DNA of 64,000 nucleotides from Rhizophagus irregularis (lineage: Eukaryota > Glomeromycota > Glomeromycetes > Glomerales > Glomeraceae): assembly GCF_026210795.1 (NCBI RefSeq), contig NC_089448.1, positions 2,728,001 through 2,792,000 on the forward strand, written 5' to 3'. Made by a program: the position numbers and the translations under genes. How positions within the stretch are numbered: the first letter of the stretch is position 1; every line of letters begins with the position of its first letter. Positions 1 to 64,000 of this stretch are shown here, one piece after another. A model generated the notes under the pieces. That model saw only the letters and a list, made by a program, of their open reading frames with translations. It was not told the DNA's origin and did not search any database.

Positions 1-566
1 TTTTGCCTTCGAGATACGTTAATTCACAAACTTTTTTTTCGCACAAAACTATAAAATGGATTTTTTGCTGGGCCACATATTGTGTGACAAAATAAATGAT
101 CACATGTACAGATCTGTGCAATATATTAATTTTGCATATACAGTACATTCGAAAGAAAACATATTAACCTTTATTCTTTTGTTTTTTTCCCGAACAAACG
201 TGAGAAAAATGTGAAAGGAGGTCTACACGCAACACAGGACCCTCTTAATAAAGGAATAACGCCGACAAAAGCATATGTTATGAAGGGTTGAGGGACTTGC
301 AATTCCAAGATCACCAGACGTAAAACCAACTATGTGTCTTGCCGAGTAGATCTACATGTGAAAAGGTTTGAAGATTCCATTTGCATGTGCTTTCATAGAA
401 CTCTTGGCATCATATCTCCTTATCTTTTTTCCAGCAAGATATAAAGCATGTAGAGGTATGTAGAAGTTCAGCCAACTCTACGCAAAAATTTTAAGGTATG
501 TATTGTATATGTACAGTACGAGAGTGAGTCTTTTCTCATCATGGGCCTTATATTTAGGAAAACAAG
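1..566. other. Intergenic, no gene recognised
   Basis: No open frame with recognisable protein similarity was found on either strand. The stretch from about 200 to 330 is somewhat GC-richer than its surroundings but I could not assign it to a gene or a structured RNA. It lies upstream of the crinkler-type ORF and may hold its promoter. Confidence 0.4.
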
Positions 567-881
567 ATGTCTTCTGATGCAGATAATGACAATATCATTC
601 TTCATTGTCTTATTGTTCCGTGTGGAGAACTTAATTCTCTTCCATGCGATCGAGTTCAGCAAACAGTTACAGTTGGTAGGAACCAAGCAGTTAGCGTACT
701 TGAAGCTACAATTCAAAGCAGATTAGGGACACCCTTCAACAATATTCGTCATCAAGTTTTCCCCAGTGAGGCGCTTATGCAACCGCAGGATTTGATTTCC
801 ACTTCTTTTAATGAACAACCCCGACCAGACTATTACCATGTCATATATAGCTCAGCCAGGACCCCGGATAATTATAATTGA
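567..881 (+). CDS. Crinkler-type N-terminal domain, partial
   Basis: The 104-residue frame reads like the ubiquitin-like N-terminal domain of crinkler (CRN) proteins. It opens with a strand ILHCLIV, has a 'VTVGRNQAVSVLEATIQSRL' helix region and ends with EQPRPDYYHVIY, equivalent to the usual 'QPPxxxIHVIV' end of the domain. CRN proteins are known as modular effector-like proteins in oomycetes and occur in Glomeromycotina; the C-terminal effector module is missing here. The frame ends about 30 bases inside a MITE-like insert that starts near 850, so the natural continuation was probably displaced. It may be a relic rather than a working gene. The family call rests on remembered sequence pattern, not on a search. 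Confidence 0.5.
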   Translation: MSSDADNDNIILHCLIVPCGELNSLPCDRVQQTVTVGRNQAVSVLEATIQSRLGTPFNNIRHQVFPSEALMQPQDLISTSFNEQPRPDYYHVIYSSARTPDNYN

Positions 882-1293
882 GGTCATATCTTACTATGTT
901 TTAAACTTTATTTTTCTTTTAACATGTAATTTTATTAAGTTAATATTATTTTTTACCATAGAAAAAAATGTTTCTTTTGAAGAGAAGAATCTTTTAATAC
1001 CAAAATCTTGTAAATCTACTGATTAGAATTTGAGATAATTATCATTACACAGGCAAAATTTTGCAAAAAATATACGTTTTTTCACTATTGGTATACATAG
1101 TAATATACAAAAAAATAAAAATTACTATTATTAAATATTACTTTTTAAGTAACAAAATTATAGATAATAGGAGGGCAATTATTATTACAAAGTTTTGTAT
1201 TTATAGCTTTAAAAGTAAGTTCAGGATGACAAGGGTAAATTTTTAGCATAGAAGATATGACCTTAATTATAATTGTCCAGGATCCTGCTCAGC
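850..1293. mobile_element. MITE-like element with about 47-bp inverted ends
   Basis: Positions 850-897 and 1247-1293 are imperfect inverted repeats of each other. Both arms contain AATTATAATT followed by AGGTCATATCTT (left-arm sense) and a CAG-GA-CC block near the outer end. The interior of about 350 bp is AT-rich with no convincing gene. This is the structure of a non-autonomous DNA transposon. I could not fix a clean target duplication, so outer boundaries are good only to within a few bases. Confidence 0.6.
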
Positions 1294-1569
1294 CCCTCTT
1301 AGGCTCAGAATAATTTTCTTATAACATGTAGCGATCTATTCGCAATTTTTTATGTATTATAAGCCAAGTTCTGGCAATGTTTTTATTTCATAAATAAGTA
1401 CCGGTATATGAGAAATGGGTCACGTGTAATGATGCAATGGCTGTGCGACATAAAAACATATATTAGCCCAGAAATAAATTTTATCTCACTCCAGAACGTA
1501 ACACTATTTTATATCTGGAGCCTAATATCACTATAAAAATGTAACACTATAAGCTAATACACCGATACT

Positions 1570-2740
1570 CCTTCCACGGCTTAATCCATCTGTTGCTGGA
1601 AATGAGACGGTGCTTGTTGGTAGACGAAATTAAAAAATATGATATGGCCAAGCTTATAGAATTTTTGCAGGGACAGGAGAATTTAGGACTTAACGAGCCG
1701 GCTATCAAAATCTTAGAAAATGAAGAGATTAATGGTCGTGCCTTTATCAATATGACCAAAGAAGAACTCAGAGATTATGGCATGAAAGGAGGGCCTGCGA
1801 AAAATTTTGCCGACTTCGCTAAGGACTGTAAGGAGAAAAAGATGAGGTCGTTCTCTTCGTACAAGACTAAGAAAGAGTTGAGTGAGGTGCTGGAGAAATA
1901 TGGGATTGTTAATGGGAATATAACTCGCATTCCACAGTTCATACCACATAAGTAACATCAGATTAAAGGATTCTTTTTTATATATTTCGAGCTCACATAT
2001 CATAATATAGCCATCCACACCATCAATGAAATCACCCTGAATTTAAACTATGTATTGACGACATTCTCCGTAGAATAAAAAATATGGTTCCAGTTGTAGA
2101 TAGTAACGAAGCTATGCGGTGCGAGTACATTTCAACAATCTTACATACAGCTGTAAGTATTCTCAGCGACTTGGTAATCACACCTCAGGCGAATATAATT
2201 GGTAAAGAAAACACTGGTCGTATTGACTATGCAATTATTAGTGAAATGTTGGAGGAAATAATTTGCATAACCGAAGGCAAACAAAATCAGGCGATTATAG
2301 GTATCTGCCAAAACTTACTACAATGTCAAAGTGCTTGTGATGTAAGTGTAACAAATTCTACTACACTGCTCGCTACAGGTTGATCATAGGCTATTGCTAA
2401 TTTACTTCTCTATTTCACTCTAGATGAATATAAATATGAACAAGAAAAATGAAAAGTTGATGAGGCATTTGATCCCGATTATGAATATGTCTATAGTATA
2501 GTCAGTACTGGCACGACTGGTACTTTATTCTTCATAGCACCGAGAGCATCTATAGTACTAGCAGGACCGAATATCGAATTTCACTTACAGAAGACGCTCT
2601 CAAAGATAATACAGAATTGCGTATGAATGTGAAGAGGATTTTAGAGGTTATAGTAGGTTTATTAAAGAATAGAGTACTAGGTAGTGAGGAACCTGCAACT
2701 AAGAAGCGCCGTATAGAAGAGATAATCAAGAAAAAATAAT
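1570..2740 (+). pseudogene. SAM domain plus PD-(D/E)XK-like nuclease gene, broken
   Basis: Positions 1602-1955 encode a SAM domain (LIEFLQGQENLGLNEPAIK, then INGRAFINMTKEELRDYGM) followed by a linker ending IPQFIPHK. A second block, 2042-2380, reads CIDDILRRIKNM, SNEAMRCEYISTILH, then GRIDYAI and ICITEGKQ, where the Asp and the E-x-K resemble a PD-(D/E)XK nuclease core. A third block to about 2740 ends LLKNRVLGSEEPATKKRR plus a basic tail. I know this domain order from a large Rhizophagus family of SAM-domain proteins with a nuclease-like C-terminus. Here the blocks lie in different frames and not every gap is an obvious intron. The copy looks broken in about three or four places. Nuclease activity is inferred from motifs only. 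Confidence 0.65.
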
Positions 2741-2995
2741 TGTATAGGAGACTAGCATAGATATCATGTATCATGGGCACAGTCCCGAACATTTGTATTT
2801 ATTTTTCGCATGTATTAATGCTCCCTGGTAGCTTTGCTACTACAGGAGAATAGTCTAACTATTTTAATAAAATTTTCTTGGTAAAATTTGGACGACCTGA
2901 GGTTGCTGAAATCACATGAATTTTTTTCCTTGTATTCATGCAAGTATCATTACATATATTGAACAATTCCCTTCGAATAAAACATACTACAATCA

Positions 2996-3428
2996 TGTCA
3001 TCTGAGCTTGAATTATTGAGACAGCGTATCACTGAGCTTGGCATTTGCGTACACTTTATCACGTGCACATGTATAAATAAATGTCGATCCTATTCTATAT
3101 GCGCTAACACGTGATCATTTTACAATTGTGTTACATTAGAAAGTGTATGCAAATTGTTTGAATGCCTGAGCTTGAGGCCGAGAATGTGAAGTTAGACAGA
3201 TTATTGAGGAGAATACCAAACGTAAAGCTGAAAAGAGCTTGAAGCCAGACTTGCGATATTGGAACAGAGTCCCCCGATAGTGGATGGACAGCCATAGAAT
3301 GATAAGGAAGTGTCATCAGAGGTATCAGCTGTTGTTGTATTTGATTCGTCGCCTGTTCACGAAGTTCATAGACAGTTAAAACTATCAGAGCAGATTGAAG
3401 AGGTACCAAAGGTACCAGACAAATATTA
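2996..3428 (+). pseudogene. Coiled-coil protein gene, decayed
   Basis: An ATG at 2996 opens MSSELELLRQRITELG, the start of a family of long coiled-coil proteins common in Rhizophagus (repeated E-L-x-x-x-N-A-E heptads). After an AT-rich interruption of about 120 bp the similarity resumes near 3160 with ELEAENVKLD, then ELEARLAILEQSP and an acidic-polar tail EVSAVVVFDSSPVHEVHRQL ending in a stop at about 3428. The pieces are not in one frame and there is at least one stop inside the tail, so this is a relic of a host gene. Function of the family is unknown to me. Confidence 0.5.
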
Positions 3429-3950
3429 GAACTATAACCTGTGTGAAAAGTGGAAATAATTGTATTTGTGCACCCAAAACTCATAAAAAACCAAGAGGAT
3501 CTCTTCACAAACCAATTACAAAAATAGATATATAAAATATAAGAAAGCAATAGATTCTTGCATGGTTTGCTAATGTACCTACTACAATCCGGATAAGATC
3601 GGCACTATTCACTATATAAATATATTAATAAAATTTCCAAAGGTTAGTAAATCTTTATTCACGTGACAATCTGACATTGAGGATGTTCAAAATTTTACTT
3701 TGTCCTGAATAATATGAAAACAGCTGTAAAAAAAACCGGTAGCCCAATAAAAAAAGCTGATTTAATAAAATCGGTTTATTTTTATTAAAAAAAAACTGTT
3801 TTTTTTATTATTAAAAAAAACCGATATACCGATTTTTTTTAATAAATCGGCATTTTTTTATTAAAAAAAACTGGTGCACGAATACAATTATTTCCATTTT
3901 TTGCACAAGTTATACAAACTAAAACATATCAAACAAATATTAGGACTATA
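3419..3950. mobile_element. Candidate short inverted-repeat element with 18-bp flanking direct repeats
   Basis: An 18-bp near-identical direct repeat (ACAAATATTAG-A/G-ACTATA) lies at 3419-3436 and 3933-3950. Just inside, about 3440-3475 and 3873-3915 are imperfect inverted repeats sharing GGAAATAATTGTATT and a GTGCACC block. Between them are A/T tracts with repeated ACCGAT-type units. This could be a non-autonomous element, or a duplicated segment around a decayed one. An 18-bp target duplication is longer than usual for the common DNA transposon families, so the type is left open. Confidence 0.4.
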
Positions 3951-4448
3951 AGTTAAAGATGCAGTTTGAGATATTTATATATATATATATATTTGGAAAA
4001 TAAATATATATATGATATGAAATTATGATTTATGAATCAATGAATTATATCAACGAGTTACGTTTAACTATTTTATCTATTATCGTTAGGCCACACTAAT
4101 CCAATATATTGTTTAACATAACAAGATTGAGATGATTTACCGGGAGGGGAGGAATTTAACAAAAAAAAAATAGCCAGAATTATTGTTAATTTTGGCGCGA
4201 ATTAAATGTTATAACCTATTAATTGAACACTTAACAATTATGGCCTAATTAGAAAATTACTTCTAACTTTAACCTAAATTATATGTTTGAAAAAAACTCC
4301 CAAAAACTGAAAAAGAGAGAGAGGGGGGGGGGGTTATGTATTGGATTTGAACCCTTATGTAAATAAACAAACGTGACAGTCCGACATCCGCCATACTGGA
4401 CCGGATGTCGGGTTCGAAATTTTCCCGAATAATATGAAAACAGCTGTA
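3661..4448. repeat. Dispersed direct repeat, two copies
   Basis: The segment ending GAATAATATGAAAACAGCTG occurs at about 3661-3731 and again at about 4371-4448. Both copies begin ACGTGACA and share GACATT/GACATC and an AAATTTT block before the common end, so they are diverged copies of one repeat. The second copy continues into a tail of GATCCGATCC units at about 4500-4545. Between the copies (3960-4370) the DNA is AT-rich with a (TA) tract near 3975 and a G tract near 4324, and no gene is visible. Confidence 0.55.
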
Positions 4449-4715
4449 GTATAATCCGATTCGACTCAGTTCGGATCAAAATTTTTTTTCGAATGTCGGA
4501 TCGGATCAAATCTTATCTAAATACGATCCGATCCGATCCGTGCGGAACCCTACTCAGTTGTAAAACACGTTTAAAAAATCAAAGTAAAAACTTTATTATA
4601 TTTTTTTAAAGTAATACGTAAGAAAGGGGCCGGCCGGCCAAGTAAAAAATGAATAAAAAAAAATGATTGGAGTATAATTATACAAATAAATAAATATACA
4701 AAAAAAGTCTTATAA

Positions 4716-5565
4716 TCAAAGAGCAATGATAAAAGTAGCTAAAATGGTCGTGAAGAAAACGACTTCAAAGGTACTAATAATAGAAGCTCCACTGGATTTA
4801 TTATCACTTTTAGCAGCACCACCTATAACTTCAAAATTTACAACTTTGATATCAGCACATCCATACAACGTATTGGTCGCTCCCGAGTAAAAACCTTGAA
4901 GTACTCCTTGATCTCCAACTTTGGCACCAGCTTTAGAGAGGTCAACTTTTATAGCAAAATATTTTGCCTCAGCACCTTCGGCAACAAAAACTGTGAAATT
5001 CTCTGTGAAAAAAAAAATATATATTTAGTATTTTTCTTTAAGTAAAAATGAAATCAAATATTTGAAATTGAAATACTTATTATACCTGAAACAGGTTGGA
5101 AAGTATCATTGGAAGTGGGAGCATAGTTGATAATCATAAAACCATTACCATCTCCGAATCTGGTAGTTACTTGACCATCTACATAACATAAAAAGAAAAA
5201 AAATACAATAATTAATATAGGACCGACATGAAATTAAGTTCAAGATTGTGAAACTGACTCATTTTTTTTTAGTTGCCATTTTTAAAAAAAATAGAAGGAA
5301 ACTTCCAAACTAACAAGTTTTTATCTTAAAATAATTTATAATGTCGTGTGAAATAAAATTTCTAAAGGATATTCTCACCTGTAAGAGGAAATTCCGTTAT
5401 AGCAGTGGTGTTTACATCATTAAAGCCGCCGCAAGGAGATTGTATCATATTAGCCCCTATACGTCCTCTAAATGGAGGGCTTATAATACTAAAATGAGCA
5501 TTTGTGGAAGAGATTAAAACGAAGAAAAGGACAAAGAAAACGGCAAAAACTTTAGAAGTATTCAT
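4716..5565 (-). CDS. BIM1/X325-type secreted copper-binding protein, GPI-anchored
   Basis: Three exons (5565-5379, 5178-5086, 5002-4716) join at GT-AG sites into 188 codons plus stop. Residues 1-23 are a signal peptide ending STNA, so the mature protein starts with His24 (HFSIISPPFRGRIG). A free N-terminal His is the key copper ligand of LPMO-fold proteins. SPCGGFNDV and the later YGCADI supply conserved-looking cysteines, and the C-terminus is a hydrophobic GPI-signal-like tail after a Ser-rich stretch. This pattern fits the X325/BIM1-like family, in which the fungal member BIM1 acts in copper acquisition and family members are generally GPI-anchored and not oxidative on polysaccharide. The location would be the outer plasma membrane or wall. 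The gene looks intact. Copper binding is inferred from the family and was not shown here. Confidence 0.8.
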
Positions 5566-5843
5566 ATTAAAAAAAAAACTTTATGAATAATTGAAAAAGT
5601 TGGAATTGAGAGATAATTTATAGTGTAATCTTGGGTGATCATCTTTAGTGGTGATCAAATCGTAACAATAAGATTAAGTTCAGATTATCTGGATAAAAAG
5701 GTGTACAAAGTTCATAAAGAGATAACTTTGTGCATCTATTTATTATTTATGAATATTTTTGTTTATCGTAAATTACCGTTATAGTTATATTTTCATACAA
5801 TCTGATGTAAGAATATGAGGATCGGTAGGTAACACATCTGTAG

Positions 5844-6074
5844 AAACTTCTACAGTTTCTAGTCTGTAAAACCTACGCTTCCCTCTTCGCAAAATACGAC
5901 ATAACGGTTAATGTTACTATTAATAATAATTACACTGGTATTTATTTCACGGACAAACGTTTCACCGACACCATAGCTAATTACTACAGGTACGGCGAGT
6001 GTGACTACGAGTACGTGATCGACACCAAATATTTGCATATCACGTACTCACGTACGCATGTTCGTTTGAAATAG
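5844..6074 (+). pseudogene. Orphan open frame without ATG
   Basis: An open frame of about 76 codons runs from just after a TAG at 5841 to a TAG at 6072. It has no useful ATG, but the stretch from 5886 on (FAKYDITVNVTINNNYTGIY, then FTDKRFTDTIANYY, YGECDYEYVIDTKYL) is richer in GC and codon-like compared with the flanks. I do not recognise the family. It may be an exon fragment of a decayed or larger gene. Part of the signal could be chance. Confidence 0.3.
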
Positions 6075-6149
6075 TATACATCTCTTCAAATGATTATCTG
6101 CATAGCAAGAAATATACTTTTCAGGGGTGAATACTAGGGAGTCGCATAC

Positions 6150-6260
6150 AGTGCAATATATATAATTTGTTATTCGTAATTCGAAATACGGCGTAATTCG
6201 TAATTCGAATACGTAAATAAATACGTAATTCGTAATTCGAAATACGTTAAACGTAATTAC
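6150..6260. repeat. Short tandem CGTAATTCG/GAATACG repeats
   Basis: Several copies of CGTAATTCG and CGAATACG lie between about 6170 and 6260, immediately before the larger 62-bp array. They form a locally repetitive, partly palindromic stretch with no coding signal. Confidence 0.5.
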
Positions 6261-6274
6261 CGTAAAAAATACCA

Positions 6275-6570
6275 TTGGCCGAAACTGGCAGTTCCGCCAT
6301 TTTTAGATGTGAAAATGATAGTTCCGGCGCTTTTAGATGTGAAAATGAAAAAAAAACGCCGAAACTGATAGTTCCGACACTTTTAGATGTGAAAATGAAA
6401 AAAAAAGCCGAAACTGATAGTTCCGACGCTTTTAGATGTGAAAATGAAAAAAAAAACGCCGAAACTGAGTTCCGGCGTTTTTAGATGTGAAAATGAAAAA
6501 AAAAACGCCGAAACTGGCAGTTCCGGCGTTTTTAGATGTGAAAATGAAAAAACAAACGCTGAAACTATAG
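6275..6570. repeat. Tandem array of about 62-bp units, five to six copies
   Basis: The units carry GCCGAAACTG, a TTCCGGCG-like block and TTTTAGATGTGAAAATGAAA followed by a poly-A run. Copies differ by a few bases and by the length of the A run, so the frame shifts from unit to unit. Conceptual peptides such as FRCENEKK in this region are therefore by-products of the repeat and not evidence of a protein. Confidence 0.8.
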
Positions 6571-6719
6571 GTGCTTACGCCATTTCGGCATTACGAGTTT
6601 ACAACATATGTCATAAATATTTTTTTATTTTATTTTTATTTTTGTTATATAGACATCAGATCTGGCAATACAAGCAAACGCTAGTAGAACGAAATACAAA
6701 GATAACGATACAAAACTAA

Positions 6720-8280
6720 ACTAATGTGAGTTTGTCCAACCCCAAGGCACTGGATAGGAGTCATCTAGCCTATTATTCATTCAAATCCCAGGCATAACCA
6801 GATTAATCAATAAAAAAGAGTCATGAACAGAAAACAAGAGGAGTTCAAACTAATCAATTTTATCCATATTTTTCTTTTGTCTAAATCAAGATACAGTTCA
6901 CCCTCTCTATAGTGAATTTTTATATAGTGAATAACTTGCTATAATGAAGAAAAGTTCAGGTACAGATTTTTTCTATATATAATAAAATGACCCTCAGTAT
7001 AGTGAATTTCTCACTATAACGAATTTTAATCTTCAGCCCATAGGATTCAATGGTTGGTGGTCAGAGGGCTGTAATTGTTTTTTTGTTGAATGTGGGTTAG
7101 TAATTATTTGTGTACCAGAGTTGGTGGATAAATAACAGTGTCACATTGGGACACAGGACACTGCTGAAGTGTATGATGGATCACTCATCATGATTTTAGA
7201 AGCATCATCTGGAGGCAGAGTTCGTCTTAGAAATACATTCAGAGCATTGATGATAGCTTGATCTTCTTTCAAAATGATGTATCATGTATTTGTTGTTAGC
7301 TTTAGTCGTAAAATCAGCTATATGTAAAGTGGCATGTTGTACATGTCACTGTCATAGTTTAAGGGCATGTTTGTTCCATAATTGTATTGTGGTAATGAGC
7401 TGACATCAAACTGACATCATATCGTGTAATCAAAAAGGTTAATGTTTTGAAAGTTAGCAATAAAAATGCAGATTACCATGTAGATCTAGTGGTAAAGAAG
7501 GCAGAGGTTTCTTCTTTTTGTTACAATTTTTAATATGACATAACCAATTATTTTCATGGTTGTTCTTTATCCCTATAAAAATTTTTATCTGAATATTTCC
7601 ATTATTTCTCCATGTCTTCCTTAAAAATTCTGTGAAAATGATACATTCACAGATATTCATGTTAGCGAGATGAAAATTTCTATGATTTAAAGCTATAAAT
7701 TCCATGAAATTTATATATTTATAAAAAAAATATGGAAAGATAAAATACAGATCAAATTTTTTACAGTTGTTCATATAAGGAGATCGATATTACGGTATGA
7801 TGTTTTTAAGATGTGTTGTATATTTTAATGGTAAATATTGAAGTTATTTAATAATAGTAGGATTAGGATACCTTGAAGAAGGATCATTAAGAATATAAAG
7901 TTTTGTGGTATAGATTTTCTTGTTATAAGATACTATACACTAGTCATAATAATCCATTTTAACAAAATTTTAAATTGTCAGTCTGATCTTAACCAATCAT
8001 TATCAAAAAAATTGGCAACTAATTTTTTATAGGCGATTTGCACTGTAATAATGCCTACCACTTGTCAACAAATTGATCAGTAAAATTGGTAACAAATCAG
8101 TAAAAACAAATTGACAGTTGTTAATAATTAACCTAATTATTACTGATTTTTGTATATTTAGTTAATTTGTATTAAAATTCTATTAATTTGCTTTATATAT
8201 TAAAAATTACATATTAAATTTAATATTTATCTATCTACTATCTACCATTTACTATTCACCATCTACTACCCACTATCCAC
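6720..8280. other. Gene-free stretch with one transposon-end-like fragment
   Basis: At about 6890-7030 there are repeats of CTATAGTGAATTT and CTCACTATAACGAATTT that look like terminal sequence of a Tc1/pogo-type element, but no matching opposite end was found nearby. The rest is AT-rich without a convincing gene. A minus-strand frame at 7454-7774 shows no recognisable motif. Confidence 0.4.
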
Positions 8281-8289
8281 CATTCTTAC

Positions 8290-8434
8290 TGACTCAATAA
8301 AAGTTTAATCCATAAATTTTTTAAATAAAAAATTAAAGTTTCAAAAGTTTGAAACTTACCTACCATCTGATAAAGTCCAAAATTCAATAAAAATCTAAAG
8401 AAAACTGAAAAAAAATAAAAAAAACAGTTAGTAT
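8290..8434. repeat. Left part of the splice-flanked tandem array
   Basis: This 3'-most unit (on the minus strand) resembles those at 12450-13760: a TTTGAAACTTACCT block, a core, then an A-rich stretch. The array is cut here by the TIR element that begins at 8438 and resumes after 12430. Confidence 0.45.
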
Positions 8435-8674
8435 ACTAAAGCTGCCGCCCGAAATTAGGGAATTTTACCATTTGCCGAAACTGAAATGGTAAAATTAATT
8501 TAGGAAAAATACTTATCACCGTTTTCAAAATGGTATGCGCAATATCGATCATGCATTAAAAATGAATACCCGCTAAGAATACCAGGGGATTGTTATCACG
8601 TGAACATTATCCAATTAAATTATTAGATTTTATAATAATTTAGTTTCGTGTTTTATTGTGTTTCAACTTGAATA

Positions 8675-10221
8675 ATGACACTTAAAGAATATCTCATTAG
8701 TATATTTGGCTGTAAGAAATGTTTATACTGTGGAGATGAATTAAGTATTCGAAAAGAATGTACTCATGTGACAAAACTATAAAACCAAGTAAAAAAAATA
8801 GGACAAACAAAGTAAAGGTTGCATACTCTCAGGTTTTTGCATCTGAATTATTTTCCAAACAATATAAATATATCAAAGATAATGTTACTCGTTTCAACTA
8901 TTCTTTGGATCTCACTACAAAGTTCAACTTTACTCTTTGCTCTTCATGTCACAGTTATTTTCAAAGGCAGAGAAAATCCATTATTACTAAAGACACTTCA
9001 AATTCTTTAGAAAATAATAAAACAAATGATGATTGTATTATCTTAGATGAATCTAATGATAATACTAAGCATGAATTTGAAGTAGACGAAAAATCTGAAA
9101 CTGAGCAAATTACTATATCATTTAATTTGGTCATAAAACCTTTTGCTGACCCATCATTACCATCAAAATGGTTAGAAATTGAGACTTCATTATTAGATGA
9201 TATACTTGCAGACATTCACCATTATGTTGGAAAATTAACCGGTGATAGAGAAATTATGCATTCTGATTATTCAGTATCATTTAAGCCAGAAAAATCAGAA
9301 GGGGTTGGAGCACAATTAGAAGACATACAAGATTATAAAAAGTTCCTCTCAGATTACAAAAAACTGGTAGATAAAAAAAAGAACATGTCAATTATAGTTT
9401 CTCTTAAAAAGAAAAGGCAAAAGAGAAAGGTAATTTGCTTTATATTTCTTTATACAGAAAACTATTTTTTATTTATTTTTATTGTTTTAGGAAATCTCAG
9501 ATTCTGAAGAATCCGAAAGTGAGAATATCAAGTTGAATAAAAAAAAAAGTGCAGTACCAAAATTAGAAAATTTTTCTACAATTTTACAACTAGAAGGCCA
9601 TATAATTTGTGAATTGAGAGAGAAATACAAATGCAATCAGCATGATGCATTATGTTTTATTGGCGATGAAAGACATATAAAACTTACAGCTATGCACTTG
9701 CAATGCCGGGCAAAAGAAATTGTAATTATGTTTATAAATTATTATTGACCAATTAAAAAACTAATAATTTTTTTAATAAGTTTTTTTTATTTTAGATTTG
9801 AGGAACCACAGATGATACTCAAATACCGAATTTGCTGATTTTCTCACAATCTAGCAGTACGAAAGGAAATTTCAAGCCACCCACACCTACAGAAACACTT
9901 TCAAGCTCTAATATGACACCAATTTTTTTTACTATGACACCTCAAATGATTTCACTTGCATAAAATTCAAATATGGTTAATACTTCTAATACACCATTGT
10001 TTTCTCCAAAGCTAGCAGTTCCTTCTCTTAACGAATTCTTTACTAAATTGGGTGCGAATGGTAATACAGAAGAATTAGTTGATTTTAAAAATATATTTGA
10101 AAATGAACGGATTACTGTAGATCAAATAAATGATCTTACAAATGCAGAATTTGACCAGTTAGGCGTAAATAAAATTGGGTGGCGAAAAACATTTAGAGCT
10201 GCAGCAAAACGCTATAAATAA
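8675..10221 (+). pseudogene. Cys-motif plus SAM-domain cargo gene of the TIR element, decayed
   Basis: The gene starts at ATG 8675 with MTLKEYLISIFGCKKCLYCG. A frameshift near 8775 leads into a long frame (8758-9432) with FTLCSSCHSYFQRQ, so the N-terminal region holds two CxxC-type pairs that could bind zinc. An intron at about 9430-9490 joins ..KKRQKRK to EISDSEESESE, and a second intron near 9727-9795 leads to a Ser/Thr/Pro-rich exon. The C-terminal exon ends with a SAM-like domain (SLNEFFTKLGANGN, then FDQLGVNKIGWRKTFRAAAK). Two in-frame stops lie upstream of that domain: a TGA at the start of the last exon and a TAA near 9962. I do not know the function. DNA- or RNA-binding through the Cys motif and oligomerisation through SAM are inferences. 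Confidence 0.6.
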
Positions 10222-10349
10222 TTTCAAGAAAATTCATGTTATATTTTCATTTATAATATAATAAATTCACATTTTACAGTTTGACTAATATGAAAATAAA
10301 ATTTCTATATACTCTAGTTTTTACAAAATTTCTTATCTATAAGTTCTAT

Positions 10350-11490
10350 TACATATAAATTGAATTCTTAAAAACTTTCATAGCTGTCTCCAGAGTAATT
10401 TGAGAACATGCTATTAAAAGAGGATATTTAGGATCATTACATGAATGGACAAAGTCCCTGTATTTCTTTAAAAATGATTTTATAATGAAAAAACAAGTTT
10501 TAACTGAGTTAAGATCTGGCGAATAAGAGGTAAGAACTCAACATGACCACTAAATGCTTCAATATATTCTACAAGATCTTGATCATGGTGAATTCACGCA
10601 TTATCAAGTACAAGAACACTTTGTTCACCAGGATATGAATTCATTTGAGGAACCTAATACAAGAAAAAAAAAATAAATATTACAGATAAAATAAGTAAGA
10701 TAATAATTATTATAACAATTCCTAAACTTACCACATTTGAAATAACAAAATTTTTAAAAATTTCTTTCGTTCCATGATGTCTACAGCAATAATATTTTGT
10801 AAAGAAAATGCATTCTTTTTAATTGCAAAAGTATTTTTTAAAGAATAACCATATCTACGAGATAAAGTGCGTTCATCTTTAAAAGCTTCATCCATAAATA
10901 TAAGCTGTTCAGGTTTATAATCACGTCCAACTTTTGCAATAAATATGCTTCTAAGAAGTTCATTCTGTTCATAAACTGCTTGATGTAACTATACAAAAAC
11001 AATAAAAATAAATTACAAAAAAAATAACAAAAAAAGAAAACTACAAATAAATAAATAATAAATTTGCACATACTTTCTTTCTACTAATTCCACAGTAAAC
11101 TAAAGATCGCCAAAGAGTTGGAATAGAAACCAACTTTCCTGTTTGTTGCTCAAGTTCTCCTACTAATTCGTCTAAATACCAATCCACCTTGTCCTTAACT
11201 AACTCTCGTAATATCTAAATTGATAATACAATTAGTAATATTCAAAAGTGAATTGATACACTATTTTACTTATAAATTACCTTCATTTCATTTTGAATTA
11301 GTATTTTATGACGTCCTGGTGGTTTTTGCCATGGATTTACTACCGTTCTCCATTGTACATATATTTGCAAAATATTATCAACAGTGCGTTTGCTAATGTG
11401 TAATAATATGCCAATTTTTATTCGACTATATCCATCATGATGAAGGTAAATAATTCTCCACTTCAGATCCTCACTAAAAGTACGAGCCAT
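10350..11490 (-). pseudogene. Tc1/IS630-type DDE transposase, decayed
   Basis: The start ATG is at 11490-11488. The first exon encodes a helix-turn-helix domain (MARTFSEDLKWRIIYLHHDG, then SKRTVDNILQIYVQW and VVNPWQKPPGRHK). Later exons give VDWYLDELVGELEQQTGKL, then EQLIFMDEAFKDERTL with the first catalytic Asp, and VLVLDNA-x-IHHD with the second. The region expected to carry the third acidic residue (SPDFNPIE type) is out of frame. Introns lie near 11280-11220, 11070-10990 and 10740-10655. There are stops, a deletion before the second Asp block and a frameshift near the end, so the enzyme is dead. The family normally inserts at TA, matching the element's ends. Confidence 0.75.
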
Positions 11491-11734
11491 TGGAAAAAAA
11501 CAATGTCTAAAGTTGAAAAATTTGAATAATCTCAATAATCAGTGAATAATCGCAAACTTTGAATGAAAAAAACTTTCAAATATTACGTAATAACTTAGTC
11601 TATAACTCTATAAAAAGCTGTAGGTGAACCTACTAGTGCAAATAATGCTGGGAAATCTTAAGTATCATTAGACGCATATATTGGATTTAAAATATTCGGC
11701 AAAAAATCAGGTTTTTTTTTTAATCAAATGATCG

Positions 11735-12340
11735 ATACTGCGCATACCATTTTGAAAACGGTGATAATTCTGAAATGCCGAAACTATTCCAAAATTCTGA
11801 TTGGCTGTATAATATCACGTGACTAAAATTAAAATTTTTACCAAAATTATAACTGTATTTTAAATACCATAATTCTGGCTCTGCAGCGATCTTCCTGACA
11901 CATGTAGCTTCGATTTAAGCCTATGTTCGCTTTGTGTAACGTATAGGGCGTCCTTAACGTACAGTAGGGGTGTACAATATTAACGTACAAACTGGCCCGA
12001 GTTTAGGAGTTATGCACTTGCACGTGATAGCGTTAACGTTAACTCCGGCCAGTTCGTACATTAATATCGTACACCCCCACTGTACATTAAGGAATCCCGT
12101 AACGTATATACCATATAAGGAAATTATGCGTCTTTATGCACTAATGTTACACAAAGTGAACATAGGCTTAAAACGAAGCTACACGTGTCAGGAAGATCGC
12201 TACGGAGCCAGAATTATGGAATTAGAATACAGATAAAATTTTAGCAAATTTATAAAGTCATGTGATTTTATAATAGGCCAATCAGAAGTTTCGGACAATT
12301 TCAGGAGTTTTGGAAAGATTTTGGGATTTCGGAAGAATTT
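11735..12340. repeat. Long palindromic segment inside the TIR element
   Basis: The left arm (about 11778-11990) and right arm (about 12050-12330) are inverted copies of each other over roughly 200 bp. Shared blocks include CTGATTGGC, CCATAATTCTGGCTC, GCGATCTTCCTGACAC, AAGCCTATGTTC and GTACAATATTAA/GTACGATATTAA. The two inner halves are separated by a short spacer. It looks like a foldback or MITE nested in, or duplicated from, the end of the larger element. A plus-strand frame at 11970-12236 overlaps it and is judged non-coding. Confidence 0.7.
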
Positions 12341-12449
12341 CAGAATTTTGGAATTAGTTTCGGAAACAAAATTCTGACCGAAATTATTTCGGAATTAGGA
12401 AATAATTTCGGGCGGCAGCTTTATAGTATACCAATTCTTTAATAGAAAA

Positions 12450-13767
12450 AAATACAGTTTTGAGAATACTTTACCTGGAATATTGGCATTTACATTAAAG
12501 CTAATTTTCTATATAAAAAATAAAAAAAAAACTTTTTTATTAAAAAATGTTTTTAAAGAAATTTTGAAATATTTATTTTGAAATTTACCTGAAATATTAG
12601 CATTCACGTTGGAGCTGAATTCCTATATAAAAAATATTTTTTTATTAAAAAACATTTTTAAAAAAATATTTTAAAACTTACTTGGAATATTAGCGTTCAC
12701 ATTAGAGTTGAATTCCTATATAAAAAAATAAAAAAAATTTTTATTAAAAAAAACATTTTTAAAAAAATTTTGAAACATTTGTTTTAAAAACTTACCTAAA
12801 ATATCAGCATTCACATTGGAGTTGAATTCCTATATAAAAAAATAAAAAAAATGTTTTTTTATTAAAAAATATTTTTAAAGAAGTTTCAAAAAATTTATTT
12901 CAAAACTTATCTGAAATATCAGCATTCATGTTGGAGCTGAATTTCTATATAAAAAATAAAAAAACATTTTTTATTAAAAAAAACATTTTTAAAAAAGTTT
13001 TGAAACATTTATTTCAAAATTTACCTAAAATATCAGCATTCACATTGGAGTTGAATTTCTATATAAAAATAAAAAAAAAACATTTTATTAAAAATGTTTT
13101 ATTAAAAAAGTTTCAAAAGTCTTTTTCTAAAATATTAGTATTCACAATAAAATTGAATTTTTAAATAAAAATAATAAAAAAAAAAGTTTTTTTATTAAAA
13201 ATGTTTTATTAAAGAAGTTTCAAAACTTTAATTTTAAAACTTTACTTAGGAAAACGGTATTTATGCTGAAACTGAATTCCTGAATAAAAATAATAAAAAA
13301 AAATGTTTTTTATTAAAAATACTTTATTAAAAAGTTTCAAAACTTTAGTTTCAAAACTTTACCTGAAATATGGTATTTATATTGAAACTGATTTCCTAAA
13401 TAAAAATAATAAAAAATGTATTAAAGAAGTTTCAAAACTTTAGTTCTGAAACTTTAACTAAATCAGTATTCATGCTGGAACTAAATTTCCATATATAAAT
13501 AATAAAAAAATGTTTTTTTAAAACATTTTATTAAAGATAATTTTAAAAATCTTTTGAAATTTTACCTAGGGAAATGGTATTCACGCTAGAACTGATTTTC
13601 TGCAAAAAATATAAAAAAGAAACATTTAACTAAAAATTTTTTAAAACTTTACCTGTAATATTAGTATTTACGCCAGAACTGATTTTCTTCACTAAAAGTA
13701 TAAAAAAGAAACATTTTTTAACATTAAAAAACATTTTTTAAAGAAAGTTTCGAAACTTACTTTCTTA
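12450..13767 (-). repeat. Tandem array of about 12 units with 34-nt cores between splice-like sites
   Basis: On the minus strand each unit of about 95-130 bp reads TATAG, a conserved core (for example GAATTCAGCTCC followed by AATGCTAATATTTCAG), then GTAA and a variable A/T spacer. In at least eight of the units checked the core between TATAG (or its variant) and GTAA is exactly 34 nt; one is 33 nt, and a few have lost the donor or acceptor. The core is better conserved than the spacer. Frame 0 of the core is open (EFSSNVNANIS), but the two other frames contain a stop, and 34 is not a multiple of three, so successive cores cannot be joined into one frame. Whether these are used as exons cannot be seen from the sequence. 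Confidence 0.7.
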
Positions 13768-16653
13768 TAGTGTTCTGACCCGTTAACCGTTAATCCGGAT
13801 TGGTATCGGATATCCGGTATTATCAGATATCCGGTTTGAAATTTTTACTAATAAATTCCATCCAGATACAAAAATTAACAACCTATTTTATCCGGTTAAT
13901 CCTATAGTGAGTATCGGATATCATTTCCTTTTTCATTTATATGTAACGGATCACAAAATAATTGATATATAGATACTTTACGTGATTTTTATATTACTTT
14001 ACGCGATTTATTATAATTTGTTTTACGTTACGCGACTTTGCTAGTTTGCTTTATTTAGTTTATACTATGAATGAAATAAGACAAGACTATCCAATTCCTG
14101 AACCAAATAAGGTAGAAAAAACTAGTCGAAAAAAAAGAAGTTGGACGTGGGAGTATTTTGAAAATGTAGATATTGAAGAACATAAAAGTGATAATGGAGA
14201 ACCACTTAAAAGATGTAAAGTCTTAGATGCTAATGGAAAAAAGTGTGGAACTCTCTATGTTAATGATGGTTCTACTGGAAATGCTATTATCCACTTGTTA
14301 AACGATCATGAAATAACAAAGGAAGGTAAAATGAATAAGGTTGGCTATTAGCGTTCTTTAGTTTTTAATAAATATTAATTATTTCTATGTAAACTAAAAT
14401 AATTATCTGATTATTATTATTATTATTACATAATATATAGAATCAGCCAACTCTTTCGGCCATCATACGAGCTCAAAAACATAGTGAAAATCGGCAGAAA
14501 GAACTTCGTCAATTCTTGACTGATTGGATAATTGAAGATTTTCAACCATTATATGTAGTTCAAAGTCCATCATTTCGTAAACTTATTTGTGAATTAGATC
14601 CTTCCTTTATAATACCAGATGAAAAAGGAGTTAAAAAAATCATTTATAATGCTTATAATTCTATGTTACCAACACTAATTGAAAAAATCAATGTAGAAGC
14701 AAAAAACGTATCATTGACTACTGATATGTGAACTGCAAAAAATGGACAGGGATACATTGGTATAACTTGCTCATACATTGATTCCAAATTTAACCTTTAT
14801 GAGGTTACCTTAACTGTTAATTATGTTCGGTATCCTCATACTTCTCAACATATAATGGAAAGCTTGGAAGAAACATTAGATGAATGGAAATTACGTGAAA
14901 AGACTTTTACAATTACGACCGACAATGCTGCCAACATGAAGAAGGCCATCTCGGATATGGATGGAATTGAGTGGCAAGGATGCACTGCGCATACCCTCCA
15001 GCTTGTAATTGGAAAAGGGTTGGTTCCGGTAAAAAAACTAATTGTACGAGTAAAAAGATTAATTGATTTTTTTATGCGTCCAAAACAATCTGAACGTTTG
15101 GAAGATATTCAAAAAAAATATCCTAATGCAAATAGATTAGATAATAATGAAAATTTGGCTGAAGGAGAGCAAGAAGAATATATAGTAAATATTTTTATAC
15201 CTTTTATTAATTTCAAAGCTAATTATTTTAAAATTACTTATTGTTATTAAGAAAATTATCAATTTTAACTAATAACTATAATAACTTTGATTTTTTTTAG
15301 GATGCCAGGGGTACGGCTAAATATCTCCAATTAATTAATGATGTGGCTACTCGTTGGAATTCCAGTTATCTCGCTTGGTCACGTTTAATCTATTTGAAAG
15401 AATGGATCAAAATTCTACTTAATACTCTTTCAATCAGTACTGATTTGGAATCAAAAAAGGATGCTAAAAGATTAAAACAGATAATGATTACAGATCACGA
15501 ATGGGATCTTATTGCTGACTTAAAAGAAATTCTATCAACATTTGCAGATGCAACAGAAGAACTAGGAGGGAGTAAGTATATAACGAACAGCATACGTACA
15601 CGAATGTTAATGGAAGTCATTGAAACAGTTAAACCCAATTCGCCAAATAATGAAAATTCTGTTGTTGATGAGCGAGAAGGGAATGTATTTGAAGTAGTAG
15701 AGGAGCAAAATCTAACATCAAATGATGATATTAATGAGCCGGTTATCACATTTGGCCTACTTGATGAAGTAAAATCGAGATTGTATAATAATATGAAAAA
15801 ATATTATCCAACACTTACCACTGAACCACTTATTCCCTCAGTACTTGATCCACGATTTAAAAGCCTAGATTTCACATCAAAAAATCAACAATCTAACACT
15901 AAGCAACGTTTGAATGAACTGTTTGTGAATGAAAAAGAAAAATATCAAAGAGAAATCAGTGTATCTGATTTACCAAAACGATCCCAAGTGAAACCTATAA
16001 AGAGGAAGAAGTCTCTTATGGAACGACTTGCTAAAGATACTACAGTGACTCTTGATGAAATTGCTGAATACTATAAGCTTCCTGAAATTCCTTTGAGTTC
16101 AGATCCACTTGCATGGTGGAGTGAAAAAAAAGATAGTTTTCCAATTTTGAGCCGTCTTGCTCGGAAGTATTTAGCAGTTTCTGCAACTTCAACTGCAAGT
16201 GAGCGTCTCTTCTCTGACGCTGGAAATTTATTAACTAATAAGAGAACTCGTATGAAACCACAATTGTTTAAAAGAATCATGTTTTTAAAACGAAATGCAG
16301 GGTCAATTTAGTTTCCTAATAGGTATTCGTTCTTGAAATGTTTTAAATATTTAGTTATAGCATACAATATAATATAATAATATAATACATGTTTTGAATA
16401 TTATGGTATAATATAATAATAAATAAATGGGTTTTAGTTATAAAAATACAAGTTTCAACTTAAAATTAAAATATTTTTTTAACGTTATGAATCTGTTAAA
16501 ATATCCGTTATCAAACCTTTATCTTAATGGTTAAACCGGATTGAACCCGATTAGAATCCGGATAGGAAATCAATTAATGGATGTCAACCCGGATTTGTAT
16601 TTTCTTAATGGATGCACCCGATTTACCCTTTAACAATCCGGGTCGGAACACTA
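13768..16653 (+). mobile_element. hAT-family DNA transposon, nearly complete
   Basis: Terminal inverted repeats TAGTGTTCTGACCCG (13768-13782) and CGGGTCGGAACACTA (16639-16653) differ at one base and have the TAGNG start typical of hAT. ACTTTCTTA flanks both ends (13759-13767 and 16654-16662), one base more than the usual 8-bp target duplication. Subterminal regions are rich in TCCGGAT/ATCCGG motifs. The element sits in the last unit of the tandem array and encodes one spliced transposase. Only one obvious lesion in the transposase was seen, so the insertion appears young. Confidence 0.9.
14067..16311 (+). pseudogene. hAT transposase with BED zinc finger, one nonsense codon
   Basis: Exon 1 (from 14067) encodes a BED-type zinc finger: SWTWEYF, then RCKV, KKCGTLY and HLLNDH as the C..C..H..H ligands. 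An intron at about 14326-14440 leads to exon 2 with LTTDM, then TITTDNAANMKKAI and WQGCTAHTLQLVI, the catalytic RNase-H-fold region of hAT enzymes. A second intron at about 15190-15300 leads to exon 3, ending in the hAT C-terminal dimerisation domain (DPLAWW, PILSRLARKYLAV, SATSTASERLFSDAG). At 14729-14731 a TGA stands where the family has Trp (TTDxW), most simply a TGG to TGA change. Otherwise the frame looks whole. Confidence 0.85.
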
Positions 16654-16659
16654 ACTTTC

Positions 16660-17530
16660 TTATAAATAATATAAAAAGAAACATTTTTTAACATGGACCT
16701 TAGTTATTTCGTAGCTTGGACTTTATTTGCTATAGGTGTAAAAAACATTTTTTTTAAAGAAAATTTTAAAACTTTTTTGATTTAATAAAAAGTTACTGAA
16801 TTCAATATATACATTTACAAATAAAAAAGAGGGGCGAAAATTTTAAAAAGTTTAAAAAAGTTTATTTTAAAAAGACCCATAAAATGTTAATTTGAATTAT
16901 CTGATGATTTCAATTATTTACTAACTGATTTGCCAAATTATTACCGGTTAGTTATTAATTTAATAATTTTTACCATTTGGCAAATTTGGTAAAATTGTAT
17001 TAATTTATATAACTAATCGATATAATTTTAGTATAAGTTAATTTTTCACCAAAAAACCGAATAAGTTTTATTTAATAATCAGTATTAGTTGATTTGTAAT
17101 TGATTTTACCAATTTTTGCTATTAGTCAAAAAATATAACAAATCATATGACCAATCGGCAAAAATTATGCTAAAAGCTTTTAACAGTTGAAAGTTTTGAT
17201 TTTAACTAGTGATATATAAGGCAATTCCATTATTTTATTTGTTATGATAAATGAATGATATTAATTTTCAAATTATTATACTATTTATAGTATAAACATT
17301 GGTTTAATTGCTATTAAGTTTATATATTTCCATAAGATTTTGAAATTGCAGGTTATTATATTCATCATATATCTTGTATTTGTATAATGTAATTATGTAA
17401 CTAATATCTAAGTATATATTTAGAATAGATATTTTTAATATTAAGCTTATTTTTGAAAGCATATTATAAAGTTTGTTTGTTAATTTATTCTTAGTAGAAG
17501 TATAAATCTTTTACTATATGAAAAACTCCA
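16660..17530. other. End of the tandem array and AT-rich DNA
   Basis: The array unit split by the hAT element continues to about 16700, with one weaker unit-like stretch after it. From 16900 the DNA is AT-rich, with repeated forms of GGTAAAATT and TTGGCAAA, and no gene is visible on either strand. Confidence 0.4.
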
Positions 17531-17910
17531 CTTATTTATAATAAAAGTCACTATAGAAAATTAGTCCTTTACTAATGATTTTTACCTTACTTTTTTTTTA
17601 AATTCTCTTAGTTAATTAGCTAAAAAAGAAAAAAATCATAACAATGTAATATAAAATTTTCTTTTATAGTAAAATCTGTAAAGAATTTTATATATGATTT
17701 TTACCTTAGACTTGAGAAATGACCGGATTCTGTTTACTTATAATAAAAGTCACTGTAGAAAATTGGCCCTTTACTAATAGTTTTTATTTTACTTTTTTTT
17801 AAAATTCTATTAGTTACTAATTAGCTAAAAAGAAAAAAATCATAATAATATAGCATAAAATTTCCTTTTATAATAAGATTTACAAAGAATTTATATATGA
17901 TTTTTAACTT
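17531..17910. repeat. Direct repeat, two copies of about 176 bp
   Basis: Copies at 17531-17706 and 17735-17910 share ATAATAAAAGTCACT, CTTTACTAAT, AATTAGCTAAAAA and TATATGATTTTTA in the same order, with about 28 bp between them. No coding signal. The copies differ at several bases, so the duplication is not recent. Confidence 0.75.
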
Positions 17911-18123
17911 CCTTATAAAAAATATGCATACTGTTTATATACTGTATATTCGCATCTTTGATACTGTTCGTAATTTTATATACTGCACATTAGTATTATG
18001 TATACTGTTCGCAAAATGCCAATAATAAAAAATGTAATAAAGTATACAGTAAATAGACTGTATAATATGGTATTTTAATTTCATACATTTGTAATGTATA
18101 TTTATATCAGTATTTTGTATACT

Positions 18124-18510
18124 TAAAGATGTAGTATGTAATTGATAATTACTACACCTTGTGTTGTAATAGTAAGGGGTTGCAACCTATTACTACTTTT
18201 AAAGTTAAAGTGTTGTAATATTACAACACTTATGATTATTCAAAAATTTCCTTTTTGAAAAATAAAAATTACAAAAATAAGTTTTTATAGAACAAATATC
18301 ATCATAAAAGAAATAATTAATATATAATAATACATATTTATATAATTGGAAATAATTACAACACTATATAATAATTACAATACTAGTAGTAATTATAATA
18401 CTATATAATAATTATAATATTGTGTTGTAATTACAACAAAAGTGTTGTATGTATGTTGTAATAGTTGCAACCTTATAACCTTCTAAAAATAATTACATAT
18501 TACATCTTTA
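18124..18510. mobile_element. hAT-like MITE with perfect 8-bp target duplication
   Basis: TGTATACT occurs at 18116-18123 and 18511-18518, directly flanking a 387-bp segment whose ends are inverted repeats (TAAAGATGTA at 18124, complement ending at 18510; the similarity extends about 25 bp inward). An 8-bp duplication with short inverted ends fits a non-autonomous hAT element. The interior is rich in GTTGTAAT/ATTACAAC motifs that can pair with one another, and contains no gene. Confidence 0.8.
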
Positions 18511-18699
18511 TGTATACTGTTCGCAAAATATAGATACGGTATATTAAATTTATACGTCTATAATGTATCATTCATTTTTGCTATAGATATGGTATATTAA
18601 ATCATACGTTTATAACGTATTTTACTGTGAATAATGGATACAGTATATTAAAATCCTTATATTCTTATATTCTACTATTTGATCTACCATTGTGCGAAC

Positions 18700-19452
18700 T
18701 TTTTTTGCTATTGTTTGAAATATAGCATTGTTTTTTTAAAGCAATCAATTAAACAATGGCAAGAAAAATTCGCTCAAACTTTTCTTGTTATTGTTCAAAA
18801 TATACTATTATTTTTTTTAAAGTAATTGATTAAACAATGGCAAGAAAAATTCGCTCAAACTTTTCTTGCTATTGTTTAAAGTATACCATTATTTTTTTAA
18901 AGCAATTGATTAAACAATGACAAGAAAATTTTATGTGAACTTTTCTTGCTATTATTCAAAGTATACCATTGTTTTTTTTCCAAAGTAATTGATTAAACAA
19001 TGGCAAGAAAAATTCACTCAAACATTTCTTGCCATTGTTTAACTCAAGTCTATTATTGTTTTTTTTTAAAGCAATTGATTAAATAATGGTAAAAAAATTT
19101 CATATGAACTTTTCTTGCTATTGTTCGAAGCATACCATTATTTTTTTTAAAGCAATCAATTAAACAATGACAAGAAAATTCGCATGAATTTTTCTTGCTA
19201 TTGTTCAAAGTATACCATTATTTTTTTAAAGCAATTGATTAAACAATTATAAGAAAAATTCATATGAACTTTTCTTGCTATTGTTCGAAATATAGCATTA
19301 TTTTTTTAAAGCAATTGATTAAACAATGGCAAGAAAAGTTTGCGAAACTTTTCTTACCGTTGTTTAAAGTATACTGTTGTTTTTTCAAAGTAATTGATTA
19401 AATAATGGCAAGAAAAATTCACTTGAACATTTCTTGCCATTGTTTAACTCAA
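18700..19452. repeat. Array of nine hairpin units, about 81-bp period
   Basis: Each unit contains AACAATGGCAAGAAAA, a spacer of about 10 bp, then TTTTCTTGC(C/T)ATTGTT, which is the complement of the first block, so every unit can form a stem of about 16 bp. Between hairpins lies an A/T stretch with AAAGCAATTGATT. Units begin near 18751, 18832, 18911, 18995, 19078, 19161, 19240, 19319 and 19398. The last hairpin ends within a few bases of the point where MULE transposase similarity starts. Confidence 0.85.
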
Positions 19453-21238
19453 GTCTATTTAAAACCAATAAATACAATATGTATTTAAGTGTGTTAATGG
19501 TAAAAGACAATTATGGACGATTTCAAAATATAGCAAATGCACTAGTAGAAGACAAAATAGCATCTACATATACATGGATTTTGCAATGTTTAATGAAAGC
19601 TACTGATAATATTGTGCCAAAAGCATTTTGGACAGATTCAAAACTAGGATTAATCAATGCAGTTTCTCAAATTTTTCTTACAATGCCACATTTTTATTGT
19701 TTATTTCATATCTGGCAAAATATAATTAAGAATCTTAAATCAAAATTAGAATTAAGATTTCATACTTTTAGTAAGGCTTTTTATTTATGTAGAAACGTAC
19801 TAAGCATAGAATTATTTGAGCAACGTTGGGTATTTATGATAAATGAATTTCCAGAGTGTGAACATTATATAACTAGAGCATTATATGGTAATAGAATCAG
19901 TTGGGCTAAAGCTTATATGCCATTCCAGTTTAATAGTGGTATACAAAGTACCCAAAGTGTAAAATCGTTTAATGGTTTTATTAAAAGGTCTTTAAATTCA
20001 GCAAGTACTCTTTGTGATATTGCAGAAACAATTGATAAAAGACATCAGGAGGAGTTTAAGTACTGTCAATTAACAGATATTAAGGTGAAATATACACCAA
20101 TTGGATTACCACATCTTTCATTTCAATTTTTTTCAAATGTTGATGCAATTATTGTGAAATTTTTATCACCTTTTATATTATCTTTACAACGATATCAAAT
20201 TTCACAATCTTTTACATATGAAGGACAGTTAACATCATACTTATTTGAGGTATGTTAATAACACGTTAAATTAGTTTGTTAATAAGTTAAGATAAAGTTT
20301 AACATAAATTTTTGTTATAGAATTTACAAGCTGAAACCATTGATGATAATTTCATAGAAGAAGTGGTAGATAAACCACAAATAACATTGAAGGCTATACT
20401 TGATGGTATAGATACATCAAATATTATTGAAGTATGGAGAATTATTAGAATAGGAGGTATTTCTAGTAAAGAAAATCTGGTGGCTTTTTTTAGTAATGGG
20501 ACTCATATTTGTACGTGTATAGAATCTATTACAAAAGGAATTATTTGCCATCACTTTTGGCGAGTAATGTTTTATTCAAGTACTGCAAGATTCCATATTA
20601 ATATTATACCTATCAGATGGTATAAAGATAAAATTTTAATGAAATTAGATGATATTCTTAATAATTCACCAGTACTTACAGCATTAGAGTCATCTACTGA
20701 AGTTAATACAACATCACGAACAGTAGATTTTACTCTCCAAAGTCCAAGACAACTTCAAGGATCTTATCATAAAGAAAATGCTCAGAGAATTATTCCTCAA
20801 AAAAATCGTTTTAGTGTAGCATTTTCAACTGCTAAAACTGCAATTAATATTGCATTAGAAACTGGAAGTGATACTGAATTAGTAAAATTATTAAAAGATT
20901 TCATTTTAAATAAGCAAAGAAGTCGTGATGGTGATGGTATTGAATCAGAAATTATTAATGTAGTTGTGGAAAGTAATAGTCAAATTGTTTCTTTACAGGA
21001 GAATTTGATTAATCAAACTACAAATCTATATGTTACTAAAATTCGAGGAGCTCCAAGTAAAAAAAGAATAAAAAGTGCTATAGAGATTTCAGGAAGGAGT
21101 GTGATACATGACATTACAAGTTAAACTAATATTCAACAAAGTAATGATAGTGATATAACGTCAAGATTACAATGAAAATGTGGTCTTTGTGGAAAACCAG
21201 GTCATTATCAGAAAAGATGTCCAAATGGTAGAGAGTAG
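19453..21238 (+). pseudogene. MULE-type transposase, N-terminus missing
   Basis: Similarity starts at TNKYNMYLSVLMVKDNYG, just after the point where MULE enzymes have their first catalytic Asp, so everything upstream is missing. The second Asp lies in FWTDSKLGLINAV, followed by HFYCLFHIWQN, the C-x-x-H motif of the family. An intron at about 20250-20320 joins TSYLFE to NLQAETIDDNF. Exon 2 has a SWIM zinc finger (CTC, then GIICHHF) and ends in a stop at 21122. The same frame continues past that stop and a TGA to a CCHC zinc knuckle (CGLCGKPGHYQKRCP) ending at 21236-21238. The gene is truncated and cannot make an active transposase. The hairpin array directly replaces the missing end. Confidence 0.8.
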
Positions 21239-21239
21239 A

Positions 21240-22320
21240 TAGAGTAGATGCGAAATCAACATATGATATAGTATAAGTTTGTTAGATTATTTGATTATCC
21301 AATAGTTGTTATAGTAATCTATATATGCGCATTACTAATTAATCATTGAATTGCGTTACTTATTACTTAATTAGAGTGAATGCAAAATTGTACAATGTTA
21401 CAATGCATCATTAAGGGGGAATTAAAAAACTATATAAAGAACTGCTGTCTGCAGGTGGGTGGGAGGTTTGGAGAAAAAAATAAAGTCTTTTCTGAATAAT
21501 TTTTTTTTAATTCATTGCTTCTAATGAAACTTGATTAATTTTTACTCAATAATCATAATAAAATATTCATTAGAAAGGGGAGAAAATTTTACATATTTTT
21601 ATTCATTTTTATTGTACTTTTTATTGTATTTTTAATTACATAATATCATATTAAAAATTGTATTTTTTTTAAAAACGAATTTTAATATAATAATTATAAA
21701 TCACGTGATATAAAAATCACCTTTGGTGAATTTCACCTCTGGTAAGCATTAAAATGATCCAAAATATTAATATATTTTTAAAATTTAAAAAATATATATT
21801 TTTGCAAATCATTATTAGTTAAATATTGTTAATATATCAAAAATATGCTAAACATCTAATAAAGTATATAAAATACAAGTTTAATAAAGCAATTTGAATT
21901 ATAAATTATATATATAATTTTAAAAAAATTTTTAAATTTATATTTAAAGAATATTTAAAAATTTTCTATATAAAAATCCTTAAGGATTTGGTAATTTATA
22001 GAATTCTTAGAGACTTTTATAATTCATTCAAGAATTTAAAGAATTTATAAAATTAAAAATCCTTAAAAAATTTAAAGCAATTTTTAATTAAGGAATCCTT
22101 GAAGAAATTAAAGCAATTTAATTAAAGAATTCTTAAAGATTTATGGTCTAAAAAATTTACTGATGACTAGTTTAAAAAAAAATTGTTATAAATTATTTAA
22201 ATTATCTCACTTTCTAAAGAAAGGTTATTTCTATAAATAAAATAAATTAATTAGTAAAAATCCAGAATATTTTGTTTAATTTTTATTACTAATCTATATT
22301 TACTAAATCCTTTTTTTTTA
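21240..22320. other. AT-rich DNA after the MULE gene, no gene seen
   Basis: No coding similarity was found. Around 21700 is ATCACGTGAT, a perfect palindrome with a CACGTG core. From 21960 to 22150 there are repeated forms of AATTCTTAAAGA/CCTTAAG. The outer end of the MULE element could not be located. Confidence 0.4.
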
Positions 22321-22323
22321 AAT

Positions 22324-23540
22324 TCATTAACTGTTTTCTTAATATTATTCAGAAATTTATTTTGAAAATCACTAAAATTTCTATTGGTTATGTGCAACCA
22401 TTCAATTCCTTCTGAATTAAGATTATAATTAAAAATTTGTTATATTAAATTTTTAAAGTATATTTTTTAGGATTTTGAATACAAAGGAATAAGTTCTAAA
22501 AAAACTGTTTTCTTAATATTATCCAGAAATTTGTTTTGAAAATCACTAAAATTTCTATTGGCTATGTATAACTATTCAATTCCTTCTGCTGAATTAAGAT
22601 TATAATTAAAAATTTGCCATATTAAATTTTTAAAGTACATTTTTCAGGATTTTGAATACAAAGGAATAAGTTCTAAAAAAACTATTTTCTTAATATTATT
22701 CAGAAATTTGTTTTGAAAAATTACTAAAATTTCTGTTACTAGTTGTATACAATTATTCAAAGTATATTTTTTTCAGGATTTTGAATACAAAGAAATAAGC
22801 ATTTTAATTCTTTTAAGAAAACTGTTTTCCAGAAATTTGTTTTGAAAAATCACTAAAATTTTTACTAGCTGTATACAATTATTCAATAAATTAAAATCAT
22901 AATTAAAAATTTGCCATATTAAATTTTTAAAGTATATTTTTCAGGATTTTGAATACAAAGAAATAAGTTCTAAGAAAACTGTTTTCTTAATATTATCCAG
23001 AAATTTGTTTTGAAAAATCACTAAAATTTCTGTTACTAGCTGTATACAATTATTCAATAAATTAAATCATAATTAAAAATTTGCCATATTAAATTTTTAA
23101 AGTATATTTTTCAGGATTTTGAATACAAAAAAATAAGCATTTTAATTTTTTTAAGAAAACTGTTTTCTTAATATTATCCAGAAATTTGTTTTGAAAAATC
23201 ATTAAAGTTTCTGTTACTAACTGTATACAACTATTCAATTTTTTTTCTTAAATTAAGATCATAATTAAAAATTTGCTATATTAAATTTTTAAAGTACATT
23301 TTTCAGAATTTTAAATATAAAGAAATAAGTATTTTGATTTTTCTAAGAAACCTGTTTTCTTAATATTATCCAGAAATTTGTTTTGAAAAATCACCAAAGT
23401 TTCTGTTGGCTATATGCAACTATTCAATTTCTTCTGCTGAATTAAGATTATAATTAAAAATTTGCCACATTAAATTTTTTAAAGCACTTTTTTTAGGATT
23501 TGAATATGAAGAAATAAGCATTTTAATTCTTCTAAGAAAT
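22324..23540. repeat. Satellite array, about seven copies of a 125-190 bp unit
   Basis: Units begin with CTGTTTTCTTAATATTAT (near 22330, 22505, 22682, 22978, 23160 and 23350, with a shortened copy near 22815). Each continues with CAGAAATTTGTTTTGAAAA, CACTAAAATTTCT, TTGCCATATTAAATTTTTAA and CAGGATTTTGAATACAAAG. Copies differ by small changes and deletions. No coding potential. Confidence 0.85.
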
Positions 23541-23784
23541 TTCAATTTAATTTTATTTAAATTATAATAAAAATATAATAATTTTTGATAAAATAAATTA
23601 TTATTTTTTTTATCTTTTTATATTAATATTTTAAAAATATATACTTTAAGAAAAAGTTTATTAACTTTTAATATTATTTATTATAATCTATATCATTTAA
23701 TTTTTTAAAGTTATTTATACTATTTATAAAATTAAATAAAAATTATACTTTTATACATTTTTCAATAAGAAAATAATAGATTTT

Positions 23785-24180
23785 AATAAAATATAAATTA
23801 TAAAAAAAAATCTGAATATACTTTAATATTTTTTAAAAAAAGACCCATATTTTTAATATTATATATAATTTATGTTGGTTTTTATAAATAGTTGTAAATC
23901 CAAAAGTTAAGTAAATAATAAAATATAAATTATAAAAAAAATCTGAATATACTTTAATATTTTTTTAAAAAAGGCCCATATTTTTAATATTATATATAAT
24001 TTATGTTGGTTTTTATAAATAGTTGTAAATCCAAAAGTTAAGTAAATAATAAAATATAAATTATAAAAAAAAATCTGAATATACTTTAATATTTTTTTAA
24101 AAAAGGCCCATATTTTTAATATTATATATAATTTATGTTGCTTTTCATAAATAGTTGTAAATTCAAAAGTTAAGTAATTA
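23785..24180. repeat. Three near-identical tandem copies of about 130 bp
   Basis: The copies share AAATCTGAATATACTTTAAT, CCCATATTTTTAATATTAT, AATTTATGTTG and TAGTTGTAAAT-CAAAAGTTAAGT. They differ at only a few positions and in poly-A length, so the duplication is young compared with the neighbouring satellite. A diverged copy lies near 25185-25270. Confidence 0.85.
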
Positions 24181-26296
24181 TAATGGATTAATGGTTATAT
24201 TAAAACTACTAATTTTTAACTAGTAATCACAATAATATAGTATTTATAGCTTATATTTGTAGTATTATAATTGCCAAAAATTGTAATTCAATATATAATA
24301 ATGTTAAAAATATTTAATTAAAAATATTTCTCAATATAAAAGAAAAAAAAATCCATAATTTTTAATATTATAATTAATTTATTACTGATTTTTTTTTTTA
24401 TATTTTAGAAAGAAATTATTATAAATTATTTAATAAAAATATAATAGATTTTGATGAAAAAAGTTAATATCTTTTTATTTTTTTATATTAATAATTTTAA
24501 TATTCAAAAAAAAATTTGAATATTATATATAATCTAACTATACTATTTAGATAATTTTCAAAGTTATTTATACTATTTATAAAATTGAAATTTATAAATA
24601 TTATTAATAAAATATTATAAAATAAAAATTGCAAGGAAATTTTAAATATATTTTTTAAAAAAAAAAATTTATATTTTTAATATTATATATAATTTATAAT
24701 CAATAAAGTTGTTTGTGAAATTAAAATTTTTAAATAATATATTTTAAAAAAAAGGAATCGTTATAAATTATTTAATAAAAATATAAATAATTGATAAAAA
24801 TTATTATATAACAATTTTCAATTTTTCTGTATAGTGATTTTTTTAAAAAATATTTAATTTTAGGATTATTTATATGTTTTTGTATATTTTACAAAGAAAT
24901 TATTATAAATTGTTTAATAAAAAATATAATAGATTTTAATAAATAAAAATAGGGTAATTATTTTTTTATCTTTTAATTAATATTTTTAATATTCAAAATT
25001 AAAATATATCAGATATACTTTAAGAAAAAAGTCAATTAATTTTTAATATTATCTATACTATTTAATTTTTTAAAGTTATTTATACTATTTATAAAATTAA
25101 AATTTATAAATACTTTTATATATTTTTTAATAAGAAATTATTAATAAAAATAATAAAAACAATATATATAATAGGTTTTAATAAAATATAAATTTAAAAA
25201 AAAATCTGAATATATTTTGAAAAAAAAAATCCATATTTTTTAATATTTTATATAATTTATATTAATTTCTAGTTTATTTGGTTTAAAGTCAAATAAATAT
25301 AATGGTTGTAAATCAGAATTGTCATCTTTTAACTAACCACAATAGTATAGTAATTTACAGCTTATATTTATAATATTACAACCACTAAAGGTTGTAATTT
25401 AATATATAATAATATTTAATTAAATATTTCTCAATATAAGAAAATACTAGTAAGTTTCAATTATTATTAACTTCAATAATTTAAAATTTAAATACCTCTA
25501 ATTTTGTTATATCAATTTTTTCACAATAAATAAAATCATTACTTATGTTAACCAACCTTATTTGAAGCTAAAATTCATAACTGTTGTATATTTTTTTAAA
25601 AGAAAATTATTATAAATTATTTAATAATAAAACTATATATTATAATATTAATTATTTCTATTCTATCATAATTCTATTAGATAGTTTGTCATCGGGTCTC
25701 TCTATTGAAAGGGAACATCAATGTATTGACAGCAATTATGGTGGTGATGATGATAGGTTTTGGTAGAATATAAAGCTGTTAATCTTTTTAATATTTTTAA
25801 TATTCAAAAGAATTTGAATATACTTGAATATACTTTGTGAAAAGATTATTATTTTTAATGTTATGTGTAATATATAATTTCCAAACTATCTGTAATATTG
25901 AAATTGTAAATGACATGATTTTCAAACTTTTTTTTTTTAAAAAAAAATAAAAAGATTATAAAATAAATAATGAAAAAAATATGATGGTTTGAATTAGTGA
26001 ATGCTTATATTTATGCTGTTTTTTTCCAGTTATTTCACGTGATCGAATTTTCATTTTGGTCAAATAATACATGTTAATGATATATATGCATGGTTTTTTT
26101 TGTTAAAAAATATACATTTATAATACATTGTAATTTTAAAATGTTTAAAACAATTAAGAAAAACAATATATAAAAAAATAAAAAAAAATATCAAAAAGAG
26201 AAATATATATCTCAAAAATATGGGTTAACAATTATTAATAAGATTTCTATATTCGTCCTTCGTAAATTGTTAATGTACCAAACCCGTGATCTTTTT
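24180..26296. other. Very AT-rich intergenic DNA
   Basis: Long runs of A and T with diverged repeats of ATTTTTAATATTATATATAA type. One less AT-rich patch at 25680-25765 (SLSSGLSIEREHQCIDSNYG in one frame) may be a gene relic, but I recognise nothing in it. Confidence 0.4.
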
Positions 26297-27447
26297 TTAA
26301 GATTTTCTTTTAAATCCACCAACGATATCCCATACAAATGAAATGGCATACGTGACGAAAGATAAAACTGTGAAAAATATGGCGGTATTATAGAAATCAC
26401 ACCTAAAAAAAATTTAATTTTTAATTTTAGTTATACTTTAAACGATTATTACGATTATTATTATATAAATTCTTTATTACATACCATCCATTTAAACCCC
26501 CAGGTTTACAATTACCATCCTTAATTAAAAATACCATTAAAGTACCAAAACTTGCACCAATTATAGCATCAACAAGCATTAATAACCATCTTGGTGCTTT
26601 ATTTTTATGTCCCCAACGTCGGACACAATAAAATATTAAATGACCAAATGAGTAAATGACCGAAACAACAGAGACAATATAAAGGAAGATGATTGCTATC
26701 TTGTTGAAATTCACTGGAATTTGTACTTTAGTAACCTAAAAATTGACAATAATAATAATAACAATTAATTTGGTTAATAATAACTTTTTAGTTTCATCAC
26801 CTTTTACGATCAAAAAAAAAAATGGTACTTACAGGAGTCGAAGCAACAATAAATGCAAAAGCGCCAGCACTAGCAAGAAATTGAATAAACCTAGATAATA
26901 ATCTCCATTTATTAGGAGCACTAAAAGGAGTTTCAAGTTTTTGAGAAGAAATCTTCATTTTATCAGGATCATGAGTTTCAATTCCAGGATTAGCAATTGC
27001 AGCAGAATTCTCTAATTCAGTAGTATTATTATCATATTCTTCTTTATTACCATTATCTAATTGTGAAGCATTACTAGAATCTTCGTAAGCATTAACTTCC
27101 GAACCAATATTCGTACTATACGCATTAGGATTATGAGTTTGAGCATTATACACATTTGTATAATCATATGAACTATTACTAGACTTGTAAGTACTTGGAC
27201 TTGGCATAGGTATATAAGTAGGTTGTGTCCCATTATCCGATGAATTATTATAACCATAAGCTGAAGATGAATTATTATTAGCATGACCTTGATATGGTTG
27301 TTGTTGATAAGCGGCTGAAGAAGCCCAAGGATTCCCTTCTGTTGGATTAATAGGGAACGGATTTGGTTGATATGCACTAGGTGGAAGATGAATATTAGAA
27401 TTAGAATCTTCCGATGAAAATGGATTTGTATCCTGTCTTTCTGCCAT
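26297..27447 (-). CDS. MARVEL-like four-helix membrane protein with disordered N-terminus
   Basis: Three exons (27447-26833, 26735-26485, 26402-26297) join in frame to 323 codons plus stop. Residues 1 to about 170 are rich in Ser, Asn, Pro, Gln and Tyr, without fold. Four hydrophobic segments follow: RFIQFLASAGAFAFIVAST, KIAIIFLYIVSVVSVIYSFG, WLLMLVDAIIGASFGTLMVF and NTAIFFTVLSFVTYAISFVW. A GGLNGWCDFY loop precedes the fourth. This is the layout of fungal MARVEL-domain proteins, which sit in the plasma membrane or vesicles and take part in membrane apposition and trafficking. The exact partner is unknown. The ATG at 27447 is the first in the frame and follows a T-rich leader. No defects seen. 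Confidence 0.75.
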
Positions 27448-28433
27448 TATATAAAATTATAAATTATATAAACTTTTAACTTTTTTTATTTATTTACTCT
27501 CTTTTTTTTGTTAATACTTTTTTTTTAATAAAAAAAAAAAATCTTTCAATTTTATCACAAATAATTTTTTTTTTACAAGAGAAAAAAAAGGCGTAAAGAG
27601 AAAAAAAAAAAAATCGCACGATTTTTTCATAGACTATTTATATTTGTTATAACGATTTTCCTAAATATTGTCACAAGTTACACTTGATTATCGGTAAAGT
27701 TTAAATCATGAACATGTATGGAAAGACAAGGCTAAAAGATATCATAATCCAGTTATTATCAATGACATCTTGGCAGGTTTTTTTTTTTAGGCTAAAAAAA
27801 ATAAGCTAAGAAAAGAATTTTATTTATTTATGGGTGATATAAATTTTACCAAATTTATTAATCAAAAATAGATACGCCAGAAATTAGCCAATTATTAGTA
27901 TGTACTACCATGACAATGTAACCCCCAAAAATGTAAATTATAAGAAATTTCTTTTTTCTGTTCGGGATTACTAAATGACGAATATGTTGTAATCACAATT
28001 AATTCATGTAAGTAGAAGATCTTTTACAAAAATAGTCCAATCAAATATCAAAAAAAGGTATATTTCTATTTTTCGAAAGGAAGATAAGAATTTTTTTTAC
28101 TTAAAAAATAATAATAATAAAAACAAATAAATTTATTATATTACCAAATTTTGTTAAAATCAAATTTCTATTTTTGTTTTCATCTTTAAATATTCTTTTA
28201 GACTATATTTATTGAGGAAATATATTTTCTTTTTAAGTTTAAACCCTTTGATTTCGATCCACAATCCGACTAATCCCGATAATCCTGGGTAATCCTGGGC
28301 ATTCATATTCCGGATTTAGCCGGATTTAGTCGGAAATTGGGTAAATCAATAACCTTAATTCGGGATAGTCGAGAAAATTAGTTAGTTAATAGAATGATAA
28401 AGATGATGAAGTCATGGATATACCATATACCAT

Positions 28434-28670
28434 ATAGTAACGAAGTCAATGGTATGAGTATGGTATGATACCATGTAGAAAAATATGGCGAACCTTTTCA
28501 ATCCTATTGAGCAATGAAGTCATGGTATGAATGATACCATGTAGAAAAATATGACGAACCCTTCTCGAGTATGTTATGGTATTGGTACCATGTAGAAAAT
28601 ATGGCGAAACTCTCTCAATCCTATTGAGATGTATATGACGAAACCTCTCAAATTCTATTGAGCATGGTGC
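28434..28670. repeat. Degenerate tandem repeat, about four units
   Basis: Units share ATACCATGTAGAAAAATATG, GCGAAC/ACGAACC and TCAATCCTATTGAG. Lengths vary from about 35 to 75 bp. Non-coding. Confidence 0.65.
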
Positions 28671-30089
28671 TTGCTCATTTAGTATAAGTCATTATTGTTA
28701 AGAATACTTTCCCAGTTAGTATATTTAGTATATTATAATCATTAGTTCAATAAATTATAACATATTTTATATTAAAAAATTATATTACTCAAATCGTAAG
28801 TTCATGAACTTTGAGGACCCGAACTAGTTATCCCAATAGTTATTATTATTATCCCAATATACATTCTTTGACTAGTGAAACCAAAATAAAGTATATTATC
28901 ACGTGTCACGTGATTTTGATTTTTTATTTATGCATAAGGTTTAATCACTTTAATGTGAATCATCGATTGAATTATAATAAATGAATGAATACTTTAATGG
29001 AAAAGATTTATTTTAACAATTGTTAAATTTTTTATTGATATAATCTTAAAAAGATACAAGATTTCTAGATTGTAAAAAAAAATGAACAAAACTTTAAAAT
29101 GAATGGTATCTTATTATACAATCACTCTTCCTTATTTATTTATTATTTTTATTATCATTATTATTATTAAAAAGAGAATTGACGTGTAACAAACAAGTCA
29201 CGATATTTAAGATATTTTTACGGTTTATTAAGATTAAATCATTGGTTTTCTTAATATTTGATAAAAAAAAAAAAATTTTTTTAAAGTTATGGGCGAAGTT
29301 TTTAACATATTCTATAATAAGGAATTTTAAACTACAACATAATTAGAGTAATAACATGAGGAAAACTGGAAACATAATACATCATAACCAAATAAGGTTA
29401 AAATTACCCCAACATAATCAAAAAAAGGTTTTACGCGTATCACAAAAAATTGTTAGAAAATCATTGTAATATGAAATTTTTATTAGATTATTATACATAA
29501 AGAAAATGTTTAAGGTTATACATTTAAGGTAAAATAGATATCTTTCAAAAGAAAACCATGCATGAAGCATTTAATCATTAGCAAAACAAGAAAAATGATT
29601 TTTAAAATGATTATTATCTCTTTGTAACACAGTAGTAAGTAAAGTAGCATAAATGACATAAATGTTTTCATTTAATTTTACCAGAATATTGGATGACACA
29701 CAAAAATATGAAATATGCAACTAGGCTGAAAATTGACGCGAAAATCGCGCGTATTATAATATAAGAAGAAATTCAATATATTTGTTGACAGAATATCAAT
29801 AAATGTCAATAAATGACAATATTCACGAGCATAATCATTTCCGAAAATCAGCTGAATTATTTTTGAGATTACATGAATAAAAAAAAATAAAAATCACATG
29901 TTTCACGGCTAATTCAAACAACTCATTCGAAAGGGGGGGGGGGATAATTTAATCCGGATTAACAGGATTTTCTTTGTATCAAGGGAAGTACAGTAGTCAG
30001 TAGTATTATAATAAGGATTGTATTAATTAAATTAAATAAATTAAAATAAATTGAGATGACAATATCCAAAAAAATGACATAATAATAGT

Positions 30090-30175
30090 AATAATAATAA
30101 TAATAATAATAGTAATAATAATAACAACAACAACAATAATAATAGTAATAATAATAACAATAATAATAGTACCTT
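30090..30175. repeat. AAT/AAC trinucleotide microsatellite
   Basis: An almost uninterrupted run of AAT triplets with embedded AGT and a central group of AAC triplets. It lies far from any gene and in no extended coding frame. Confidence 0.85.
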
Positions 30176-33100
30176 CACTACTTCACTACTTCACTACTAA
30201 AAACTTTAACCTTGTTTGAGCACCAAGAAAACTTTGTTTGGCACTTGAACCACAAAAATAATTATAAATATTATAAATATTTCATTATTTCATTATTATC
30301 GGTGTTGATCCCAATTTCATTACATTCAAAGTTGTCCAAAGATAGAAATTTCAGTATCCGGAAATTATTTCGGTCAACTTTAATTTAATATTTTGGATCT
30401 TATTAAAAAGATAAAGAAAAAAAATATTTTTTTTTTCAATAAAGGAAAAAAAGAAAAACAAAATACAAAAAAATAAAAATGGATATATAATAAATAGATA
30501 ATAGATGTATAATCTGTATTTCTGTAACAACATATGGTTTGTACCCTGTTAGAAAAAAGAACAAAGTTTTGAACTTTTTGTCACAGAAAAAAAAAAAAAA
30601 ACGATAAAAACAATTTGATTTTAACGTAAATTCCCGCTTTATTGCCGGGGTTCACATGAAAAACTCATGACGAAAAAAAAAAATAATAATAATAAATAAA
30701 TAAATAAAATCGGAAGGTTTCATTCCGCGAATAATAACGAATACTTTTAAAACTTGTGATATTGAATAAGACAATACGATAGATATCATTGTTCTTTCAA
30801 AACCGAGAAATTATATGTAATATAATATATAACTTGTACTCTATAGTATCATATTAAATACCGAATAAAGTTATGAAATACCCACCGGAAAATTTTTTCT
30901 TTTCTCGGAAAGCGCCACCGAATTTCGTATTGTTGTTAGTTTTCTTTAATCACCGAATTTTATGGAAACATGTTAAAAGATTGTTTATTTATTATAAAGT
31001 TTTAGTTATGTTTAGTTATGTAATATGTACCGAAGGTACCTTACATATTATTATTTTTAACCGAATTAAGTCTTTGTTCGAATCCCGACCGGAAAATTTT
31101 TTTCTTTTTTCGGTAAAATTTTCGATACACCGATTTTGGTTTATTTGAATATCTTTCATGAAACAACTTTCACATTCTTTTACATTTTATACATTTTTAC
31201 ATTGAATTTATTGAAATTATTTGAAAAAAAAAATTTTTTTTTTTTTTTTTATGGCTTTCAAATTTTTCCATTTACCGTAATTTATAAACCTTAAATAAGT
31301 AGAAAGTAAAAGTGAAAAGTAAAAAAAAAAAATGGTAAAATAAAATTTTGTTTTTATCAAATTTTCCCTTTAATTATAATTATCCTTTGTGGCTTTTCGG
31401 TAATGGCTTTTCGGTGATGTCCATCATAAACACTTTTTAAAAAAAATTTTTTTTTTTTTTTTTATTATTATTTATTATTATTATTATAATTATTATAATT
31501 AGTAAAAAAGAAAGAGTCTAGAACCTTTTTTTTCATGAATATTATTTATTATATATATATATATATAATATATAAATATATTCATTTTACATTGAAATTT
31601 CCTTAAATAAATTTATTTTTTAAAAAAAAAAATCCTGTTTCTCTAATTTTGGTATTTCGGTAAATTTCGGTAATACCGTAATAATTACCTAAATATGTTA
31701 AATAGGTTCCATTCTCATCTCTTTATTTGATAAATTCTAGAATACTTTTTTACTCTTGGTTCGGTTAATGAATTGCCGATTTAACCCTACCTTAAACGTA
31801 AACGTACGTTATGAATAAAAATTATTTTTACTCCTTTCCGAAGGTCTTTTTTTGCCGTTTTGAATTCGGTGATCTGCGATCATGGGAATCATGGATTTGA
31901 TTGGGAAATGATGGAATTTTGAAACACAAGAAAAAAACCACCGATCATCATGTGATATGTCTATAGGACAATTATTATTCGTAAATTTACATTATTATTG
32001 AACATATTTGGTATATTTAATATATTTGATATATATTTGGTATATTTGTATATTTGATATATTTGAGAAAAAAATAATTTTTTTTTTTTTTCAAAGGAAA
32101 ACCCTAAATTGGTTATTAATTAATAACGAATACGATGAATAATACCGATGAATAATACAACGAAAATACAACGAAATACAATAATAATAAACCAACAACG
32201 GATGAAACGGAAAATTTCCCTTTCGGCTGAAATGTTGAAACTTTCCGATTAACTAATTAATAATCATACTTTTTTCTTACTGCTTAATAATAAATTCTCA
32301 ATAGGTCAAATAAATGTGAGGTTCAACTTGAGGTTCAATAAATCAAACAAATACGTTCCCAAAATTAGTTGAATGAAAATTAATACTTATTATTGCATAC
32401 TGTAAAAAGGGAATACAGTAATTTATCAGAAAGTATGAATATCTTAATACGGAAATAATAAAAGACTTAATTTAATCCTTGTCCTAACCCCAAATAATCT
32501 TAAATTATGTCGATTGTTTTAATTCATATTCTTATACGTAACTCATCTCAAACTCATGGTTTGGGGTTTGATCATGTGAACATGTCGTAACCTTGAAGGT
32601 AAAAGTGTTAAGCCCTATTCGATCTTCGCTTTGTTATCTTTACACCACGTAAATGTTATGTGCCAAAAAATTCTAATTTAGAGTATAATCATTGATTTGT
32701 TAATACAAATATACAATTTATATATATATATTTTTATACATACATATATTTATATATATATATATATATTTCATTATCACTGTTTAGAAAAGAAAAAAAA
32801 ACCCGAAAAAAAAAAATCTAATCTACATCTATCCAATATCAATGACCATTAAATAGATAAACCCGTACATCATGATTGCATAAATATATATATAAAAATA
32901 TATACAAAATATATATATATATAAAATATACATATATATATATTATATATATCTCAATTATATATTAGTTTCATATTTTTTTGTTTTTATCTCTCATGCA
33001 TATTTACTACCATAATAAACATAATAACACATTAAATCTTATTAGTATATACTCATTTAGAACTATGTAAATATGTAATATATTTTAATAAATGAATGAT

Positions 33101-34108
33101 GTATGGTGTATAATGTTTATGATACTATTGATTGTATGGATATTATTTATATATATATATATATATTTTTTATAGTACCAGTATGATGTATGATGTATAA
33201 TCCTCTTTCTTTCTTTTTTTTTTTTATATCTTTTGAAAAGAAAAAAAAAAAATGATGTGCATATAAATACTTTTTTGATTTTGAGTTACTAAACCACAAA
33301 CTGTAATTTTTATAAATAAAAAAAAATTTTTTTTTTTTTTTTTATTTGTCAACAAAATAAACCAATTTTTAATTCTTTTTCATTTATGTAATGCAAAAAG
33401 AAAAAAAAATGTAATGCAAAAAAGAAAAAAAGAAAAATTTTTTTTTTTTGATATAATAATCTTTTAAATAATTTATAATCATCACTATTATAAAAATATT
33501 TTATGTAAAACAATAATAATAAATAACAATTAAATAATAAATTCGGTGGATTCCTTTTAAAGTAGTACACAATTTTTTTTTTTTAACAATTACTTACAAT
33601 TAACTACTCGAAATATCATCAAAAAAAATTTAAATCATGTATATCATGTAAGCAATGATTTTTACTAAAATTGTATATACATAAAAGTTACCCTTTTTAC
33701 CCGATGATCTTAATCTATTTATGGTACTATTAAAGAAAAAGGGTAAATAAACTTGTCGAATTATAAATATCGCAGGGGGGTGAATAAATTTAGTTTTCGG
33801 TTAAAAGATGCGTTCCTGTGTTTTGTGGTTAGGGTAATTTTTGAGGGGTCGGGTATTTTATTTTTTCTTCTTAAAACAACAAAAAAATTTTATTATTTAA
33901 ACACGAACTTTTCGCCCTCAATTTTTTTTTTTTTTTTCTTCGAATGCATCAAATTTTGATATATCGAAAAAAAATATACCAAAATCAAAAAATTAAAAAG
34001 AAAAAGAAAAGAAAAAAAATTTAAAAAAAAATTTTTTAATTTTTTTTTTAAATTTTTTAAATAAAATATTTTCCAAAAAAGTTTTGTTTTTTTTTTTCCT
34101 ACAACACA

Positions 34109-35584
34109 ATGACAACTACAATGACTACAACTACAACTTATAATAATCAGTTACAGTTACAACCAACTTTTTCTACACAACCATTACAAACTTTTCACCC
34201 TCAAATACCATCGCAACAACCACCTTTACCTATTCAAACTATTCAAAGACAAAGACAAGCTTATACTTTTTCATGGACTTTAAGGGGTTTTAATGAATTA
34301 TATCGTCAGATGTCTCATTCAAATTTTACTTATTCGGATCGTTTTCATACTCCAAGAGGTACTCATGATCCTTCTTTATTATGTCCTCCTGGTTGGTCTG
34401 ATTGTTCTTCAATGTTTCCTTCTCAACGTTCTCATTTAAATTGTTTTGATGATACCGCTTATCTTTGGAGAATTCGTTTATATCCAAATGGTAGTATTAA
34501 AAAATTACCTACTCATATTTCAATATATTTAGAAGCTATACAAACTTTATTTGAAAAACAACATTTTATTACAAAGAGATCTATACAATTTAAAATACAG
34601 GTTTTTCGTTTAATTAAATCTAAAAATCAATCATCTCATAATAATAATAATAATAATAATAACAATAATAATGGAAACAACAATACCAACAACAACAACA
34701 ATAACAACAACAACAATAATAATAATTTTAATATTAATTCTCAATTGGATGTTTGGAAAGAAACTCCTATATTAATTTATGAGACTAAAGATATGTTAAG
34801 ATTTGATTATGAATTTCAAAATTCAAATACTTTATTTGGTGTACCTTCAATTGGAACTTTTTCTAATTTATTTCCTCATGTGGATCCAAATATAGAAGAT
34901 GTTGATTTAACTGTACGAATTTCTATTTATAATAATAATTTAACAAATGATATTATTACCCCTTATACTCCTTTTTATAGAAATGATTTCTTTGAACCTG
35001 AACCTATAATTAGATCTCCTGCTTCTTTTGAAAGATTTTTTAATAATGAAACTTTTTATGATGTAGCTTTCACTTTTGATAATGGTATGCGTACTATAAA
35101 AGCTCATCGTATAATATTATCTCAACGTTCTGAATATTTTGAAAAATTTTTAAGTGGTAATTGGTCTGGTGGTGATGGTAATATGAAAATTATTCCAATT
35201 AAACATATTCCATTTGATACTTTTCGTGTAATCTTATTTTATTTATATACTTTAAAACTTCAAGATGATTTGGATTTTGATTTATTAAGGGATATTTATA
35301 CAAATGCTGATATGATGAGATTAGAACAATTAACTCAATTGGTTGCTGATAGAATTATTTATTTGGTTAATCTTGAAAATTGTCATCAATTATTAGAATT
35401 GGCTTGGAATTCAAATAGTTATACTTCAAAAATTATATTGAAGACTACTGCTTATGATTTTGTATTTAAAAATTGGAATTTATTAAGATCTTCTGAAAGT
35501 ATTAAATACTTAATATGTAATGCTCCTTCTATTGAATGTATAGAAGAATTAATGGAAGCTAGAATGTTTGGTGTCGCTAAATAA
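34109..35584 (+). CDS. MATH-BTB protein with poly-Asn insert
   Basis: A single-exon frame of 491 codons. Residues 1-50 are rich in Thr, Gln and Pro. A MATH/TRAF-like domain runs from about 51 (AYTFSWTLRGFNELY) to about 280, interrupted at about 181-213 by a run of Asn encoded by AAT/AAC triplets. A BTB/POZ domain starts near residue 305 (FERFFNNETFYDVAF, then KAHRIILSQRSEYFEKFL), followed by BACK-like helices. MATH-BTB proteins typically act as substrate adaptors of cullin-3 ubiquitin ligases, with MATH binding the substrate and BTB the cullin. That role is inferred from family. The ATG follows a long pyrimidine-rich leader. A paralogue lies at 44206-45342. Confidence 0.85.
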   Translation: MTTTMTTTTTYNNQLQLQPTFSTQPLQTFHPQIPSQQPPLPIQTIQRQRQAYTFSWTLRGFNELYRQMSHSNFTYSDRFHTPRGTHDPSLLCPPGWSDCSSMFPSQRSHLNCFDDTAYLWRIRLYPNGSIKKLPTHISIYLEAIQTLFEKQHFITKRSIQFKIQVFRLIKSKNQSSHNNNNNNNNNNNGNNNTNNNNNNNNNNNNNFNINSQLDVWKETPILIYETKDMLRFDYEFQNSNTLFGVPSIGTFSNLFPHVDPNIEDVDLTVRISIYNNNLTNDIITPYTPFYRNDFFEPEPIIRSPASFERFFNNETFYDVAFTFDNGMRTIKAHRIILSQRSEYFEKFLSGNWSGGDGNMKIIPIKHIPFDTFRVILFYLYTLKLQDDLDFDLLRDIYTNADMMRLEQLTQLVADRIIYLVNLENCHQLLELAWNSNSYTSKIILKTTAYDFVFKNWNLLRSSESIKYLICNAPSIECIEELMEARMFGVAK

Positions 35585-35734
35585 GTTTAATTACAAATTT
35601 ATTATAATTCCTTTTTTTTTTTTTTTTTGCCTTTACAAATCTGGTAAGAAGAACAATTTCACTTTTTTTTTTTTAAGATGATTTTTGATAATTTATTAAC
35701 AAAAAAAAATTCTAATATATTTTCTATCAGAAAT

Positions 35735-38700
35735 TCAGCGAATTTCAATATTGATGACTTTAACATCTTCAAATGGTTTATCCAATTTATCGGTCTTTGC
35801 ATTCTCAATGGTATGAATTACGTCCATACCGGCTGTCGCTCTACCGAATATCGTGTGTTTATTGTTAAGCCATGGCTAGTTAAAAAATAATTTGTATATT
35901 TAGTTTGGGTGTAATTACTTTTAACAATCATGTCACTTTGACATTTATTGGATTACTTACCGTTGGAACAACCGTAATGAAAAATTGCGATCCATTAGTA
36001 TTTGGTCCAGCGTTAGCCATACTCACAGTATATGGTCTATCATGTTTCAAATCCTTGTTAAATTCATCCTCAAATTCTGATCCCCATATTGATTCCCCTC
36101 CAGTACCATCCCCTAATTATTTAAATTATAAAAACAAAAACATATTTCAATTTTTTTGTACATATTTTTTACATTAAAAAAAAAAAATTTTTTTTGGCAA
36201 TTTGTACATTTTCAAATTTTTTCTTGTTTCATAGAAAAATCTTTCTCCTTTTTTTTTATTCTTACCTAATGGGTCTCCTGTTTGAATCATAAACCCTTTA
36301 ATAACTCGGTGAAAAATTACATTATTGTAATATCCATTCTTGGCGTGTGTAACGAAATTCTCCACGGCTTTTGGTGCATATTCTGGGAATAATCTTACAT
36401 GAATATCTCCTGAAGTTGTACGCAATATGGCTGTATTACCCAATTTTTGTTTGGTGGGTTGCGCTGATGCTACTGTTTGTTCTTCCCTTGATGGTTTTTC
36501 ATTATACACATCCCTATCTCCTTTATGTGATTCATGACTATTATATACATGTAAATTTATAATAATAGTGAAATTAGCATCATGATCAATAATTTAAAAT
36601 TTTGTAAATTATAATCTTTTCTTTAAAAGAAAAAAAAAAATAATAATATTTTCTTTGTAAATTTTATACTTACGCATCTGGTTCACGTTTTGTAAACATG
36701 AAAAATCGATTTCTTTTATATGCTGTACAAAATAACGTTGGATCCATTAATTCACTTTCTCTCATCAATGGATTATCCGACGCTGCCATTTCCTAAAAAT
36801 AATAATTATTATTATTATTATTATTTTTTTTTTTCGTCTGGAAAAAAAATGGTCCACCTACCATTGTAATAAGGGCCTTTCTTTTTGGAGCTCCTTGATA
36901 CATTGACATATTAAGAAACCGATGTGGTTCCGTTTTACCAATTAATCTAACCACCTTATTTGTCGTTAGGTTGACAACTTGAAAAAAAAAATTATATATA
37001 TAAATTATTGTTTCTTATTTTTATAATATCTATTTTCGTACTTCTTACTTACTCTTGATACCAAGCAGTGTAGGATAAATGATGAAGTTACTACTTTCAT
37101 CAAAAACTATAAATGTAAAAAAAAGAATCAATAACTATAGCTTGAAAAATGTTCTCACTCTATAGATATCACTCTATTTAATATACCTGCATTCATCGTG
37201 GATGCTAGTGAAGTCTTTTCTAATTCACGTTCTACAGCAAGTCTACGACCAAATTCCATATCATCTAATTTATATATAGCAGTCCCAGCCTAATTTCATT
37301 AAAGAATCGATATTTAATTAAATATAATAAATTATATTTAACCATAATTACATTTTATCATTCTAGCATACCTGCTGCATTTCACTTATAACCGATAATG
37401 ACTCATCATACTTTCGAATCATCTTTCCGGTTTTAAATCTAAAAACTCGTATTTGACGATCTCCAATACTTGTTGTTACAAATTGTTTGTAATCCGGAGA
37501 AAATGTCATTGATGTCGGAGATGTTTTCATTTTTTTGAATTCATAAAGATCTGTATCAGATTTGAATTCAAATGATACTGTTTTGGGCAAGCCAAAAGGT
37601 TCTTCTGGTACCCAATATTCCAACATTCCTGATGTATCTGCAGATAAAACCGTATGATCCTTCTCATTATACTAGATAATTTAAACGTAAAATTATTATT
37701 AGGCTTATAATATATATAAATCTTCGAATTTGAAAACTTACTGTCATCAAGTGAACCGGATGATTATGTAACTTTGGAACTTTATGTAGGGGTTGTTCAT
37801 CACCTCGACCATCATAGATAAAAATGTTGCCGGCGTCATCAGAACTGAAAAAAAAATAGTATAACGATTAATATTTATTATACAATTATAAAAGGTCGAT
37901 GATATTTACCTGGCTAATAATGTCTGAGCTTGACCTCGTTTATGAACCCAACAGATACTATTTGGCGTATATTCCAATTTCATCATATTAATCATGTCTA
38001 TAGAAAGATCACTAAAATCTTAATCTACATGATTATAAATAAAACGACTCCAAATTGTATTACTCACCGAAATTAACTACGTCGAATACTTTTAATGCTT
38101 TATCTACCGCACCAGTTGCTAATAACAACCCATCCGCAGAAACACTGATACTAGTGATATTTCCTAAGACAAATTGTTATGAATCGCATTAAAAAAAATC
38201 ATCATCCAACAAGCGAACCTATCAGATGGTACAAGATAAATACCGATATGTGCGCGAAAATGCTTCACAAATTCAATTCCTTTATCATTCTTTTTCCAAA
38301 ATTTCAAATGTCCATCAACTGATGTTGTAATTATAAAATCCGTTCTTAAAAATAAAATAACATTAATGTTAATATAATTATAAGAGCAATTAAGATTCAA
38401 TGATAAATAAACTTACGCTGTGGTGGCCACAAAACTTAAAACATCACGATGCATATAACTACGTTCATACATATCAGCCGAAGGCAAACGTTCCAAATAA
38501 GTTCGTTCGTGCATTAGAACTACGAGTTATTCTAACAATTAATTATATTTGGAAATATATATATTACGATATGTAAAAATGACGAACACATAATATATCA
38601 GTATCGAATACCTCGTTTTTTCTTTTTTGGTGTTTCAATAGCTATTGGTATAGCTGGTCCGATGTCTAGTAATAAATAATTGGATTAAGAAAAATTTTTC

Positions 38701-38830
38701 AAGGATTCGACAAAGATCTATTGACAAATCATCAATATTAACCTTCTTCTTCTTCTTGGTCTTGTTTCTCTTCCTCCTCCTCTTCCTCTCTTTCATGTTT
38801 GCTACCAGTCTTTATTTCTTGATCTGACAT
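35735..38830 (-). CDS. PPWD1: PPWD1-type WD40-repeat cyclophilin (peptidyl-prolyl isomerase)
   Basis: About 15 short exons. The start ATG is at 38830-38828 ([20 protein letters not shown]), an acidic N-terminus followed by a Lys-rich segment. WD40 repeats follow: [36 protein letters not shown], then [16 protein letters not shown] and [17 protein letters not shown]. The C-terminal exons (36535-35735) encode a cyclophilin domain: [58 protein letters not shown] and [16 protein letters not shown]. The catalytic Arg of FHRVI and the GSQFFIT pocket are present. PPWD1 is a nuclear, spliceosome-associated prolyl isomerase. The stop is the TGA at 35737-35735. The gene diverges from the RPP30 gene across 172 bp. 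No defects seen; exact exon edges were not all checked. Confidence 0.9.
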
Positions 38831-39002
38831 TTTGGTTATCTTTTGTTCAGTAAAACTAACAAATTGGTGGCTTATCCAAGCACGTGCGAATTAATGAATT
38901 TGTTTTCTGTTACACAATTTCGCACGGGCCAACAAAGGATAATCGTTATGTATAAAAATTGGTTTTTTGAAATTTTTTTTTTCAAATTTTTCAAAATAGA
39001 AA
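38831..39002. promoter_or_regulatory. Shared divergent promoter, PPWD1-type and RPP30-type genes
   Basis: The two start codons are only 172 bp apart on opposite strands, so this segment must carry both promoters and both 5' leaders. It contains GCACGTGCG near 38880 and GCACGGGCC near 38925, and an AT-rich half next to the RPP30 start. No TATA box was judged convincing. Confidence 0.55.
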
Positions 39003-40466
39003 ATGTTTTATGACTTAAATTTACCTTATCCTACGCAGCCAAATCTGGCACAACAACAAACTGAACTTCGTAAAAGAGTAGATTTGCTCATAAAATGTGA
39101 ATTTTCAAAGTTTGTTAAATTCGTAATCAAATTGAACTTGTATAATAACTAAATTTTTTTTTTTTTACTAAATGATAAATGATACTTTAAATATAACAAC
39201 AAAGTCGGATATCAGGTTGTTGCATATAATCATACAGTAACCGGAAAATTAGATAAAGTGAGTGAGCCCCTTTTTTTTAAAAAAAAAAAATTTGGAATAA
39301 ATGAATTAAGAAATAAAAAAAATTTTTATTATTATTCTTATTTATTTCATCAATTTAATCTACAAGAGGCAAACCCAATTCATAAATTTGAAACTTACAA
39401 TAATTCACCCGATTCACCTTCAGGTCAACAACAAAAAATCGAGCAATTGTCGCGTATTACAGTTGTAATAGAAGATGCAAGTCAGAATTATGGATTGGTA
39501 AAAATAATAGCAATTAAACTATTTTTGTTTTCAAAGAAGTTATTCCTAAATATAAATTTATCTTTAATAATCTTTCCTTTATGTGCATAAATGTGATAAA
39601 GTCATCTGCAAATAGCATAATTTCATCTTATGATATAGTTGCGGCTCAACCAACAAATGAAAAAATATTTCAAAATGTATGTGGAACATTAGAAGTAGAT
39701 ATTGTATCACTTGAAATGGGATCACGTTTACCATTTTATATAAAACATGGTCCTGTTGGATTAGCGATTGAACGTGGAGTGTATTTTGAAATTTGTTACG
39801 CTCCTGCAATAAGAGGTTTGTCATTCAACCTTCATGATATATTTTTTATAATTTATTAATGAATTTATATGTAGATTCCGCATCACGTCGACAACTTATA
39901 TCCAACGCGCAGAGTTTGGTTAGAGTAACACGTGGAAAAAATATAATAATTACTAGTGAAGCACAAAGAGCAATGGAATTACGTGGTCCATATGATATTG
40001 TTAACTTGTAAGTTATTTAGGATTTTATGTGTTTATTACAAATTACTTATAGCGTATTGAAATACATGATTCTTATAGAGGTACGATAATGGGAATGAAT
40101 CAAGCAATGGCAAAAGATTGTATATCGACAAATTGTCGTGCTGTAGTTATGCATGCAAGTAAGTAGTTTTACATTGTTAATAATATTACAGCATCACATC
40201 GAATATCAAATAATTGATGTTTATAATTATTATTTTTTCTTAAAGTAACACGTCGAAATACACATCGTGCAGTTGTATCCTTTGAACCTGTTTCTTCATT
40301 GAAACCAAATGAATTATGGAAGGTTGGAAGTGATAAGAAAAATACTGGAAAAACTGATTTTAAAGGAAAATCAACAGTAAAACGAGTACGTTTAAGCAAA
40401 GATGACGAGGAAGAGGAGGAGGAGGAAAATGAAGTCGAAATATCGCAAGATATGGAATTATCGTAA
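39003..40466 (+). CDS. RPP30: Ribonuclease P/MRP protein subunit RPP30 (Rpp1)
   Basis: Seven exons (39003-39096, 39205-39257, 39369-39497, 39602-39815, 39875-40007, 40079-40158, 40246-40466) join in frame to 307 codons plus stop. The N-terminus MFYDLNLPYP is the start of the TIM-barrel fold of this family. GYQVVAYNHTV, SSYDIVAAQPTNEKIFQ, VDIVSLEMGSRLPF, AIERGVYFEICYAPAIR and RGPYDIVNL follow in the usual order. The tail is acidic. RPP30 is a conserved protein subunit of RNase P and RNase MRP, which process tRNA 5' ends and pre-rRNA in the nucleus and nucleolus. The gene looks intact. Confidence 0.9.
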
Positions 40467-41495
40467 TAGAATTTTTTAAAGTTTTTAAAAATTGATTAAT
40501 CATTATAAATGCTTTGTTTTTTACTTATTTTTTGAATATTAAGTAATATGTTCAAATAATAAATTAGTGATAATGGAAATACAGTAAATTCTACTTCAAC
40601 TTGATTATATTAGATTGATGAGAATTAACATTCCAGATTTCCAGTTAATCAAAGAATCTGTTGACGTATTGCACATTTAAATAATTAAGTAATTAATATA
40701 TGTATACTTTCTGAATGAGTAAAAAAACTCAAATTATATTTAAATGATTTCAGAAGATATTAGTATATTTTCATGAATTCTGGCTAGTATTATAGACATT
40801 TGCTCAGTATAAACAATTGGCAAGTAAGAATTTTCAATGCAAAGGTGTATATATAAATTATCAAATTTGTAAAATTTCATCATGCAAACAAAAAAAACCA
40901 AAGAATTCGTCATTGATTTAACAAATGATAAATTGTCTACTAAACGATCATTAAAAGAAAGCTTCCTTGTTTTTTCTACCAATAAAAAAAATCAAGGAAA
41001 ATAAACTAGTAAAACTGATCTATTAATGAAATATCAGAATTAGAACCTATTAACAGCATTTTAAGGGAGAAGTTAAAAAAAAGTTGAGGCTGAGTCACCA
41101 ATGCTCAAAAATAAGTCTCTCACTTAGGTTACATCATTTTTAGATAGTTATCTAGTGTCAAATTCTTTTTTAAAATTTCATCTGATTGATTCATATCGTG
41201 TTTTTCATTCGTAGTAAATAAAAAGTTATTTCCGAAAAAGAGGCAGGTTTCATCGTAAATTGATGATTTTATTTTTTTATTTCTAAAGTACCACCCAAAA
41301 AATAAGTTGCCATCATATTTTCATCTACCATTTGTAATAAATAATAAAATACTTTTCTGTGAAAATAATGTATTTTAAAAAATATGTATTTATATGAAAT
41401 ATTGCATACGCATAAGACCAGCTGCATATAGTGCATATGGCCACATTTAGTCGTGTTTACGCGTTTGCGAGAAACTTCGTTTTTTTTCACACGAG
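40467..41495. other. Intergenic, no gene recognised
   Basis: AT-rich DNA without a supported frame; a minus-strand frame at 40740-40982 has no recognisable motif. The last 100 bases before 41496 are GC-richer and probably hold the promoter of the Fic gene. Confidence 0.4.
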
Positions 41496-42368
41496 ATGGC
41501 CTTGATACATTCCAACTTTGAATTCTTGGAACAACCTTGGTGGAAACTAGAATATGATGAACGCAATGTCAAGTATTACATCTCAGAAATCAAGCGCCTC
41601 CAAAAAGTCATATCATCATCCGTTGAGGGAGAGACTGAACTCATTTTAGGATATATTGAACTTCATCAAGAACGTTATTTAGTCGAATGTATTTCAGCGG
41701 AAAGCGATATAGACTTCGAAACTGTAAAACAACTGTTGAGGAACGAAACTAATTCTGACCCTCATTTATTGCGATTAGCTAAAAAAGTCCAAAATCTCCA
41801 TAATACTGTTAAAGGCATATTCCCATCCATCTTCTTTCCCAACCTTCCAATGGATCTCTTTACACCATCATTCGCACAGCAGTTGCATCAACAGGTTGGC
41901 GGCAACGGATTGATTGAAAATGCGGGTCAATATAGAACAAAATTTGTAAAGCCAGCCCAAGATGATTTTTGTTACATGGAACCAGAATTGATAGAGAAAG
42001 AGTTAAAAAAACTGTTCCGTCAATGTCGAGAAGATTTTAAGGAGGATTTGGAATTAGAAGAAGCTATCAAGTTTGGTGCATGTTTTCTTGCTCATTTCTT
42101 GTATATTCATCCTTTCATGAATGGAAATGGGAGAGTGGCTAGGTTACTTTTGAGCTATTTACTATCAAATTTCACTGTGGTGCCACTTTCCTTGTATACA
42201 GGAGAGAAAACGCGAGAAATTTATTTAGATTGTCTGCGTGAAGCACAGTGGTATCATAAACCTCCATTCAAACCTAGTGCACTCGCGACTTTTATACTCG
42301 AAAACGTACACTTGACATCCTATAACATATGTACAAATATGGATATAGATATTCAAAATGTAGATTAA
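41496..42368 (+). CDS. Fic-domain protein
   Basis: A single-exon frame of 290 codons. The Fic core motif HPFMNGNGRVAR starts at His205, preceded by a helix (EEAIKFGACFLAHFLYI) and followed by LLLSYLLSNF. Fic enzymes transfer AMP or another phosphate-containing group from a nucleotide to a protein Ser, Thr or Tyr, using the motif His as base. In this copy the acidic residue usual before GNGR (Asp or Glu, which binds Mg2+) is Asn, so activity may be altered. A proline-rich C-terminal region follows. No signal peptide or membrane segment is seen. The absence of introns and the better GC content than the flanks are unlike its neighbours, but do not prove transfer. Confidence 0.85.
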   Translation: MALIHSNFEFLEQPWWKLEYDERNVKYYISEIKRLQKVISSSVEGETELILGYIELHQERYLVECISAESDIDFETVKQLLRNETNSDPHLLRLAKKVQNLHNTVKGIFPSIFFPNLPMDLFTPSFAQQLHQQVGGNGLIENAGQYRTKFVKPAQDDFCYMEPELIEKELKKLFRQCREDFKEDLELEEAIKFGACFLAHFLYIHPFMNGNGRVARLLLSYLLSNFTVVPLSLYTGEKTREIYLDCLREAQWYHKPPFKPSALATFILENVHLTSYNICTNMDIDIQNVD

Positions 42369-44205
42369 AAATGTTTTATGTAAACACAAAATGGTTTCGT
42401 AAAAAATTATTGTATTACAAGTAAGTTCCGCAGTTATGGATATGCTGTTACTGCTATTATAGAATAAAATAAATAACTAATTTATTTAAGGAAATTGTGA
42501 TTCTTCAACAAATGGTAATTTCTTATCATCTGTAACCCATTAAATATCTTGTAACTATCAAGGTCTGCTTTTTTATTCTGGGTATATCAATCATTTTTTA
42601 TGTAGTTAAGCGTCGCTAAATCAGAAGAGAATGAATAAAAATTAAAACAGTAATAATATTACAAAAAAAAAACACATCATAAATGTACCTCCGTTTATAA
42701 ACTAATTGGAATAAATAGTTATTATGATGTATCAAGAAGCAATAAAAATAAATTATCAAAATATGTAGTGTAAGATTACATATTAAGCTTATCCATAAAA
42801 CAAATATAAATTAATATTTATTTAATTTTCCAGAGATAAAGATTGTATTTAAATTAACAAAGTATTGAAGTTACTACCAATAACAATAAAAAAAGCAAAT
42901 TACCACATTGATAATAAATAATAAGAAAATAAAAATACCATCACCACCCGATTGTTCTAAAACCATTTTTGGATAATTATCATCCCTTCATTGTGATTCA
43001 AAAGACCACCTTTATAAACACCCAAGTGATCCAATTAAAAAAAAATATTAGCAATTTTACACCTATTCAATAAATTACTAATTTATACATACACTTCCTG
43101 ATCTTATAAAAGGAATTAGATTTCAGCTCAAGCAATAAATGCAGAGGTAGCTTATCTTGTTTCACAGGACCTTCTTAACATTTCCACCAAAAGAAGCGCA
43201 TATTAAAATGAAGCTTTAGTCCAAAAGGATAAACTACAACTAACCGTTCCTTATCTTTGATATTAAAAGCATCCATATGGATATTGAGACTGATAATTTA
43301 AGACCCATTGAAGACAATAGATGCCAAGCTAATAATGTTCTCTTGCTCACTAAACAGCAAGTTCTTTTGATGTTTTGAGGATCATCCGCAAGCATGAAAC
43401 GTATGATGTAAAAGATGATCATGTTTCTCAAGTAATAATAGAGAAACATGCCACATAGTTCTATTCTAAAATTCTTGAGATGCTAGTATTCTATTTGCAA
43501 TATAAAAGGATTGTTTAATTTAATTTTTTAATTTCTCAAAATAAATTAGTGCGCAAAAAAAATACCCATTTTGGCAGGCACCTAAATCTGCCAAGGTATT
43601 CAACTTTGATACTATTTTTGCCGTTGTTTCTGTCGCTAAGTAGATCTTATACAACTTCAAAAAATACACTGTTTGATTGTTTCTTCATATAAAGCATCAT
43701 AAATATGGTAAATTTGTTTCTTTGTTTCTATACAAAATTTATAATTTTCCGATTTTCCGGAGAAAAGTTTTTAGATTAGTGTTAGAATGTTTTCTATGCA
43801 CGTGTCGTATGTTTAACATATTACGTCACGTAGCACCGGAAAATAGTGGCGTACAGTTGTTTTTAAAATATTTTTTATTGAATTATACAATATACAGTAG
43901 AAGTTCAATCCTTTAAAGAAAGTAATTACTTATTATTAATTATTTTCATATTTTTTTTTATTTGTTAATATTTTTTTTTTGCATATCATAAAGGGATTGG
44001 TATCAATTCTTATTTATCCAAATTTTGCCTTACTAAAAAGATCACTGAATCACTGCTAAATAGAAGGTATTATTCTCTCGTTGTCGTAACATTTTAACGA
44101 ATAGGAAGAATTATAATTCTGTAACATAATGTTTATATTGTAAATTGGTGTCAAATATATATAGTTTCTTAAATAGTGTCCTTAAAATCTCGTATGTAAA
44201 ACAAG
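42369..44205. other. Intergenic, possible coding traces only
   Basis: Between about 43090 and 43480 the composition is less AT-rich and may hold a decayed gene, but no protein family was recognised on either strand. The rest is AT-rich with T runs near 43960. At its right end (44206-44214) sequence consistent with a splice donor (GTGAGTG) lies at the end of the minus-strand MATH-BTB frame. Confidence 0.35.
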
Positions 44206-45342
44206 TCACTCACCTATCCTCGCATTATTTGGTGTAAAAAAACTTTGTAAAACCAATTCTACAATACGATCAACGTGGCCGCTTGCCATTACTTGTTTCA
44301 TATTGTCGGTATCTTTTATTTCAATCCAATGTTTTACAGCAAATTCTTGACCTGCGTCTTTTAATCGATCATCAAAATATTTCCAGCCTAACATTAAAAT
44401 TTGATCCCAATTTTCATGATTCATTAAATTAACCATCCTTTCAGCGGCCATTTGGCTAAGTTGTTCTACTCTAAGCATATCAGCTTTAGAATATATATCT
44501 CTTAAAAGTTCAAACGTTAATCCTTCTTCGAGTTTTCCAGTGTAAAGGTGATGGACAATACATCTAAACGCATCAAATGGCATATCTTTAATAGTAACAG
44601 TTTTCATATGTCCCTCTAACCATTCACCTCCCAACATACTCTCAAAATATGTTGATCGTGCAGCAAGAATAACTCTATGAGCTTTCATACTTGAACCACA
44701 ATCAAATATAAATTCAACATCACAAAATCTTTCTTCTCCAAAGTATCTTTCAAAAGGCATAAGTGAAATATTATTTACAATGACCATTGAACTTGGACCT
44801 TCCCCAGAAGTCATAGTGTCTTCAAAAATTTGAGTTCGAACCAATAAGTCTATTTCGGGCGTATTATCGCTAGGGAATAATTCTTTAAGAGCAATTATTC
44901 TTGCGAATCCATAATCTGCATTTACTCCATTGAACTCAAATTTCGTCTCTAAAGTATGACGATCTATTACAAGTGAAGGTTTTTGTTTTGTTGTTTGCAA
45001 ATTCGAATCGACTCGATAAAGCGCTAGTCGAAACTTTTTTTGCCTTCCTGTTATGTTATTTTGTTTTTCGTAATGAGTTTGTATTGCTTCAAGATATAAA
45101 GAAATATAGTCATTCGATTTTTTATCTACACCATTAGGGAACATTTTTAACCGCCATAAATATCCGGTATTGTTATGAGAACTGTTTTGTTCATTTACGA
45201 CATTGATGTTAATTGACTTTCCACCTTGTCCTCTCGGTGACCAAAACCTATCACTATAGAAAAAACTTCCGTTCGGGTGTCGAACAACGAGTTCATTAAA
45301 GCAGTTTATTTTCCATGTGAAGGCAAAATAATTTTCTTCCAT
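44206..45342 (-). CDS. MATH-BTB protein, paralogue of the gene at 34109
   Basis: The frame is open further upstream, but the Met at 45342 (MEENYFAFTWKINCFNELV) is chosen because the MATH domain begins right there, as in the paralogue. From that start it has 378 codons. MATH spans about residues 5-155 (YSDRFWSPRGQGG, GYLWRLKMFPNG, YISLYLEAIQT). The BTB domain starts near residue 197 (FERYFGEERFCDVEF, then MKAHRVILAARSTYFESML), followed by BACK-like helices with LLRDIYSKADMLRVEQLSQM. The two genes align well throughout except for the Asn run and the N-terminal extension. The last codons overlap a GTGAGTG donor-like site, so one more small exon is possible. A cullin-3 adaptor role is inferred from family. 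Confidence 0.85.
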   Translation of the reverse strand: MEENYFAFTWKINCFNELVVRHPNGSFFYSDRFWSPRGQGGKSININVVNEQNSSHNNTGYLWRLKMFPNGVDKKSNDYISLYLEAIQTHYEKQNNITGRQKKFRLALYRVDSNLQTTKQKPSLVIDRHTLETKFEFNGVNADYGFARIIALKELFPSDNTPEIDLLVRTQIFEDTMTSGEGPSSMVIVNNISLMPFERYFGEERFCDVEFIFDCGSSMKAHRVILAARSTYFESMLGGEWLEGHMKTVTIKDMPFDAFRCIVHHLYTGKLEEGLTFELLRDIYSKADMLRVEQLSQMAAERMVNLMNHENWDQILMLGWKYFDDRLKDAGQEFAVKHWIEIKDTDNMKQVMASGHVDRIVELVLQSFFTPNNARIGE

Positions 45343-47470
45343 AATGACATATAGAATTGATAATATAAAACGAACAGTAAATCGTGGCTTTAAATAAATT
45401 TTAGAAAATTTTGGTGTAACGTATTGCACTTTGTAGTTTTAGCTTATTATGCAGATTTATCTTTTTACCAAAAAAGAAAAATTTACCAAACTTCAGTAAC
45501 CGTTTACTCATCTCACACGACCAGTGACATATAGCGCGTGATAAATAGGGTTTCAACCTAGATCAAACGGATGAAACAATAAATAGTAAATAATAAGCAT
45601 TGCCATCTCAAACTCCCTATGGATATGTCATCATGCATTGGATACATGAAGGGTAAAATGTAACATTCACTGCTTTATTATATATAAATTCTTTGATTTT
45701 CCGAATGATACTACTCTCATAAAGGCTCGAAAGGCTCGTCCATAAATTAAGTCAAGGTTAAATTGGCAGAAGATGTTCGTCTTAATATTTGTCGTTAATG
45801 CATATCATACAGAACCTGCACAATATAGAAAGGAATTATGAACTTAATTTATAGGGAATTTAATTCAAAGCTAAGTTAGAACCAAAACCAGAACTTGAAA
45901 TAGAAGTAGCGAAAGAATCAGATTAATTCGCATCATGAATTAACAAACGTACTGTAACATAGTGTTTCGGCAACATTTTAGATTTAAGATTTTTAACCAT
46001 AATTAATGATTACTTTGACTTTTTGCAGCATAATGTGTTATTTTATTAGATTTCTGAGAAGACCTCCCGAAAAATTAGAATGAGCGCATTTTTCCGATGC
46101 ACAGTTACACACCCACATCACGCTACACAATCGTTAAAAATACAAGCTCCGATGTTGGCAGGAGACAAAGCCTCATTGCTTAAATACTTTTTAAGATTTT
46201 TTTCATTGATAAGCGTACACAACCAATAAGCAATTGTACATGACTGTGATAAAAAAATATATATATATACATTGGTTAATTCTATGAAATTTCGAACCAG
46301 AGGCCGCGCATGCAGCGCAGTAATGTACATTCTTCTGACTTAATGCTAAATAAGCCACTACAAAATGATCGATAAGCACGTGATCACCAATAAAGTTTTC
46401 AGTAAAATTTTTTTGCTTTGTTAATGTTAGATTAATATTGTATTTGATTTCATAATATTTTTAATATAATGATTTGCCTTTTGCTTTTTGATAAAGTATT
46501 TCTTTATGCAGTTATCTAATTATAACTTAAAAATTCTCAGCAAGGATCATAATTTCTACTTTCTACTAGCTATTTATTTAGGATTGCTAAAATTCTTATA
46601 TTAATATATTGATCTAGTGAATAATAATACTAATAGTAAGAAATTGATGAAATTGATAATAAAAATAATATTCATAATTATATAGTAAATAATTCAATAT
46701 AATTATAATGGTTCATTTATTTGTACAGATAATGACTTTAAATAAAATTTAATAAAATAAAAAATACATGTTAATTATAATTGCCTTATAAATTCATTAA
46801 ATAGTGATTTCTCATAGTTTATCATAATATAATAAATAATATTTGATTAATAACAAGTAATATAATATAATTGAAAATATTGGACTATAAAAATTCAATT
46901 GGATTTAATAATTGAATTTTACCTAATTTTATTTAAAACTTTCATTTTTTTTAAAAAAATAATCAAATTTATAAGTTAGTTTAACTTATTTAAATTTGTT
47001 TTATGCAAATTTTTACCATACTCTTCATTTAAATGACAAATATTTAATGATAATTGTGATCAATAATTTAATATTTACAGAAACTTTGTTTTTTTTATAT
47101 GATTGAATTTTTCTTTTGAAATCTTTAGCATTTTTTCTATGAGAATGTAAATTTACCTTCAAAACTTTATGCCAAGTTTATAGATGATTTAAGAATAAAA
47201 TATTTCTCTTTATAAAACTTTAAAAATTTGATCTGCATATTTTCTTTAATAATTTACTAAACTATTTTTAATATCTTTGTAGCATTTTAAATTAATTAAT
47301 TTAGATAAGATTGTTAAAGGAATACAAATATATTCTTCTAATCTAATATAAGTTAATGATGGATATTGTGTACCAATAGCTTCACGGACATTGTACATCA
47401 ACCAACACAATTTCTTTTAAATATTTTTTTAAAAAAACATAAAACACTTGATATAGTTCTTAAGAACAGG
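45343..47470. other. Intergenic, no gene recognised
   Basis: AT-rich on the whole. At 46375 there is AGCACGTGATCACC. A minus-strand frame at 46118-46330 is judged chance. 46400-47450 is nearly featureless A/T. Confidence 0.4.
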
Positions 47471-47479
47471 TTTTGACCA

Positions 47480-48202
47480 AAAGAGAATTGAAAAACGTCC
47501 CTGAATAGTTTATAGAAGGGACAAGAGCGCTAACAAAAATTTTTCTGGACAAAAATCATCACTTGTATTGACCATTATGTGGAAAAATGAACCAAAGGAA
47601 GTAAAAAACTTATTGAAGTCCTAGCGAAAATTGCCGAAAGAACCCATGAATTGGAGCATAAAGATTATAAATATATTCCCGGGCGCCTGAAAAAATTAAA
47701 AAAGAAAAAAAAAATAACCCAAGAGGGTAAAATTCTCAATCTCTCTACAACTGACACTACGCCATCACCTATTATATCAGTGCCTCCAACAACCACGCAT
47801 GAAGATTACAGATTTATGTTCCTGGACCCCGAAGAAATTATTAAAAAAAAAAGAAAAAAAATAACTCAAATGATTATGTATGAGGGCAAATCCTCGATCT
47901 TTCTCCATGCTTTCCAACTCTCACCACTGATAATACTAATGTCTACGTTACCATCACCGACAAATCCGGACCCTCCAACTCCAACAAATGACACTACTAT
48001 GATTAAGTTATCATCATCACCCCCTACATTGACAATTCCGGATCCTCCAACTCCCACTACTGACACTACATTGCCATCACCTATTACAACAGTGCCGACT
48101 GGCACTACTATTACATCAGTGCCTCCAACTTCCACGACTGATACTGCTATATCGTCACCTACAATCGTAACAAGCCGCCCCTGTCACCACCAGCAACCAT
48201 AA
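47480..48202 (+). pseudogene. MATA-type HMG-box gene with Pro/Thr-rich tail, broken
   Basis: From about 47505 the sequence reads YRRDKSANKNFSGQ, then IMWKNEPKEVKNLLKS, and in another frame LAKIAERTHELEHKDYKYIP. This is the order of a MATA-type HMG box (compare YRRDK, MWDNEKKE and EDYRYNP in the intact gene at 59082). Downstream a frame open to 48202 encodes a Lys-rich segment and a Pro/Thr/Ser-rich tail built from repeats of PTPTTDTT and TTVPTGTT type. The box is split between frames, so the protein could not bind DNA as a normal HMG box. Whether the P/T-rich tail belonged to the same gene is uncertain. Confidence 0.6.
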
Positions 48203-49650
48203 CAATTTCAAGCCCGCGAATGATACCACTATGTTGCCACAAGATCCTGCGAACACAATATTTGCAAGGAATTTTTAGAGTCTTGAATTTATTCATAATA
48301 AATTTATATTAAAAAATATTAAATAGTCTATTTAATCGATTTATAGCTTCACGTAGTAATTAATCAGTGTTGTTGATATAGTTTTGATTAATTAGTCCAT
48401 GTTCCACTCTAATAGCATATCATATATTTCACGACATTCAATCTTCTTCACATATAGATCATTCAGGTCAAATTGCCACGCTTTTCTTGATGTATTTCTT
48501 CATACCAATTCAATATAAATACGGTTGAAAGTTAGTAATGATAATTGAATAAATACTTCAATAATCTCAAAATATAGAATTAGAATATAAACAATAAAAA
48601 AAAGCCCATCAAATTGCTGCCGGCTGTAGCCAAGCGTAGTAGTCATGAGTCGGAAACTAAAAATGAATTTGATGCTATTTTTCCTTTGTAATAAAAGGTA
48701 ATTCTTTGAGAGCTTTGATCACAACATAATCAAAACGGTCTGTTTTTCCTCATAAAGAAACTTCAGTTTTGACAATATGGATATATTTCGCTTCGCTACT
48801 ATCAAAAAACTGTTTGCTTATAATGAGTCATATATCCTTATATAACATCACCCATCATCAATTATGAATATCTTTACATAAACAAGGGTTGATGGAAATC
48901 TGGCAAGATCTCAAGAGATTTTAAGATAAAAAACTTACTTGTTCAATTTGATATGGATGCTAATTAAATTCTACAGCCTAATACTTAGTTAACACTTCTT
49001 TAGAGTCTCGTATGAGGAGAATGACCACACTCTTTAGCGAAAGCCGAAGCTTTATGATACTCATTTCACAACGCTCGTCTCTCTTGTCTCGAGGAAACTC
49101 AACCTTTTATTACGAAAAATGTCGAATCTTTTGATGTCTAGATCCTGTCCTAAAGTTCTCTATTATATTTTCTAATTTCGCCATTTGCCAATGTGAACGT
49201 CGCAGTAGAAGTGAAATTAGGTGTATTTTCTCTGACATGTCACGACTTTTTGATAGTTCGAGAAATCTGATCTGCATGATGTCTGTCGCGCCGCGTCTTC
49301 TACCAATCATATTGTACCATGAGTACCATGAGTTTACTATCGAATAAACTAAACTATTTCTGTTCCTAGTTTACCGTGCAAATTATTTTGGAAAGAAGTC
49401 AACACAGTCACCAGTCAAGTTTTATTATTTGGGATTAGAGGATTCCAACAAAAAAAGAAATGGTCACACTGAAAACAAAGGAGCATTCGATAACATATTT
49501 AACTATTGGTATATATAACTCCACAACAGTCCCATTAGTGACTTAATTTCAAGAGTATCCGAAAGGATTATGGCGGCTATTGGAAGTCGGAACTACAACT
49601 GGTAATAATAAATTGGTATATGCTGGGAACATTACTTTATCCCACTCTTG
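48203..49650 (-). other. Possible decayed minus-strand coding traces
   Basis: Minus-strand peptides such as WYEEIHQEKRGNLT and NDLYVKKIECREIYDMLLEW (about 48515-48400), DRFDYVVIKALKELPF (about 48750-48690) and HKASAFAKECGHSPHTRL (about 49070-49000) look like translated sequence but lie in different frames with stops between. I do not recognise the family. A minus frame at 49110-49310 is open but has no motif. The rest is intergenic. Confidence 0.3.
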
Positions 49651-49659
49651 GCTATTGTA

Positions 49660-50215
49660 CAAATAAACAATATATTAAAATAACAAGAGAATTGTTCGAT
49701 TTAGAAATAATAACAAAAGAGAAATCGTTTCATTAATGGATCGCGTTCAAACAATTAGTTCTGCATTAAAGCCTATTTCTTCTCAACAAAAAAAAAAATT
49801 TAGATTATTTTCGACAGCAAAAATGCTACCAAGGTTTAATTAGGCTGCTTGATACTTTAAGGAAAATAAAAACTTTTGTAAATGAAGTAACGCAACTTAA
49901 AGTTTTAAGAAAGTATTTACATGCCAATAAGATTAAGGGAGAATTCGAAATTTTAAACCATATGCTTGATTCCAACATCACAGATTTAAGCTTTGCATTG
50001 ACTTACTTTTGGAGAAAATGGAGAAAGGGGTGAAGAGATAATATTAGAAGATAATAGAGCAATGAATGAATTTCTGGATAGAATAGAGAGTGGTACTGTT
50101 AATAATCACAATCAAATTAATGCTGTTTTAAATGGAATTGTTGTTATGAAAAGTCAACTTGCTTCATTAGAAAGTCAGTTCACTGCTTTTGCAGCAACCC
50201 AAAACCAAAACTGAA
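49660..50215 (+). pseudogene. HeLo/MLKL-like N-terminal helical domain, broken copy
   Basis: Three consecutive blocks in the same direction read EIVSLMDRVQTISSALKPIS, then RLLDTLRKIKTFVNEVTQL with KYLHANKIKGEFEILNHML, then AMNEFLDRIESG with VVMKSQLASLESQFTAF. The order and spacing match the four-helix N-terminal domain found at the start of many Rhizophagus kinase and Sel1-repeat proteins, related to the HeLo/MLKL type. In other eukaryotes that domain can act at membranes in regulated cell death. Here no kinase domain follows, and the copy is broken, with about two breaks. It is best treated as a fossil of a host gene. Confidence 0.55.
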
Positions 50216-50613
50216 AATATTCGTTCTAATTTCACTTCGGAACTACCAGCAAACCAATCGTTGTGATGCAATTATAGAACACTATAGAACCACATATTAC
50301 ATAATTTTTGCGCGTCTGAAGCGGTTACATTATTTGTAAAAATATATATACTGTTAGATTAAATTAGCTCCAACGGTCCCCCGTTATTATGTATATTTAT
50401 TATCACATAACGAATACAATTGTTAAATGTATCTCTTGGATTTCCATATAAGAAATAGGAAAACGCGTAATTTTGTAAAATATGGATGATTTTTATATTA
50501 TACTAATTAAAGTATTTAATAAATATATTTTTGCATTTATAATTTACAAATACAATCTATCTTCTAAATAAATATATAAATAAATAAATAACGGGAAAGA
50601 AAGAAGTAAACGT
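50216..50613. other. Intergenic, no gene seen
   Basis: AT-rich; no frame or repeat of note. It separates the broken helical-domain gene from the 3' end of the GNA1 gene. Confidence 0.5.
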
Positions 50614-51637
50614 TTATAATTTAGCTTTTGTAGAGTTATCGTCACAATACCAAGCCATCTCAACTTCTTTTTTTTGAAATCTATTTGTTCAATTAAATAA
50701 TTATAAATTAATAAACGACAACATCGGAATCTAAAGACAATTTGATAATAACCTACCCGCATTTTTCATAGAAGGGAACGTTCTATAAATGAAAAGAAAT
50801 TTGAGTATTATATCACTTACAACATAATTGAATTCTAATTTATTTATCTTACCTTTTCAGAACAATCCAATATGACTGTAAAATAAAAAAAAAAGAGAAT
50901 TTGTGATCATAAGTAAAATGTTTAACACCAAACCAAAAAATAAGAACAAAAGTTACCTTTATAACATCCAGTTTTAGCTCCAATATACTTGAGGGCTTGA
51001 ATAACCCTATGAAATCAAATAAAAACATGAGTTAATAATCTAAAAAAAAAAAGAATAAATGATTTCTTTTCAATATTATTTTACCTTAAACCAAGTTTCT
51101 TTCCTTGTTGATTTTTGTCAACAGCAATATCCTCAATATGTCCAACCTATATTATAAATAAAATACAAAAAAAGATTTAAGATATCAAAATGATTTCTTT
51201 CTCCGAAAATCAAGATTTTAAAGTTATAGTTAACTGACAAGTCCAGTGTTCCTAATGAATTTTCGTTCTATGAATATTGTTCCAGCCCCAACAATACGGT
51301 TTTCGGGAGAAACAATTACGAGAGTAAAATATTCGTGATTATGCGCTTTCAAGTAAAAGAAACGTTCTAATATAGAAATTTATATATAAGTTATTTTCCA
51401 AAAAAAAAAAGAAATAATTGCATAACATTATAACAGTAAATTAAACACGTCATAAATACCGAGAAATCGAGCTTTAGAGATGTTTCCTATGACTGTAAGA
51501 ACAGAAAGCACGTCAAGGAAACCGCGTTCATAGTCATCACTAGATAAAGGTCGAATACTATAACCTTTAGGTAAAGCTGCCTGAACTTCAGGTGAAATAA
51601 GGGTCGATGTAAAAAGAAGGTTTTCTGGAACAGACAT
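50614..51637 (-). CDS. GNA1: Glucosamine 6-phosphate N-acetyltransferase
   Basis: Seven exons (51637-51460, 51366-51239, 51146-51085, 51006-50957, 50875-50853, 50782-50757, 50680-50614) join exactly to 177 codons plus stop. Two of them are only 23 and 26 nt. The protein matches GNA1 along its length: LPKGYSIRPL, VLSVLTVIG, IFIERKFI, GHIEDIAVDKNQQGKKLGL (acetyl-CoA loop), TGCYKVILDC and NVPFYEKCGF with the conserved Tyr, then VEMAWY. The enzyme acetylates glucosamine 6-phosphate to GlcNAc 6-phosphate on the route to UDP-GlcNAc, the precursor of chitin and glycoproteins. Length is normal for the family. No defects seen. Confidence 0.95.
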
Positions 51638-52017
51638 GGTTTTAACAAAAGAGATTATTACAAAAGAATGGAAAATGAAAAAACTTCGATGATAAGAAAG
51701 TTGCTGCTTTTAATAAATGTATATACATCAACTTACATGGATCGACGAAATCACTTCACATAAACAGTACATAGCATTGGAAATTTCTACATTAGGTGGT
51801 TTAATACTAACGCGTCTCACAATAACTTTATTCTCATTAAAGTTTAAATTTATAAAGCATTACATATTTTTATTGTTTACAAAATTTAAATTCTTTTTTT
51901 TTTGGACAGGTATTCTAACTTTTAAAGAACTTGTATAAAACAAACGTGTTATTATAAATATAACTAAAATTACAATTAAATAAATATACATAAAATCATG
52001 AAGATATAAAGTGAAGG
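51638..52017. other. Intergenic between GNA1 and the binding-protein gene
   Basis: It must include the GNA1 promoter. Apart from T-rich tracts nothing stands out. Confidence 0.5.
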
Positions 52018-53710
52018 TTAAATAAATAATGTTACAAAGGTGACGAAAATAAACGCAATAAAACAAGAGAAGAAAGTAGGAGTTGAAGAAATGGCTCCCG
52101 TTCCTTTGGCAGAAAGAGCTGCACATTCACCAGCTTTACTCTATAGAAAAAAAGTAGTTTTTTTTTTAATATATTATACTTTACTATTTTTTTTTTTAAA
52201 AAAAAAAAAATTTTAATACTTACGGTTAAAGGTTGATCAGGATTGGTACAATTTGTAGCGGAAGAAATTTTAATCGGTTCATTCTTAGCAATATTTCTTA
52301 ACCAAATACGATTATAATCAGATTTAGGCAATTGAGGATTAATAACATTAATCATATCTTCAAGCGAAGCGTCACCCATAGCAATAGCATTTTCCAACCA
52401 ATCTCTACCATCATTTGGATTAGTCGTACCATCTTCACGATAAATTGCTTGATTTTTAACAAACTTATATTGTTGTTGGTCGGCCGTTAAACCAAAATGG
52501 CTATAAAAATCAGCTATACTAGAACCAATAAAAGTTTCATCGATTACAATATCAACATTTTGAATTGCTTTAAGGAAATCGGCTGAAGTGGCGTAAGATA
52601 AAGGAGTAGCATTAAAATAGGATCCACCAGCATCTTCAGTTAATTGTTTCTTAAATACCGCATCGGCTATCTTCCATGAAGGAGTATTTTGATTAAAATC
52701 TGATGGGGCATCAAAAATTATCCAAGCAACGATGGGTTTTTCTGATTTTGCATTTTTATTTGCCAAATTTTTTAAACATTCATAATTTGTTTTTATTTTT
52801 CCATAAACTTCATTAGCTTTTGATTCTGCATTAAAAAATGTTGAATAAAATTTTAACCATTCAACCCTATTGAGAATTCCTGGATCTGATGCTGTTGCAA
52901 TAGAAATAGATTTTTGATCAGTTGGTTTCGCTTCAAATGCTCCAAATGATACATCTGCACCAGCCAATGCCATATCATTAAGAGTTTGATTATTGGTAAG
53001 AATTGTGATCGTGCCAGAATTTTTTGCTGATTGTATACATGGCGAAGAAACTAAATCCGAGGTATCCAACAATTTAATTGCTGACCGAAGTCCGAGTAAC
53101 TTAATAAATTAAAAATTTAGTGATGAAGTTACACACAGTAAACAAATATCACGTGCAGTGTAACATACTTCAAGAAAGGGAATTGCACTGGTATCAGTTA
53201 CAGCGACATTCTTTACGGAAATTTGAATTGGTTTGGCACCTGTTGGAAGATTAGTAGGAATAGGAGTTCCACATTGATAAAGGGCAAAGATTTCATTTGT
53301 CTGTTTATTAGTAACAAGCTTATAATTCTTGAAATAGTTGATACTAAACATAGTAGCCGTTTCAACTAAATAAAAATTAGTTATTAAGAAAAAAATATTT
53401 ATTATTAAAATTCAAAATAATGTAAACATTCAAGGTATTATCTCTTAAAACAATTCAAGGTATTGAGGTATTGTCTCTTAAAACAAAGAATTCAAGGTAT
53501 TGTATAAAACTTACCAGTAACTTTATCAGGGAAATAATCATTATCAGCATTAAATCCAGTAACACATTGATCCATAGGTAAATTTTGAGAGGAAATTCCT
53601 GGTATCAAAATGGATGATACCAAGAAAAAGAAAAAGCAAATTATTACAACATAATATTGTACAAATCCCGACATTTCATTAATATTAACAGAAACCGTTG
53701 AACGAGTCAT
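52018..53710 (-). CDS. Secreted periplasmic-binding-protein-like protein, membrane- or GPI-anchored
   Basis: Four exons (53710-53515, 53365-53169, 53099-52224, 52140-52018) join in frame to 463 codons plus stop. A hydrophobic segment near the N-terminus (VQYYVVIICFFFFLVSSILI) is a signal peptide or anchor; the inner Met at residue 13 may be the real start. The body has the two-lobe pattern of class-III (Peripla_BP_2-like) binding proteins: YKLVTNKQTNEIFALYQCG, LLGLRSAIKLLDTSDLV, GADVSFGAF, RVEWLKFYSTFFN, WIIFDAPSDF, FLKAIQNVDIVIDE. The C-terminus has a hydrophobic tail suited to a GPI signal. In bacteria such folds bind siderophores or cobalamin. The fungal ligand is unknown to me. The gene looks intact. 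Confidence 0.65.
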
Positions 53711-54607
53711 TTTTTTTTTAAAAAAAAAATTATCGAAATATTTGGCTTATTTTTTAATTAAGTTCCTTTATTCCTTTATTTATAAAAAAAAAACGTATGC
53801 AAAATTTATTTTAATGTATATATATATCGAATAATGATAATCCTTGTTACAAAAATATAAATTACGTTGGTCGAAAAAAATTTAAAATATAAATAAAGAA
53901 TTCTCGACAGTAGATCTTCACTTATTCGGTAATTTTGTGAAAAACATTTACATGCATAAATATATACTTTGACAAGTCAAATAACCCATTTATAGATTTC
54001 ATGCCATTTAAAAATTTATCTTGTATTTCAAATATTAATACAATATTGATATGTGTTTACTTAAACAATAATACCTACAAACATTAAAGGAATTGATTTA
54101 TATATTAATTAATAATTAAAATCTCCATATGTTTTTTTTTAAAAAAAAAAACTTATCTATGAAGTAAAAAAACGATAGATAATCGAAGATATTCTTGATA
54201 TTCTTCATAATTCACAGAGGACAGTGTACGATTGGTTATGATTTTTTGAACGTCAGTGTAAAATTCCACCAATCATGTTGGGATCATCACATCTTAAACT
54301 ATATAAGTATATATGTAATATTTTCGAATAATAGATCTAGGAATTTTTTTGTGAAATTTACATCGGATAAACGTATGAAAGAAGGAATTTGCGTGTAATA
54401 CAAGCGTAATAATAACTATAACGTAATCTGCGCCTTTATTACAAATTATTTATTTATACAAATACAATTATTATTATGATAAACGTAATTTAATTTACAA
54501 TCTCGTTAGCTTCTTTCTTATCTGCGCCTTCATATTTATACAAATACAAATTATAATATATAAAATTATAATATATAAAATTAAATAAATATAATATACT
54601 AATTAAA
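53711..54607. other. Intergenic, no gene recognised
   Basis: AT-rich with a (TA) tract near 53818 and A runs. It must hold the promoter of the binding-protein gene and the end of the transporter gene. The plus-strand frame at 54195-54398 has no motif. Confidence 0.45.
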
Positions 54608-56154
54608 TTATACGGCAGTTTCCACACTTTTATCTCTTGCTTCTCCTTTTGTTTCTCCTTTTACTTCATCTTTTACTTCTTCTTTATTTTGTTCATCGTT
54701 ATCTTTGTCTTCATTAATTTTTGGTTTAGTAGCAGGATAAATATGATAAATTATAAGACCTAACATTGTTCCAACATATGCAACTGGATATAATCTGTAC
54801 ATCTAAATACGACAATAAAATAAATAAATAAAGTTATTACTGAAAAACGCGTGTATAAAACAAAATATAGATATATTACCTTTTCGTGGAATAAGTAAAT
54901 AGCAAAAGTTAAACTATAAAAATCGCTCGTTAACAAAGAAAGATTAAAGAATGCTGCAGAAGACAAACGGAATAGTATTGGAGCTCCAGTATAAAAAAGA
55001 ATCATAACAATAGTATAGGCGATAAGGATTCCAACTATAAATTAAAAAAATAAAATGATTTAAGTCTCAAAATTTTTGGAATGAATAAATAAAATAAAAT
55101 AAATGTAATTACCAAGTTCTCCGTTCCAAATTACACCGGCTAATTCTGTTCGTTCCAATGCCGCTCTTTAAAGAAAAAAAAATTGAACAAATTAATTACA
55201 TATTTAAACATATTCATTTGATCACATTCATTATAACTTACAATTGTATAGCACTGACTATACTTCCATAAAAACCGAGTTGACCTATAACTTCATACAA
55301 TGGACGTTTTCTAACAAAGTATTCTTCCGTTACATTAGAAATAGCATAGAAAGTAGCACTTAGTAAACAAAATATATCCCCCAATACTGGTCTAGTTGCT
55401 ATAAAGGATAAGTAAAAAAAAATTTCCTTAGTTTAATTTTTAAAAGAAACCCAAAACTATAAATAATAAACTTACCCGAATGCAAATCTTTCCCTTCAAG
55501 AAAGTCGGATACAATTATTACAGCTATTCCACCCAAACAAATTAGCACAGCAAGATACTGACTCCAATGAAATCTAATTTTTAAAAATATAATTGATAAT
55601 ATAACTACGCAAGGGGTTGACCATGCGTCAAGTAACATTATAGAGAGGAGTGAAGTATATGCGTATGCTTTCACACTAAAGTAATTTCCCTCAACATCAA
55701 TAATGCTGAGAATCAAATCTAATATGAAAAGAAAATAAATTATCATTAATAATACATACACTTTTGCCGCAGATAACCTAATAAACATTAATTATCAAAC
55801 ATATCAGACAAACTTACACTTCCACCATCTAGTTTTAAGCATTTCTAAATATCCCCTAAATCCTTTCTTGTATATGTTTATAGGAGTATAAATTAGAAAT
55901 AAAGCAATATAAGTCAATAAAGATTGGAAAGTAGGTGCAATTAAGTTATATTCTGCTAATTTGCCACTTGTTACTATAGTACATGTAATACAAAATGAAA
56001 GGAATTGGCCAAGTAACAATATAATAATAAATTCTACTGAGAAAAGATATGAAAAATGGTCTTTCCATCTTTTCTTGGTAGAGTCTGGTGTGGTCGAGGT
56101 AACATTTTCCGTATTAGAGTTGCTAAGTTCTATATTTACTTCTTCTTTCGACAT
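54608..56154 (-). CDS. SLC35F-type (DUF914) drug/metabolite-superfamily transporter
   Basis: Six exons (56154-55814, 55777-55476, 55398-55242, 55165-55113, 55034-54880, 54802-54608) join in frame to 400 codons plus stop. The protein has about ten hydrophobic helices between a polar N-terminus and a charged C-terminal tail rich in Lys and Glu. Diagnostic stretches are IDVEGNYFSVKAYAYTSLLS, MLLDAWSTPCVVILSIIFLK and LGDIFCLLSATFYAISNV, which follow the pattern of SLC35F1/F2-like proteins. These sit in membranes of the secretory pathway or the cell surface. Substrates are poorly known and none can be inferred here. A GT-rather-than-AG start choice for exon 2 (donor GTTTGT) was needed to keep the frame. 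No defects seen. Confidence 0.85.
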
Positions 56155-57400
56155 TTTTTTTTTTTAATTTGATTTACTAATCTTTAAAAAAGTAATAAAA
56201 AATTTTTGAATTCTTTTTCATAAATCAGAGCAGGAAAAACTCTGATGTGAAGGTAAAAAAAAAGAAAATAAGATCCTTTTTAATATTACAACGTAATACA
56301 ATAGTTAAGATAGATTTTGATAAAAAAAACATTGAACTTACCCAAAAACTCCAAAAAGAATCGTTGTACTATTTATTTATTATTAAGTATTATTAAGTTT
56401 TTTTTACACAACGGCTAAAAAAACGCACAAAATAAAGGATCACAATACCTAAAGTTTTACACAAAACGACAATTTTACATTAATTAATGAAAAGGTACCT
56501 GATTTTAAACCTGTTTTAGAATGTCTAAACCACTTGACCCCATGGCTAAACCCTGGGTTTCGGAAGGAAAGTCGGAAAATCCTAAAACCCTGTGTTGTAC
56601 ATTTGTACAATTATTAGTCAAAAAAGATAATCTTAGATTCGAATATATATATATACACATATATTAATATACGAATAATCGTAAGACCAGAATGAATGAA
56701 TGAGTTTATGTAGTTCAACAATCGGAAAAGAATTTTCCATTAAAGTGAAGAATACGAAAAAAAAATTATTTCTTAATTAGCAATTAGCAAAACAAGAATT
56801 CCATTTTACAGAAATTTCGATACGGATTTATATATTTTTATTTAATGATAATTTCCTTCCACTTTAACAGGTTTTACTTTATCGGAACTAGAGGAAATTA
56901 CGAAATATCTAAAAAAGCGGCTTTGTTTATATTATGAGTTATATTTGCAAAATAAATTCTTACCCCAAAATTAGGTTTTTGATTAAATACCACCTGATTC
57001 AAATGGCCAATTAAATCAATTAATCTCGAATACTGTATTTACATAATACATATATATATCTTATGGTTTAATATATACATATATAGTATATGTACTCATT
57101 AAAAAGAAGGTCTGTAAATATATTTCTAAGATTTTCTTTAAAGTTTCAAGTAGTGTTGTTATTATATGTTTTCAAGTAATTAACTAAAATTGAATATCTG
57201 CTATTTTTATTTAAATCATGTATATTATTAAATATTTCTTATATGCATTTTTATATAAGGTTTTTATTATATTATGTCTGTTTTTAAGTTAGTATTTATA
57301 TTATATTTTGTTTTATTAATTAATTACTATATTAATTTAATAATTTAATTGTAGTAAATCTTTTCATTATAAATTTATAGTATTATTATATAACTTTACT
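56155..57400. other. Intergenic, no gene recognised
   Basis: T-rich next to the transporter start, then AT-rich with (TA) tracts near 56645 and 57050. No coding similarity was seen. Confidence 0.45.
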
Positions 57401-57401
57401 A

Positions 57402-57741
57402 AATTACACCACTGGTGCTTAACATTATAATATGCAACTATAGTTTAAACTAAAGAAGTCACTCTAATTAAAATTGTTCAGCACCCTTAAAAATGGTCAA
57501 AAAAAGTTTACTTGATACTTTTTTTTTAATACCATAAATATTGCAAAATAAAAAAAAATTGAAAACCTAAAAATATATATATATAAGTATATACTATATA
57601 GCATTTAATATTGCAATATGAATTATAATATTTTATTAATGGAAACATTTTAATTTATAGTTTATTAATAATATAGAATAAAAAAATTATATAATAAAAA
57701 AAAAATAATTAATGTGGTGTTGAACACCAGTGGTGTGATTT
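57402..57741. mobile_element. MITE-like element, 340 bp
   Basis: Ends are inverted repeats built around CACCACTGGTG (57406-57416 on the left, complement at about 57725-57736 on the right) with adjoining AAAT and TTAA bases. The interior is A/T-rich with no gene. Target duplication was not clear, so the boundaries are approximate. Confidence 0.55.
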
Positions 57742-58163
57742 ATAATTTTTGTTATTATAAATATAATAATATTAATTCATAAAAATTACATTATTATATT
57801 AATTTATTAATATATTAATAATGAAAAGTATGATTTATGCTAATTTAAAATTTTAAATATTTATTAATATAAGAAGTTGAAAGTAATATAAAAGTACTTG
57901 AGCTCATACAATATACAATTAGAACCAGTTTAACATCTTTATTAACAAGCCAATGAAATACTTATTAGCTTTTTATAATATATCTTTTTTAATAATTTGA
58001 ACAAAATCACTTTTTTTTTAATAAAAAAAATTTCACTTATTTTTTATTTTAATAAAAATTTTACTTTAATTTTAATCGGAAAGAATAATACTTAAAAAAT
58101 TAATTACAGTATTTGAATAATTTTTTATATTGAAACCAAAATATTGCTTTAAAATCTTAGATA

Positions 58164-58304
58164 TTACCATATTTTGCTGTTATTAAGTACCCCAAAAAAA
58201 TAAGCACCCGGCCAGAATTATGGCGATTTCAGCCAGAATTATGAGCATCTTGGCCGGCATTAAGTGCAAAAAAGGGGTGCTTAATTACCGCCAAATACGG
58301 TAAT
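58164..58304. mobile_element. Tc1/mariner-like MITE, about 140 bp
   Basis: The left end TTACCATATTTTGCTG-TTATTAAGTACCCC and the right end GGGGTGCTTAATTACCGCCAAATACGGTAA are inverted repeats, each flanked by TA. Inside are two CCAGAATTATG units and a CCGGCC core. A compact, largely palindromic element with a TA duplication fits a non-autonomous Tc1/mariner member. Confidence 0.75.
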
Positions 58305-58309
58305 AATAT

Positions 58310-59081
58310 TTATATAACATTTCATTATATTTCTTTTTGATATTTATCAATACTATATTATAGATCATGATTTACATTTTTATTATTAGAAATAATACTA
58401 CTTGTACTACTTGGGGAATTTTACAATAGGTATTTAAAATAAATATTTATTATTTTTATTTACAATATTGTGACAAACGTCAACATGATTCTATAGGCAC
58501 TACCATGCACTTATTTTTAATTTACATGTAAAGGCATAATCTTCAACGGTTTAACCTTAAGTTGTTACTCTTTGAGAAAATAATAAGATTTATTGGGCTA
58601 AATTTTGTATCCAGATTTAAATTCTACAATAGGAGAACTAGATTTGGACAAAACCCCGAGTTCCACTTTACTAAATTTAAGTAAATCGATTTTAAGTTTG
58701 CACTATGTTACATGATGTGCAAAGATATTTTGATTAGATGTTGACAGTTAAATAGAAATTAAACCTATTACTATTACAAAAAAATGCGTAAAGAATAAAA
58801 AATTTCGAACATTCATTAAACATAGTTGAAAATTCATTATCTAAAATTATGGAGCGTTTACGAATTTTTTTTTTTTCACCAACTAAATTTGATTTTTGGA
58901 AAAAAAACAAAGTGTATAAATAGAAGTTAACTGTTGAAGTAACACATGTACCACAAAAACTTATCCATAAAATCGCTTGTTTTCTTTTGAAAAAGATATT
59001 GTAACGGCTCTACAATATTTTATTTATCCTTCAAAACGCCTTTCATTATTTATTTATTTTTTGTTTTAGTACGGCTAAATC
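58310..59081. other. Intergenic, upstream of the HMG-box gene
   Basis: No gene recognised. The last 150 bases may be promoter for the HMG-box gene that starts at 59082. Confidence 0.45.
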
Positions 59082-59768
59082 ATGAAAAGACCAAGAAGAC
59101 AAAAACATAAGAAAAATATGCACGTCTTCAGGAGCCCTAATTATATGAATAAGAATGATAACATAGCTCCAAATCCACCTCAGCCTAACAAGGGTTTGTG
59201 TCTCCACACAAACGCTAATACAGATGAAGAACTTGTCCGTAATTCAACTTACAAGTTTAATAGCTCCGTAGAAACTCTCATAAATGACTCTGAAACCTCC
59301 CGGTTCGCTGTTTATAATAGAAAAAATGGAGTAAAAAAAGTTCCACGTCGCCAAAATGCCTGGATCATATACCGCAGGGATAAAAGTATAAGCCCTGAAT
59401 TTGCCGGGACACCATCAAAATTTATTTCAAAAGATATTGCTAAAATGTGGGATAATGAGAAAAAGGAAACAATAGAGTTATTCGAGGCTCTAGCAAGAAT
59501 ATCTGTAAAAAAACATATCGAAAGATATGGTGAGGATTATAGATATAATCCTAAAGAGGCAAAAAAATCAAAACAACTAATCAATGAGGATAAATCATCG
59601 GTGCCCCCAGCCCCATCATCTTCAAAGTTCGAAGAACAAAAAAATTTTCCTACTCCCCCGATTTCACCAATAACTTCATCATCATCAGATTCGGCAGCGA
59701 ATCCGGAGCAACAACAACCTTACCTACAATTTTCCACAAATATATATTTTTCTTATTATACGAATTAG
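59082..59768 (+). CDS. MATA-type HMG-box DNA-binding protein
   Basis: A single-exon frame of 228 codons. The HMG box starts near residue 88 with VPRRQNAWIIYRRDKSIS and continues ISKDIAKMWDNEKKETIEL, FEALARISVKKHIERYGEDY and RYNPKEAKKSK. The YRRDK and MW-x-NE-x-KE pattern marks the MATA group of fungal HMG boxes (mating-type-like), which bind and bend DNA in the nucleus. A basic N-terminus and a Ser/Pro-rich tail (PTPPISPITSSSSDS) flank it. Arbuscular mycorrhizal fungi carry many such genes, most of unknown role. Sequence alone does not show that this one is at a mating locus. Intact, unlike the relic at 47480. Confidence 0.85.
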   Translation: MKRPRRQKHKKNMHVFRSPNYMNKNDNIAPNPPQPNKGLCLHTNANTDEELVRNSTYKFNSSVETLINDSETSRFAVYNRKNGVKKVPRRQNAWIIYRRDKSISPEFAGTPSKFISKDIAKMWDNEKKETIELFEALARISVKKHIERYGEDYRYNPKEAKKSKQLINEDKSSVPPAPSSSKFEEQKNFPTPPISPITSSSSDSAANPEQQQPYLQFSTNIYFSYYTN

Positions 59769-61229
59769 CATCTCTGTATGAAGTCAAAATAGAAAAATAT
59801 CGCAAAAATATGCCAAAAACATACTAAAATTTTTCTACTTTATACGCTTTAGTTCGTAGTAAAATAGAAAATTTTGAGTATGTTCTTAGTGGATTTTTGG
59901 GATATTTTTTTGTATCTTAACTTTGTATAGGGTATCAATTCTTTCGTTATATTTATTTTAACGATTTTTTCAAAAGTTTTTAAATTCAAAGTACGTATTT
60001 ATTTATATATTTAAAATTTCGAATTTGTGATCCAAATAAAAAATCAATCATGATATACATTAGCTGACATTAGTAGTCAGAAAAGGTTAGAATAATTTTA
60101 TTTTATGGGTGGTTTTTTTGTGATTTCAAAAATTATATATATAGTATATATTGTGAATTTTTTTTTAGGGTTTTTTTTTTATTTTGAAATTTTTATTTAT
60201 TTTTTTTTGGCGCTGATAACCTCCGATACATGTTTTAGAGTGATTATGAGGCCAAATTTGATTGCAATAAAATTGCAATAAAATTTCCAAATTACAAATT
60301 ATATATTTCTGATATACCGAACATATGTATAGTGTATACACAGTATCCAAAGATTCATATTAGTCTGCTTTATATAATCTTTTATTTTCTTTTCTATTTA
60401 TTTTATCTGTCATATTTCTTGTTATTCTTTTTTATTTACAAATAAAAACTTTTTTATGGAAAATTTCTTTCCAAAATACTTTAATATTTTTGGTGAAGGG
60501 TATAAAAAGAATATAAATATCTTCCATAGATATTTGACAATTACAAACTCAGATATTAAAGATCATGGTTTATGGCCGTGTTACGAGTTGATCCAAGACT
60601 ATTAGTGATGTGATTTATATCTGACAAAGATATTTGGAATTACAGAATCAAATATTAAAGATCATGATATATAACTGTGTTACGGGATAATTCTTGTCAA
60701 ATATAGCTTCATATGATTTCATTGGAAACTCAAATGGTCATAATGATCATGAACTTGCATAGAGATTAGAACTTTTGGCAAGTAGCAACCCGTAGAACTA
60801 ACTATAGACGTTGAATTTCTATACTTCAACTGCAACTTTTCCGATCGTTTTGTATTTCAAGAGAATTTAATGATGAACGAAGTTTATCGTTTAAGACAAA
60901 TAAAGAAAATCTGGTTAATATGACGCATGAGATGAAGATAGTTGTAACATGTCTCACATACAAATTTTTATCAACAAGCATTAATGACAACATAAATATA
61001 TATAGTAAAGTATATTTTTAGTTTGAAATCCTTAACACCTCGTATGTATAATATACATTCTACTAACTGTAAACGTTAACTCATTTTACTGAGGAGATGT
61101 ACTGTACATGTATCACGTGTATCAAGAATTGAGATATGTAAACCCTTTAATTTTACTGACATAATATATACGGTAATTCCTACCAGAATTATAATTATTA
61201 CTGTAAACACGATCCAAGTCACGTTGTCG
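59769..61229. other. Intergenic, no gene recognised
   Basis: AT-rich. Two similar stretches near 60530-60600 and 60625-60690 share GATATTTG-A-AATTACA and TATTAAAGATCATG followed by GTGTTACG, a diverged direct repeat. No coding similarity seen. Confidence 0.4.
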
Positions 61230-61237
61230 CCTAGAAT

Positions 61238-61420
61238 TAAAGTTGCTTGCCGAAAATAAAAAGGTCATTGCCGAAATAGTAAAAATAATTTCGACAATTC
61301 GACATGACGAAATGAAATTATTTTATTATTAAAATTGACCAAAATGCAAATGACGAAATAGAAAAATAATTTCGACAATTTCGACATGACGAAATTTACT
61401 AATTTCGACAAGCAACTTTA
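61238..61420. mobile_element. Short MITE with perfect 8-bp target duplication
   Basis: CCTAGAAT lies at 61230-61237 and 61421-61428. The 183-bp element between has ends TAAAGTTGCTTGCCGAAA and the near-complement TTTCGACAAGCAACTTTA. Inside, ATAATTTCGACAATT and CGACATGACGAAAT occur twice. The 8-bp duplication points to the hAT superfamily. The element starts with the same four bases as the MITE at 18124 but is otherwise unlike it. Confidence 0.8.
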
Positions 61421-61439
61421 CCTAGAATCAAGATTTTAT

Positions 61440-62800
61440 ACTTAGAATGCATGTAAGAGAAATGGTAAATGCATTTACGGAGAGAGTTGATTGTTATGTT
61501 CAACTTTTATTGTATATTTTAATAGTGCAATTTTAAAACTAAAACATGAAATTTATAATACAGTCAGACTTCTATAATTGCACTCTCCATAATTGCACCC
61601 ATTATGTATACCCTCTCTAAATGCACCCTCCCGGTTCGGTCTGATCTCTAATTATCTTGCCTCTATGAATGCACACCCTCTCTAAATGCACTATTTTGAA
61701 AATTATGCATATGGCCCCAAGAGGTGTGCAATTATGGTCAATCTTTACATTCGAAGAATTAAGTTTTCATAATTAAATGCTTCATATTAAATTTAATAAT
61801 TTTATTTAAATAACTTTATGATGAAAGAAATCAGAATACAAATAAAAAAATCTTTTCGTCAATGCAAAGGCCATTCGATAGAAAATTTTATTTGATTGAA
61901 ACCACCGAATACTCATTGAGACAGAGTGCATGTAAGATTGGTAAATACATTTACGGAAAGAGTTGACTTCTATATTCAACTTTTATTGTATATTCTAATA
62001 GTGCAATTTTAAACTAAAACATGAAATTTATAATACAGTCAGACTTCTATAATTGCACTCTCCATAATTGCACCCATTATGTATACCCTCTCTAAATGCA
62101 CCTTCCTGGTTCGGTCCCAAGCTTATATAATCTCTAATTATTTTACCTCTATAAATAAACGCACACCCTCTCTAAATGCACTATTTTGAAAATTATGCAT
62201 ATGATCCCAAGAGGTGTGCAATTATGGAGGTCTGACTGTAATCGGTATAATCAATCTTTACATTCGAAAAATTAAGTTTTCATAATTAAATGCTTCAGAT
62301 TAAATTTAATAATTTATTTAAATAACTTTATGATGAAAGAAATCAAAGTACAAATAAAAATAATCTTTTCGCCGATGAAAAGGCCATTCGATAGAAAATT
62401 TTATTTGATTGAAACCACCGAATACTAATTGAGACAGAGTGCATGTAAGATAAATGGTAAATGCATTTACGGAGAGAGTTGACTTCTATATTCAACTTTT
62501 ATGTATATTCTAATAGTGCAATTTTAAACTAAAACATGAAATTTATAATACAGTCAGACCTCTATAATTGCACTCTTCATGATTGCACCCACTATGTATA
62601 CCCTCTCTAAATGCACCCTCCTGGTTCGGTCCAAAGCTTATATAATCTCTAATTATTTTTACCTCTATAAATGCACCTCTCTAAATGCACTATTTTGAAA
62701 ATTATGCATATGATCCCAAGAGGTGTGCAATTATGGAGGTCTGACTGTAGTCGGCTTTACATTCGAAGAATTAAGTTTTCATAATTAAATGCTTCAAATT
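61440..62800. repeat. Tandem segmental repeat, three copies, each with the same MITE
   Basis: Units of about 360-490 bp begin near 61445, 61928 and 62438 with GCATGTAAGAT and GGTAAATGCATTTACGG, then TTGACTTCTATATTCAAC and GTGCAATTTTAAA. Each contains a MITE whose left end is TACAGTCAGAC(T/C)TCTATA and whose right end is the complement (GGAGGTCTGACTGTA), beside TA (left ends near 61560, 62034, 62550). In the first copy the right end of the MITE is missing. Units then share TTTACATTCGAAGAATTAAG. The MITE clearly inserted before the tandem duplication. Confidence 0.8.
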
Positions 62801-63562
62801 AAATTTCTTTATTCAGTATCACAATAAATGAAACAAGTTCATTAATTATGCGTTTTATAATATAAAGTAATTATTTCTTTTAATTAACTTTATATACAAG
62901 GATTTTTATTTTATTTTTTTTATAAAAAAAAACCCCCGGAATTAAGAATAACCCTTTATATGTGAAACAGAATAAAATCAACATTTTCAAGAACAGAATT
63001 TTTTCAATTACATGAAATTGATAATTTTGGCTTTCTGCTGTTGGTGTACCTATCGGAATATTTGTAATATATATTTTGCCAAGGAATAATGAAATATATA
63101 TATATATGGGATCGGTAATTGACAAAAATTAAATGTTTCAAAATTAAAATCAACAAATATGTATCTAAATTAACCGATGTTTCAATTCATCATACATTGT
63201 TTAAGTGAATGACGCAATTTTCTCTGAAGCAATTTTCTCAATTGAGAACGAAAACATAAAATAAAATAAAATAATAATAAAAATTTTTTCGCGATAAACT
63301 TTTCTTTTTTTAAATAAGATCGAGCGGAAAAAAAATTTTTTTATGTAAAATGAATTATGAAAGATAAGTTATACAAAGTGAGTTACAAAGTAAAAGTGAA
63401 TTACCTAATTAAAAAATAAATTATATTTTATATTTTGGAAAATTCATATTAAATTACAATTACATATATATTAATTAACTATGTGATAATTTAAATTGAA
63501 GAAGCGCGATTTTTTTTTTTTGTCCTATATATATACACGTTCCTCAATAAATAAAACTACAT
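62801..63562. other. Intergenic, 3' of the wall-protein gene
   Basis: AT-rich, no gene recognised. The minus-strand frame at 62880-63125 has no motif. Confidence 0.45.
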
Positions 63563-64000
63563 TTAATATAAATAAGTAAAGGCAAAAGCGACTGCGGCGG
63601 CAGCTACACCAGAGAAGCTTGGAAATAAATTAGAAGCATCACTGCTAATGGGGGTTGGTAAATTATTTTGAGCGGTACTAGGGGTAGGACCAGCAACGGG
63701 GCTAGGAATGGTAGACTTTGGTGTTCCAGCAGGAGGAGCGCTAGGAGCAGCGATAGGATTAGGAGCAGGTACTGCGGCTTTTGGATCACCTGTTACAGGT
63801 GGTGTATTAGGATCAGTTATTTTTGGTGGGGCTGCTGGATCTGTGGGGGGAGCTGGGGAAGCAGCTATTGGAGCTTGTCCATAAACATCTTCGATTCTAA
63901 ATGATCCGGAGAAAGAGGTATATGTTCCCGCGGTGTATTTAATGAAATAATTATTACTGATAGGACCAATGGTCTCGGGTACGTGATATTCAACTCGTTT
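63563..64000 (-). CDS. Kre9/Knh1-like GPI-anchored wall protein, 3' part only
   Basis: The frame is open to the window edge, so the N-terminus is missing. The visible part begins VEYHVPETIGPISNNYFIKY, then TSFSGSFRIEDVYG, which resembles the end of the Ser-Thr-rich GPI-anchored (Kre9/Knh1) family domain. A long Pro/Ala/Thr-rich stretch follows and the C-terminus (VAAAAVAFAFTYLY) is a hydrophobic GPI-signal-like tail; the stop is TAA at 63565-63563. Such proteins are extracellular and linked to beta-1,6-glucan or wall assembly in yeast. The function here is inferred from family only. Confidence 0.7.
   Translation of the reverse strand, partial: KRVEYHVPETIGPISNNYFIKYTAGTYTSFSGSFRIEDVYGQAPIAASPAPPTDPAAPPKITDPNTPPVTGDPKAAVPAPNPIAAPSAPPAGTPKSTIPSPVAGPTPSTAQNNLPTPISSDASNLFPSFSGVAAAAVAFAFTYLY

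What the first reader, a model, noticed from the sequence alone, without database searches (positions are those of the whole stretch)
8438..12430. A Tc1-type TIR element carrying a SAM-domain cargo gene
Seen: matching TIRs with TA at both ends, a minus-strand Tc1/IS630-type transposase relic and, convergent with it, a multi-exon plus-strand gene with CxxC motifs and a C-terminal SAM domain. Tc1/mariner elements normally carry only a transposase. Inference: either the element captured a host SAM-domain gene, or this family needs a second protein. SAM domains are hugely expanded in these fungi, so transposon capture could be one route of that expansion.
Basis: partly seen in the sequence, partly recalled or inferred. 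Interest (0 to 1): 0.75.

Follow-up and report, generated by a model that had tools for sequence, protein, structure and literature searches.

The report
Two-gene jumping DNA in root fungi
A jumping-DNA family of root-symbiotic fungi, from a group that normally carries a single gene, has a conserved second gene with protein-sticking domains, and the copy found here had landed inside an older, unrelated DNA repeat.

Summary
The outer 19-bp TIRs belong to a foldback MITE: 18 of 20 fetched copies read through this site without insert or gap. Inside it, flanked by duplicated TA, sits a separate 3,249-bp element (8516-11764) with its own TIRs. It carries both genes, convergent; both are broken here.

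The SAM gene is not a one-off capture. The element's TIR motif brackets both genes at 11 of 21 loci tested. Distances of the two proteins correlate (r = 0.885, 0 of 10,000 permutations). dN/dS between subfamilies is below 0.45 in 9 of 12 SAM-gene pairs. Gene models of R. clarus and Glomus cerebriforme show the same convergent pair.

The second protein has a Cys cluster, a PB1-like fold and a SAM domain; I infer an oligomerising accessory factor of transposition. Of 26 SAM_1 matches, 14 belong to or adjoin this family. Precedent: ciliate TBE/Tec. New variant of a known kind.

The parts
8516..11764 (.). Two-gene Tc1/mariner element, degenerate copy, 3,249 bp
   Evidence: TIR motif at both ends and TA duplication; empty site in 18 of 20 MITE copies
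8514..8515 (.). TA target-site duplication, left
11765..11766 (.). TA target-site duplication, right
8516..8541 (+). Left TIR of the two-gene element (26 bp, TCACCGTTTTCAAAATGGTATGCGCA, identical to the right TIR; weaker inverted similarity runs to about 8562)
11739..11764 (-). Right TIR of the two-gene element
8675..9429 (+). Accessory (SAM) gene, exon 1: Cys cluster and PB1-like domain; frame broken in this copy
   Evidence: exon end read from the sequence
9491..9721 (+). Accessory gene, exon 2: conserved region with C..H..C and WAKEI motifs
   Evidence: exon ends read from the sequence
9796..10221 (+). Accessory gene, exon 3: linker and C-terminal SAM domain; two in-frame stops in this copy
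10349..11490 (-). Tc1/IS630-type transposase gene (HTH exon, then DDE exons), relic with stops, frame breaks and a missing stretch
8437..8515 (+). Left part of the foldback MITE that hosts the element (TIR 8439-8457)
11765..12423 (+). Right part of the foldback MITE (internal palindrome arms 11863-12223, TIR 12403-12421)

Best explanation
Shown: the segment 8516-11764 is a decayed member of a Tc1/mariner (DD34E) transposon family of arbuscular mycorrhizal fungi that carries two convergent genes inside TIRs of the form TA-TCRCCRTTTTCA: a transposase and a second gene for a protein with an N-terminal Cys cluster, a PB1-like beta-grasp domain, a conserved Cys/His motif and a C-terminal SAM domain. 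It transposed into an older foldback MITE and duplicated TA. Inferred: the second protein is a transposon-encoded accessory factor kept by selection for the element's own propagation. The Cys cluster would bind DNA or the transposase, while PB1 and SAM, both head-to-tail interaction domains, would build an oligomeric scaffold that assembles or stabilises the end complexes, or shields the element from host silencing. I put about 0.95 on the two-gene family and the nesting, and about 0.5 on a direct role in transposition.
Confidence: 0.72

Rival explanations
1. Old passenger: the SAM gene was captured once by an ancestor of the family and has been carried since, under selection for a benefit to the fungus or to its own spread, with no role in transposition.
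For: The SAM protein evolves faster than the transposase; 21 of 77 transposase loci show no SAM-family gene; in the same fungus Mutator-like elements are reported next to expanded gene families such as AGO (PMC8647823, passages seen).
Against: A passenger should be lost in some successful lineages, yet the pair persists in the same convergent order in subfamilies whose SAM proteins are only about 23-44% identical per aligned piece. Near-identical, recently moved copies carry both genes. dN/dS of the SAM gene is higher within subfamilies than between them in most pairs, which suggests weak or no selection on fixed copies for a host function.
Confidence: 0.22
2. Anti-silencing or self-regulation: the second protein forms PB1/SAM assemblies that counter RNAi or DNA methylation, or titrate the transposase, rather than taking part in the cut-and-paste reaction.
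For: Two head-to-tail interaction-type domains in one protein would suit condensate formation; recently expanded TcMar elements of this fungus are reported to include numerous copies with low methylation (PMC8647823, passage seen).
Against: No direct evidence; the passage does not concern these elements in particular.
Confidence: 0.22
3. Target preference: the SAM genes are an ordinary host family and Tc1-type elements merely insert beside them.
For: 12 of 70 SAM-family loci have no transposase found nearby; the public annotation lists a member as an ordinary uncharacterized protein (P0175, tag OCT59_018968).
Against: TIRs lie outside both genes at 11 of 21 loci, orientation is always convergent (58 of 58), distances co-vary, and the window copy moved into a MITE with both genes.
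Confidence: 0.02
4. One reading: one element bounded by the 19-bp outer TIRs that captured a SAM gene.
For: The outer TIRs do enclose everything in this window.
Against: None of 20 fetched copies of the outer-TIR element shows the SAM gene, and 18 of 20 read straight through the site.
Confidence: 0.01

Closest known systems
TBE (Oxytricha) and Tec (Euplotes; host recalled) elements of ciliates
   Same: Tc1/mariner elements with a DD34E transposase plus further proteins; the TBE accessory ORFs are reported under purifying selection and include a zinc-finger protein; one Tec ORF is on the opposite strand (PMC12242761 section 20 and PMC7325037 section 8, both sections read).
   Different: TBE carries a 57-kDa zinc-finger/kinase protein and a 22-kDa protein, Tec a site-specific recombinase, and TBE TIRs carry telomere-like sequence; here there is one accessory gene with PB1-like and SAM domains, fungal hosts, and TIRs TCRCCRTTTTCA.
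Single-gene Tc1-like elements (Tc1, Sleeping Beauty, fungal relatives)
   Same: DDE_3 catalytic domain with 34 residues between the second D and E, N-terminal HTH, TA duplication, TIRs.
   Different: A second convergent gene is retained across subfamilies.
Two-gene cut-and-paste superfamilies with an accessory protein (PIF/Harbinger, MuDR, CACTA; recalled)
   Same: A separate transposon gene for a non-catalytic partner (recalled).
   Different: Unrelated transposases and partner domains (recalled, not tested here).
MUSTANG B genes of plants
   Same: A PB1 domain joined to transposon-derived protein sequence (PMC3435246, passages seen).
   Different: Domesticated MULE-derived host genes, not a mobile element's second gene.

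Membership tests
Tc1/mariner (IS630/Tc1) superfamily | DDE catalytic triad with DD34E-type spacing | tested here: met
   34 residues between second D and E in L018, L055 and L057; DDE_3 E = 1.1e-25 (L018) and 1.8e-26 (L055); the window copy itself is broken
Tc1/mariner (IS630/Tc1) superfamily | N-terminal HTH/paired-like DNA-binding domain | tested here: met
   HTH_23 E = 5.3e-8 in the window exon, 7e-8 in L018; in L055 it is below cut-off (21.5 against 24.6 bits), and HTH_SB is below its cut-off throughout
Tc1/mariner (IS630/Tc1) superfamily | TA target-site duplication | tested here: met
   Empty site CTTA/ATTC in 18 of 20 MITE copies, duplicated TA around the window's element
Tc1/mariner (IS630/Tc1) superfamily | Terminal inverted repeats flanking the coding part | tested here: met
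   11 of 21 two-gene loci have both TIR motifs in range
Tc1/mariner (IS630/Tc1) superfamily | Only one gene, the transposase (usual, not strictly defining) | tested here: not met
   Second convergent gene at 56 of 77 transposase loci, 58 of 70 SAM-family loci
Ciliate TBE elements | Telomere-like repeats in the TIRs | tested here: not met
   TIRs begin TCRCCRTTTTCA
Ciliate TBE elements | Accessory zinc-finger/kinase protein | tested here: not met
   Pfam finds no kinase domain in P0005 or P0175 at E up to 0.05
SAM-domain proteins | SAM domain by sequence and fold | tested here: met
   SAM_1 above cut-off in the window exon (23.9 bits) and in P0175 (31 bits); P0005 is below cut-off by sequence (16.5 bits) but its model matches SAM folds, no match at E <= 0.001
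PB1-domain proteins | PB1 beta-grasp fold | tested here: inconclusive
MITE (outer repeat) | Short, no coding capacity, TIRs, many copies | tested here: met
   About 0.5-1.0 kb between ends in 17 of 20 fetched copies; 29 left-end and 37 right-end matches, the window's own included and some right-end matches being pieces of one copy; coding capacity was judged by size, not searched

The most novel reading that the evidence does not exclude
A whole lineage of Tc1/mariner transposons in Glomeromycotina has become a two-protein system: the transposase depends on a Cys-PB1-SAM scaffold protein that polymerises through two head-to-tail domains to assemble the ends or to form a protective body, and this transposon gene, counted as host genes in public annotation, makes up a large share of the SAM genes of arbuscular mycorrhizal fungi.
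Probability: 0.35. Interest if true: 0.85.

Novelty: new variant of a known kind. Interest (0 to 1): 0.72.

Why it matters
Tc1/mariner elements are the textbook one-protein transposons; a 2025 paper calls accessory proteins in the ciliate TBE elements surprising for the superfamily (PMC12242761 section 20, read). A second, unrelated example in fungi, with dozens of copies in one genome, would let the need for partner proteins be tested. It also bears on the genome biology of mycorrhizal fungi: some SAM genes listed as host genes are transposon genes, and repeat consensus sequences with gene-related domains were filtered out of the repeat library of a reference assembly (PMC10234402 section 9, read), a step that would be expected to drop this family (inference).

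Tried and rejected
Rejected: the 19-bp outer TIRs as ends of the gene-bearing element. Rejected: chance neighbourhood of SAM genes and transposases.

Led nowhere: phmmer of the L055 transposase against PDB sequences gave 0 matches at E <= 0.001. The full-length model of P0005 is poor outside two domains (mean pLDDT 54), so its other parts were not interpreted; the N-terminal Cys-rich domain of the second model (residues 1-105) was not searched alone, so its fold is untested. Foldseek gave no PDB match at E <= 0.001 for either model; the PB1 assignment rests on the VIA-align ranking. All listed SAM-family homologues with a species name are from fungi that I recall as Glomeromycotina; unnamed metagenome proteins were also found, so absence elsewhere is not shown. 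Whether basidiomycete relatives of the transposase (Mycena, Candolleomyces, Tilletia, best 120 of 227 listed) have a second gene could not be tested. Ten literature searches, of an open-licence library only, listed no paper that I could recognise by title as on a SAM-gene-bearing Tc1/mariner element; several listed only the top of longer results (20 of 153, 20 of 1,051, 12 of 45, 10 of 29), so absence from print is not shown.

Counts: 64 SAM-family loci come, six more. The 77 transposase loci come plus four places picked by eye, whose list was cut. Three of the 54 pairs have gaps of 3.3, 4.7 and 5.2 kb; two transposase loci (C18, C29) are each counted as neighbour of two SAM loci, which may be parts of one split gene. 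Genome searches score only the best candidates, so counts of loci are lower bounds.

Full report
What is there. The window is G000:C20:2728001-2792000 of a 146.7-Mb, 32-contig genome. Contig lengths of C1, C7 and C13 equal those given for proteins of Rhizophagus irregularis with OCT59 tags (P0197, P0175, P0219), so I take the organism to be R. irregularis (inference). But searching the genome with the left end gave 29 matches and with the right end 37, the window's own included. I fetched 20 of the 28 other left-end copies; in 17 of the 20 the two ends lie only about 0.5-1.0 kb apart, and window 8437-8515 continues directly into 11765-12423. With the window's flanks joined in a script, all 20 align across the site, 18 of them without a gap at the junction CTTA|ATTC (L047 and L053 have local gaps there). 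The outer repeat is thus a foldback MITE (long internal inverted arms), and everything between 8516 and 11764 was inserted into it with duplication of TA.

The inserted element. Its ends are perfect 26-bp inverted repeats, TCACCGTTTTCAAAATGGTATGCGCA, part of a longer 51-column match at 92%. It contains a plus-strand three-exon gene (8675-9429, 9491-9721, 9796-10221) and a minus-strand Tc1-type transposase gene (about 11490-10349); their stop codons lie about 130 bp apart. Both are broken in this copy: the SAM gene by a frame break in exon 1 and two in-frame stops in exon 3, the transposase by stops, frame breaks and a missing stretch.

The family. DNA of the SAM gene finds relatives at 68-96% identity, and DNA of the transposase finds most of the same loci. 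By protein, the SAM-gene family has 64 loci together. Of these, 54 have a transposase locus (77 in all: plus four places) within 6 kb, 54 of 54 convergent, 51 of them within 2 kb; 10 have none. A third query from a distant subfamily added six loci, four of them beside transposases that had lacked a partner, again convergent: 58 of 70 in total, with 21 of 77 transposase loci still without a SAM-family hit. Only 0.24% of the genome lies within 2 kb of such a transposase. Two transposase loci are counted with two SAM pieces each.

Element boundaries. A motif TATCRCCRTTTTCA (two mismatches allowed; 1.95 matches per shuffled 64 kb) was sought outside both genes at 21 two-gene loci. Eleven have it on both sides in the right orientation, giving elements of 3.2-4.5 kb; a twelfth (L057) has its second end one base beyond the search bound. 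Of the other nine, four have one end in range (the two truncated copies in L015, L023, and L030, whose fetched stretch is cut) and five none (L019, L021, L022, L028, L058; L028 has one end farther out). L055 and L056 are 99.0% identical over 3,363 bp from TA to TA, with different flanks: recent movement of both genes as a unit.

Shared history and selection. For 18 elements, protein distances for the SAM gene and the transposase correlate with r = 0.885 over 151 pairs, reached in 0 of 10,000 permutations; the two trees share the main groups but place L020, L057 and the decayed L021/L022 differently. Nei-Gojobori dN/dS between subfamilies: SAM gene 0.34 (L017/L018), 0.26 (L015b/L018), 0.28 (L015b/L017), 0.39 (L018/L019), 0.38 (L018/L020), 0.38 and 0.39 (L028 against L029 and L030), 0.43 (L029/L060), 0.41 (L018/L060), 0.52 (L018/L055), 0.73 (L055/L057), 0.79 (L031/L057); transposase 0.14-0.28 for the first ten of these pairs, 0.37 and 0.42 for the last two. 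Within subfamilies the SAM gene gives 0.59-1.03 in 7 of 8 pairs and the transposase 0.34-1.30 in 7 pairs; the eighth SAM pair, L055/L056, gives 3.5 on almost no change. This is the pattern expected of transposon genes: constraint along the lines that keep moving, more relaxed change in fixed copies. dS exceeds 1 in several pairs and the alignment went through one reference protein, so the exact values are rough.

Other species. Homologues listed with species names come from Rhizophagus irregularis, R. diaphanus, R. clarus, Glomus cerebriforme, Funneliformis, Dentiscutata and Cetraspora, all Glomeromycotina (recalled). Gene models betray the arrangement outside this genome. The G. cerebriforme SAM protein P0010 ends in 18 residues that match the antisense translation of the transposase (83%, E = 1.5e-4; 1 of 103 SAM-family proteins tested). 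The R. clarus transposase model P0059 ends in about 70 residues that match the antisense translation of the SAM gene (56%, E = 2.6e-22; 1 of 120 tested). R. clarus P0061 (transposase, RclHR1_32280001) and P0206 (SAM-family, RclHR1_32280003) both come from contigs of 4,352 bp and have close tags; the DNA itself was not seen.

Effect on the SAM repertoire. Pfam SAM_1 finds 26 matches in the six-frame genome at E <= 0.01, all above cut-off; 14 lie in SAM-family loci or beside these transposases, 13 of them within 2.5 kb of a transposase. A member (P0175) is listed in public annotation as uncharacterized protein OCT59_018968. [quoted passage not shown] a related TE study removed expanded gene families (Sel1, BTB, Kelch, kinase and TPR are its examples; PMC11075540 section 5, read). 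Such steps would be expected to hide a transposon with a domain-bearing second gene (inference).

What is known. Tc1/mariner elements typically encode only a transposase; the ciliate TBE elements with two further proteins are called surprising for that reason (PMC12242761 section 20, read), and Tec elements have three ORFs, one in complement (PMC7325037 section 8, read). The present family works like those in having a conserved non-transposase gene, but is not a member: TIRs, partner domains and hosts differ. I found no description of it in the listings of ten searches of an open-licence library. I therefore call it a new variant of a known kind.

Noticed in passing
window 8437-8515 and 11765-12423: A foldback MITE family (TIR AAGCTGCCGCCCGAAATTA, TA next to the ends, large internal palindrome), 29 left-end and 37 right-end matches; its ends do not resemble those of the two-gene element, so another transposase probably moves it.
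   Followed up: partly
window 12471-13416: AT-rich tandem array, period about 114 bp, 8.5 copies, starting about 50 bp after the MITE; similar repeats lie in L052 between the two halves of another copy of the same MITE.
   Followed up: no
window 18696-19444, 22329-23539 and 23784-24177: Further tandem arrays (80 bp x 9.2; units of about 130-190 bp; 131 bp x 3.0 at 97% matches).
   Followed up: no
L015 1543-6877 (C7): Two partial copies of the two-gene element lie head to head, making a large imperfect palindrome; one lacks its SAM-side end, the other its transposase-side end.
   Followed up: partly
G000 C1:417134-423469: A SAM gene and a transposase of the L055 subfamily, with several kilobases between SAM exons, probably a nested insertion.
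   Followed up: no
G000 C16:1862058-1863090: A SAM_1 match lies convergent to a divergent transposase although no SAM-family query found it, so further subfamilies probably exist.
   Followed up: no
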